Source: Anaspis maculata (taxonomy: Eukaryota > Arthropoda > Insecta > Coleoptera > Scraptiidae). Taken from it: a stretch of DNA of 64,000 nucleotides. Both the position numbers and the translations under genes were made by a program. The notes below the pieces were generated by a model that saw only the letters and a program-made list of their open reading frames with translations, had not been told where the DNA came from and made no database searches. The stretch's first letter is position 1. Each line of letters begins with the position of its first letter. This document shows, piece after piece, positions 1-64,000 of the stretch. The DNA lies in the NCBI GenBank assembly GCA_949128115.1, contig OX421964.1:2852001-2916000 (forward strand). The letters are read 5' to 3'.

Positions 1-470
1 GAGTACTGGAAATTATTATTATTATCATTAAAATGGTAATAATTTTATTTTTGATGAAAATTTGAATATGGCGTGAAACTAGCTGCGTGAAAGAGCATTT
101 AATAGTGATGGAAATATAATTTTTTTATGCTGTGGCTACTACACTGAATCCTAATAAAGATTCAAATATTGATTTTTATTTATTATAAGGCAGTTAGACT
201 TTGAAAGTATAGGGAATACGCTGCAAGAGAAAGGATAAAATTAACACGAGATTTCAGCTACTCGGGCCTTAGACGAAAAGCTGCAAGAATTCTTTTCCCA
301 CGACCACTCATAAAAGTGACATTTTCTACATGCTCTTGACTGTTTATAAGTACCAAATATCAAACAAGTGTCATACTCTCGCTACTTGATTATCTGGACA
401 TTTTTCAAATCTATTACCTGCGAAACTGACATTTTCCAGCTTTAATGCCAGGTCAGATGACCGGATCATA
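1..470. other. No recognisable feature
   Basis: AT-rich sequence with no convincing coding region, RNA gene or repeat. I see nothing to annotate. Confidence 0.5.
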
Positions 471-512
471 CCTGACCCAACCTGACCTGACCTGACCTGA
501 CCTGACCTGACC
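471..512. repeat. (CCTGA)n microsatellite
   Basis: About seven head-to-tail copies of the pentamer CCTGA, the first one or two slightly degenerate. It is a simple sequence repeat with no sign of coding. Confidence 0.9.
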
Positions 513-929
513 AATTAATGACATTCCAAACATTATAGAAAATATCATTTCCTACAACTTTGAACCTAAAAATTTTTTGTATCTGAAACGATCCTCAGCG
601 TTTAAAAGAAAAGGAAAAATGACCGGTTTTGGGGTTTTTTTTTCATCACTTTTCGTTTTCAATACACATTGTACCCACTATTTCGAAGAAATTCTGATTT
701 TACACAACAATAATATCAATTAAAAAAATTGATTTTGAACAAACGAAACAATTTCTTCAGCTACTTCAACTGCAACTAGGTTTAGACTTCTTTTAGTCTG
801 AAATTTTAACAAAGGATTTGAATTCAGAGTTGGAATTTGGTCGGAAATGACAAGGGAACTTGTTGTGTCACCTATGGACAAGTAAAGAAAAACATGCACC
901 TTGTCGCTTTTCGCTGTCTTACGGTTCAA
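513..929. other. No recognisable feature
   Basis: AT-rich stretch with T-runs. A short open frame on the minus strand resembles no known protein and is probably chance. Confidence 0.45.
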
Positions 930-1640
930 ATGAAGCCCGGTTCACACAAAACAAGCAATAATTAACTGTCTAATGCTTTGCAAAATGTTTCAATAAAAAA
1001 TCCGCTTATTGCTTGCAATAAAGCTTAATTTAGAGGCGAGAAAATTGACATAACGCTTTCAACAAGTGCCGCTGAGATAATTTCACATTACAAATAAAGT
1101 TCAGTTTACACGACGGGACAAGTGATGACGAGCTGCTTGATGCTTTAAGCAATATGCCATTGGAAGATGCGCTTGTCGCTTGCAAGTATAAAGCTCAATT
1201 TAGATGCGAGAAAATGATGCAAACATAACGCTTCCAACAAGGGCCGCAGGGATGATCTTATAATACAGATGAAGCTCAGTTTACACGACAGGACAAGTAA
1301 TGACGAGCTGCTTGATGGTTCCAGCAATATGTCATTGGAAAACTCGCTTGTCACTTGCAAGTCGTGTGTAGCGCGTTCATCAGCAAGTCACCCAGTCAAA
1401 ATCTTGGACATAAATAAAGCTCAGTTTACACGAGACAAACGATGACGAAATGCCTGAAGTTCAAGGCGTAATGTTTTGAGGAATCAGTTTGTCGCTTGCA
1501 AGAATAAAGCTCAGTTTAGACGCGAGAAAGTTGATGTGATTATAACGCTTCCAACAAGTGTCATGGCAATGAAGTTTGATCGGTTGTAACTGAGACACCC
1601 TGTAGAAGTATAGATCAGTTTACACAAAACGAGTGATTAT
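930..1640. repeat. Degenerate tandem repeat, unit about 170 bp
   Basis: The phrase AAAGCTCAGTTTACACGA and variants begin units near 932, 1095, 1266, 1412 and 1612. Each is followed by GACAAGTGATGACGAGCTG-like text, then by a half-unit resembling AAGCTCAATTTAGATGCGAG, and then by AACGCTTCCAACAAGTG. Copies are clearly related but diverged. The small minus-strand open frame across 1145-1360 lies in this repeat and is not a supported gene. Confidence 0.75.
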
Positions 1641-1734
1641 AAATTGTCGTATCTATCTCAGTCGTTTCAGTAAAATAATATGAATTTAAGGATAATTCAA
1701 ATCCAATCATACAAATCCCAAGTTTTATTAGAAT

Positions 1735-4700
1735 CAAAAAAGTCATTTATATCTGAAATTATCTCTTATGCAAAAAACTGCCACTCGTAGGTATTCTTCC
1801 TTTTTTTTTTTGGCCAACATTCATATTTTTTGGTCTCTGAAGTTTACAGCGTCGAAATTATGGATTACTCGAAATCAGAAATTCTCACAGGAATGCGCTC
1901 AGAAATTTTGTGAATATTTCGAGAAATCCAACAGGAATCTTCAAAAATCCTTAGAAATTCTCCAAAATACTCGTATCATCCAAAGTTCTCAGGAATCTAT
2001 ACAAAATCTTAATAGAAATCTTCGAAAATTTCCAGATATCCCGCAGAAATCTTGAGAAATGCATAGAAATTTTTGGGAATCCTCACTTGTATTCTAAAAA
2101 CCCTCTGAAATTCCGTAGAAATCTCGCCAAATCCATAGAAATTCTCAGAACATTTTTAGAAATCCCAAATTTCCAGGATCCCGTGAAAATTTTACAAAAC
2201 CTCTAGAAATTCTAACTGAAAGCCTCAGAAATCCTGCAAAAATCCCTGGAAATTCTTGAAAACCTCGTAGAAATCCCTAAAAATTTGTGAAAATCCTTAG
2301 AAATCTCGTCGAAATTCTGAAAATCCCCAGAAATCTTTTAGAAATCTCAAAATTAATCTCGTAGACCCTTCAAAACATCCCTCGAATTTCCGTAGAAATC
2401 TTGAGGAATCTCTCTAATTCTCTTAGATTTTAAAAAATTTTCAGAACTCTAGACGTTTTCCAAACTCTTGTAGAAATAAAATTCCTAGATGTCATATACA
2501 GAGGTGTAGAATTTCTTCTCTATGAATTTTTATGAATCCCTGGAAATCTTGTATAAATCTTCAATTATCTTCAGAAATCTCTCAAATTTTCGTAGATATC
2601 TTGAGAAATCTCCAGAATTTTTTGAAAATCAATACGAATTTTCTTACAAATTTCTAGAAATTTCGGAAAATGTTGTAATAATATCCAGAAATTCATAGAA
2701 ATCCAAAACAAATTTTCAAAAATCCTATATAGAAATTTTTAAAACTCCCTATAAATTCCCAGTATTTCCATAAAAATCTTTGGAAACTCTAAGGGATCTT
2801 TAAGGATCCTTTAGAAATCCCCAAAGTGAACGTGTAGGAACTAAATAAAAAAAAATCTCATCAACTCCTACAAATGTTGAAAACACTAGAAAATCCATAA
2901 AAAAATTTCGGAAATCCCCCCAGAAACTTTGAACGAATCCTTAGGAACCTTTAGATTTCCCGTAAAAATCTTGAGAAATCCCTAGAAATTTCTACAGGAG
3001 TCCTCAAAAATCTCATGAATACTTTTAAAAATGATGAGAAATCTCTAGAAATGCCTAGAAACTCTTCAAAAATCTCATAGAATTCTCTAAAAATCTCTAG
3101 AATTTCATACAAATCCTCATAAGCTCCCAAAAATCCCGTAGGAATTTCGAGAAACCATAAAAAAATTACTGGAAACCTCAACATTATTCGAAACTTCTAC
3201 AAAATCTCGTAGACATATTTGTAAATTCGTAAAAAATCACGCAAAAATGTACACAAATTTTCCATTGATATTTTTCATCAACGTCCATTAATAAAGATTC
3301 ACAGAAATACCGAGTAATTTTTCAAAAATCTCATACGAATCGTCAGTAATCCTTAGAGATCCCACCGAAATCTTCAAAAATTCCTAGAATTATTCTAGGA
3401 ATCTTTAAAAAAATCTCATAGGAATCTTTAGAAAATCCTAGATTCTTGAAAATGAACTCACTTGAAAGTTAACTAACTTGAAATTGGGAATAAAATTGGA
3501 AGTTTGAAGAAAACCCTCAGAAATCTCGTAGAAATCTCTTTAAGCTCTCAAAATTTTGTAGAGATATTCAGAAATCTGTAACGAACCGTGAAAATCTTTA
3601 GTAGAAATCCTAGAGAGTCTTGTAGAAATTTCTGGAACCCCCTAAAACTTCCTGAAATCCTCAGAAATCTAGTAGAAATTTCTAAAGATCTCTGGAAGTT
3701 TTTCAAAAATCAATACAAATTTTAAAAACCGTAGCAATTTCTCACAAATCTTCATTCTGCGCGTAAAAATTTTGAACACAATAGAAATTACATACAGATC
3801 TTCAATCTCAGAACTTCCAACACATCTTCAGAAATCCCTAAAAATTCCTAGTATTCCCTCAAAAAATCTTTGAAAATCCCTAGAAATCTTGTATTATCTT
3901 CAGAAATTCCTAGAAATCCAAAACGCATCTTTAGGAATCCGTAGAGATCCTGCAGTAATGTACAGGGATCCCGAGAAATTCCATGAGGAATTCTCAGAAA
4001 TCTAATCAAAAATCTACAGGGCAACAGTAGATTCCAAGTTTCATGCAAATCGTTCAACTAATAAGAGGCTCTAATTTGATCGCTAAAATGGCGGCGGAAC
4101 TAATTAATTTATCTTGAAAATCAAAAGTTTATACGAGACGAGTAGTCTCCAAGCTTCATGAAAATCCTTCAAGTAAAAGGAGATTTCAAAATGGTGGGCG
4201 AAGTTGATGGCTGGGATCATAAGACCGATCATAAGCATTATTCTTTAAGGTTACTGTTTCAAATATTGGTGGAATATTTGCTGGCGATTCCAACAGGGGG
4301 ATAAGGCACAGACCTGGAGACTTCAACTCGGAAACAAGCCACGAAACCCCACAATTGGCGGAGGCGCCGCTCAAAAGCTCGTCGGAAATTGCGGAGAAAC
4401 TACTGTATCTTTTAGAGCTTTCAATAGGATCTTTGGCTTTTTTGTCGCTCTGTCTGGCCGTCTGTAATTTTGTACGTATGTTGCACATTATCTTGTCAAA
4501 CGCGCATTTTACTCTGGAACCGTTCAAGCAATCTCGACCAAATTTTGTATCCGCGTTGCATCTGTGCCATACAGACGGAAAAAGCTTCAACAACTTTTCG
4601 CTGTGATCTGACGTCAAGCAAATCACTTGAAAATTACAGCTGTTTTTTCTCCGGGACTAAACTTTCCCTTTCAGGTCTTTGTGGGTCCATTTTTCAATTG

Positions 4701-5035
4701 ACTGAATTTATTGCTTAGATTGGCATCTGCCAAAAATGGCAAGCTGTCAAATTCGAAACTTGAACACTGCATAGTTCGAGAAGTACTGAATTATTTCAAC
4801 TACGTTTGGTACACGGCAAGGTTTGTACCGAACCATGGAGCATGATGAAAAGCTCAACTTCAAGCCAGGACTTTGAGGAAAAAATATTCCCCACTAGTCA
4901 CATTCAAAAATAATAAACATTCTTTGTGGGTAAATTGCAGAGTGTGATCACGCTTTTCTTTATAAATAAAATACATACCTACCTGCCTCAAATGAATAAA
5001 TACCATTCTGTTGTATTTTTCAGTTATTGCGGTCA
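1735..5035 (+). repeat. Long repeat unit, copy A (about 3.3 kb)
   Basis: This unit recurs in inverted orientation at 8062-12430 and partly in direct orientation at 7740-8061 and 12430-14150. Its first 300 bp match 7740-8061 directly. Its body (about 1860-4060) is a degenerate array built on AGAAATC with variants such as CTCGTAGAAATCCC. Its last kilobase (4070-5035) is more complex and matches 8062-9060 in reverse complement. The copies end at the same points, near 5035 and 8062, which marks a real unit boundary. No protein is recognisable. The 146-codon minus frame at 4186-4626 is decayed in the other copy and looks non-coding. The unit may be an unclassified transposon carrying an internal satellite. 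Confidence 0.7.
1860..4060. repeat. Degenerate AGAAATC array in copy A
   Basis: Short, highly diverged tandem motifs around TAGAAATC, CTCGTAGAAATC and AAAATCC fill over 2 kb with no exact period. The open frames in this interval are low-complexity shadows of the array. Confidence 0.75.
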
Positions 5036-5088
5036 ATCTAGGTGATAACTCAATACCTACACAAGGATTCAGATTATCCTGTCAAGGA
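5036..5088. other. Short unique spacer
   Basis: About 50 bases between the end of repeat copy A and the next hairpin element. Nothing is recognised in them. Confidence 0.4.
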
Positions 5089-5090
5089 TA

Positions 5091-5663
5091 ACGTATGGTC
5101 CGAAAGTTTTGGGATTTTTTTTAAAAGCTAATAACTTTTTTTGAATAGTTTCAATTTTGTAACTTGATATTGCAAAAACTAGCATCATCTTCAACAATAC
5201 GAAATTCATATTCAACATATTGAAGATGGGCCATTATTTTTGATGGCTCTCAGTTTTCTTCTGCCATGTTCGATCATTCTCTGGACAACAGCAGGATTAA
5301 TTTCTCTGAGCTCCTGCCTTCCAATGTACCGCAAGCTCGACCAATATAAGATTTTTGGTAAGTATTGAGCAGGATTGTATACGACAAGGAAAGGGAAGCT
5401 GCAAATGAAGAACAATTACGGCGTCGCATTCTTCAATAACATTAGAGAATTTCGCATTTGAGAAATTGATACAAAAAGTTATGGAACATGGCAGAAGAAA
5501 ATTGAGATCCATCGAAGATAATGGTTCATTATCAATATGTTGAACATGAATTTGATATTCTTATATATGATGTTAATTTTTGCAATATCAAGTTAAAAAA
5601 TAGAGACTATTCAGAAAAAGTTATTAGCTTTGAACAATTTCCCAAAACTTTCGGACCATACGT
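5091..5663. mobile_element. 573-bp foldback element with TA target site
   Basis: The left end TA-ACGTATGGTCCGAAAG and the right end CTTTCGGACCATACGT-TA are perfect inverted repeats. The pairing continues imperfectly inward to about 5310 and 5455, leaving a loop of roughly 145 bp. TA lies directly outside both ends (5089-5090 and 5664-5665), as for a TA-inserting cut-and-paste element. No transposase is encoded, so this is a non-autonomous element of unknown family. The small open frames inside are arm shadows. Confidence 0.8.
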
Positions 5664-5665
5664 TA

Positions 5666-7739
5666 GATATAATAATATTGATTTTATAAGTAGCTTTTTC
5701 TATGTACGATCATATTATCATAGTTGCTCAAATTTACGCATACCTTCATAACTAGATAAACGGAGGGATAAACGAACCAGACACGGAAAAAAATTCCGAC
5801 AAAATTCGATGTTTTATTCACGCTTTGCCGTGCTACTATTCACGGCTACTATAACGGCGGAAAGAGAGCTTTGAATTGGGATTGTTGTGATATGTTGACC
5901 CGATTATTGAATAAAGCACGACGCGTTTCTAGATGATGTATATATTGCCGCATTTTTAGTAGCTTTATTTGGATTTCCACATGTAAGATTCATTTTTTCC
6001 ATTATTCAAAGCTGGATGGTTGTGCGCCTTGAATTTCAATTTTTCGCTTTCCACTGAAGCTCTGGGTGTATTCACAATTGATTACGGCCTAATATACAAA
6101 CAACCCTTGAAGCCTCCTAATTCCCCACTCGCGATTCTTTACTCTTAACACGTACCTACCGGGATTAAGCCTAAATTAATTGATGGTGTATCCGCTATCG
6201 ATTCCCAGGCAGCGCTCCCTGGATGCAGTATAAGGGACTGGGTCAACCAGAAAATTGTGTGTATCCTTTCGGTTCGAGCGCCGCAGGCTATCGAAAGCTC
6301 TCGCGGGGCTGTCTCGTTGCACTTTTATAACACTTTCACTCTTTTGTTACCGCACGACGCCGCCTCTTCTTCCGACCATGGTCGATGGTTGGTACTTTAA
6401 AACTGAAATGGATAACAATTTTGCTTTTGCGGCAACCACCACCAGCAACCTTGCGACCGTACTCGTGGAAATAAATTCCGTTTTACTTCGGTGATTACAC
6501 CTGAAACCGCGTAGGGATAAAAAATTACCGGTGCATCAAAACTGATTTCCTGCGGCACCGGGCCACCGTATCTTGGATGCATGTGTGTGTACATTAAAAA
6601 TTATGTTGCCGGTAATTAGTGTGACGTCAGGTGTAGGTAATCTCGTGTTAGAACAGCCATGTATTATAAGTTTTTTTTTTTCAAGTATTTTAAGTAAGAA
6701 CACATTTTTATTCACGCTTCATCAAAACTATTCTCTTTTTCGTTGGGTGTTTCATAAAAAAAAATGGTAATTTCAAAAAATGCCAGCGCCGATCAAAAAT
6801 GCGAAAAGCATATCAAAGTGAAACTGAAATTTGACCCAGATTAGTACAAGTACTCTAGTTTTTCTTTGTGCATGTCTTTTAGATTTATTTGCCGGATCAC
6901 GTAATGTTGATGACAACAGCAAAGATGTCTATATACAAAATAACAAGAAAAAATAGAATTGTACCTTACGTAATGCTCGCCAGGTTATACTTAGATATAC
7001 GATAACTCAATGTAATAACGCAAATAAACGCAAGCTGGTGATGGGAACGAGAGAAGGTTATTGGTACATGAAAAACTTTTAATTCAAACTTTTTTACGTT
7101 TCTGTACCTTCGAAAATACTTTTAATTTTTTGTGATATGACCTAAAAGTACGCTGAGAAGTTTGTATAATTGATAGAATTATCAATTTCGACATGGTTAT
7201 GCTGGCGCGGTTGTAAATGATGGGTAATTGGTGGTTTGGACCCAACTCTTGAACTGCGTTTTGATTGCTTAGAATGTGATTTGCTGAAGAAAGTGCAGTT
7301 TTTAGATCCACGGTGATTATTGTGTTATATCGAGAAAAAATTGCAAATCCCAACAATTTTTTCTCTTGAGAAAACTATGCATGAACCAATAGTGTAGTCA
7401 GGCATAAGCTGGTATCGTTAAGAAGATGCAGTCTGTTTAAGAATCCATCATCTTTGATATTTCTGTTCTACTGGATTTCTAATGATTCCCTGATTCTTAG
7501 CATCATTATCGTGATTGGAACAATGAAGTTGATTGGTCATTTTAAATTGTTATTGATATTGTAACCTTCCACATTGGATTGTAGCTCAAGTGATGTGAAA
7601 TTGCGTGTAATTTATAAAAATGTAAAATTTCACTCAAAATTTCAATTAACTTACAAAGTGGGCTGTCATTGACATATAATTATTGAAATTTATGCACAAT
7701 TCAGCTTATAAAAATTGGTTTTTGTTACCAACGGAACTT
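5666..7739. other. Mostly unique sequence, no recognised gene
   Basis: About 2 kb of AT-rich sequence separating two repeat blocks. A less AT-rich patch lies at about 6190-6600, but no frame there resembles a known protein and no splice pattern stands out. I found no RNA gene or intact mobile element. Confidence 0.4.
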
Positions 7740-8061
7740 CTGATGCCAATAAAAATGTCATTCAAATCTGAAATTATCTCTTGTACAAAAAAAAACTGCC
7801 ACTCGTAGTATCGTATGTAATTTTTTTTGCCAACAGTCATATTTTCTGGCCTCGAAAGCTCATGGCGTCGGAATTACGAATCACTCGAAATCCGAAATTC
7901 TCACACGAGTCCTCAGAAATGTCGAAAATATTCAGAGGAACCCCACAGAAATCTTCCAACAACCATAGAAATCTTTTCAAAAATCTCGTCATCTTCCAAG
8001 GTCTCTAGAAATCTCATATTTTCCGAAAATTATATTCCGCAGAAATCTTGAGTAATGACCC
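7740..8061 (+). repeat. 5' fragment of the 3.3-kb repeat unit
   Basis: A direct copy of about 1735-2060, beginning near CATTCAAATCTGAAATTATCTC and ending at GCAGAAATCTTGAG. It joins abruptly at about 8062 to the inverted 3' end of copy B, so it is a rearranged or nested fragment. Confidence 0.7.
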
Positions 8062-9126
8062 AATAAGTGAAAAATACAACAGAACGGTATTCATTCATTC
8101 AAGGCGGATGTATGTATTTTATTTATAAAGAAAAGCGTGATCGCACACTCTGCAATTTCCCCACAATTATTTTTTTCAATGTGTTTTTTTTTTCAAAGCC
8201 CTGGCTTGAAGTCAAGCTTTCCATCATACTCCATGGTTTGGTACAAACCCTTGCCGTGTACCAAACTTAGTTGGAATAATTCAGTACTTCTCGAACTATG
8301 CAGTGTTAAAGTTTCGAATCTGACAGATTGCCATTTTTGGCAGATGACAGTCTAAGCAATAAATTCAGTCAATTGAAAAACGGACCCACAAGGACCTGAA
8401 AAGGAAAGTTTGGTCCCGGAGAAGAAATGGCTGTGATTTTCAAGTGACTCGCTTGACGTCAGATCACAGCGAAAAGTTTACGAAGCTTTTTCCGTCTGTA
8501 TGGCTCAGATGCAACGCGTATACAAAATTTGGTCGAAATTGCTTGAACGGTTCCAGAGTAAAATGCTCGTTTGACAAATACAATATGCAACATACATACA
8601 AAAATCACAGACGGCCAGACAAAGCTTCAAAAAAAGCCAAAGGTTCTGATGAAAGCTCTTGCAAATACAGTAGCTTCTCCACAAATCCGACAAGCTTTTG
8701 AGCGGCGCCTCCGCCAATTGTAGGGTTTCGTGGCCTGTTCCCAAGTTGAGGTCTCCAGGTCTGTGCCTTATCTCCCTGTTGGAGTCGCCAGCAAATATTC
8801 CAACAATCTTGGAAACAGTGGCCTAGAAAAATAGTGCTTATGATCGGTCTTATGAGCCCAGTCATCAACTTCGCCCACCATTTTCAAATCTCTTTTCAGT
8901 TGAACGATTTTCATGAAGCTTGGAATCTACTCGTCTCGTATAAAGTTCCCATTTTCAAGATAAATTGATTGTTCCGCCGCCATTTTAGCAATCAAATTGG
9001 AACCTATCTCTAAGTAGTTGAACGATTCGCATGAAACTTGGAATCTACTGGTAAATCCCTGTGTAGATTTTTGATTCTTGATTAGATCTCTGAGAATTCC
9101 TGTTAGACTTTCTCGGGATCCCTGTA

Positions 9127-9876
9127 CAGGGTGTTCACGATAAAATTCACCCCCCTCCAGTTCATTCCCCTTCAAGATATTTCGAAGAAATAAAAACTTT
9201 TTCTTCACGATTTTTCCCAGGGACCTTAAATCAATCCTCTAAAAGTTTCTAATTGGTACCGTATACAGGGTGTTATATGTAACTTTTTTATTTTAAATGC
9301 AACACCCTATATTTTATTCCGTTATTTGGTGCAGCTTTTTGTTCTAATTACAAATATATATGAGACTTATGATTTATTTCGACAAGTAAGTTGTCGGAAA
9401 AATAATAAAATAGGTAGTCAAATAATTTTGTTTCGCAGCAAGATGGCTTTGGTTTCTACAGTTCACTTGAAAAAAAGTTATTCTCGAAGCATTTTGTCTG
9501 CAGAATTCAACTCTGCATGGATAAATGGTCTAATTCGTTCCTAATACAGGGTGTTGCATAATTTTCAATTTTTAATTCATTTGACTACCTATTTCATTAT
9601 TTTTTTGACAGCTTCCTTGTCAAAATAAATCATAAATGTTATATATCTTTGTAATCAGAAAGAAAGGCTCCATCAAATGACGTAATAAAATATAGGGTGT
9701 TGCATTTGAAATAAAAAAGTTACATGTCACACCCTGTACACGGTACCGATTGAAAACATTTAGACGATTGGTTCAAGATCTCTGGGAAAAATCGTTGGGA
9801 AAAAATTTTTAGTTTTTCAAAATGTTTCAAAGGGAAATCTCCTAGAGGGGGGGTGAATTTTATCGTGAACACCCTG
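9127..9876. mobile_element. 750-bp foldback, outer layer, TA target
   Basis: The ends are CAGGGTGTTCACG and its exact complement CGTGAACACCCTG, and TA flanks both sides. Copy A (around 3960-3972, read in reverse) keeps the uninterrupted site CCCTGTACATTA. The insertion here therefore duplicated exactly TA. The outer arms are about 139 bp each and enclose a second TA-bounded foldback at 9266-9736. It has no transposase gene and is a non-autonomous element, possibly of the Tc1/mariner/pogo type judging only from the TA target. Confidence 0.85.
9266..9736. mobile_element. Inner foldback nested in the 9.1-kb element
   Basis: The ends are CAGGGTGTTATATGTAAC and the complement of GTTACATGTCACACCCTG, with TA outside both (9264-9265 and 9737-9738). 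It sits almost exactly at the centre of the outer palindrome. A further TACAGGGTGTTGCATAA motif occurs inside at about 9545. Confidence 0.75.
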
Positions 9877-11079
9877 TACATTATTACGGGATCTCTACGG
9901 ATTCTTGAAGATTCGTTTCGGATTTCTAGAGATTTCCCAAGATTTCCACAGGGGTTTCTAGAAATTTTCAGGGATTTCTGAAAATGTGTAGGAAGCTCTG
10001 GGATTAAAAATCTGTGTGTAATTTCTATTGTGTTCAAGATTTTTAGGCGTAGAATGAAGATTTGTAAGAAATTGCTACGGTTTTCAAAATTTGTATTGAT
10101 TTTTGGAAGACTTCCAGAGATCTCTAGAAATTTCTACGAGATTTCTAAGGATTTCAGGAAGCTTTAGGAAGTTCTAGAAATTTCTACAAGGTTCTTAAAG
10201 ATTTTCACGGTTCATTACAGGTTTCTGAATATTTCTACAAATTTTTTGAGAACTTGAAGAGATTTCTACGAGATTTCTGAGGGTTTTCTTTGAACTTTCA
10301 TTTTTATTCCCACTTTTAAGTGAGTTGATTTTCATGAATCTAGGATTTTCTAAAGGTTTCTACAAGATTTCTTGAAGATTTCTAGAATAATTCCAGGAAT
10401 TTTGGAAGATTTTGGTGGGATCTCTAGGTATTCCTGATGATTCGTATGAGATTTTCAAAACATTGCTGGGTATTTCTGTGAATCTTCATCAATTTTTGCA
10501 GATTACTGCTGGATTAACAAGGATTTCAAAGATATTTCTGAAAGATTTTCAAGGAATTTCTTGAGATTCTTGAGGACGTATAAATTTTTGTACATTTTCG
10601 CGTGATTTTTTAGGGATTCACAAAAATGTCCACTAGATTTTGTACAAAGTGTGTATTTTGTGTATTTTCTTGTAGAAAATTTCTATGGTTTCTCAAGATT
10701 CCTACGGAATTTCTAGGGGTTTATGAGGATTTGTTTGAAATTCTAGGGATTTTTAAAGATTTCTACATAATTCTTGAAGGTGTTTATGAGATTTTTGAGG
10801 ATCCTGTAGAAATTTCTAGGGATTTCTGAAGATTTTTACGGAAAATCTAGAGATTCTTGAAGATTCGTTCAGAGTTTCTGAGGAAATTTCCGAATTTTTC
10901 CACGGAATTTTTGAAGTTTTCTGAAGATTCTTTACGGAGTTTCTAGAGATTTCCAAGGATTTACGATAATTTCTATGCAGTTCTGGGATTGAAGATTTCA
11001 ATAGATGTGATGGGCTAGAGTGGAGAGTGAAGATTTTCATGGAATTTCTAGTGTTTTCAAAATTTCTAGGGATTTTTGA

Positions 11080-11560
11080 GATTTTTTTTTTATTAAATAT
11101 CGATGATCTTCTGTCTATACACTACTTTATAAAAAATCGTTGTCTATTTTTCGACCAATATATATTTCGAGCTGATGGCGCTCATCTTCAGGGTTTTTTT
11201 GCTACAAATAAATATATAAATGGTATGAATATACAGAAACCAAAATTCAAAATAACTCACTTTTTAGATTTTTGAAAAAAGTTTCATGTCAGGATGGAAA
11301 ATAATTGTCAGTTTGAATTTTGGTAATTGTTAACAATAATTGCTTAGATACTAAATAATGAATAAAGGTGTTCGGGTGAAGGTAAATAGGTAAAAAAAGG
11401 AAAGAATTGAATAAACTTGAGTGCCACCTGAAAAAATGGGGAACAGACTAACCGGCTACTTGAGAGAGACACAAACACACACCAACAGAACCAAGGAACA
11501 ACTCAAACAAACATCAAGTGAACTGTTTGAAGAAGTCACTCAAAAGAAAATTTTTTTTTT
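11080..11560. repeat. Insertion of about 480 bp in copy B, family unknown
   Basis: Unlike the surrounding GATTTCTA array, this block is bounded by T-rich runs and has no counterpart in copy A. It contains the phrase GAGCTGATGGCGCTCATCTT, of a kind I associate with untranslated ends of retroelements, but I cannot assign a family. Confidence 0.45.
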
Positions 11561-12849
11561 ATTTAGAATCTACACGTTCACATTGGGGGAATTTCTAAAG
11601 GATTTCACAAGATTCGTGGAAATTTCCAAAGATTCTTATAGAAATACTGGGAATTTTCAAGGAGTTCAGTCTATAGGATTTCTGAAAATTTGTTTTGGAT
11701 TTCCAAGAAATTCTGAATACTATTATAAGATCTTCAGGGATTTCTAGAAATATCTGAAAATTCGTATTGATTTCCATAACTTGCAGGAGATTTTCCAAGA
11801 ACTCTACGGAAATTCTAAAAATTTTTAAATATTTTTGAAGATTTATACAAGATTTCCAGGGATTTATGGAAATTCATAGAGAAGAAATTCTAAACATTTG
11901 GATATGACATCTAGGAATGTTAAAATATTCTTACCAGATTTCAGAAAACTTCTAGAAATCTAAGGATTTCTGAAATCTGCGGGAATTCGGGGGATTTCTC
12001 AAGATTTTTAGGGTAATTCGAGGGATTTTTCAAGGTCTCTACGGGATTCCTTCTAAGAATCCTTGAAAATTTCTGTTGGTTTGTTTGTTTATTTAAATTC
12101 AAATGATTCATAAATTTTCACATTCAAATTTTGGATGTAGCTCAGCCGAAGCTGGTCTTCCGTCAATCCTTTCAATTTCTGGGATTTTTAATGTGCCTAC
12201 GAGATTTTTGAGGGATTCCAGGAGCTTTTAGAGATTTCTACGAGGTTTTCAAGAATTTATAGGGATTTCTGCAGGATTTCTAAGGATTTCTGTGGGAATT
12301 TCTTGGAGTTTTGAACTTTTTTACGAAATCCTGATTCGTATGAGATTTCTAAAAATTATCTGAGAATTTCTATGGATTTCTACGGATTTCCGAGGGTTTT
12401 TAAAAGATCTTTAGGAATCGCTAGAAATTCCACGAGAATTCCCAAAAATCTTGTAAACATCTTCGCGAACTAAGTAGAAATCCTTAGAGATGTCTAGAAA
12501 TTACTCAAAAACCTCGTAGAATTATTCAGAAATCCCTAGAATTTATACAAATTATCATAAATTCCTGGAAATTCAATAAAAATCTTGTGAAATCCATAGA
12601 AAGTTTAGAGCGTCCTCAAAAATCTCAAGCAATTTCTTAAAAATCTCTCAGACATATCTTTGAATTCTCTGGAAATTCCGTAGAAATAAAAACCAATAAA
12701 GATTTTCAGTAATACTGAGTAATTTTCAAAAATTTCATAGGTGCGAACCATCAGGAATCCCTAGAGATCCCTGAGAAATCTTCAAAAATCCTTTGGAATA
12801 TCCTAGAGATCTTCAAAAAGTCTCGTAGCTTGTAGAAATCTTCAACAAT

Positions 12850-13127
12850 TCCTAAATTCTCACAAATGAACTCAGTCGTAATAATAAATGAATTAAGTTC
12901 ACAAACAGATGCTATACTATTCTTAAATAAAACAGTTATAAGAACAATAAAGGTTTTTCTCCTTATCGGCTTTTTCTTGCCACAGAAGTTTCTCTGTTCA
13001 TTCATCAGTTTCACAAGCTCAGAAAAGTGCAAATTCGGACAAGACAGTACCCGGACTTTTCACCGGGAATCGAACCCAGGACTTCCGCAGGCAGCCACTC
13101 GACCGCCGGCGCCACGGGGCCGTCCTA
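12850..13127 (-). mobile_element. tRNA-derived SINE
   Basis: On the minus strand the head carries a box A-like TGGCGCCGGCGGTC (complement of 13101-13114) and a perfect box B, GGTTCGATTCC (complement of 13066-13076), with tRNA-like spacing. The body follows for about 200 bp and ends in an A/T-rich tail with ATTATTA near 12885. It interrupts copy C, whose counterpart in copy A is uninterrupted. The head is too diverged to be a functional tRNA, and the parent tRNA is not identified. It would depend on a LINE for movement. Confidence 0.75.
13066..13114 (-). promoter_or_regulatory. SINE internal RNA polymerase III promoter
   Basis: Box B GGTTCGATTCC is intact. Box A is TGGCGCCGGCGGTC, close to the usual TRGYNNARNGG pattern but imperfect. 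Confidence 0.6.
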
Positions 13128-14150
13128 AATAAAACAGATCAAAAAGGGAATAAAGTTGGAAGTTGTTGGAAGAAAATCCCCAGAAATCTCGTAGAAATCC
13201 CCAGAAGCTCTCAAAAATCTTGTAGAAATATTCATAAATCTTTAATAACCCGTGAAAGTTTTCAGAAGTTTTGAAGAATCGTGTTGAAATTTTTAGAACT
13301 CCATAAAATTCCTTGAAATTCTTAGGAATCCCGTAGAAATTTCAAGGGATTTCTAGAAGTCTCCAAAACTTGCGTAGAAATCTTGAAAACCCTAGCAATT
13401 TCATACAAATTTTCTTTCTTCACGTAGAAATCTCGAACCCAACTAATAGAAATTACATACAGATCTTCAGTCTCAAAACTCCTCACATATTTTCAGGAAT
13501 CCTTAGAAATCTCTGGCAACCCCGTAAAAATTTTGTGTAATCCCCAGAAATTCCGTAAAAAAATTCAGGAATCCCTAGAAATACAAAATTATCCTCCAGG
13601 AATCTCTAGTGATCCCCCGAATTGTACAGAGATCCATGAAATTCTCACTAGAATTCCCAGAAACTCGTAAATATCATATTATATTATTATATTCCGTGAT
13701 TTTTGTAATAAAAAAAATATCATATCTTTGAGTAATTCTGTAGAATGTCTTCAAATATCTCGTGGGAATCTTCATAAATTCCTAGAAATCCCGTGGAAAT
13801 AATTGAGAAATCTATAAAGAATTGTGGGAATCCTCAACATTCTCCAAAAACTCGTACAAAACCTTGTAGAAATTTTTGAAAATTGCTAAAAATCTCGTAG
13901 AAATTTCCCAAAACCCATAGAAATTTCTAGGAATCGTTGAAAATTCTCTAAATTCCAGAACAGTTGTTGAAAACTTCTGGATACTCTGTGGAAATTCCAA
14001 GAAATCCCTAGAAGTTTTTGGAAATCTCGAAGAAACATCTAAAAATACCATGAAAATCCCTAGATATTCCGTTGAAATCTGCTTAGAAATTCTCAGAAGT
14101 CCTTGAATATCTCATAGAAGCTTTTCGTGATCGCTAGAAACCGTGGAAAT

Positions 14151-14280
14151 ATTAGGGGATCCTTGAAAATTGGACGTTTTTTTTTTGCTATGGGACCCGG
14201 ATTGGAATATAAATAAAACAAAAAAAAATTCACACAGGCTGTAGATGAAACAGTGCAAAACTCGTAATGGTTTAGCTATG
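14151..14280. other. Unique spacer
   Basis: Short AT-rich interval with T- and A-runs between the copy C array and a local duplication. Nothing is recognised. Confidence 0.4.
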
Positions 14281-14496
14281 TTCCATTTTGTCAAGATATT
14301 TGATGTATCCCCAACAATGTTGTTCTTGACGGTAGTAACGTTCACAAAAGGCCCAGGAAGCTCTTGCATTTAAAACAAAATGTTCCATGTTCCATGTTCC
14401 ATTTTGTCAAGATATTTGATGTATCCCCAACAATGTTGTTCTTGACGGTAGTAACGTTCACAAAAGGCCCAGGAAGCTCTTGCATTTAAAACAAAA
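14281..14496. repeat. Exact local tandem duplication, period 116 bp
   Basis: TTCCATTTTGTCAAGATATT starts at 14281 and again at 14397. The following roughly 100 bases are identical in both copies, with TGTTCCATGTTCCA at the junction. The identity implies a very recent duplication or an assembly artefact. Confidence 0.9.
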
Positions 14497-14944
14497 TTTA
14501 CATTCCATTAGCATTTTATAGGACTTTTCTCGTTTTATTCCAAATCACGTGGTAATACGCCAACGCAGTATAATAGTATAGGTATACAGCAAATCCCTAG
14601 GAACTCGAAGAAATTGAAAATAATGTGGATTTTACGTCTAATTAATATTTATGTTAACACTTAATTCCCCGCCACCATCTCGCATATCCTTGAATTACAT
14701 GCATAATATTCATTGTCATGCCGCGGCAAAGGCACTAATTATATTCTCTGCGTTTCCCGCACTTGACGTTTTATATGAGCCTGGGTTTAATTCAAACAAA
14801 GTGCACAAGGTTGTGTGCAAATCTCGCAGGTCGATCATCCTTTCCTCTCTCTGCTGCTCTGTAGGTCACCCATCCAATCCGACCAACCCAGCATGCACCA
14901 CTGAAATCACACTTTTTACTTCCACGACCCATCACCTCTACCAT

Positions 14945-14979
<35 letters not shown>

Positions 14980-15039
14980 GGTGCTTTGAGTTTATTCAAC
15001 TACAAGTACAACATATTATTGTAGAACCATAATTTGGTT
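14497..15039. other. Unique sequence with a poly-T tract
   Basis: No gene is recognised. A run of about 30 T lies near 14947-14976. The plus-strand frame at 14651-14989 runs into it and resembles nothing known. Confidence 0.4.
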
Positions 15040-15380
15040 CCTATACTTGATGAAAAACTGCAAATTTTTAACTTTTTAGTTTGTGAACAGATTTATGCTA
15101 ATGATCTTTAAGCAAAGGGTAATTGAACGTTTTTAGGCAATTTCTCTTGAAATTCTTCTAGCTTTCCGACAGTTTTCCATTTTAAAATGGGTAACCGGCC
15201 TGGCTTAACGAGACCGGACTCAAATGATGAAGCAACAAAAAGAATCCCTTATTAGAGAAAGTATCTCAATTTTTCAAAAAAAAAATCAAATTCAGACTTC
15301 CCACCCGAAGGAACGTCTCAATAAAATTTCCATTCGTTCCTTGCCACTCCTCGAAGTTTTGGGGTGACACAACCATTTTT
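15040..15380. repeat. Dispersed repeat copy, related to 23340-23720
   Basis: Both intervals contain AACCGGCCTG followed by CGAGACC, and later CTTCCCACC-GAAGG-ACGT-TC and ATTTCCAT-GTTCC with matching spacing. They look like diverged copies of one dispersed repeat. No protein or termini were identified. Confidence 0.55.
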
Positions 15381-16684
15381 TTTTTAATTTTAATTTCTTC
15401 GACAAATTGCATCCATTTCACGTCGACAGTCTACATTTCATTATACGACTACCAGTAATTAATAGAAGATCGATCCTGTTACATACATGCTTAAATATTC
15501 AAATTGACTTCTCCAACGCCCATTTTGGCGCCACCTTATCTGTTTTCAAATTGCCGTACTGAAACTTTATAACTGTCGAGTCTTTAAACTTACTTGTACG
15601 AGCAAACTGTTGCTGGATGTGCTTGGAGAATAAACTAAACTAGAACGCGATAGTACTACGATAGTAGTAGTATATTATACGGCTTTTATAACAGTAGCAC
15701 GTCTAACGTCTCGTCTGGGTATCTCGAAGATAGCGTGATGCTACACAGGGTTTATTTACGGAAACCACCTTGCGAATACTTGGATGCTCGACTGGGCACA
15801 TTAAAATATATGAAATTTTCCATTAGCATTAGGATAATTGATGTAATTTTCTTAAGGGAAGCGTGCTGGTAGTTGTGTGCAGAAAATAGCGGCCGTTTGG
15901 AGACTGGACGCGATTTTTATTCATTCAACCGCTTTTCAACTAATAGAAATTCACATCGGCACGCAATCCTTGTCGGTATATAGAGATTTATGCAAAAACG
16001 AACGTAATAATTGGGATAATTGCCCATGATATTAGTTTCAGATCTATTATTGTATGAGTGGGTATGTTTTATTGCGGAATCTTGTTTAAAAGTTTCTTCA
16101 TTATCGAGTTTCGTAGTGATATCTGGACTGCGGGAATGCGTTGATATGGTAATCGAGTACAAAATTTACTTTTTCTTGAATTCTTCAAAGTAGATAATTC
16201 GTTCTTTAGAAATTTATCCTCCATCGCTCGCAGTGGGTGTAAAGAGGCTCTCGAAACTGCAGTCAGGAATTTTTATTAAATATTTTGTCGGAAGACCGCC
16301 TTTTATTTTTATAGTTCAGATAGTTCGTCTGAAATTCTCCTCCTCTTTTTTCTTCTTTCCCTTCTTCTCATTCGATGTCTTTTTTCCTTTTTTTTCTCCA
16401 AAAACCAAAAAGACGTAGACTGGTGCAGGAGGCCCGTTATAATGATGCATAATTCCATGGATCTCAAGATACACCAAACAATTTTGAAACATCTGTGACC
16501 GCTTTCAAGATAGCTTGAAGAAACTCAAATCTGTTAAAAAACACATTATCCATTAAATCGGTTATTTCCCAAAATTTTGGAGTGAAACTTGATATTTGCT
16601 TGATTAGTAAACGCACCTGATTTTGAAGTGGTGCCGATGCAGTTCCATTGTCAAGCAGTTTAGTTGAAAGCTGGAATTTCAATA
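15381..16684. other. No recognised gene
   Basis: AT-rich, apparently unique sequence. The short frames at 15917-16162 and 16233-16418 have no recognisable motif, and I see no RNA gene. Confidence 0.4.
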
Positions 16685-16910
16685 TAAAGTCGAAATCATC
16701 AGAAAGAGCGGAAATTCCGAGATGAAGTCAGAATGCCGAGCCAAAGTCGGAAATCAGAGATAAAGTCAGAATTCCAAGATAAAGTCGGAAGCCCGAGTTC
16801 AAGTCAGTATTCTGAGATCGAAAGTCGGAATTCCGAGTTTAAGTCAGAATTCTGAGACAAAGAGTACAAGTCAGAATTTCAAGATAAAGTCAGATATCTA
16901 GAATACCTAA
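16685..16910. repeat. Minisatellite, unit about 20-22 bp
   Basis: Head-to-tail variants of AAAGTCGGAATTCCGAGAT, alternating GTCGGAA and GTCAGAA, fill about 220 bp with moderate divergence. Confidence 0.8.
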
Positions 16911-17470
16911 AGAACAATGATTTGTGTGTGCCCTTTCTACGCTTTCGTAGTATACGCATCATGGGTACCAAGCTGAATTTTAAAAATTCCCTTGTGGTTT
17001 GCGGCACAGACCAGCGTCAAAAGGCCCTTGCTCATGACATTATAATGCCGCAGTAAATTGCATTCGTTTCATGGTTTGGCGGTTTTGACTTTTGCCCCTT
17101 CCCTTTTTGCGTGCAAAACTGTTTAAAACCGAAACGAATTTTCAGTCATACCTACGTGGATTAATTTATTCGCCGATTAATACGAGCACAGGCTGATGAC
17201 AAATATGAAGCCGATCAAATATTAATGCCCCAAACGTTTATACAAATGCGGCATTATACGGAATCTCTTTAGTATACAATTAGCTGTAAGCACTTATTTT
17301 GTTGTTGATGATTATTTTATTTACAACCACTGGATTATGGAGAGATATTGTATTCCCTTGTAAATGCCTAACGACCCCAATAATTCAACCCGTGGACTAG
17401 GAACCGTGGATTTAGGAATCATGCATGACCAAAATTAGTTTTCTCTTTCAATTGGTCGTGCGTAATAGTA
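16911..17470. other. No recognised gene
   Basis: Unique-looking AT-rich sequence between the minisatellite and the next foldback. Nothing can be supported. Confidence 0.4.
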
Positions 17471-17472
17471 TA

Positions 17473-18107
17473 TTATTCAACAAGCGGGTAATGATTGCTT
17501 CTTACTCATGAGGATGCAGTTTCCCTGCATCCAAATGAGTAATAGCCATTACTTGCGAGTAGAATACTATGCTTTATCCAGTCTTATTGGAAAATGCAAG
17601 CATGTATGCGCATGATAATACGTGCATTATTCAATAGGATTGGATAAAATATAGTATTCGGCTCGCTATAATGACTATTATCCGCTAGGGTGTCCTCATA
17701 ACAATCGCTGCCGCTTCTGTCCCAAACGACACCCGCGCAAATAATAGCTCTCATTATATGTTCGTTAAATAATATACTATTGTCTACTTGCGTCCAGTGA
17801 GTTATGAACAGGAGCCCTGGCCCGTAAGTAATAATTGAAGAATCACTTGTTGGGACCAGTTGCAAAAATGCAAGTGGGAATACACAGTGTTTATTACCAC
17901 TATTATATTTTTTGTGAACTGTCACAATTTTGCAGCTTGCAAAATTTTCTGTCGAAACTACCATTGATGCCGTGGATAAAGCATTGTATTCGCATATTAT
18001 GTAATAGCTATTACTCATTAAGATGCTTTATGACACTCGCCAAGGCTCGTGTCGGCTAACTGCATCCTCTTTGACAAACAGCATTCATTACGCGGCTCGT
18101 GGAATAA
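17473..18107. mobile_element. 635-bp foldback-like element with TA flanks
   Basis: The left arm, from TTATTCAACAAGCGGGTAATG, pairs with the right end, whose complement reads TTATTCCACGAGCCGCGTAATG. Pairing continues through GAGGATGCAGTT, ATGAGTAATAGC and ATGCTTTATCCA on both sides. TA lies outside both ends (17471-17472 and 18108-18109). The minus-strand frame of 144 codons at 17584-18018 covers the loop and part of the right arm. It resembles no transposase and I do not call it a gene. Confidence 0.65.
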
Positions 18108-18109
18108 TA

Positions 18110-18917
18110 TGCCATCACTGGTGTTGCCATCAAACATCAGTGAAATGCGATCTTTTTTTCAGCACTGTTCCATAGACTAGGTTAAATCGTATCCGTGATC
18201 ATTTCATTATCATGTCACCACCCACCGTCACCTGTTATGGTTTCTGTGGTGAACATGATGGTGTCTATGTGCAGTAGTGTGAACTGTGCACGTCTCACAT
18301 GGCTTTTCTATGTGGTGACATTACGTTTAACTTGCGGGAGTTGGAAGATTATTATTTATAATAACAATATTGTCACGTATTTCGCGTACAGTTTCGACTA
18401 TAATTGAGACGATCGTTTCAAAACACACTGTCTATTACTGCGTACTACAATAAATACACGCCAACACTTATTCACTTGGGAAAATCGCAGATTACTAGTC
18501 GCTCTTTCTATCCGCTTTCTACCACTTCACATTCAATACTGAATCTGTGGGCGATCTATGGTGCTCATTTATACCTCCCACTAGCCTTCTCGGATGTTCC
18601 ATGGGTCCTCCAGCGAATTCCACAGTGACTTGGCGTTATGGTTTATTGGCGACTCCCGAGTAATCTTACACCTTTCGCGTGCAATCTCAACGTGCTGTGA
18701 AGCCGGCACCTTCGCCAAAATGGACAGATGTGTCTCACTCGCATGTTCAAGTGTCCACGTATTTCAATCGTCAAGCCACATCGCGTATATTCTGGAATTG
18801 TTCAGAGCTCCGCACTTGTACACTGCGACCTAATGGGAAGAGTCTAGAAAGATCGCGTGTTTTCCAAAATCGCCGCTCGTAACAATATTAACCCTGGGTT
18901 GCATCAACGCTCAATTA
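18110..18917. other. No recognised gene
   Basis: Less AT-rich than its surroundings, with several overlapping short open frames but no recognisable motif or splice pattern. It could hold an unrecognised exon. Confidence 0.35.
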
Positions 18918-18919
18918 TA

Positions 18920-19999
18920 CAGGCTGTCCTGAAATTAATGCAACAAAATTTACAGGGAGATAGAAAATTGAAAAATAAGGGGACTTCCTTGATGAAAGTA
19001 CCCTCGCAAACGTAATAACGGAGATACAGGCCTTTGAAGTTGTTTTTTGAAAACAGTTTTTTTGACATTACTTTTGAACCGTTTAACCGATTCCATTCAA
19101 ATCTCTACCAAAAGTTACTGAAATAGGTCTTTATTGAACAATTATAACGAATTTTATCAATCATTTTCAGGGGCGAAGATGATAGGGGATACCTTCCCCC
19201 CTTTCACCCTATTTTTCGCTCCTGGATATTTTTGGAGATGGTTTGAATTTTTTGAATTCTACGTTCAACTCAGAGGAATAAGTTACTTTTGCAAAATTTT
19301 GATTAGAGGCTTCGTTTTGAAGATATTTGGGATTGAAACATTGGAAAACATCTCAAAACCGCCAGTTTCCAGGGTCCAAATTTTTTTTCTGAAAAACTTC
19401 ATGTTTTTCAGAAAAAATGATGGTTTATCAACCTAAAACACCTGGAATTCTTATTTCACTTGAGAAATCTTGAGTTTTCTTGATTTTGAAGGCCTTTGAA
19501 AATGGTGTTTTCGATACGTTTTCCGAAGTTTCAAACCCAAATATCTCAAAAACGAAGCCTTTAATTAGGCCTTTAATCAAAATTTTGCAAGCGTAATTTT
19601 TTTCTCCAAATTGAACGTAGAATTCAAAAATTAAAACCATTTCCAAAAATATTAGGGGGGGGGGTGTGGAAAATGGGGGAAAAACATACAACAACACCCA
19701 TACATCCCTATTGTAAAATAGGGAAGGTACAACCTATTATCTCCGCCCCTAAAAAGGTTTGATGAGATCCGTTATTTTTGTTGAATAGAGACCTATTTTA
19801 GAAAACTTTGGTTGAAATTTTAATAAAATCGGTTAAACGGTTCAAAAGTAATGTCAAAAAAACTGTCTCTAAAAAACAACTTTGAAGGCTTGTATCTCCG
19901 TTATGACGATTGCGAGGGTGTTTTTACCAAGGAAGTCCCCTTATTTTTCAATTTTCTACCTCCCTGTAAATTTTGTTGCATCAATTTCGGGACACCCTG
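18920..19999. mobile_element. Foldback element P1 (1.08 kb)
   Basis: An end-to-end imperfect palindrome centred near 19440. The left arm runs CAGGCTGTCCTGAAATT, then TGCAACAAAATTTACAGGGA, then CGTAATAACGGAGATACAGG, and the right arm gives the same text in reverse complement, ending ATTTCGGGACACCCTG. TA precedes the left end and the TA at 20000-20001 follows the right. The same family recurs at 21046-22069. No transposase is encoded. Confidence 0.8.
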
Positions 20000-20001
20000 T
20001 A

Positions 20002-21043
20002 CAGGGTGGTCCAGGTTATAGTAGCAATAATTCACCATTCGATGGTCGATCAAAAACTAGGTCGACATGCATAATTTAATTTTTCTCCAAAACGCTTCCT
20101 AAGAGAGATAGAGCCCTTCAAAGTTCAGTTTTTAAAATCATCTTTTTGCAATAACTCTCAAGTCATCAAAGCGATTTTTACTAAATTTGGCACAAATACA
20201 ATCAAATAAATACCCATCACTTGACGTAGATAACTTTTGTCACAATTGTCCAGTGGCGTAGATACCGGGGGATTGTTCAACTTCTCCCACCCCATTTCCT
20301 ACGCCACTGGATATTTTCGAAAAATTATACTTTTTTTAAATTCCTTGTTTAATTTAGAAAAAAAAGTTACTCTTGTAAAATTTTGATTAGAGGCTTCATT
20401 CCCGAGATATTTATTTGGGTTTGAAACTTTGGAAAACACCTCGATATCGCGACTTTCAAAGGCCTAAAAACTAAAATCCAAGAAAACTCATGATTCCTCA
20501 ACTGGAATGAGTTTTCTAGGTCGTTTGAGCTGATTTGCTGCTATTTTTTGCTAAGAAACGAGGCGTTTTCAGAGAAAAAACAATTTGGGCTCTGGAAAGT
20601 GGCGATTTCGAGATGTTTTTAAAAATTTAAAACCCAAATATCTCGAAAATCAAGCCTCTTATCAAAATTTCACAGGAGTAACTTTTTTTCTAAATTGAAC
20701 AAGAAATTCAAAAAAAGTATAGTTTTCCAAAAATATCCAGTAGCGTAGAAAATGGGATGGGGAAAGTTGAACAATCTCCCGTATCTACGCCACCGGACAA
20801 TTATGACAAAAGTTATCTACGTCAAGTGATTAGTATCTATTTTATGAGTATTTGTATCAAATTTGGTCGAAATCGCTTTGATGACCTGAGAGTTATTGCA
20901 AAAATAAGATTTTTAAAACTGAACTTTGAAGGGCTGTATCTCTCTTAGGAAGCGTTTTGGAAAAAAAAATGTATCGATGTCGACCTAGTTTTTGATGAAC
21001 AATCGATTAGTGAATTATTGTCACTATAACCTGGACCACCCTG
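20002..21043. mobile_element. Foldback element P2 (1.04 kb)
   Basis: A palindrome centred near 20530, starting CAGGGTGGTCCAGGTTATAG and ending with its complement. It shares a single TA with P1 on the left and with P3 on the right. Each arm holds a smaller inverted pair, CCAGTGGCGTAGATA and TACGCCACTGG, around a G/C-rich core. The arms differ from P1 and P3, so this is another family with similar ends. No transposase is encoded. Confidence 0.8.
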
Positions 21044-21045
21044 TA

Positions 21046-22069
21046 CAGGGTATCCCGAAATTTATGCAACAAAATTTACAGGGAGGTAGACAATCGAAAA
21101 ATAAGGGGACATCCTCAATGAAAATACTCTCGCAAACGTAATAACGGAGATACAGGCCTTCAAAGTTGGTTTCTCAAAACAGTTTTTTTTGCATAACTTC
21201 TGAACCGTTCAGCCGATTTTATTCAAATTTGAACCAAAGTTTACTAAAATAGGTCTCTATCGAACAATGATAACGCATTCCATCAAACATTTTCAGGGGC
21301 GAAGATAATAAGGGGTACCTTTCCTCTTTCTCCCCTATTTTTCACCCCCTTGAATATTTTTGAAAATTGTTGCAATTTTTGAATTGTACGTTCAATTTAG
21401 AGAAAAAAGTTACTGTTGCAAAATTTTGATTGAAGGCTTCATTTTTGAGATATTTGGGTTTGAAACTGCGGAGAACATCTCGAAAACACCACTTTCAAGA
21501 CCTTAAAAATTATAATTCAAGAAAACTTAAGATTCCTCAACTGAAATAAGTTTCCTAGGTGTTTCAAGTTGATCAACTACCATTTTTGCAAAGAAACATG
21601 AAGCTTTTCAGAAAAAAAAGGGCCCTGAAAAGTTGCTATTTTGAGATGTTCTCCGAAGTTTCAAACTCAAATATCTCAAAAATGGAGCCTCAATCGAAAT
21701 TTTGCAGGAGTAACTTTTTTCTCTAAATTGAACGTAGGATTCAAAAATTTCGAACCATTTCCAAAAATATCCAGGAGGGTGGAAAATAGGGGGAAGAGAA
21801 GGAAGATACCCCCAATTATCTTCGCCCCTAAAAATGTTTGATAAAATGCGTTATCACCGTTCAATATTTTAGTAACCTTTGATCTAAATTTGAATGAAAT
21901 CGGTCAAACGGTTCAAAAGTTATTAAAAAAAACTGTTTTCAAAAAACAACTTTGAAGGCCCGTATCTCCGTTATTACATTTGCGAGGGTATTTTTTATCA
22001 GAAGAGTCGCCTTATTTTTCAATTTTCTATCTCCCTGTGAATTTTGGTGCATTAATTTCGGGACACCTG
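21046..22069. mobile_element. Foldback element P3 (1.02 kb)
   Basis: Same family as P1. It starts CAGGGTATCCCGAAATTTATG and ends with decayed GGGACACCTG, and the centre lies near 21560. Arms include CGTAATAACGGAGATACAGG and its complement. It shares the TA at 21044-21045 with P2. Confidence 0.8.
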
Positions 22070-23339
22070 TGTAATACGATATTAGTAAAATTTCTTTTTG
22101 TCAGTACTCCTTGGTAGATAATAAAAATTCTGGTTTCACAAAAATGAATGATCCAATGATTGATTAGCTGGAAATTTTAGGCATTTCCCATGGTCAACCT
22201 ACTAGGATTGGCCAGATTTAAACCCATTCAATCTCGTATAAGCGTGAATTGCGTCTTATTTTTCTGGTGCAACCCAGAGTAAGGTTTTTATTTGGCCATT
22301 AATAAACCTTCGGTGTTCACATTTTACTTTCCCGACCTCCCCATCAACATTGGAAGGGGAAGTATTGTAATCGTGCAGAGTGCAGATAAAATGTTTTGAG
22401 ATTTCGCCGGATAATATCCATTTTGAGGTCTCCCAAGACGATCAAGACCATTTTCAGAGCGATGTCTGTCTATGTGTCTGTCTGTCTGTGATCATCCACG
22501 ATAACTGCCGAACTGTTGTTTCGATTGGCTTGAAATGCGAACATGGTTTTCCTGTGGAATTAGCCCATTACTTTTTGGCTGTCATCTGTCAACCAGAAGT
22601 GAACGTATCAACAAATGTCACAAGCTGTATCTCACGGAACTTGACTTGCAGTATGTCATTTGAAAGCCCTTAGTAAAACTGTGTTCAGACCAGTTGGAAG
22701 TATTGCCCTATCTGTCATCTGTCAAGTAATAACAAAATGTCAAAGCTCAAAACTTCACCATTCAAAATTATTCAAAATCGATCCGATGGATTGGAGCTAA
22801 ATTTGGCAGGAAGCAACACAACAAAAGAGTCAAACTAGGTCTGAAGTTTGAACTTCCACCATTTTCTAGTCGGGTGTTATGAATTTCAAAAATTTCTCTT
22901 AGCCGTTGCCACCCGAGAGGGCCCCTCGTCCGTATTTTGACCAGGACGAGGCGCTTTTGATGCAGAGTTCCACTCAAAAATTATTCCTGCTCGGGGATCT
23001 ACTTTTTTCGAAAAATTCCAACTGACATCGAAAGTAGATCAAAATGAGCGTTGTACAGATCCATTCTCGGTATCGAAACGGTTCGACGGTAATTTTTTCA
23101 AAATGAAATTAGCACACTCCGTGAATTTGAAAAAAACTGCAATGCAAATTTTGACGTGCGGTGAGCCCCACAAAATATTTATTTCAGGTGCAGACATGCT
23201 GGAAATGGAAGTTGGTGAAGAGACTAAAATAATTGTTGGAGGAAGAATTTTTGAAATAGGACCCACAGTTTCGAGTTTTTCTTTCTGGAAAACCTCTATT
23301 TTCCAACTTTTCATCCCGTGAACAGATTTTCACCATTTT
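22070..23339. other. No recognised gene; one repeat-like phrase
   Basis: Contains a TGTCTGTCTGTCTG-type run followed by TGATCATCCACGATAACTGCC near 22460-22515. Phrases of this kind are common in dispersed non-coding repeats of arthropods, and a related reversed phrase occurs near 4440-4560. No frame can be named. Confidence 0.4.
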
Positions 23340-23720
23340 ATTAAGCACGAGGTAACTGGTACTTGAACATTTCCCAACAATTTTTTTGTCCTAATTTTCA
23401 GGGAATTTTCCGGTTGAAAATGTAAAACCGGCCTGCCTTGCCTGGGTTTTCGAGACCAGACTTGAATGGTGGAGCTTAGAGTGAAGCCTCAATTGACGAT
23501 TTTTACAATAAGATGATCTGGAATGAGAAATATGAGGTTTTCCCGAAAAATTCTAATTTTCCTGATGAAATTTCCAATTGCCTGCGAATTATTTTCGATT
23601 TCAATTTCCTCTCTAATTGCAACTTCCCACCGGAAGGGACGTTTCGAACAAAAATTTCCATAGGTTCCTGGATACTGGTCGGGAAATTTTTAGGGTAATA
23701 CAACTGATACAACCGATTTT
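23340..23720. repeat. Dispersed repeat copy, related to 15040-15380
   Basis: Shares the ordered phrases AACCGGCCTG, CGAGACC, CTTCCCACC-GAAGG-ACGT and ATTTCCATAGGTTCC with the earlier copy. The family is unknown. Confidence 0.55.
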
Positions 23721-26700
23721 TTTCTCTCGGAAATGTACCTATAATCAGACTTGTAATTCGACGGAAACGCAACATTTCTTCGAGAATCAACAAAAGCTTT
23801 CAAAACACTCTCTTATAACGCTACGATGCGATTTCACGCTTTACTGTCGTATACACGGCACCGGCAGCACTTTTTTTCACTTTTCACATTATACATTCCA
23901 ATGGGGTACACACTAATTACGCTACAAGCACCCGCACTCCCAAAGACAATACCGATATGATGGTGCGTCATCATCATCATACTCTTGTTTCCCGGATATC
24001 CTGTTTTATAGTACTATGTGTGTGCGACGGCGTTTGAACTCGGTGGGCCATGGAGAGTGGAGAGACCCCGGCCTCGGCGGGTCGTCCGAAAATGCAAGTC
24101 TGCTGTCGTGTTTCTGTGATTCTGTTTAAAACCACCCTGCCGGAAAATTACACATATTATAGTTTGCATCCTGTATCCCACGAATAATCTCGAAATTTCG
24201 AACAACCCCGTATTATATATAGCGAGAGACTGATGGGAATCGGGAGTGAGTATTAAAATGCAAGCCAGCTGTACTCGTGGTAAACCTAGTACTAGTTATA
24301 TGTACCATTTATTTTATACCTTGCTACCTAGCACTGCGCGACTGTAACATTCACGTAGCGTGCTTCCGTCGTTATCATTCCTAAACCGTGAAACCTCTAA
24401 TAGGGAGAGGACGAGGAGGGAGTGGATGGGGTTGTTTGTTCTGCATCGTGTTTATTAATTGCGATTTTAAGCAGGATGACGCCCCTCTCGCGAGAATCTT
24501 GCGGAACCTACGAGTATACAGGGTGCCTCAGCTAAAACAAGATATTGATTTCACGATGCATTTTAAGGCTCTTTCCAAAGCTATTCCAAGGCCATTTCCG
24601 GATTTTTTTGATGTTCTTCTTCTGACGAACCCGTCACCAATCATCACCTTAGTAGTAAACTCCAACCCCTTCGATACCTCCAGAGTGTTTCGACTTTTTT
24701 TTTCGAACTTCAGGCGCTGAGCCAATCCTAAATGGAAGTCCCAAAAATTGATACCGCTTGAATTGGGTAACGAAAGTGCGTCTCACTATCACCATCAACT
24801 TCCACTTGTTAGTATCCATCTTCAATGTCTAAGATTGTGAAAAACGCACAGCCAATTGAAATTTTCTAAGCTCAACCTCGCAAATCTCCGTTGTTTTTTC
24901 AGTAATGGGAAAGTACAGCGGCAATGGTCTAAAACTGCAGTGCTATTGTTCCATACACTTTTGTTTTGATAGAACAACAAAAGTTGACACATGATAACCT
25001 AGTAGAAAGATGACTAGAAAGACTTTTGATTCACCTCTTTCAAGGTCGGATCTGGGCATGTTGCTCCAGTGGCAGTGTTTCTCGTCCATCTACTTTCTTT
25101 TTGCTTCGTCTTCTTGCTAAAACCAGCCGCAGTCATAAATACGTCGAATGATCGAAGCTGTTTAGAAAATTTTCTCCAATTTCCACTTATATTTTCATCA
25201 AAATACAATCCCTCGGGCTTCTTGTATGTAAGCTCCATCCATCGCGTACTGTTTCTGCTACTTCCTGGTATTCACACCTGGTACCATGTATTATTTGTGC
25301 GTAACAAATAAGACTGCTTTGAACTGTTCGCGTTAACTCTACAATAAAATGCCTCGATTCTGGCGGCAACGGCTCTTCAATGACACGATGTTACAATGAT
25401 GTTACGGTGGTGTAGTGGCTAAGAGTACGCCACAGGTGGTGGTTGGGCTTACGTGTATATTACAGTAGAATAAATAGTGAAAATGAACAGACCTCCTGTA
25501 GACTACAAACTGTAGAAGAATTAATCTCCAAAACACATCCAAACAAATAAAAAATGATTTGAAGATTATTTCGTTACATCGTCATAGAAAAAAAAGCTGA
25601 TTTTTCCAGTGCTTTCTCCAGAGCTAATACGAATATAAAAAACTGTTTTCCTTCCAACTTTTATACATATACATTAGGTACCGAAACATGTAGGCGTGAT
25701 GGGTGTAGAGTAAACAGCAATTTTCACTAATGCGCTGTCAGCTGTCGCCGACTCGCCGCGACCTTTTTATTTTCTCTGCGCTTATAGTATGAAGCTATTT
25801 TGTGTTTTTTTTTTCATCAAATCAAGCCAATTTTTTTGTGTTGGAAAAGCTCAACGATCCCGATAATGTTACGTTGAAGCATTATGTGGATGGTTTCCAT
25901 TTGGTAACACACTGCTAATGCCCGCGGCATTAACCGTACTAGCACGTTTTAACCGAAAATTGTCACCCAAACAGCTAGCTGGTATACAATATATTCATCA
26001 GCTGATTCGTGCTTTGGTGTATAATAATAATCATAATAATCGTAGCGTACCAATTTGCTTTACCCAGATCATTAACCCATTACGTGATCATTCAGGCCAA
26101 TTTGTCGGCTATTATCGCCGAGCCACTGGCTTATGTGCACGGCGGACTCTCTTGTGTTTAATGGCAAGCCATCCAAGACAATCATTCAGTTGTGTACCTA
26201 TGCATTATTTATGATAAGAAAAAATGTTCGAATTGCATAAACGAGCGTAAAACATTCCTACTCGATTCAACGGCACTCTTTACAAAACAATCCCGAATAA
26301 CGAGCGTTTAAACAGCAAGTATATACTTTTGACGTATGCTGTATGCTAATAAGAATTAAGGCTTAGATTGGTTTTGGAACAAGCCATTTGGCACTGCAAC
26401 AGTGACAGGAACAGTTTAAGCTTCGAGTAATAAGCTTCCCGTTTTCATCCTCACGGACGAAATTACGCTTGGAATAAAATAAACGAGGTACACAGTTCCT
26501 CTTGAAAGTTAAAGTACAAGTCAGTTTGTAATTAAGCGATATAGGAGTAGCTATATAGGTACTGGCACAAACGTTTCATTGTTGCATGTTTTGTTTGAAT
26601 GTAATCGCATTTTCTCAGACCTCTGAGCGAGCGATGACGCCCTAATGACGCTGTTTGTGTTGTTGTTTGCTGTTTGGCGACACATAAGCAATGTCAATGT

Positions 26701-27435
26701 CGGGGGACGGTGGACGATTTGCTTTTGGGGACCCCGCGTTTTGCTTGCTCTGCTCATTTCGTGCTTGCTCGGAGCTACACAATTCCAGGACTCCAGCTGC
26801 AACATACAGGGTATCCCAGCTAAAACATACCCTGGCAGGTTGTCTTTGGTATTCTGTTTTAAAGTCAAGCAACAGCTGCTTACTTGGCTCACGCACCTTG
26901 CCCTCATTTGATTTTTTGAAAAAAGTCATTGTTTGCGTGAAGTTTAAATGGTGCTGCATGCATAATAGACCTTGTCCAGCCAAGTCATTCATTCGTTTGG
27001 TTTTAATCGCTTGAGCTATGAACGGAAACAACTTTCTTTTTAGGTTTTTCACGCGTGGGGCGAAGACCTCCCACCTTTTCAAGAGTTGAGTTTCGAGTGT
27101 TACCGTGTGCACCGGAGTGAATACGGAATTCAACTTTGAGAACACAATCTTGATTTGACAGTTCAATCTCTATCATTCAAACGTTTTTGACAATCACACC
27201 AAAGCGATTCGTGAAACGTCTTTTGAACGTTATCATTAGCGTTTTCATGAGCGGTAAACGAACTACACGATTTCTTGTACAATTTCTTGAATAATCTGTC
27301 AGTTGAACAATCAAGTTCATTGTTTTTTGAAACTATTTTCGCAGATTTCTCAAGAAATTGTGCAGTGTAATACAACTATATGATGAATAGAGCCATTATG
27401 AAAAGACAACATCCGGCCCAGAACAACTAGCGAAT
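23721..27435. other. Long stretch without a recognised gene
   Basis: Mostly unique sequence. Two isolated ends resembling the foldback termini occur: TACAGGGTGCCTCAGCTAAAAC near 24518 and TACAGGGTATCCCAGCTAAAAC near 26805. They resemble each other and are probably remnants. The 110-codon frame at 24388-24720 and the minus frame of 174 codons at 26642-27166 each run through such a remnant and carry no recognisable domain. Confidence 0.4.
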
Positions 27436-27443
27436 AGCTAGCT

Positions 27444-27933
27444 CAGTGTTGCCAGATGCGAATAAAAATTTTCCCTTTTGAAATTCCGAAAAATTCCCTA
27501 GAATTTCCCTAGAAGTCATGGTTCCAAATTTCCCCAGAATTCCCCTCAAAACCACAAAATTTCCCTAGAATTTCCCTGAAAACCCCGAAGTTCCCTAAAA
27601 TTTTCCTGAAAATGTTGAAAAAAGCGATTACAAAATAATGGTTCATGGCTCAATGCTTGAAATAGGTACTAGGAAGGAGGGTATATGCTCGGTTGAATGA
27701 GTCCAAATCATAGTTTCCAAACATTTAAAATTTTTTGAGTAATTTTGATCAGTAGAGGCACTTTTGCAAAAATCGAGGTGAAAAATTTCCATTTTTCAAA
27801 AAATTACCTAGATTACAGAAAACTTTCCGAAATTTTTGCGAAATTCCCCAGATTTCCAAGAATTTCCCTTTTTCCCTGTTCCGTGGACTTTTTCCTTAGA
27901 TCTAGGGAAAATTCCCTAGCAATGGAAACACTG
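27444..27933. mobile_element. hAT-type MITE, 490 bp
   Basis: Starts CAGTGTTGCCA and ends TGGAAACACTG. The inverted ends fit the CAGNGTTNCCA pattern of hAT transposons. The 8-bp direct repeat AGCTAGCT lies directly outside both ends (27436-27443 and 27934-27941), a perfect hAT-style target duplication. The interior is a degenerate AATTTCCCTAGAA array and encodes nothing, so it depends on a hAT transposase elsewhere. Confidence 0.9.
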
Positions 27934-28106
27934 AGCTAGCTTCGACCGTTCCGAGTTTTATGAAACTAGGTGATTTCTTATATACCTGGACTGGCTTTGA
28001 CCAAAGCGGTGAGTTAGAGATCAGGGCGCCATCTCTCGGTGTGGTCTTGACTGACTAGGGCGTACATTTTAGGCCACGCACACACTTACTTTGTATACGT
28101 TTTTAT

Positions 28107-28127
28107 CATTATTATTATTATTATTAT
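28107..28127 (-). repeat. (TAA)n tail of the LINE
   Basis: About seven TAA units on the minus strand downstream of the reverse transcriptase stop, as seen at the 3' ends of several jockey, I and CR1-type LINEs. Confidence 0.8.
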
Positions 28128-28240
28128 ATATACGGGCACGCAACAGACTAACAAGTCCAATAATAGCGTGACCGCGGAACGAAGAAAAGAAAATCCGTCG
28201 CAACACTACGCACTGACAAAAACAATGCGTCGATTGCATC

Positions 28241-30074
28241 TTAATCAAAAACTCGCCTGACATCCGCCGCACTGCAGTTGAAAATGTCGAACTTCTCCTG
28301 GAACCTATTGTATGTCAGAGCAAGGCGGTTCACTGGAGAATTGAAGTAAAAGAGCTTTTGTGTGGGCCTCACATAAAAAACATCACTTCGCCTCAGGCCC
28401 TGTCTTGGAACATTTAGGGAGATCCTTGAAAGAACACTGGGGGAGGTTACCGCACCCGAAACAAGCCTATGCAGGAAAAGAAGGTAGCCAACCGTTCTAC
28501 GGCTTTCCAAGGACCGATGACCAAATCTGGCCAGCAACGACTGCTGCGGGAAACCAACACAAGGGTAAACTCCATACTCCATCGACCCTGAGGGCCAGCA
28601 GCTTCAGGAAACGCCGCTGCACACCCTCCAGAAAGGACACATATTTCTCGTGGTAGGGGCACCAGATGACGGATGCATACTCCAGCCGTGGCAAAACCAA
28701 GGACGAAAAGAGACGCTGCAATGTCTCGATGTTGGAAAAGTCCCCGGAGTTCCGTGTCACGAAACCCAGTGTAGTGTAGGCTGCCCTGTGCACGTAACCA
28801 ATGTGCTCTGAGAAAGAAAGCTTTGGGTCGGAGTACACGCCAAGGTCTTTGATGACACTGGGTCTGGCCAGAATGTGATCGCCAATCTTGTATGGGAACT
28901 CCAGGGGTCCAGAGGACCTCGAAAAGAACATGACCATGCACTTCGTCACGTTCAAGTCAAGACCGTTCGCAGCGCACCATCCCACCAATGCATCGATGTC
29001 CTCCTGAAGGCGAGAGCAGTCCTCAGAAGAAATCACAGGCGAAAAGATCTTCAGATCGTCAGCATAGAGGAGGAACGAGCTCCTGAGGCTCAGCCCAATG
29101 TCATTTATGAAAATGATGAAAAGTAGGGGACCCAGCACAGATCCCTGCGGGACCCCCGACACAACCTCGAAGCTCTCGGAACTGTGACCCGAAACCCTCA
29201 CAAGCTGCCTTCGACCGACCAGATAGGACCTGAACAGTCTGACCAGATCGGGGGAAAACCCCAGATTCTCCAACTTCCTCAAGAGTATGTCGTGGCTTAT
29301 ACGATCAAAAGCCTTTGAAAAATCGGTGTAGATGACATCGGCCTGCTTACGCTCGCTCATACAATCAGATATAAATTGCGTTTTCTCCATCAAGTTCGTG
29401 ACTGTTGACTTTCCCTTTATAAAACCGTGCTGCTCGCTAACTATTTTCTGTTCAACAAACCCCGAGATAACCCTATGCAAGCAAATCTCGAACACCTTGC
29501 TGACGTTGCTCAAGATAGCGATCGGTCTATAGTTCTCAGCGCAGTTCCTAGGGCCGTTCTTGTGAATAGGGCACAACCTAGAGCTTTTCCATGATTTGGG
29601 GAAGGTGGAGGAAGCAAGAGCTCTGTTGAAAATCAATTGCAGGGGGCGGGCAAGGGCAGAACGACAGTCCCTTAACAGATATGATGGAACGAGGTCCGGC
29701 CCGACAGCATTACCAACCTTCAGCTTGACCAAGGCTGCCACGACGTCACTCTCGCTGAAAGTGGTGAGGCAAAGGTAGTCAGTCGACCCCAGGTTGCCAC
29801 AGGAGTAAGCCGGATTGTTACTGCTCGCATAGACACCTGAGAAATAACGTGCGAAGCAGTTGGCAACATCACGGGGATTACTGTTAGATTCACCTTGGTG
29901 CAAAACCTCACTGGGTATGCCCGACCGACCCTTCTTGCTCGCAATATGTTGCCAGAACTTCCTTGGGTCACCCCTAATATTACCCTCGATCCGGGACAAG
30001 TATCTGGCGTGAGCAACTCTAATGTCACGCTTGAGAGCCGATTTTTTGCAACCTTTGCGCCAAAATCTCACCAA
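28241..30074 (-). pseudogene. LINE reverse transcriptase, truncated and frameshifted
   Basis: The first frame of 525 codons (30074 to 28497) covers the linker and the reverse transcriptase domain. Residues 1-50 resemble the linker upstream of RT in jockey/CR1 proteins, with FWQHIASKKGR. RT motifs follow in order: NYRPIAILSN (about 181), the catalytic YTDFSKAFD (D251), GVPQGSVLGP (about 307) and the YADD box (337-340, both catalytic aspartates intact), then the post-RT segment ending RRFLKLL. At about 28575 a 7-bp tandem duplication (GGAGTAT/GGAGTTT) shifts the frame. Reading continues in the next frame (28582 to 28241) for the C-terminal 110 residues or so. It makes cDNA from its own RNA in the family. 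The apurinic-type endonuclease is missing. The exact clade is uncertain. Confidence 0.85.
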
Positions 30075-30085
30075 ACTGAAATAAA

Positions 30086-31774
30086 ACGTTTATTTTCGAC
30101 CCGGAGACGTTTTTTGAATCATAGTCAACGCTAATTGAACGTTTCTCAAGTTCCGTTCACCCAACGATAATTTGTTGACCACAATAAACCGTCTACTTGA
30201 ACTTTCAATTATCACTAAAACTTATTAAACGTTCCTCGAACACCGTTCACCTTATTAGTTGCCAGTTTAATGTGGGAAATTTTGAAATACAAACGTGGTG
30301 GACAATTATGAACACCACTTTTCAACGTTAATTTTACCTACCCGTGCTTACTGAGCTGATGATGAATGTTGATTTTTATCAAATGATACCTTACAGGTTG
30401 TGGGATTTCGCCTTATTTTACCATATAAAAATGTATATTAAATCAGCGCACTGCATAGCTAGAAATATTTAGTTTTAAAAAGTCCCCTTTTAACGAAACA
30501 GGCACAAAAATGCGAACTTGTGTTAACCCATGGTCGGGCAGTTTTGATACGGTCACATTTGGGACTTTCGACCATAGTGTCGCCCGTGCTAAGACTGTAA
30601 ATCGGTCGAGCGACGAGATTTTATTACTTTAAACGAGGGCCTTCGCCGTCTGCAGGCACGGAAGAGAGGAACTAGACCAGCACGGGGGCAGAAAGATGCG
30701 GGTAGTTTATCGAAGAGGCTGTGTTGTGCGTGTGTTTTGTAGGTAAATATTAATTTTTGTTGTATTTTTTTTTTAATTACTTGTGTATTCGTTTGTCGTT
30801 TTCTTTTTGAACACTACTTGGTTTCGATTGATTATTCACTGCCAAATTAAATTAAATGTTCGTTTTTTTTTTATGGAAACATGCGCTTAGATCATTTTTA
30901 AAGGCACGCATACCGTTTTTGACTGTAATAATTCAACGTGAGGTGTTTATTACATTGAATTTGTCTGATTGAATTTTATGTCATTAATTCTATGGTCAGA
31001 TTAGTAATTTTTGTATGTAATTTGTTTTTCATGTGTGCACTTGACTGTAATTTTGTGTCAAATTTTAGCTGAACGTCATTATCTACGATATTTTTATGTT
31101 CTCATTTTTATGTACAGTTTTGTAGTCAACTTCATTATAATGTCAGTGCTGTACCTTTGACGTGTCATAATCTTTGTGTCAATATTCAGAGCCCTCCGTC
31201 TGTTACGGTCCTCAAATATTTTCCCTTTTGTTTAATTACTCACTGGGTTTTGCAAATGGCGCTTGCGAGTATGATCGAGCCTTGATGAACTTATTTTACT
31301 AATATTTTCTTGAATACCGTGAAAGTCGTTCCTGTACTATCAACCACTTCTACCCAACCTAAAATTGACTTTTAAAAATGTTTACTTTTGTCTATGTGTC
31401 AGAGGGCTTTTACCGTCCAAGCAGGTTGTACGGTATTTTTGTTGGGGAGTCATGTTCATTTATTTTGCTTTGTTTGTGATGAGATGATTTGCTGCTACCT
31501 GCCAGGGTAAGGGACAGGGACAGCCATGGTAGATACGAACGGTTGGTTGCAATTTAGTCGCTTGCGGCTCGTGTAACGAGGCAAATGTCAGTTTGATTGG
31601 GATAGGTTCTCTTACAGTGTCCTCGAGTACAGGTTCGCAACAGGATTTCCCCCATTGTGTAGTTGTTATATTTTGTAGTTGTATTGTAGTGTTTTGTTTA
31701 TTATGCCCTGTCTACTAACGTGTCTTCAGTTGTTGTTTTTTTGAGTGTTTGTGTGAGTGTGGCGACCTTTTGTT
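30086..31774. other. No recognised gene
   Basis: AT-rich sequence. A less AT-rich patch at 30600-30740 is followed by a GTAGGTAAAT that could be a splice donor. It might be a 5' exon, but no coding frame supports it. Confidence 0.35.
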
Positions 31775-31870
31775 TTGCGTTATTATACGTTGCTTTGCGT
31801 TGCTTTACGTTACTTTGCGTTGCTTTGCGTTACTTTGCGTTGTGTTGCGTTACTTTGCGTTATTTGCTGC
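31775..31870. repeat. Minisatellite, 10-bp unit
   Basis: Head-to-tail copies of GCGTTACTTT and GCGTTGCTTT. The 73-codon frame at 31720-31941 is a low-complexity reading of this array. Confidence 0.85.
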
Positions 31871-32395
31871 GTTGCGGTAGGGAGAGCAAAGTCTCAGTGA
31901 GTTTTTTATTTTGTCACATGTTTGAGAACCTTTTTCTTTGAGCCTAACTCAGTGGTTTCTTTGACTGGGTTCTTCCACATGAGTGCTCTTTTTCGAATCC
32001 GTCATTCTCCATTTTCTTTGACTTGACAGTTTGACATATTTTGTTGTGTTGTTTTCAATTGTTTTATTGTTTTGCCCATTTTATCCATTTTGTACCTTTT
32101 GTTCATTCTGTCAGTCACATGTTAGGTGTTTTGAGAAAAGAACCATAAAAGACTAATTTTGCACTTTATTTGTTTTGAGTAAATGTAATTTTCTGTGCAA
32201 TGAGCGTGCTTCATTGAAGTCGACCTTGAAGTCCACCTTCTTCCCCCTCGGGTCGTTCACCTCATGAACAAAAGCGGATCAAAGGGTTAAGATGCGAACA
32301 AAAACGGGCACAACGTAGAATTCCGACGATCAGAGGCCAATCACGTGAAATGTCAATGGGGGGTGCCGGGGGCGTACCATTACAAGGTATTTGAA
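31871..32395. other. No recognised gene
   Basis: AT-rich sequence grading into a G/C-richer segment (32220-32395) just before the ACAATTCGTCGC repeat. Nothing is recognised. Confidence 0.4.
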
Positions 32396-32649
32396 GTTTT
32401 CCGTGACCGGACAATTCGTCGCGTGGACAATTCATCGCGGACAAATTGTCGCGAACAGTTCGTCGCACAGACAATTCGTCGCAATTTTGTTTCCCTTTGC
32501 CTTGGTTTTACTAACCCGTTTTGTGTCTTCTCCTGCTTTTAGAGTTCTAATGAGCCCCTTATACCCTACTGTATTATTTAAAACTCTTTTGGGCACCTTT
32601 GTTTTTTCAATGTCTTTGAACCTCTAGTGAGTCCCCTTGCACTACTCTG

Positions 32650-33466
32650 CGCACTTCTACACCTTTTCCAGTTGTAGTTCAGAAAATATCAATTGTATTC
32701 TAGATATCGTCAATTGAATTTCAGAATTTATCAAGTGTAGTTCAGAAAGCGTCAATTGTATTTCGGATTAGTCACTTGTAGTTCAGAAGGCGTCAATTGT
32801 ATTTCAGATTTATCAAATGTAGTTCAGAAAACTTGAACTGTACATCAGATTATGTCAATTGTATTTCAGAAAGCGTCAATTGAAGTTCAGAAGGCGTCAA
32901 TTGAAGTTCAGAAGGCGTCAATTGTAGTTCAGAAGACATCAGTTGCATCTCTGATTAGTAAAATGTAGTTCAGAAAGTATCAATTTTATTCGGACTCCTG
33001 CAAATTGGGGCACTTTTGCACAGCCACAGCTTCGAACTCTTGATCTTCTTGTATGATGAACTGCAGATATTCGGCACATCTTCTGTGTAACAGATGCCTG
33101 CGGGGGTGTTAATCGCACGACCGGCTTCCGCAGCACTGAAGAACGACAAATGCTACAATTATCTTGGAGCTGCATTGATTGATAAATTATACATATAAAT
33201 TATTTTCTGAACTACAAATGACATGTTCTGAAATACAAATCACGCTTTCTGATAAACAAATGATGCTTTCTCAAATTCAATTTATTAATCTGAAATACAA
33301 TTGACTGTTTCTGAAATACATTTGACTAATCTGAAATAAAATTGATACTTTCTGAACTACATTTTACTAATCTGAAATGCAATTGACGTCTTCTGAACTA
33401 CAATTGACGATATCTGAAATACAACTGATATTTTCTGAACTACAACTGGAAAAGGTGTAGTAGTGC
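32650..33466. repeat. Foldback built from 20-30 bp minisatellite units
   Basis: The left side repeats GTAGTTCAGAAAGCGTCAATT-like units in plus orientation (32660-32990). The right side repeats the complement (33190-33450). The outermost text CTACACCTTTTCCAGTTGTA at 32650 pairs with its complement ending at about 33466. A non-repeated loop of about 200 bp (32990-33185) separates them. The whole can fold into one long hairpin. Confidence 0.8.
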
Positions 33467-34164
33467 ACCGAGCTCCCGAAACTCTAATTCGGAACCCTAT
33501 CGAGTCCCTTGTGTCCGCAAGTGTTGTTTGGAGAGCTAATTAGCCCTTCAGGTTTTTTCATGACTACCAGAATCCCAGCAAGCCCTCTGTTGCGTTCTTG
33601 TGCTATCCAGACCTCCATTGGGCCTCCGTGTGTCTTTAGTGCAGTTTAAAGCCTTTGGCGAGCCCCTTGCATTTCTCCGTGACTTTCGTAGCACTAAGAA
33701 CCTTTATGTTTCCATATCATATCCGGAGCCCTATCCTGGAGTTTTCTTATATTTTTTCTGAGCTCTGCTGAGTCCCCTTACATTTTTCCGTGACTTTCAG
33801 AGCACTAATAAGCCCCTTGTGCCTTCATGCGGTGTTCGGAGCCCTGTCGGGCTCCTTACGTCCTTAAGTGTGATTCTGAGCCCTAATGACCCTTCTCATA
33901 TTTTTCATAGCTTTCAGAATTCCAGAAATCCCCATTTTGCAAACTTGTGTTATCAAGAGCCCCACTGGACTCCAGTATGATTTGAACCCCTGCTATGCTC
34001 CCTTGTATTTCCTGTGACTTTCGGAGCAGCAAGCAGCGTTGTGCCATCATGTCATACTCGGAGCCCTACCGGGCCCCTTTGTTTCTTAAAATGTAATCAA
34101 AGCTCTGATGAGCCCCAGAGCTGATAGGCTTTCAGAGAAAGTACGTACCAATAAGCCTATTCTA

Positions 34165-35589
34165 TACTGCCTTCCAAAAAAAGTGCAACACCATGAAGCC
34201 GTGGATCAATTTTATTCAAATTTTCGCAACAAAACATGTGTTTCAACAATAGAAACAAACAATTAGATTCTGGAAATCGTAATACAAGGAACTTCAGAAA
34301 AAATTAATAATGTGTCGCTCCTCCACGATTTGCCCGACACTCATTAACCCTACGAGGCATGCTTTCAATCAAGTGGTCGATTGCCGCTTGTGACAAGCCA
34401 TCCCATGCCTCTTGCAAGGCCATACGGAGATCTTCCAAGTTGTTGGGAGGATGGCGTAATTGCCCCACCTTTCTTCCCATCATATCCCACACGTGTTCGA
34501 TGGGCGACAAATCAGGAGAGCGCAAGCAGGCCATGGAAGCACGTCAACGTGTGCATCTTCCAGGAACTGCATTGAAGCTCTTGCCGTATGAGGACGTGCA
34601 TTGTCTTGCTGGAAAATAGGGTTGTTGAGCCCCTGAAGGTATGGAAGGCAAACGGGTTCCAGCACACTCGCGATGTAAGATGCAGCTGTCATAGTGCCCT
34701 CAATGAACACCAATGGTGACCTGCTTCCATGGCATATTGCTCCCCAAACCATCAATCCGGGTGTACGGGCAGTGTGTCGCTCGGCAAAAAATTCGGGATT
34801 ATGCCGTTCCCCACGAAAGCGCCTCACCCTCCCCCGGCCGTCATGAGCCCAAAGACAAAAGCGGGACTCGTCACTGAAGACCACCCGATGCCATTCTTGG
34901 ACCCAGTTTCTGCGCTCATTGCACCACTCCAATCTTCTGGCCCGGTGAACAGGAGTGAGGGGAAGGGTTAACAGCGGACGATAAGAACTTAGCCCAAAAG
35001 ACCTAATTCTTCTATAGACCGTGCTCATTGAGATTGGGCGTCCTATAGCTGCAACCCACTCGTTTCCGACTGCTCGGGTTGTCGTAAATCGGTCTCTTAC
35101 AGCCGCTACTCGAAGACGTTGATTTTGACGTACCGTGGAGGCTCTACGACGACCAGATCCATTCCGTCGCCGATAATTGGCCTCCTCGTTCCATCTCCGC
35201 CACCATCTCATCACAGTCGAAGCATTGCAACCAACAAGTCTCGCAATTCTTCGATACGAAATCCCCTCATTTTTTAAGCCAATAATCTGTCCCTTCTGGA
35301 ACTCGGTTAAATGATGGTACTGCCGAGGTTGACGGGCTCTTGGCATTTCAGGACTCTTGGGGCTCACTATTGAAACTTATTGCAAAAAATGTGGTTTGTA
35401 ACAACCAGGAAAAACGAAAAACAATTTCTTGTGTTTTACGGTTACCAAGGGGAAAAACAAAACAACTACAGCGCCTAGATATCCAGAATGTTAATCATTT
35501 GTTAGTGTAGATGAAATACTTGTTTTGTGAAAATTTGATCAAAATCAGCCAACGGCATCGAGGTGTTGCACTTTTTTTGGAAGGCAGTA
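34165..35589 (-). mobile_element. Tc1/mariner-family transposon, nearly intact
   Basis: The terminal inverted repeats start TACTGCCTTCC and are identical for about 28 bp, then similar for roughly 45 more. TA sits directly outside both ends (34163-34164 and 35590-35591), the usual Tc1/mariner target duplication. The element is about 1.4 kb with one transposase gene on the minus strand, the standard layout. It lies inside the degenerate GAGCCCC array. Identical ends and a single frameshift suggest recent arrival. Confidence 0.93.
34304..35367 (-). pseudogene. Tc1-like transposase, DD34E, one frameshift
   Basis: The first frame runs from the ATG at 35367 for 295 codons. An N-terminal helix-turn-helix at about residues 20-58 (FQKGQIIGLKNEGISYRRIA) recognises the transposon ends in this family. 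A second DNA-binding helix set follows a GSGRRR linker. The catalytic domain has the first aspartate in VVFSDESRF (D166) and the second in FQQDNARPH (D255). Around 34515-34525 a net +2 (or -1) change in the stretch coding PWPAR-SPDL moves reading to the next frame (34534 to 34304). That frame holds the catalytic glutamate in LSPIEHVWD (codon 34496-34498). Counting across the break gives 34 residues between D255 and the glutamate, as in Tc1 enzymes. The protein excises and inserts the element at TA. This copy would be inactive unless the frameshift is a sequencing error. Confidence 0.92.
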
Positions 35590-37780
35590 TATTATACAGA
35601 TCTCCAGTAGGCCCCCTTGTGTGTTTAACATAGATTGAAGCTCTGTTGGGCCCCCTTTCATTTTTCCGAAAATTTCGGAGCATTAGTGAACCCCTTGTGC
35701 CTTCATGTGATGTTCAGCCTCCTATCGGGCCCCCTTGCGTCCTCAAGTGCCGCTATGTGTTTCATAGCTTTCAGAATTCCATCAAGCCCTCTTCCATTAT
35801 TTTCTGTTATCCAGAACTTCATTGGGCCCCCTTCTTGTGTCTTCAATGTAATTTGCTGCTGCAATGTGAAGACCTGCTGGGCCCCCTTGAATTTTCCGTT
35901 ACTTTTGGAGCACTAAGCACCCTTGTGCAGTATTGTCATTCGGAACTCTATTGGTCGGAGCATTAGTAAGTCTCTTGTGTCTTCATAATAAAATATTTCG
36001 ACCCTGGTTGCCCCCCCCCCTCCCCTGTGTCTGCAAGTGGAGTTCCAATTAGCCCCGTCATGTTTTTTTCATCGCTTTCAGGGTATCAGTAAGCTCAGAG
36101 GTAAGCCCTTTTTGCCTTCTTTTGTTAAACAGAACTCCCGCGGGCTCCATTGTGTGGTCTATAACATTTGAAATCATGCTGAGTCCCCTAGCATTTCTCC
36201 GTGGGTGATGGAGCTCCATCAGGCCCCCCTTGTGCCCTAATCTATCGTTTGGACCCCTGATGAGCCTCCTTATGCTTTTCATAGCTTTCAGAATTCCAGT
36301 ACGCCCCCTTGTTGCCCTAGTTGCCCTATGAGGGCTCCCTTGTCTCTTCATTGTCTTTTAAGCGCTGCTGAGCCCCATAGCATTCTCCCGTGGCTTACGG
36401 AGCTCTATGGGGCCCCCTTGTGTCCTAATGTATCGTTTGAAGCCCTGATGAGCCCCTCTATTTTTTGCGTAGCTTTCAAAATCTCAGTGAGCCTCCTTGT
36501 GCCTTTTTGCGTTGTTAGAGGCCCTAGTGGCCTTCCAAGAGCCCCCTTGTTTCTTCAATGTCTTTTGAAGCCCCGCTGAGCCTCATAGCATTTTTCCGTG
36601 GCTTACGGAGCTCCATCGAGCCCCCTTGTTTCCTCATCTATCGTTTGGAGCCCTTATAGCCCCCTTATTTCTTCCGTAGCTTCAGAATCCCCGTGAGCCC
36701 CCTTGTGCCTTCTTGCGTTGTTGAGGACCCTAGTGACCCCCCAGGAGCCCTCTTGTTTCTTCAACGTCTTTTGAAGCCCTGCTGAGCCCCATAGAATTTT
36801 TCCATGGCTCCATCCGGCCCCTTATTCCTACCGTAGCTTTGAGAATATCAGTGAGTCCCCTTGTTGTCCTAGTTGCCCTCTAGGGTCCTTCCTATTTCAT
36901 CAACGTCTTTTGAAGCCCTGCTGAGCCCCCTAGCATTTTTCCGTAGCCAACGGAGTTCTATCGGGTTCCTTAGTGCCATCATGTATCGTTTGGGACCTTG
37001 ATGAGCCCCCTTTTCTGTAGCCTTCAGAATTCCAGTGAGCCCTCTTGTGCCTTTTTGCGCTGTTTGAGGCCCTAGTGATCCTTTGTGAGCCCCCATTGTT
37101 TCTTTAACGTCTTTTGAGACCCCGCGGAGCTCCCTCACTTTTTTCTTTGTCTTTTGGACCATTAGTGAGTTCCTTGTGCTTCCATGTGATATTCGGAGCC
37201 CTATCGGCACCCTCTGTATCCGAAAGGGTAGTTTGGAGCCCCAATTAGCTCCCAGATGAATTAAAGCCAGCGATTTGGATTCAAGCAAACTTCATTGGAC
37301 CCCCTTGTTTCTTCAACGTGTTTTGAAGCCCCGCTGAGCCTCACATTTTCCTTGACTTTTGGTGCATAAATAGGCACCTTGTGTTTTCATGTGATGTTCG
37401 GAGCCCTATCGAGCCTCCTTGTGTCCTCAAGTGTTGTTTAGGGCCCTAATTAGCCCACTTATGTTTTTTCTTGACTCTCAGAGTACTACAGTGAGCCCCC
37501 TCTTGCCTTGTTTTATTATAGAGAGCTCCATTAGGCCCCCTTATGTCCTCTATCTTTGAAGCCCTGCTAAGCCCTTTTTTTTTCGTGGCTTTGGAGCTCT
37601 ATCGGGCTCCCTTTTGTCCTCATGTGTAGTTTGGAGCCCTGATGAGCCCCTATGTGTCAATTGTCCGGCCACGCATCGAGAAGTGTCGTTCGTTTTGCGA
37701 CGAATTGTCCGTGCGACGAATTGTCCGCGACGAATTGCCCGCGACAAATTGTCCGTGTGACGAATTGTCTTAGAACGGAA

Positions 37781-38749
37781 ATTTTCTAGGTGGAGGAAAC
37801 CGTCAGCATCACGAAATTCCAGTTTTTCTTGTTTAATATCGCATTGCACTTGAAACACGTGTCCAGGAATGCTGTTATAACTCACAGTTTCTCAAGGCGT
37901 TCTTACAAAGTGCTGCCTGATGAACAATCGCGCCAAAAAATAACGTTCTCCATAGCTGGCCGCGGATTATTCTAATTGGATTGGTCACGTAACTATCACG
38001 TCCAGGGATTCTCGAGGACACCTGTCCCTGATGCCGAAAAAAAAAGTTTGAGATACGCAAAGTTGACGATCAACTTGGAAATTTCAATTTCTGTGAACTT
38101 TTTTCAATTTCTGGATATTTATCGTTAGATAAAACGTGAAAACGGCGTCTAAAAACGGCGTTTAGCCGATCTGACCGCGGTCTATTTCATTTATTGTTGC
38201 CCCCTTCAGACCGTACAATGCTGCTCAAGTACTACAAAGTTTATAAACTTGATGTTCGCACCAAAGTTTGAATCGAGAATTTTCACGTATCTTGATGACA
38301 TAACTATCAAGTCTAGTACTTTCGAAGAACAATTATTGTCTTTTCTGTTTTCCCAAGTAAGAATTCGTTTTGAGTCGCAAATTTGACAACCAATTGTAAC
38401 GTTCATTTTTTGATCTAAGACCACTCGTGGTCATTGGCTTAATTTAGGTCCCTGTATTCAGTTTTCCTTCATCTAAGTAATTTCTTTCTTTCATTCAAAA
38501 TTCCGCTTTGCCAAATTATAATACCGTAAATTATTACTGGAGGTACCTGATAGGAGTTTATCGGACCGAGCGAAAAAAGCAGCTCGTCGAAGAAATGCGC
38601 GATAAAGTCTGAGGCGCTAATAAAAAGTCTGGTAGATGGTTCAAGTTTGAAAATTTCGACGCTCGAAGAGTCTTCTGGAACTCATTGCACCTGATATATT
38701 CGCATTTTGTGATTACTCCAGCTGGAGGATTTGGAATTATCAGTAGTAA
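37781..38749. other. No recognised gene
   Basis: AT-rich unique sequence after the array border. Short frames on both strands have no recognisable motif. Confidence 0.4.
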
Positions 38750-38751
38750 TA

Positions 38752-38920
38752 CAATGAGTGGTACGATTATTGTCGATAATTTTTTAGTAATATTATGAGT
38801 TATAATCCCAAAGCTGAAAATACAACGAGCCCATAGGGCGAGTTGTATTTTCTTGCATTGGGATTATAACGAAATGATGTTATTAAAAAATTATCTGACG
38901 ATTAAGCGTACAACGCATTG
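38752..38920. mobile_element. 169-bp hairpin MITE, TA target
   Basis: The left arm CAATGAGTGGTACGATTATTG through GATAATTTTTTA and GTTATAATCCCAA pairs with the right arm along its full length. The central loop is short, around GAGCCCATAGGGCGAG. TA flanks both ends (38750-38751 and 38921-38922). It has no coding capacity. Confidence 0.8.
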
Positions 38921-38922
38921 TA

Positions 38923-40395
38923 TTTGATAAGACTATATAATGAATTGACAGAGCGCTACCCAAGATTCTGGGTTCTACCAGTGTTGTTCAAATGGTTGAA
39001 ATTTTACAAAGAACTCTGTGGTATATACTGAATAATCAGGGTAATCTCATTCTTCACTCAAAATGGTTTTTAATATTCACTTCATCATCATAATAAACTG
39101 CGTTCTTATTAGCGCAATAGCGCTTTTTTCTTAACGTTGGCAACGGAACATCTCGAGATGCTGCGTCGGTAAAAGTCAAAAGTTGGAAACGTCATTGTTT
39201 GACGTTCGAGTTTGTAGGTTAGTTGCTGTTGGAAATCGGAAGATGAAAAACGCTTTCAAACAAAAAGTGCAGTAGACCTATTCAGAATCAGAAGTGGCTT
39301 TCATGCCATATATCCAGCTACACTGGAATTTCTCACCAAATTCAGGGTGCTACTGCGAAATGGACAAATCAGAGGATATTATACCAGAGAATGGACAAGA
39401 GGGCGACAGGTTATACAATGTTATGATTGATTTTATTGAAATACTTAAAGGTTTTTTCTTCTTCAGCATAAAGGGAACCTTAGACTGATCTTGGAAAGTG
39501 CAGAAGCTTCAAGAAATTCTCTAAATGAAGCAATGGAGATGGAACGTTTCGATCGATTGACACTTTGTAGCATACAATTTTTCTCAATACAAATTATTTG
39601 TAAAAGGCAATTGAGTAAAATGCGTTATATTTGTACTGAATTTGTTCAAATAATTTAATGGAACAATACGGAAGTAAGACAAAGTTGAGAGTCGAGGAAC
39701 ATACTTAAAAAAACATGATTATTGCATGAACGGTAAGTTAGTGACACGAAGTTGAGATTCAAGACACATACTCCAGTAAAGCATGCATGGATAGATAAAA
39801 AAACTATTGCCTACACTTTATGTTATCACAATTCACTCAAATATTGTAACAGGCTGGGGAGAGTCTTCACATGCAAAGTTGTATCTTGATTCAATGTTTT
39901 TAATGAAACCGAAGGACATTTTTCTTTGATGTAGCAGAAGCGTCTGCTTGTAATTTGAAAGCCGTTGTATAAGCCATTTTTGGTGAAGGCCGTGAGTAGA
40001 TGAAATTGAGATTCCTCTTGGAAAATTAAACAGCGTGTGTCCTGTTCCCAGTTCAACAAAACTTGGGCTTCTTTTTTTCTTCTCCTATAAATCAAAAAGC
40101 ACAAAATTTAACAACTAACGGTGTGGAATGAAAATTTACTAGGAAAGTGGGAATACTTATACCTTTAAATGGTAGAAGATGCTCTATAATGCATGGAAAA
40201 CGTTCTTGCAATGTTCAGTTTCATATATTTTGATTGTGACAACCAGTGACAACTGACAGCACTGACATTGCGTAAATGCGCTCTGAATGACAGTCACTGC
40301 CCTGGTCTGGGAGAGGGGGAAGGACCACGGTACCACAGCGATAATATTTACGTCAAGGAGGACGCCTGTATTGCCGGGGTGGTAAGCGTAGAGAC
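38923..40395. other. No recognised gene
   Basis: Unique-looking sequence. On the minus strand a 92-codon frame (40104 to 39826) is preceded by an acceptor-like TTTATAG and could be a terminal exon. It shows no family motif, so I leave it uncalled. Confidence 0.35.
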
Positions 40396-40399
40396 GTGC

Positions 40400-40475
40400 T
40401 GATTGGCTGCCTATGCGCATTTCAAGAGTTTTGATTGGTTCTTGTTCAATGTATTATATAGTCAGTGCAGTAGAA
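40400..40475 (+). promoter_or_regulatory. Possible RNA polymerase II promoter
   Basis: Two ATTGG motifs (inverted CCAAT; 40402 and 40434) precede TATTATATA (about 40452-40460). A TCAGT initiator-like motif follows at 40462. The spacing from TATA to TCAGT is too short for both to be used together, so the call is weak. It may belong to an LTR or to an unrecognised gene whose exons I cannot identify. Confidence 0.25.
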
Positions 40476-42440
40476 ATCGGTTATTACCTACCGGATAATT
40501 CCGTCGTCGTCTGTTGTATATGCCGAATTTTGGAGCTAGTATTTTTCTTGAACATCTACGGTTTCTGTGCGGTAAGGTTTGTTAAATACCTATTGCCATC
40601 GAGTGTAACTCATATTTTTTTCTTTTATTAGCTGATTTATTATTGTTGGATACATCTCACCGGTTTTTCCGAGGGGCGTTGTGAATCCGTAACTTGGTAT
40701 AATCTCTTGTGAGCCATATCTGCGGAATATTGAGGTAAAGGTTGATAGATGTTGTCATTTAGCGAAAATCACGTTTTCTCCTTTTTTTTAGATAACTTTA
40801 TCCTGGAATAGTTGGCCGTTGTGTGCTTTATTATACGTGTTACCGCAATTATTTCTGGACCCAATCACTACCGTTTCTTTTCAACATCTGAACATTTAAT
40901 TGAGGTAAGATACCTCATCTTTGCCATCAAGCAAAACCATAGCGAAGTATTCTTTTTTAGTCTTTTTTTCTTTGGGGTGCGAGGAAGTTTTCGTCCAGTT
41001 GGAGCCCTGGTGTACCATTTGTTTCCGTTCCACTTTTACCTTTTTGTGGAGGACCAAGAGAATTTGACATTCTGGCGTCAAGTAGGAAGGATTTAATCCT
41101 GTCGGGACTTTCCCAGGATCCAAGCTAGGTGGCTAGAGATAAGATCCGTCGTTTTGTCAATTCCAAAGAATCCCATTAGATTGTGCGCCGTGTAGTTTTT
41201 AGTGCGGCTTAATAATTCATTAATAGATAATTGATTGTTATTATTATACAAGTGAACTGATACACGTTATTAATTAAGTAGTGCTGCAGCTGTATGTCCA
41301 GTTGAGTTTTTCGATTGATCGGTGTAAATTCGTGTGCAAGAATAACGTAGCAATTTTCGTTTCAAAATTATTTCAATCACGCAGGAGAATAGGTGCTGGA
41401 GTGCAGCATAGACAGGACCGGATTCGGCAGCGGTGGCCAAAAGTATTTCTTTCGTGCACGAACGTCTATACCCCAAAAGGTCAATAGCTATTTTTATTTA
41501 TTTTGTTGAAGTAAATTGTTGAGTTGCCTTGATCTACCCCGTCGCGTGCGGAACTTAGCCCCTTTCCCTTTTGCGCTTTTCAGACGTACTAGTTTTGGAA
41601 ATTTTGCAGTGAAGTAACCGATTTTCTGAAAGCTTGACTCTCGAGTTTTCTGTAGCTGCATTTTACCTCAATCACAATCTCGTCCTGTTCACAATCCACG
41701 TTAATTATTAAAACTGTACTTTTTTTCCATAGTTGTTTTTTGTCTACAGTGGTAGGTAGTTTTTTTGTGTTGTTTTTTTGAGTTGCACAATTTGTCGACT
41801 TAGGTCCTCCGACAATCGCCATATTGAGGCCAGGACCTTGGCGCCCTTCTCCAAATTTAGGTTTTTTTTTCGGAGACCGAACTCACGCTCTTGGCCGGGC
41901 ACAATTGTCCAAACTAACCGGGACCAACTCTTTTTTCGTTTTTGTTTTTGTTTTTTTATATAACTGTTTCTCAGACGGAAAAGTTTGTGACACAATTATG
42001 GAATAATGTGAATCCCTTGTGAAAATTTATCAGAATTTCTTGCTTTTATCATTGGAGGGAACGCTACGCAATGATTCTTGATAAAATACGGAATGCGATG
42101 CAATGGAAACGGAAAGGTTTATAGGAACGTGTTAATGGTACAGGAGCTCTACTACCTACAGATTTCCTTTTCTTAATAACCCCAGTGAATGAACTATTTC
42201 GTGCTGAAAATTATTTTGTGAAGCTGAAGAACTTTTTTTTCTCTGTAAAGCAAGCAAGCTTTGTACCAGCGCTACCGTTCTCTCTATTCCTGATTTTTTC
42301 TTACCGTTGACTTGCCAAAGCAACATCTCCGGTTTATGCGGAGTCTCCACCCAAATAATCGATGATCAAGAGCTAGTCATCATGGCTTTTGCCAGTCGCT
42401 TGTTATCCAAAACAGCATCATTATAGCGACCCGCAGGAAG
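40476..42440. other. No recognised gene; possible retroelement leader
   Basis: Contains several donor-like GGTAAG and GAGGTAAG sites (40570, 40735, 40900). A stretch CTGGCGTCAAGTAGGAAGGAT near 41070 resembles a retrotransposon primer-binding site. No gag or pol frame follows, so any LTR element would be a remnant. Confidence 0.3.
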
Positions 42441-42448
42441 AGTATTCA

Positions 42449-43665
42449 CACGGTGCGGCAAAATCAAAAATAGCAAAACAAATTGTTCATCAAATCTGAC
42501 ATCATAGCTTGATTCCTCATTGTTTTTTATGATAAAAAAAAGCTTCTTCAAAATAATTCATCGGTGAATTTTAATTTTAGCACGATTCGAAAAAAAATCG
42601 ATTATGTGGCCTCAACATTTTACAATTTTATTTCAATTTTGAAAAACTTCGAACTACTTCAACTGACAACTTCATATTTGATATGAAGGATCATAAATGT
42701 GAACTGTTATAAAAACAAACGGAAGCTTCAAGTCTTCTGGCGAAGTCTGGATGCGATCCATTTACTTTATATCTTTCCCACACTATTGAAAAGTCGGAGT
42801 GAACTGCTTCTGAAGCCTGTTCGCTGTATCTACCTTTAAAATCAAGGCATCAGTTATTTTTGTAATTATCAATATTATTACACCTACCCAGACCACAGTT
42901 TGTCGTTTCGCAGAAATCTTTAATATGGTAAAAAAATAGCATGAATTTTGGATGTAGGGTTGATTTCCAAATCAAGAAATTCCGTTCGAAATTGAAGAAT
43001 CAAGTCCTTATATTTGCTGTGTAGGTCGCGTCCAAAACAAGTTGGTACAGTTGAAGATTTTTTTTATGGCTGGGTTGCTTGCACTTTCGACCCACAACAA
43101 AAAATTCATTGTCTCCAAAACTTCTGTCTCCTCCTCGTTCATGTAGCCTATTCTTCATCACTCTGCATCAAGTACAGGTGTGTAATGGACTGTGTGACAT
43201 TTTCCCCATAAGGATATTTTGAAAGTCTCAAATCAGTTGCAATTGTGAATTTTGAGAAAAAGCGCTCAGTTTCAAGGAGGTTCCACAGCTTCAATACATT
43301 AGAATAAGTCTTTTTAACTTTGGGAGCAATTGCTAGAATGAATATTTTTATGACGCCGGAGTCTTTCAGTTTTCTTGTGCGAAGCTCTTCCGATCTATTT
43401 TCACATTTGGTTGGAATCTCATTTGCTTGTACACTCAAACAAATTTTCAAGAAACCCCCACCACCATCCAAGCCAACTTAAAAGAGAACATCTTCATGTG
43501 ATGTCAACTGTCGTTCTTCCAATATGTATTTTACAAAAAAATCGAGGTCTTCACAAAATATTTGCTTTGCAGGTCGCGTCCAAAACAACTTAGTAACAAT
43601 TTTAGAAATGTCTTAATGAAATTCACATACGAAATCCTTACTAAAGTAGGTTCACTTGTACCGTG
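42449..43665 (-). mobile_element. RAG1-like transposon, internally deleted inverted copy
   Basis: Similar to the plus copy in reverse complement but only about 1.2 kb long. Sequences matching 44,560-45,560 and about 46,105-46,410 of the plus copy are missing. At its 3' end homology with the plus copy stops right after GCCGCACCGTG (complement begins CACGGTG, at 42449). At the 5' end the motif is CACGGTACAAGTGAACC (complement of 43649-43665). ATTCA precedes the left end and ATTCT follows the right, a possible 5-bp duplication with one mismatch. The pairing of 5' blocks extends about 17 bp beyond the heptamer-like motif, so the 5' boundary is uncertain. Confidence 0.6.
42690..43600 (-). pseudogene. 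RAG1-like transposase remnant, minus copy
   Basis: The longest frame (43471 to 43148) keeps the DGGGGFLK motif with the first acidic residue (codon 43466-43468) and ATDLRL with the second (43232-43234), 78 residues apart. It reads without interruption through QANEIPTKCENRSEELRT, the point where the plus copy is frameshifted. Immediately upstream AAA has become TAA, a nonsense change. The CTWC zinc motif is lost to a TGA and a shift. About 300 bp including the central part is deleted near 43045. The exon after the intron (about 42850-42700) is still recognisable, as is the intron itself. It is a dead derivative that could at most be moved by an intact relative. Confidence 0.8.
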
Positions 43666-43669
43666 ATTC

Positions 43670-44520
43670 TAGTCGGCTGTGAGATTTTGTTTCTAAGTTT
43701 CCAAATGTGAAATATAGAAAATCCCCAAGACTTTGCAGTTGGCTGCTCTGGCCGGACCAGTTTTGAAACACATTTTTTGCGTATTTCCTTTGCAGATGGC
43801 CGGAACATTTTTGCGGGACGTGATGTCTGACGCTTTTTTCCATTTTATTGGAAAATGTAACAATTTTTTGACCTGTTTTTAATTTTTGCCAACGAACAAA
43901 TAAATCAAGAGAGCCTTGACATTTGACAGTTGTGAAAAATATTCCTAACCTCTTGAAGCCGGTTCAACTTTCGGTGCTTCAAATTGAAGTGTATACAATG
44001 CCCTTCGTCCTAAAAGGGGGCCCCATGCAATCATCGACCCTTTCGCCTCTTCCAGTCAAAAATACAAGCCAAACCCTGAAGAATTATGGGCGACACAAGG
44101 ATCGCCGTGCAGTCTGTCATTGGCAAAAGAATTTACGTGTAAAAAGTAAATTAAACCAAATTTCAAAAAACCCAGCCGCTCAAAGTTTCGTATTGGACCG
44201 AAATTGATGTTAGTACCTTCAATTTGCAATTTGCTTTCGTTTTGGGGCTTTCCGGGACGAGTTTTTGTCGACCCTGAGTGGGCCGCCGTCAAGATGACTT
44301 AGATTTGCGGCCGCCCCGTGCTATTTTGGTGTCTACATGATGGTAACACAGCTCTGCGTCCCCCTAGTCGCACTTCCACATATGACCAGGTCAGTTTTCC
44401 AAGATTTTAATATCAATTTGATAAGAAATATAACTTCACTTCCAGAGAAGTCAGTTTCACACCAGGTGAAAAGGCGGCAAGCCTACAATGCTAAAGTAGA
44501 AAATTTGCCCAGCCAACTAG
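43670..44520. other. Spacer between the two RAG1-like copies
   Basis: About 850 bp separates the head-to-head copies. Small frames at 43652-43843 (minus) and 44337-44537 (plus) both end in S-x-LES-x-YK just at the heptamer-like motifs. The match covers only about 35 bp and may reflect transposon-end sequence rather than coding. Confidence 0.4.
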
Positions 44521-44685
44521 AGTCACAGTACAAGTGAACCTACTATATCAGCTCAGCAGTCTACTTGTTAGTTATATCAAGAAGGCTCCTACTGACTTAG
44601 TAGAAAACAAAAAATGATGAGTTGTCAGAACTGACATCTCTAGTTATCAACACGTTTTCGTTAGTGCTTCTCGCAACGTTCAAAA

Positions 44686-46749
44686 ATGAAATCTTATGAA
44701 CAATGTCGTGCAAAAGTGTGTCTACTTTGTTTTGGTAAAACCAAAGACATGAGAAGAATCAGTTCTAGACAACAAATGATTGTCTCCCAACATTTTCTAA
44801 CCGGAAAATCATACGATTTCAGTCGATTGCCATGCGTTTTGTGTTCGACGTGTCGACTAGTGGTGCTGGATCATGAACGCGGAAATTGTGTAAGAAAAAT
44901 TGATCTGTTTGATCATTCAAAATTAAGATTGCCGCCAGTTGTATCAACTAGAAATTCGTCAGAATCCATTTGCGACTGTAAAATTTGTGAATGTGCTAGA
45001 TCGACCATAAATAGTAGTTTTCCTCGAAAGAAAGTTGGACGACCACTCAAGGAGAATTTGATTAGCAAAAAAGAGTCCTTCAAAATTTGTGGCAAATGCT
45101 TCATTCGAGTTGCCAAGGGAAAACGGCACAATTGCTCAAAGATACAGTGCACCAAAAATCTTATAGAACTGGCATCAAATGGTAGTAGTTCTCCCAAATT
45201 GAAGGAGAAACTCGCTGCAGCAATAATAATGAAGCAAAAAAACTGTGTTGAGAAGGAAAATCCCTCGGCTTCATCATTTGAAACTGATCATATTGTTCTC
45301 CAGACTAACACTAAACAAAAATTGAAATTATCATTAAAGCCTACCAATAATATGTCTGTATCGGTTGGAGACATCACAGCAATCCAAACAAAACTCAACT
45401 TGAGCACAAATCAAACTCTAAGCTTAGCAACAAGTCTGAGGAAGTCAGTATCAGTAGAGAATAATTTGCGGAAAAAATTAGAATTAAGGAAGCACAGCAT
45501 GGACGACTTCTTCGATAAAACCGAAATGGACTTTGAGGATAAAGATCTGGATTCAAAGGTGAAGCAAGCAGTAATATTTTGTAGAGACCTTGATTCTTTT
45601 GTGGAACACATATTGGAGGAACGACAATTGACATCAGATGAAGATATTCTCTTCAAAGTTGGCCTGGATGGTGGTGGGGGTTTCTTTAAAATTTGTTCAA
45701 GTGTACAAGCAAATGAGATCTCAACCTACCAAATGTGAAAATATCAGAAGAGCTTCGCACAAAAAAACTGAAAGACTCCGGCGTCAAAAAAATATTCATC
45801 CTAGCAATTGCTCCCAAAGTTAAAGAGACTTATTCTGATGTACTGAAGCTGTGGAACCTCCTTGAAATTGAGCGCATACTCTCAAAATTCACCATTGCAA
45901 CTGATTTAAAACTCGCAAATATTCTTATGGGTATAATGTCGCACAGCTCATTGCACCCCTGTACTTGGTGCAAAGTAATAAAAAATAGGCTACATGAACG
46001 AGGAGAAGACAGTAGTTTCGAAGACATCAAAATGAGTTTTTCGTTGTGGGTTAAAAATGGAAGCAAACCTAGCCATGCAAAAAAATTCTTAAATTGTAAC
46101 AATGAGCCTATAATACAAAGCAATCAACCAATCATACAAATTTTGCCGCCCCCTGAGTTGCACCTATTACTAGGAGCTGTAAGTACAATTTACAACCATT
46201 TAATGAAAAAAGTTCCTACTTTTTGTGAGAAGTGGGCAAAATTCTGTAATGTTGAAAGAGAGGCAATGCATGGAGGTTCATTCAATGGGAACTCTTGCAA
46301 TGAGCTATTATCTAAAATCGATTACTTATACTCTATATTGCCTCTGGAGTTCCTGAAATACGCGAAATGCCTCAAGACATTTGCAGAATTAGTACCGACA
46401 TGTTTTGGACGCGACCTACACAGCAGATATAAGGACTTGATTCTTCAATTTCGAACGGAATTTCTTGATTTGGAAATCAACCCAACACCCAAAATTCATG
46501 CTATTTTTTACCATATTGAAGATTTCTGCGAAACGGCAAATTGTGGTCTGGGTAAGTGTAACAATAGTGATAATAACAATAATAATTGATTGCCTTAATT
46601 TTGAAGGTAGATACAGCGAACAGGCTTCAGAAGCAGTTCACTCCGACTTTTCAACAGTGTGGGAAAGATATAAAGTCAATGGATCGCACCCAGACTTCGC
46701 CAGAGCACTCGAAGCTTCCGTTTGTTTTTATAACAATTCACATTTATGA
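44686..46749 (+). CDS. RAG1-like DDE transposase with one intron and one frameshift
   Basis: The start is the ATG at 44686, with an in-frame TAG 24 bases upstream. Frame 1 gives 350 codons. Cysteine/histidine motifs lie at C12/C15, C50/C53/C56, C96/C98/C101/C103, C135/C138 and H148/C150/C155. A GRPL motif is at about 118, and GLDGGGGFFK holds the first acidic residue D328. Near 45728-45756 a 4-base gain and a 2-base loss relative to the inverted copy shift the frame. Frame 2 (open from 45717) carries ATDLKL, CTWC 19 residues after that aspartate, FNGNSCNELL, and H-x4-H in KIHAIFYH. Exon 2 (46607-46749) gives RYSEQASEAVHSDF and ends NSHL. As I recall, RAG1 has D600, D708, C727/C730, H937/H942 and E962 in this order with the same 19- and 5-residue steps. 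The enzyme would cut and join transposon ends in the nucleus. This copy is broken unless the shift is a sequencing error. Confidence 0.8.
46552..46606 (+). other. 55-bp intron of the RAG1-like gene
   Basis: The donor is G|GTAAGT and the acceptor TTGAAG|G. Joining keeps the frame, giving L-G-R-Y-S-E-Q. The inverted copy has the same intron with donor GTAGGT (complement of about 42843-42898). The intron falls just before the proposed catalytic glutamate. Confidence 0.8.
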
Positions 46750-46993
46750 TCCCTAATATCAAATATGAAGTTGTCAATTGAAGTAGTTCGAAGTTTTTCA
46801 AAATTGAAATAAAGTTGTGAAATGTTGATGCCACATAATCGAATTTTTTTTTCAAATGTTGATGAAATAAAAATTCACCGTTTAATTATTTTGAAAAAGC
46901 TTTTTTCCATCATAAAAAACAATGAGGAATCAAGCTATAATGTTGGATTTGATGGACAATTTTTTCTGCTATTTTTGATTTTGCCGAACCGTG

Positions 46994-49900
46994 TTCAGCG
47001 TTGTTGCTCAATAAATCATTTCCGAGCTTACTGCTCACTGTTATCGCCGACCACTGTCCTCTTCTGTGGCTCAACAAATTGAAAAATCCAACCGGAAAAT
47101 CAACTAGATGGGCAGTGTAAAATTGAGGGAACATAGCCGCGGACTAATCTGTCCCATGTTTTGCCGTTTCCTAGACAGAAATGCCTGAGCCATATTGGAA
47201 GAAATTCGTTGATCTCTGGAGAAAATCTCACGTGTTTCAATTGAATAGGATTTGCGATCTTATCTACTACATGTATCTCAGGCATATAGACCATACCGTA
47301 CAACAAATCTGAAAAGCTCTTGGTCGCATGAGCTTACATACCAGATCTTGTGCAGTTGCACTCCTGTATGCTTTTCCAATCTAATGGGATTAAGGAGATT
47401 CTGTAATGTGCAGACGAGATGCAGCCGGAGATAAAGTGAGCTTATATTGTGAGCATTCAATACTCTCTGTACCAAGGAGGTCTCCTGAATACAATACAGA
47501 AAAAGCAAAACATTGCACTGTGGAAAGCGGGATGAACGACGCAACGCGGATAAAAAACTAGGGAAATGGATCCAAGGCCACCGAGACCTAACACAGCACA
47601 GCAGGAAGTGAGGCAGACGTTCCAAATATCCAAGTAGGTCGTCCTGTTTCGGATTCTGCTGCTGCTGCTGCCGCCGAGATATCGATTATAATCAGAGGGT
47701 TGCATTCGGCACACTCTCTCGTGCCGAAACTATTATTCAGTTACCCGTCCCGCATTTCTCATGTTTCACTTCCGAATTAGACGATTGCCGCAAAAGAAGC
47801 GCAAAAAAGAAAGTCACTACTATACTACTGCTGCTGCTGTGTGCAATGCGACGCCTAGTTTGGCACGGCGACAAAACTATATACTATCTGCAGCTCTGCG
47901 CTCGTATCTTTTGTACAAATTACGGCTTTCGAGAATTTATAAAGGCCTTGGTTAACAAAGAGCAATAGCTCTGCGCTAGATTCGGTTCTGTCTGGCGCAA
48001 GTGATTGTCTAACCACCTGTGAATTCCATGGAAACTCCAAGCGAATCTAAACACTTTCTGGACTTGTTGGTTGATACAACAACCTGTCCTGATACAAATC
48101 CTGTACAAAGGATTTCATCGGCCGAAATACTGGGAGGCTTTGCCGAAAGAACAGAATGCAGGACCTATTATAAATTGATACGAACCCCTTCTATTACTTC
48201 AAACCATTACTAAGTGGGTAGTAATTTTTTTTCTCATATTATTTCCAATCTCTGTATCGGCTTCTCTGTACAGAATAGCTATTTGTGCCGAAAAGTCGAG
48301 GTAATGTACGTTTTAACACGGTCAAAGCGGTTGCGGCAAAACAGTTATCCCGTTCCTAAATCAGGGACGTGTAAGGGAATTGTCTGAAATGCAGTGGAAA
48401 ACTCCCTCGACGACTTGTGAACTGCAGAGGACGCTTTCTCATGATTATAATGCATTCTATGTTTTTTGAAACAAAACCGGGAATGGTGCAGTCCAGATAG
48501 TGCTAAGTGGAGATTGTGACGTCCACAAAAGGACGTCCCGCGTCCCGCCCTGTCATTTCCAACTGTTTCTCAATTTATGCTGCAGCCGACAGGACCTCTC
48601 GCAGGGATTCTCGCAAAAGGCGATCTTATCGCGGACCTGTCTGCGAATTTCGTATACGTTATGCGCTGTATTGTGATATATATTCTCCAGCTGCTAGCGG
48701 AATATAGCCCGGCAGATAAAACTTACTCTGTATTTCATATCATCCATGTCCGAGCTTATTCCGCCATGAGCACTGTCGGCCAACTTCACGTACATTTCTG
48801 TCTCGTTGAATCTTCATGATATTTCTACGTACTTGCGATTTACCGTAAGTCTGCGGGAGAAATTCTATTTGCGGCGCATCACAAAATCCCACCTCTGACA
48901 CCAAAAATGTTCAGGCGAAAGGCTGGGGTTTTCGGCATCAAAGCGAATTCGAAAAGCTTGTTGATCACAAAGTAGCATGATGAATAAATGGCAAATGTGT
49001 ACGTGAAGTTGGCAGCAGTCCAGATGTGTCCGCCCAGCGCTCACCTGCAACAAAAGCAAAAATCAATTTCCATAATAATGGCTGTTTTATTGAAAGTGTA
49101 CATAAAACTAATTTTCCATACAACGAACAACTCTCGAGTTTTCACCTCGGCGCGATCGATTACTCCCACAATTCCCACCATACCGCATTATTACACCAAC
49201 AGAGATTCCCGCTAAATGCAATACACTCCGCTTCACACAAATTCCATATCGGGCGCTAATTTGAATTTAATCTAGAACAAGCTTGCCGCTTATTACATGC
49301 TTCGAATTGCTGGTGCTTGTCTATTAGATCAGTTTTGCTTGTGCCATTTTGCGAAAACGACAACGTCATAATAATATCTGTGGCACGTTTCAGTTCAGTT
49401 GTAAAGTTCAAGAGACATGTCGCATCCTTCCACCGCTGTTTCCGAACTATCCGAATAGTGTATATACTGATGTCTCTGGGGACGTCGCGTCGTTTAGGGA
49501 GACGTAGACTTTCGGGCCGTACATTAGGAATCCCTATATGCCGCTGCACAACGAAACGTAACTTTTCTCACCTCTGCACACTCACACCAGGCACACTCGA
49601 CGTACATATGTACGTAACTTTGAAGTTGCACAAAATGTCTTGCTGATGCTTCGGCTGGCTTGCACTGGTATTTTTATGCCAATCGATATTTTGCCCTAGC
49701 GCATCACCTGGTGTATAATATGTATGTGGGGCAGAGGCATCAGAGGACAGGGAAGTTTATGAGGTTAGGTCTCGCTCGTGGTTTTCCACGTGCGGTTTCC
49801 AGTTCATCTCATCCTCAACAACGGATGCGGGTATGGATAGGTATTCACGAAATGGGCATTCTTTAAATCCAATTAAGTGTTGTATAGGTGCATCGAAAGG

Positions 49901-50690
49901 GGCTTTTGTATGGTGCATTTCAAGTAGTAGTTGCTTGAAGCTCGTATATTGGTCTGGAAGTTGGGTAAGTTTTTTTCAAGGATTGGTTGAAAAATATTCC
50001 AATTTTATAGCCTTTGAATAACCGTAATCTTGTAAGAACTATAGTTGAAGAACTGTCTTGTTAATTGGGAGAAGAAGCTGTCTTCTAGCTGTCGAACGAA
50101 GAAAAGGGAAGCTTTAAGGGAGCAAAAGTTGGTTATAGCCGAGGCAAAGAAGCCGATATTCAAGTTTCTTCAAAAAAATTAATAAAAAATGCATATAGAC
50201 ACTGTTACGTTACAGACTCCCCACTTTAGTTAAATGACTCGTAATGGACCTTATGCTCACCATTTTTTATAACTAAGGCTTATGCACAATGCTTCACTCT
50301 CTCAAACCGACGATATACTGTTTCACAAAGTAATTGCCCTACGTTGTGGTATTCCAGCTATCAAGTCATCAGTTGAATGAATCATCAATTAATAATACTA
50401 ATTGGCTAGTGCGTAATGGACTAGTGGAATGGGCAATGAGAACTGCATAGTTCAATGATAACCAAACGAATTTACAAACCATGAAATTTCAGCTTTATTG
50501 TACGGTTAAAATCTACGACGACGTTGAAAGAACATCGTTATTTTTGTTCGTAATTTCCACTCTAAATTGGGAATTCCACTCACAAACAGGAATTTTTTTC
50601 CAACTGGATAGTTCAATTTCAAACTGATGAGCCACCAAGCTAATAAGTTTACAATCTGACGAAAAGAATATGTTGCTAGCTCTAGACAGA
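46994..50690. other. Long stretch without a recognised gene
   Basis: Unique-looking sequence, less AT-rich in parts (47,300-49,800), with many short overlapping frames of 60-115 codons. None shows a recognisable domain or consistent splice pattern. It could contain unrecognised exons or regulatory sequence, but nothing can be supported. Confidence 0.35.
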
Positions 50691-51852
50691 ATGAGCTGAC
50701 AAAATGAGGGAATGACTGATAAACTGATCACGAACAGACTGACGAACTAATGAGCTCAAACACTGCCGAATAGGGTACTTGCCAATGATATAGATTTGAC
50801 TGGAATTACTTTAATTCATCAAAAAAAGTAATATAGAGAATTTCCTGAAAATTTTCGGGAGAAATATCAATTGGTTACCTTCCCTACCCTTACATGAAAT
50901 TTTTTACCTTTTATAACATATTTTATATACTTATACAAAAAAGATTTATAGTTTTAAACATATGAAAAACGTAAAATGTTGACAAAATATACTTATCTCA
51001 TATTGGTTACCAAAAAAAATTTTCGATTTTTTTTTCGAATGGTTGGTAACAGTTGGGAAACTTCAGTGGGATTCTCATGTCTGTATTTTTCAAATATGGT
51101 TATGCCACTCTAACAGTTTTTTGAGTTTTCAATCCAACAATGCTGTTTGTTTGATTTTTTGTATATTTGTGACGTCACAAATATATTTTTAAGACACGCA
51201 TCATGGCCGCAGTTTTGGGAATTCAGGAAAAAGAAAAAATACGAGTGCATTATTTTTTACCATACTATCCATTGAGCCAATGAAAAAAAGTTGTGCAAGT
51301 ACCTCATTGACAAAATAACTAGCTAAAAAGTGACTATTGAAAAGCTAACGAGCTCACGAACTGATGAGCTGAGTAACTAACTTGTGTAGAAAACTAAACG
51401 ACGGAACTAATGAATAAATGAGCTGCTAGATGATAACAAGCTGATGGAATTGCGAACCAGCAAGTGATTTTATGAGTCAACGAGCTAATTACTGAGCTAC
51501 TGAGCTAACGAGGTGACTAACCAAAGATGTTATCAGCTTAGAAGAAAGTGAGCCGACGAAATACTGAAGAAGCTAATAAACTAATCACAAAAAACTGGAG
51601 AACTAACAAGCTAAAAAACTACCGAGCTGATCAACTAAATAGCTAACGAACTACCGTGCCGATAAACTAGCTCATAAGTAAAGTGCTCGCCAATTGAAAT
51701 GGTCCACCCAAAAAATTCAGTCACATTCAAAGTGACATAGCTCTTGAATGAATAAACTATTTTGAATCGTTTTATGTTTTCTGATCAGCTCACGGCTTGG
51801 ATTACAACATGTTGTGAGCCGTTTTTGGTACAGGTGTTTCGTATCAATTATA

Positions 51853-53003
51853 CAGGGCGCTCAATGAGGTACTGCAAAAATGGAAAAGTTTGAACTGGTC
51901 CCATTTCACAAAAAATGGTTTTTGGTTTTTTCCAAGTGTTTTAGGAAAGATGTTGTTCCTATATTTTGAGGTAGTTTTCAAAATTTTGAGTCTGTTTTCT
52001 CCAATTACACAGTGATCTCAAAAATGCAACCTTCTGGTCTGGCATTTATATCTATTTCAATTGTTGGTCGATTTTGGAAAATAAGGACTCTTGTTGAAGC
52101 TCAAGACTCAGATGAGAAGGCTCGAGGATCGGAACTGACTGGAGACAAAAATTTTGAAAAAGCGAAGGAATCAAAAGTGGCCTAAATATGAAGCACCCTA
52201 GAAATCAGGTTCAGAGAAAGAACTAAATAAAAATCAACTTGCCTACAAACAGACTTTTATTGTTTAACATTTTGAGGTATATTTTCCGATTTTCAAGCGA
52301 TGAAAATTGTCGATGCGGGACCCATTTTACAAATTCACTGTTCAGAAGATAATACCGGAACTTCCTCGACTTAAAATGCACGTAACCTAGGTTACCTTCT
52401 TATTGTCGAATGTTTCCTTCACATTCAAAGAGATAGGCACCAGTTCTGATCTTCGTAACCCAGGTTACGTCTATTGCCAGGTGAAAAACGTCCAGTATTC
52501 TTCGTTGGAAGCATGGTTGGAAGCATCCATTTCTGATTTGGATTCATTGCCACAATTTTTGCCCCCATACAAATGGGAAACACCTTAGAATGTTCAGAAA
52601 GAATGGTTTGTTTGAAGACAAGTTATTTGTTTGATACCTTCCCTAAACCGGATCTATAGCAAGTTTGTCATTTGAGTCACTTTTGATCCAATTTCTTTTC
52701 CAGAATTCCCATCTAAAGTCAATTCTTATCCTCGATCGTTCTGACCTGAGCCTTCAGCTTCAACAAGAGCTCTCATTCTCTAAAATCGGCCAACAACGAA
52801 TAAAGTTATTACTGCAAAACTAAAAGATTACATTTTTGAGATCACCCTGTAATTAAAGCAGATAGGCAAAAAAGTTCAAAACCGATTCGAGTTTTGTTTA
52901 TAACAACTCCCCTGAAACACTGGGAGAAGACCAAAAACTATTTTTTGTGAAATGGGACCTATTCAAACTTTTCGATTTTTGCGGTACCTGATTGAGAGCT
53001 CTG
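51853..53003. mobile_element. Middle foldback layer
   Basis: Starts CAGGGCGCTCAATGAGGTAC after TA (51851-51852). It ends with the complement of CAGAGCTCTCAATCAGGTAC, followed by TGTA. The right TA is therefore decayed or displaced by two bases. The arms before the next layer are about 153 and 152 bp. Confidence 0.7.
52008..52849. mobile_element. Inner foldback layer
   Basis: Starts CACAGTGATCTCAAAAATG and ends with the complement of CAGGGTGATCTCAAAAATG, with TA outside both ends (52006-52007 and 52850-52851). The arms pair through GTTGGTCGATTTT and CTTGTTGAAGCT and meet near 52430. The small frame at 52403-52588 is an arm shadow. Confidence 0.8.
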
Positions 53004-53578
53004 TGTAAATTATACGAAACACTTGTACCAAAAATAGTCCATGACATCTTGTAGTCCAATACGTGAGCTAATTAAAAAACATAAAACGATTCAAAATAGT
53101 TCATTTATTCAAAAGTTATGACACTTTGAATGTGTCATGTTCCAAAATACAGTCATTTTTGGGTGGACCATTTCAATTGGCGAGCACTTTATCTGCAAGA
53201 ACAACCAACCAAAGAACCAGTGAGCTAAAGAACAAAATGAGCTAAAGAACCAAATAATCTATGAACTGAATAAAATATCGAACTGAATCAGCTAACGACC
53301 GACCAACCTACCCCTTTAACATTTTAGAAGCTAACAAGCCAAATTTTCACAAAACTAATAAACAAACTAAGCAATTCTATTTAATTACTGAAGAATAGGT
53401 TAGCGATCGATTGCATCATGAAGCAAATATTCAACAAACCAACAAGCCGATAAAATGACGGACCTCACGGAACTTGGAAAGTAACAAACGTGTTAGTGAA
53501 TGCCACAACGAGCTTTCAAAATTGATTTGATTTTTGCAAAGGTTTCAAATATACAAATATATCATTAAAATTAAAATC

Positions 53579-53580
<2 letters not shown>

Positions 53581-53607
<27 letters not shown>
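53581..53607. repeat. Poly-A tract
   Basis: An uninterrupted run of about 27 A. It could be the tail of a retroposed sequence, but no element is recognised upstream. Confidence 0.8.
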
Positions 53608-53611
<4 letters not shown>

Positions 53612-54250
53612 CCTTACGTTTTTTGAGAGGGGATGAATTGTATAAATATTGAAACATGAACAAAGTTTATTAACCACCACCTCATCTTTGTTACAAATTA
53701 ATCAATAATCGCCAACTTAATTGAGTTCACCTTAATCATTCATTTTATAATTTCCAGACGTGCTGGCATTCAGCTAGCGTTCGGAATTGTTTTATTCAGT
53801 TTAAATTCGGTTTCTGAAAGAGAAGTACATCCTAATTGCGTAATCCTACGACGAATTTGTTCAACCCTTGCAAGTTAATTCCGTTCTCATTCTTCCTAAT
53901 TTACCGAACTATTGGCGAACCCCTTTCCTATAGCGCGCTTGGGTTTAATTCCCTGCCTAATTTATTAATTCTTCGTCCAGTTTTCCAATTGCAACCCTTC
54001 TCCTTTCTCGCCCATTTACACTGGTACGAAAAAAAATCTTTACTATTTAATAGACCTATTTCTTATGGGGAACAGAGACGTTCAGACAAGGATGAACAAT
54101 TTTAAGCCACACCCCTGGCCAATTGAAGGCCTTCAATTATTAGGCGCGAAATTCGAGGAAGGCGATACTGTCACAATGAATTAGAATTGTCACTGTCACT
54201 TATGACTGCAACCTGTGTCGTGTCGCTACACTGATCGAATAGTTCGAAAA
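53608..54250. other. Unique sequence upstream of the THAP fragment
   Basis: AT-rich sequence with one 89-codon frame (53836-54105) that resembles nothing known. It might contain the promoter of the THAP-like gene, but no clear TATA or initiator is visible. Confidence 0.4.
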
Positions 54251-54720
54251 ATGCTCGTATATTGTGTGAAAAGTTGTCCGGACTAGTCCAAGGGAATATT
54301 TCCCTCAAATGTTTCGTTCTACGGTTTTCCTGCCGACGAAAATAAGCGAAATAAATGGATGGCCGCCATTGGAAGACACCGGCACCAGGAAGAATTTGAA
54401 GGCGAACGAAACAATTTCAGCTGTTTTACAAGTTGCACAAAGCCAAAAGCGGGGTCACCCAAATTACCGTTCAAAGTGCTGGAAATGCTATCTCACCTTC
54501 CTATTTGGCGATTACCCACTACAACTTCACAACAAAACCTCAATATTTTGCTTCAGTTTTGGTGTGCTCACGGCACTTCAGAGTGGAAGATTTCTATTCA
54601 TCCAGTGATAGGTACAAAGATGACGCTGAAAACAAATGCTATTCCGGACATTTTCTTGAGAAGCTTGTTTCTTTTTCTGGCTCCTGTAGCACTCCGCTTT
54701 TACCTCCAGGTTATTCACAA
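54251..54720 (+). pseudogene. THAP-type zinc-finger domain, broken
   Basis: From the ATG at 54251 the frame reads MLVYCVKSCPD and then meets TAG at 54284. The same frame continues with FYGFPADENKRNKWMAAIGR. The next expected THAP element, VCSRHFRVEDFYSS, appears near 54560-54605 in another frame. It is followed by a proline-bearing GSCSTPLLPPG near 54680-54712. The C-x3-C, FP, tryptophan and C-x2-H-F signatures are thus all present in order. The gap between W and C-x2-H is longer than usual, so an intron ending at TTTTGCTTCAG or an insertion with a frameshift lies there. THAP domains bind DNA and occur in P-element and Kolobok transposases and in host regulators. No transposase domain is recognised downstream. 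Confidence 0.65.
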
Positions 54721-56198
54721 GTACGTCTTCAAAATATCCTTTCACACTATACTTCATCCCCTTATCACGCTGGTTCCCCTTCATTTGATGCTTACACTAC
54801 ACTTTTGTAAAGAAGTAAAGCGTTGTCGAGACTGTAGGTTGCAGGTTGCAGCGTGGCAAGACTTTTGGTTCTGTTCTACTGACAACTGATGACAAATTGT
54901 AACATATCGTTGTCGGGGGTAATGACAAGGAGAAAGTCAGTGGCACTGACAGAGTTGCTACGGGAGATTGTGAGGCAAATCTAGCCAATGAGCGGCGATG
55001 GGAGGCAAAAGGGGCGTGAAAAAGAAATAGGTCCATTGTACTCAAAGAGAGATTGTTGTTCACTGAGTTTTGTCTTGGTCTTCTGAATTTATAGCCATTA
55101 TTTTAATCATTGATCAAATAATTTACATAAAATTTGAGTGTTGACATTCCATAAATTTTATATCCGGCTGGTGCTATAGTTTACAATTTATAGACTTATT
55201 CAGCAGCTCTGTTTCACGCTAGGTTCAATACCTTTACGCAAATTTACACTCAGGGGTACAAGTCATCGCAATGAGCCTCTAAGTTAATTAGCCTGCAAAA
55301 TTTGATGTCACGTTCATTTCTTATCTTGGAGTGTTTCGAAACGACACTGAATTTTCTTGGCATTCTTAAGGGGTTTTCTCTTTGGAAACTCGACCTTATG
55401 CCTTCAAACTCTTTGTCGCGCGAAAGGGTTGAATATTTTATTCCATGGGGAAAATTTCGCGTGAGAGATGTCGTCCAGACTTGATCCAAATATATGTCGA
55501 GAGCGCTGGCTTTTCAGCAGAACTGACCTGAAGAAGTCAATCTGACGGTAACGAGATCTTTCGAAAGTGTTGATGAAGTTTTCACCATTTTCTGGCGTCT
55601 TGAAGGTAGCTGAAACAAGGAGGCCGCATTCAAAAGCTCAAAGCAACTACAGGGAATCGAAATCGGCTTGACGCTTCTCCTGTCTGTTCGAAAGATCAAA
55701 CAAAACCTACTATCATCTTCTAAACCAAAACAATTACTTCAACCTTATTTGAACAATTCGCATTCGATAACAAATAGAAATCACAGTTGCCTTGATATCT
55801 CCCATTCGTCACTGATGCACTACAATTAACAACAGTATTTCAGCACTTTTCTTAATTTACTCTTCTTGAAAAATATGAGTTCTCTTGTCCCGCACGAGAT
55901 TCGTGATTCGTGATTCGATTCGTGAATATCCGTATGATATTCACCAGAGACTTCGATGCGAGAATAGGACACACGCCTGCATAATTGGCGGAGGAGCCGT
56001 AGCATCAAGAATTTGCCGAATATTCACGTAGCAGCTAGACTGGAACCGGTTCATTTTGTTTTATTTTCTAGGAGACATATTACGTTAGCTGCTCTTTCCG
56101 AAAATTTGCATATGGGTTGCAATGCAACAATTATTAGACCGATCGCAACAATTATTGTGCTAAAGTATACTTCAACTTGTGCAATTTGTTTTTGCGAA
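54721..56198. other. No recognised gene
   Basis: Sequence downstream of the THAP fragment with short frames on both strands. None continues the THAP protein in a way I can support. Confidence 0.35.
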
Positions 56199-56200
56199 TA

Positions 56201-56320
56201 ACGGGTGTTTTTTTTTTAAATCTGGCGTCCAAGTATGCTGTGCTCCAGCCGAAAAGAGCCTCATTCGGCCGGAGCACAGCATGCTTGACGCCAGATTTGA
56301 AAAAAAAAAAAAACACCCGT
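56201..56320. mobile_element. 120-bp near-perfect hairpin, TA target
   Basis: The left arm ACGGGTGTTTT, AAATCTGGCGTC and GCTGTGCTCC pairs almost perfectly with the right arm, leaving a loop of about 10 bases (AAGAGCCTCA). TA flanks both ends (56199-56200 and 56321-56322). It could be a MITE. A transcript would fold into a hairpin of small-RNA precursor size. Confidence 0.85.
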
Positions 56321-56322
56321 TA

Positions 56323-58589
56323 CTTCTTGCAATAATTGTGCACTCAATTAAACTGATAACAGAAGAACAATTTGGTTCGTTTAGAACATTTACAATTGAA
56401 GGATCCAATACAAAGACCAGCTTATTCCATTTTGGATTATTAGTGGAATCATTACATGTAGTAGTCAAGAAACTCTATCGTCTTCGGAAGAATTACTAGG
56501 GGCTGAATACACATCATGAATGACTATTGGAGGAAAATGTTAAGCCCACTACTAACTTTTTTGAAGTTGACTTTTCATTTTTATTGAGGCAATAATGAGT
56601 TCACAACAGGCTGGTACGTGTCAGTTATAGAATATGAGCGGTAACTCTGGCTGACATTTTGGGAAGGTACTTAACCCTTGCTCGAAGACAACTTTCATCA
56701 GCCCGAAATAACCCAAATTGTGCTATTATTCGTTTTTCCCGAAGTTAAATTATTGAAACTGTGTGTTATGAGCTCGGAATTTTGTCGAATGTAAATATGC
56801 ATTGTTCGAAACACTGGTTATTAATTTAATTCTGTCTGCAAGCTTTGGAGTGGAAAATATGTCAGGAGAAAATTTCATATCTAGTTTTTCTACTGAAAGA
56901 AAAATCATGCCGATATGTTGCTTGTTTTTTTTTTTTTCAACAACTGAAAAATTGAAATCGACGATTCTTATTGTATCGCCTTTGAGAACAGAACCATGCC
57001 GGAGTTGAATAAGCCATTAAGTATTGAGTATGCACATTGCAAAGTTCTAACATTTTCAAATTTCAATAAGTAGATACCTAAAACAAAAATGCAGCTGCTT
57101 GCATCAAGCTCACCGCCTTAAAGTTTCATCATTATCGCTCCCTGGGCGATTCCCAACGAGCTCGGACATCAAGAGAAATGTACTTTTCTCTACTCACACG
57201 GCCGTGCCGGCGGATACCAAAACTTGCCCCAAGTACCTACCTGCTTCAATTTTACATTGCTCTTGTACCATCTCTATGAAATATTGACGTTTTCTAACAA
57301 GCCAGTTTACCGGAAAAGTTCACCATGTTGCTGCTGCTAGCTGCTGGCTGCTGATATAGAAAACGCCTTGCCTAGGAAATTTAATAATGCGAATGCTCGA
57401 ATAAATAAAGATCCAAGCCAAGCAAGTGTATCCGACTTGAAATGAAATTATTTTATGTTAGGTGTACGGCATTACACACCTAATAAGTAGATTTGGCAAG
57501 CGAAACACGTCCGGAACATGCTTTGACGTGTAATTACTTCAACACGATCTCCACTCCTCCAGCACTTCACACACCCCCTGATGCTGAAGCTTTAACATAA
57601 AGCTCGCGCGCGCCACTTCCGTGTGTCTGCAACTTAATTCCCCATTTCCAGTAACTCTCCGCGTAATTTTTGAGCTTCCCGCTGCTCTTTTCAAAAGTTG
57701 TACGACTCAATTAAGAGTACGCCAGAGAAGTACCGAACTAATTAATAGTTGATTTAATTCTTGGCTCTTCGCAATTACTGCTTTTCGCCTCTGGTGATAT
57801 GCAACCAACAATACATTGCTTCAACTTTCCAAGCTATACTCCAAGGCTTCTGGCTGGCCACGGTTCCTCTGCAGCTCTTGCATATTGCAACAGCAAAGTT
57901 TCTGAAGTCTCAGGAGTGTGGGACTATATAGGTTTTAACGTAACGGAGGGCTTACTTGGCACGCAATTGTTTTGATGAATATTTAACTGTATTATTAACT
58001 TGATGGTAGGTGTATCTTTAATTAAATTTTGGATTGTCAGGGTTAGCATGATATTTTCCACTTGGAAATGTCCCGAAAAGCCGTTCTGGACAATAAGTAT
58101 CTTGATTTTATTTACGTATATAGAAGGTGTTTCAGTGATAGTGTTACAAGCCTCAAGGGCAAATTCTCCATCAAAAACCATATATAAGAAAAAAAGTAAT
58201 ATATACAGAGCCCCTTTCCAAAAATGCTTCTTTTCAGATGAGGTGATGGTTTTTTTGTGAGTAATTGCGAAGAAAAATCACTCACTGTATATGCGCCACT
58301 CTACTTTTTCAGACTAGTAATCATTTCTATCAATTTATAGACAGAAACCGACCGAATACCGAATAATTTGACCGAAATTTCGATCAAATCTCGGTTGGTC
58401 CGAACTTATGACCAAATACAATTCTCGAATGTGAATTTTATTCACGCCCCGTATCTCTGAAAATAACCATTCCCGGACACGGGTCATGTACAAGTTGTTT
58501 CAGAATGAAGTGTCAAACTTTTTAACGTGGATTTAAATTATCAAAGTATGAAGATTGAACTAATTTTTATTTCTCTTTATTATAAAGAG
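56323..58589. other. No recognised gene
   Basis: AT-rich, unique-looking sequence with only short frames. No RNA gene or intact repeat was found. Confidence 0.4.
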
Positions 58590-61500
58590 TCCCTGTAAAA
58601 TGTTACAAGACTAAAAAGTTGGATTTTTTTATTAATTTTTAATTCATAACCTTTTACACGACTGGACCGATTTTGTTTAAAGTTCAACCAGAGTGTGCTG
58701 AAATATTTTCTTATCAAATGATAAGGCCGTGTTTAATAAAAAAAATGCCCAGTGGCGTAGATAGTAGGGACTCGAGGAGGCCGTCTCTTTTCTCCTCCCT
58801 ACTTTCTACGCCCCTGAAAATATTCCAAAATTGATAATTTTTCTAGATTTGTTGTTCATCTCCATAAAAAAGTAACCTGTGTCAAATCTTGATTGGAAGC
58901 TTTATTTTCAACATACTCGAGTCTGAATGTTCAAAAATTTTCTCGAAAACACGAATTCAAGGGCCCAAAAATGTAAATGCAACAACATTCATGATTTCTC
59001 TACTGAAAAGGTTTTCTGTGTTTTTCAAATTAAGAAACCGTTATTTTAGCTGAGAATCCATCAACAAGTTATCAGAAAAATCACATTTTCAGGCTCTTCT
59101 AATTTGGATGTTTTTTTTTAAGTTGTTTTCCAAACATCAAATATCGAAAACACTCGAATATATCACAAACAAAGCCTCTAATCAAAATTCTCTAACGCCG
59201 CACAGTGGTCCAGATTCAACATTTTTTGGCCAAAACTCTCAAACTTACGGAAACGCCTCAAAATCAGCTAACGTTCACAGGAAAAATAATGAAAAAACGC
59301 CATTATAATTTAGGGGTAGGTTTCAGGGGGTGGAAATTGAAATAATCGAATAAAATTGTGAAACTTTGGATTCGAGTAGATTACTAACCCTAAAATCGAT
59401 CAAAAATAGTCAAAAAATCATACTGATACAAAGGGGTGGATTTCAGGGGGTGGAAATTGAAATATGCAGGTGAAATTGTGAAACTCTGGATTTGAATACT
59501 TTATTTCCCAATTTGAGGAAAAATTCTTCTGATACATAGGGGTGGATTTCTGGGGGTGGAAATTGAAATAATCAGGTAAAATTATGGAAATTATGGTACA
59601 TGATTTTTAACTCTGTAGGTCTAATGTGCGTTGATAAGATTGTTGAAAATCTCTTCATCTTTAGGCTTTAGGCTGGTATAGGCCTGTCAATTTTCGAAAA
59701 ATGTCAAAAACTTATGTCATAAGGTATATGAATGGAACCAACGGGCTTTTGTGTGGGAACATTCCCTTAATCAAAAATCGGCTCACAAGACAAAATTTTT
59801 GGGGGCTCTCGGTCCATAAGACAAGTTTGAAATTTCCAAAAAAGGCCCAAATTCACCTCCTCTTGGAGACTTCTTCTTTGGCATAATTTTAGGTATGAAA
59901 AACGATTCTCACATGATTTTTTACGCAGGTTTCGAATCTGCCCACAAAATTTTTAATGGTACATCGCTTATAGGGTGCAACATCGAAAAATTTTTTCTCA
60001 AATCGTACACCCTGTATTTTAACATAGGAATCGATTTCGTTTTCCATCCTGATTACAAATATATATCACAGTTGGTGGGTTACTCAACAAAACGCCTGTG
60101 AAAAAAGTGATAAATTTAGGTCCTTTTTTGAAAATTTCAAACTTGTCAAGCCCCCAAAAATTTTGTCTCACGACCAGATTTTCGATCGAGGGGATATTCC
60201 CACACAAAATGCAGTTGGTTTTATTCATGTACCTTATGACGTAAATTTTTGGCCATTTTTTCGAAAATTGACAGGCTCATACCAGCCTAAAGCCCCCGGT
60301 CTGACAAGCAATTTTTAACAACCTTATCAACGCACATTAGACCTACAGGGCTAAAATCATGTACCTTATGTCGTAAGTTTTGAGGCACCAGCTCCCTGTC
60401 CATTAGGATAAGGCACTACCGATTTTATCCAAATTTGTAGCTTTGTAAACATGTAGCTGATAGATAACTACTCATTTTTGAAATGATAACTTTTGTCAGA
60501 ATCATCCAGTGGCGTAGATACTGGGAGGTGACCCCCTTCTTTCTACTCTACTTTTTTACTCCACTGGTCCTTTCGGATTGTTAATTTTTATTTTGGATCT
60601 CAGATTCTTCAAAGTTTTGATCACTTAAGGAGTTTATTTTTGAGATATTTGAATTTGAAATATTGAAAAACATCCCGGTAAAACCATACTTTCAAAAGTC
60701 TGAAAATTGTATTTTCTGGAAACGTGTTTGTTTCTCAGCTCAAATGGCGGTCTCCTATTTCGACGGGCCTAGAGGACCTATGTCAATTAAAAAGCATGAG
60801 TTTTCTTGGAATTCAATTCTTATGCTTGATAGTGGTGTTTCCAGAATGTTTTCCAACTTCAAATATCTCACAAACGAACCGTCTAATTCAAACTTTGCAA
60901 GAACAAATGTTTTCCTCAATTGAACCAAAATCCAAAAAAATAATGAAAAAATCCGAAATTCCCCATTGGCGGGTGTCAAAAATAGGATTGAAAAAACCAA
61001 GCAACTTGCCCATATCTATACTGGATGATTTTGACAAAAGTTTCAATATTTAAATTATAGGTAGGTACCTACTTATCTGAAAACTACATTGAGTATGCGA
61101 AATTAGAAAGAATCGGTCAAGTGGTTCAAAAGTTACGGATAAAAAAGACGATAAAAAACTTCAACTTGAAGAACTATACTCGGTAACGAAGCTCCAATTG
61201 GAAAAATGGCTTAGATGGCACTTAATCTCTTTGTTAATGGATCCTTCACTAGTAAAAGATCACTCCATTCTGGGTCATCCTGTATACAGTTTTGCACATG
61301 TTACTTTTGTCAATATCATCCAGTGGCGTAGTCGTGGATATTGAGGTATCGCCCCTTTTATACGTTGTTTTCTACGCCACTGGTTATTTTGGATCATTTC
61401 CGACTATTTTGAATTCTACATTCAATTTGGAAAAAAGTTGATCGTGCAAATTTTTGGCTAGAGGCTCGATTTGAAGAATATTTGGGTTTGAAACTCGGAA

Positions 61501-61960
61501 AGCTTCCCGATAACACCACTTTCAATGGCTTATATTTTTCTGAGAAGCAACAATTTTTCGAGATTTTCTTTTGTTCAAGCTTTAAACCCAAATATCTCGA
61601 CAACCGTGCCTGGTGGCCAAAAAGTTTGTACCCGCAACCTGTTTTCTACATTGGACGCAGAATCAAAAAAAAATCCGAAATTACCAGTGGCGTAGAAAAA
61701 TTGGGTAGGTGGAAAAAAGGGGTCAACTTTTTGTTTTTGCGTCATTGGATGATTTTTGCCAATAAGTATTGCTATCGAATCGCAGATACTTACCTTAACA
61801 CACCACATGTGCAAAATTTGGGCGAAATCGGTCAAGCGGCTCAAAAGTAAGATTGAAAAACAATGGAAAAACTCCAACTTTGAAAGGCTATAACTGGGCA
61901 ACGAAGCTTCAGCTTGAGGAATGGCAAAAGTGGCGCTTTATCTCCATTGTAAAATAAACC
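58590..61960. repeat. Cluster of foldback-type repeats with GTGGCGTAGATA cores
   Basis: The phrase CCAGTGGCGTAGATA or a close variant occurs near 58750, 60510, 61320 and 61685. Facing it are complements such as TACGCCACTGG and TCTACGCCCCTG. Each is surrounded by text like ATTTTGATTAGAGGCTTCATT and CCGATTTTATCCAAATTTG, as in elements P1-P3 at 18.9-22.1 kb. Ends are decayed and individual element limits were not all resolved. Confidence 0.65.
59594..60367. mobile_element. About 770-bp palindrome within the cluster
   Basis: GGTACATGATTTTTAACTCT on the left pairs with its complement ending near 60367. Pairing continues through GGTCTAATGTGCGTTGATAA and GGCCTGTCAATTTTCGAAAA, and the centre is near 59985. 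A CACCCTGTA end lies near the centre at about 60005-60015. Frames on both strands are arm shadows. Confidence 0.75.
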
Positions 61961-61970
61961 TGCAGTATAA

Positions 61971-62167
61971 TGGCGGCTTCACAGAACTTTGTATGTCGCC
62001 GGCGACAGTCCCCCACTCCACTGTAGTTCAATAATTTGAATAACACGACGACAAAAACTCGAGTCGCGGCAATGATATGGAGGGGGGTATGGGGAATACA
62101 ACCAGATCGAATCCTATTGGCCAGCGACACTGTCGCCGGCGACATACGAAGTTTTGTAAAGCCGCCA
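61971..62167. mobile_element. 197-bp MITE with TAA target duplication
   Basis: Starts TGGCGGCTTCACA and ends with the complement TGTAAAGCCGCCA type. Inner arms share TATGTCGCCGGCGACA. TAA lies directly outside both ends (61968-61970 and 62168-62170). A 3-bp TAA duplication is typical of PIF/Harbinger elements, so membership of that group is a guess. The interior is non-coding. Confidence 0.75.
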
Positions 62168-62170
62168 TAA

Positions 62171-63496
62171 AAGAGATCATTTTATTCTGGGACGTCATGT
62201 ATATCAGAAACTAACAAAAACTGAGATAACTATACGGGGTGTTTTCAGAGATGATAACAAAAAATTCAGCTGTGCGGGTAGACCTCGTCAAAATATGAAG
62301 AAAACCTAAATATCATTTCGCAAAGTTCGTCCCAGTGACAAAAATACAGTCCTTCAAAGTTCACTTTTTAAAAAAATATATCGCTATAAAACTGATTTCA
62401 TTGGCTCAACTCGGAGGTTTTTCGCACATTGATTGGTCAGAAGTTTGTTGAATAGAAACGTCGAAAAAAAAGTAATAGCTCGAAAGTACATATTTCAATT
62501 TTTTTTTCTTGGAACACTTTGATGGCGCCGCTCAATTTTCTCAGCCATTTTGGTAGAGTTTTTCATCATTTCCAGAACCTGACTTTGTATTTTAGAAAAA
62601 AACTATACAGCGTGGTTTTTTGTGGAAAAACTTCAAGAAAACCTTCTTTCAGGTTCGGCCCTGGCTTTTTTGGACTGACTATTAGGCGCTGTGCTACTGA
62701 AATCTATCCAAATTCCATGCAATTCTGTTCATCTATTCCAGAGATACAATTTTTTCAAAATTTTCGACAAAATACATAATGTTTAGTAACTCCTAAACGA
62801 AGGACTTCAGAATTTTTTCAATACAAGATTTGATTCACCTCTGAAACCTGAACCTTCCCTTGGGCTATGTTTTTCTTCATGCAACACTCTGTATATTTTT
62901 CTGAGAAAGTCCTGTTTTTCATTATTTACTAAGAGGAAGCGATTTGAATTTTGAACACCTGTATTTTCAGGCATGGTTTTTGATGGGGAATAAATATAGT
63001 CCACCAGTGAAGCTTGGGTAACACCATCACTGAAACATCATGTATCTAACGGCATCTGATTCACGGGTATAAAGGAAACTACGAAATGATAATAATTATG
63101 TTTGATGTCTGAAGTTTTACTGGTGTCAAAGGCATAGGTACTTGGCTATTAATAATTTCTTGAATAAAAATAACAAAGTAGCTTCTACCACTACCAACAG
63201 GAGGGAGTTCATGAAGTGCACTTTTGTAAACCGTCTACTTTGACATGGTAGGCATCAGGTATATGATTAATCGTCGTGAAATCTGCGAAGCTGAAACTTT
63301 CTGTTCGGTGCTTTGAGCTTTATTAAAAGCTCCAGTCAATTGAACACACCGCACACACATATCATGACAAAAAGCGGAATACTGCGTAGTTGCAATTACT
63401 GGTTTCAGGCTTTCTGTTTGAACAGCACTTCAATTGAGTCGTCAGCCCTCATCATCGGCAGTTTCAGTTTCAAAGGAAAAATATTATTTCGGTGGT
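62171..63496. other. No recognised gene; possible foldback remnant
   Basis: A TACGGGGTGTTTTCAGAG end near 62232 and ACACTCTGTA near 62883 resemble decayed TA-CAGGGTG termini, but I could not confirm pairing of the arms. The short frames have no recognisable motif. Confidence 0.35.
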
Positions 63497-63527
63497 GCAT
63501 CTACCTACCTACCTACCTACCTACCAA
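63497..63527. repeat. (CTAC)n microsatellite
   Basis: About seven copies of the tetramer CTAC, running into CCAATG. Confidence 0.9.
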
Positions 63528-64000
63528 TGTGCTTGTTGAATTATAATCACGATAACTTGAACTATTTTGAAAGAAAATAATTGGATTACTTTTAGATTTT
63601 GAGTGGAGAATATTTCGCACTTCACCAAATTGACAGCTCGTGCTCTAGATGGTGTAATTTGCAATTAATTTTGCAGTGTTTGCAAAGTGAATTGCCGTCA
63701 TCAGTGTTATTTATTCATCTTAAGGTCCTGGTAAGGCGTGGAAATAGGGCTTTGACAAGAGCTTAGTACTTGATATTATACCCAGTATGATGTGAACCAC
63801 TAGCTAAATTGCTGCAAAATATAATAAAAAATAAATTGGTGGGTTGAGTGGAGCCATACGGTTCCAAGAGCTCATTTAGGAGGCGCTTACGTCGGGGTTA
63901 TGTTACAAAGCTTGTTTTGTACGATTGTAATCTGTTCAGCTTTGTTAATTTCACGGTTATTTTTTTGCAAAAGTCTACAAAGTTTTCCGTTTTCTTGTAC
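63528..64000. other. No recognised feature
   Basis: AT-rich sequence to the window end. Nothing can be supported. Confidence 0.45.

Follow-up and report, generated by a model that had tools for sequence, protein, structure and literature searches.

A probable Chapaev-type transposon fossil with a predicted RAG1/Transib-like transposase core in the beetle Anaspis maculata

A decayed transposase gene

The window analysed here, a 64,000-nucleotide stretch of Anaspis maculata contig OX421964.1, contains a transposase gene on its plus strand at 44686-46749, with a read-through product of 668 residues. The first-pass annotation, made from the letters alone, had placed at 45660-46749 a transposon-borne gene with a catalytic core like that of the antibody-gene assembly enzyme RAG1. 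All of the motifs it quoted are present on the plus strand at the positions it gave, but the gene begins earlier, at 44686, and the interval does not form a single open frame, being interrupted by a frame change near 45.72-45.74 kb and by an intron at 46552-46606. The gene is laid out as follows.

44686-45735, plus strand: first frame of the transposase, with an N-terminal zinc-binding domain, a second (C2HC) motif, a RAG1-helix-like stretch and the putative first catalytic Asp
45720-45742, plus strand: frame break, which makes this copy (copy 1) a pseudogene; the frame seems to switch twice
45735-46551, plus strand: second frame of the transposase, with the second Asp, CTWC, PPPELH, FNGNSCNELL and the zinc histidines
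46552-46606, plus strand: predicted intron of 55 nt (GTAAGT...AG), the splicing out of which restores the family consensus
46607-46749, plus strand: last exon, which includes the stop codon and, at 46630-46632, the codon of the putative catalytic Glu (final E of SEQASE)

The first frame supplies the cysteines of the N-terminal domain (C12, C15, C53, C56, C96, C98 and C101), a second zinc motif of C2HC type (C135, C138, H148 and C150), a stretch similar to the dimerisation and DNA-binding helices of RAG1, and the first Asp, in GLDGGGG (residue 328, codon 45667-45669). The second Asp, in ATDLKL, is residue 406 (codon 45903-45905), and it is followed by the CTWC zinc cysteines (residues 425-428, 45960-45971), by PPPELH, which constitutes an LH motif with a His matching RAG1 H795, and by the zinc histidines H604 (46497-46499) and H609 (46512-46514). 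SEQASE (residues 625-630, with E630 as the candidate catalytic Glu) reaches its expected position only once the 55-nt predicted intron is removed, an operation that yields GLG-RYSEQASE, in agreement at the sequence level with the family consensus GLGxxSEQA.

Measured on the read-through, the spacings reported in the first-pass annotation hold for Asp to Asp (78, shorter than the 108 of RAG1, as it had remarked), Asp to Cys (19) and His to His (5). From the second His to the first Glu of SEQASE there are 17 residues, as in RAG1, but the last Glu lies at 21, against 20 in RAG1. Copy 1 is dead: its frame is broken and an intact 5' end was not found. The full protein cannot be made from this copy; the stretch with the frame break is uninterrupted in the neighbouring copy, where it occupies one frame (ORF 43148-43471, minus strand). 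Rfam and tRNA scans of the 64-kb window returned no matches.

Terminal repeats and a second copy

The gene is flanked on its 3' side by a terminal repeat, and a second copy of the element lies nearby.

46955-46993, plus strand: 3' terminal inverted repeat of copy 1 (...ATTTTGCCGAACCGTG; inward from the end, CACGGTTCGGCAAAAT...)
about 42449-43897, minus strand: second copy, rearranged and internally deleted, head to head with copy 1
42449-42487, plus strand: 3' terminal inverted repeat of copy 2 (CACGGTGCGGCAAAATCAAAAATAGCA...)
43860-43897, minus strand: candidate for a decayed 5' terminal inverted repeat in copy 2, the best terminus match apart from the two 3' ends

The second copy is 91.6% identical to the first over 604 nt and 85.2% identical over 540 nt, and the two stop resembling each other just beyond the same 3' end, which reads inward as CACGGT(T/G)CGGCAAAATCAAAAATAGCA. 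The 5' limit of copy 2 is set solely by the terminus-match comparison, in which 43860-43897 narrowly leads (38 vs 32 and 36 vs 34 for two queries) among 1276 half-overlapping 200-nt segments on both strands, its score being reached by none of 200 shuffles. At the 5' side of copy 1, the best scores were matched by 61 and 27 of 200 shuffles for the two queries, and no end was found; nor was a target-site duplication detected for the window copy.

The two copies stand head to head within 4.5 kb, and the N-terminal half is present in only one of them. Copy 2 is also scrambled, such that a match to second-frame amino acids 207-232 stands before a match to first-frame amino acids 297-347. The stretch at 35122-35137, which also comes close to the terminus, sits inside a Tc1/mariner-like frame and was set aside as chance. 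This 295-aa minus-strand frame (34480-35367), which resembles a Tc1/mariner transposase, lies between inverted repeats at 34158-34234 and 35520-35596 (81% complementary). A larger unit at 32393-37786, whose inverted ends are 92 nt long (32393-32484 and 37695-37786; 80% complementary), encloses that frame together with 42-nt and 206-nt tandem arrays. Elsewhere in the window are a 525-aa minus-strand frame at 28497-30074, resembling a non-LTR retrotransposon reverse transcriptase, and a 3.2-kb nested palindrome at 18914-22075, composed of units of about 1 kb in direct and inverted orientation and about 80% self-complementary from end to end.

Relatives in the same genome

The genome (757.8 Mb in 50 contigs) contains at least 25 matched pieces on seven contigs at E ≤ 0.001. 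Six loci (L010-L015) were tested for element ends, and two are complete at both. L010 is 3435 bp long, with CAC...GTG ends, a near copy of the window 3' end at each terminus and a perfect 4-bp target-site duplication, CAAA; its protein is 41-50% identical to that of the window element. L011 measures 2794 bp and likewise has CAC...GTG ends and a perfect 4-bp duplication (AATC), with terminal repeats identical at 97 of 100 positions and about 37% protein identity to the window element. For L012-L015, no end pair was found that combines 12 of 16 matching ends with a duplication of at least 4 bp; L013 and L015 each have one near match to the terminus.

The evidence for 4-bp duplications thus consists of two relatives and includes a choice among candidate ends. 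At L011 an inner pair, with a palindromic ATAT, from the same long repeat ranked first, and at L010 a further inverted repeat (1188, 5526) lies outside the selected pair. CACGG ends were chosen at both loci because both window copies end there. The outer repeat of L010 (1188-1647 and 5081-5526) has 38 of 40 positions identical at 1188 and 5526, as if the element lay inside another palindromic repeat. L011 (2227-5020 when turned) is a distant relative with nearly identical repeats, which indicates that several lineages of the family coexist in this genome.

Conserved residues and the fold of the core

A protein search with read-through residues 290-668 found 159 proteins at E ≤ 0.01, 120 of them listed, and a profile built from 83 of the listed homologues found 59 proteins at E ≤ 0.001, of which 36 were new. 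Three listed homologues carry organism names, Brassicogethes aeneus, Pseudolycoriella hygida and Eretmocerus hayati, all of which we take to be insects. Residues were counted in an alignment of these 156 homologues, over those sequences with a letter in the column; many of the homologues sit on short contigs (about 1-5 kb) with no stated origin. The first Asp is kept in 151/153 and the second in 154/154, the CTWC Cys pair in 154/155 and 154/154, the LH His in 144/145, the Asn of FNGNSC in 127/137, the paired His in 130/132 and 126/129, and the Glu pair of SEQASE in 125/129 and 124/126. Because these residues are conserved across the 156 homologues, the motif pattern is beyond chance.

Sequence searches with the window itself were silent: its three protein pieces matched no Pfam family at E ≤ 10 and nothing significant among PDB sequences (best E 0.29 and 1.5). 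The family profile retrieved no RAG1 from the PDB sequences either; its matches there were two tropomyosins (best E 0.37). The predicted fold of the core has HzTransib and RAG1 as its closest solved structures, in line with the comparison that the first-pass annotation had proposed.

Alignment of the 83-sequence profile to mouse RAG1 with hhalign pairs D422 (P0001 numbering) with D708, C441/C444 with C727/C730, H510 with H795, H621/H626 with H937/H942 and E647 with E962, and also pairs the NGN motif; the final E of SEQASE is aligned with E962 despite the one-residue difference in spacing. A profile of RAG1 proteins (n = 45 of the 120 listed; 241 found) gives the identical pairing. The profile-profile probability of this register is low, at 2-8% (P 0.004-0.03), but the score of 31.3 exceeds those of all 40 column-shuffled profiles (maximum 24.1) and of the reversed profile (17.1). 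Two of the RAG1 profile alignments begin near the second Asp and a longer third is poor before it; the counterpart of D600 is assigned by fold and strand position only.

The core is predicted to adopt an RNase H fold with a DDE triad of D328, D406 and E630 and with a putative C2/H2 zinc site placed after the second Asp and before the Glu. By profile alignment, the LH His is the likely counterpart of RAG1 H795. The resemblance of the transposase to RAG1 is real, and predicted fold, conserved residues and terminal repeats all agree with the original proposal of a transposon-borne RAG1/Transib-type core. Because no CACTA, Mirage or Chapaev structure is among the structural matches listed, the fold alone cannot pick among these related superfamilies. 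Nor do motif and fold together decide the lineage, because the C(2)C and H(3-4)H motifs occur in EnSpm, Mirage, Chapaev and Transib alike (PMC12730594).

Placement among related transposons

The window element very probably represents the decayed remains of a cut-and-paste DNA transposon of the Chapaev type, a family already known from animals. This placement draws on Pfam DUF1280 matches, on hallmark motifs and ends, and on the 4-bp duplications of same-genome relatives. It was made on DUF1280 and published hallmarks, with named Chapaev elements compared by description. At E ≤ 1, DUF1280 is matched by 16 of the 56 relatives; P0041 gives the strongest match (6.4e-7, 29.6 bits), above the curated cut-off of 25. 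A passage of PMC3985635 equates DUF1280 with Chapaev transposases and groups it with RAG1, and in a section of PMC4411706 Chapaev is counted as a clade within the Transib superfamily. PMC4079192 names as hallmarks target-site duplications of 3-4 bp, termini of the form CAC...GTG, and the motifs C(2)C, LH and H(4)H. With Chapaev the window element shares a DDE core with C(2)C (CTWC), LH (PPELH) and H(4)H (HAIFYH); it also has an N-terminal zinc domain, which may correspond to that of Chapaev. CAC...GTG ends are seen at the 3' ends of both window copies and at both ends of L010 and L011, and the duplication is 4 bp in these two of the six loci, the window copy having no detected duplication. Unlike Chapaev, the window copy is broken and lacks a detectable 5' end. 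Chapaev3, as described in part of PMC4079192, has the same motifs and also includes two-exon transposases, but its duplication is the 3-bp TWA, as opposed to the CAAA and AATC of the relatives. The Dada superfamily was dropped: PMC3706591 gives it CCCC fingers at the N-terminus, CCHC fingers at the C-terminus, and DxxH or CxxH beyond the second D, as against CTWC here.

An element of Transib proper, or of the RAG1L/ProtoRAG kind, would have the same core, and HzTransib and RAG1 are indeed the nearest solved structures, with the C2/H2 site and the H795 counterpart conserved; such an element would, however, produce 5-bp duplications, the length given for Transib and RAGL in portions of PMC4411706 and PMC9435367, whereas those of the end-complete relatives L010 and L011 are 4 bp long, and the DUF1280 matches indicate Chapaev. 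The canonical Transib transposase is described in PMC4411706, in the section concerned, as a core with no other domain, in contrast to the N-terminal zinc domains of the window family. For RAG1L a RAG2L partner is expected, but a second long frame is absent from either strand of L010, L011 and copy 1: the longest opposite-strand frames are 108, 110 and 124 aa, respectively, and on the plus strand no frame other than those of the transposase is longer than 81 aa. A gene split into many short exons would go unnoticed in this open-frame test. Pfam RAG1 (PF12940) was matched by none of four family members scanned and is not among the 25 of 39 matched families listed for 56 members; a RING family, another point of difference from vertebrate RAG1 and amphioxus RAG1L, is likewise not among the Pfam matches listed. 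A Transib or RAG1L identity is accordingly very unlikely.

Descent from another branch of the CACTA/Mirage/Chapaev/Transib group, for example an EnSpm/CACTA-like one that would have the core by common descent, is also very unlikely. Most of the group has CA...TG ends together with C(2)C and H(3-4)H motifs, according to PMC12730594, but DUF1280, 4-bp duplications and CAC...GTG ends best fit Chapaev, and no EnSpm/CACTA Pfam family is among the 25 of 39 listed. We give almost no credence to domestication, in which the RAG1-like core would belong to a host gene; strong conservation of the catalytic residues in 156 homologues, many of them on those short contigs, would suit it, but two damaged adjacent copies with a common end, the matched pieces dispersed over seven contigs, and the terminal inverted repeats plus target-site duplications of two relatives all point to a transposon. 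A Chapaev-type identity bears out the suggestion in the first-pass annotation that the element is not classical Transib, as the DUF1280 matches and the relatives' 4-bp duplications indicate, but not that it may be a distinct lineage in the sense of a new one: the lineage is already described.

The N-terminal zinc domain

The Cys pattern of the N-terminal domain is conserved among homologues, and a Chapa N-terminal zinc domain common to Chapaev and RAG1 is described in part of PMC4411706. Comparison of an N-terminal profile with the RAG1 N-terminus gave P 0.006-0.036, with P 0.15 for the reversed control and a score at least as high for 1 of 40 column-shuffles. The domain also resembles the insect ZAD domain. 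No ZAD match was found in PDB sequences with a P0027 query or a 19-sequence N-terminal profile, and none of the Foldseek matches listed for the N-terminal half had E ≤ 0.001. In the limited library and listings searched, no ZAD-Chapaev or ZAD-RAG1 link was found; PMC4999995 mentions RAG1 and zf-AD in separate passages, and a passage of PMC10547256 treats ZAD with no mention of transposases.

Proposed mechanism and implications

The intact element would encode a transposase of about 668 residues, with an N-terminal zinc domain, a small second zinc motif and a RAG1/HzTransib-like core. By analogy with RAG1 and HzTransib, a dimer of this protein would bind the CAC...GTG terminal inverted repeats, and the DDE triad may cleave at the repeat ends in the RAG1/Transib manner, a nick being followed by hairpin formation or strand transfer. 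Joining of the excised element to a target with a 4-bp stagger would then generate the 4-bp duplications observed on the two relatives. DNA binding, dimerisation and cleavage chemistry are all modelled here on those better-characterized enzymes.

The window copy itself is a fossil, and its functional interest is slight. A ZAD link, if true, would bear on the origin of the N-terminal domain in a major class of insect transcription factors. The predicted structure lends support to a RAG1/Transib-like core in transposases of Chapaev type, including the C2/H2 site and H795 counterparts, which agrees with the DUF1280-RAG1 grouping in the published passage (PMC3985635) and adds to it a test at the level of the fold.
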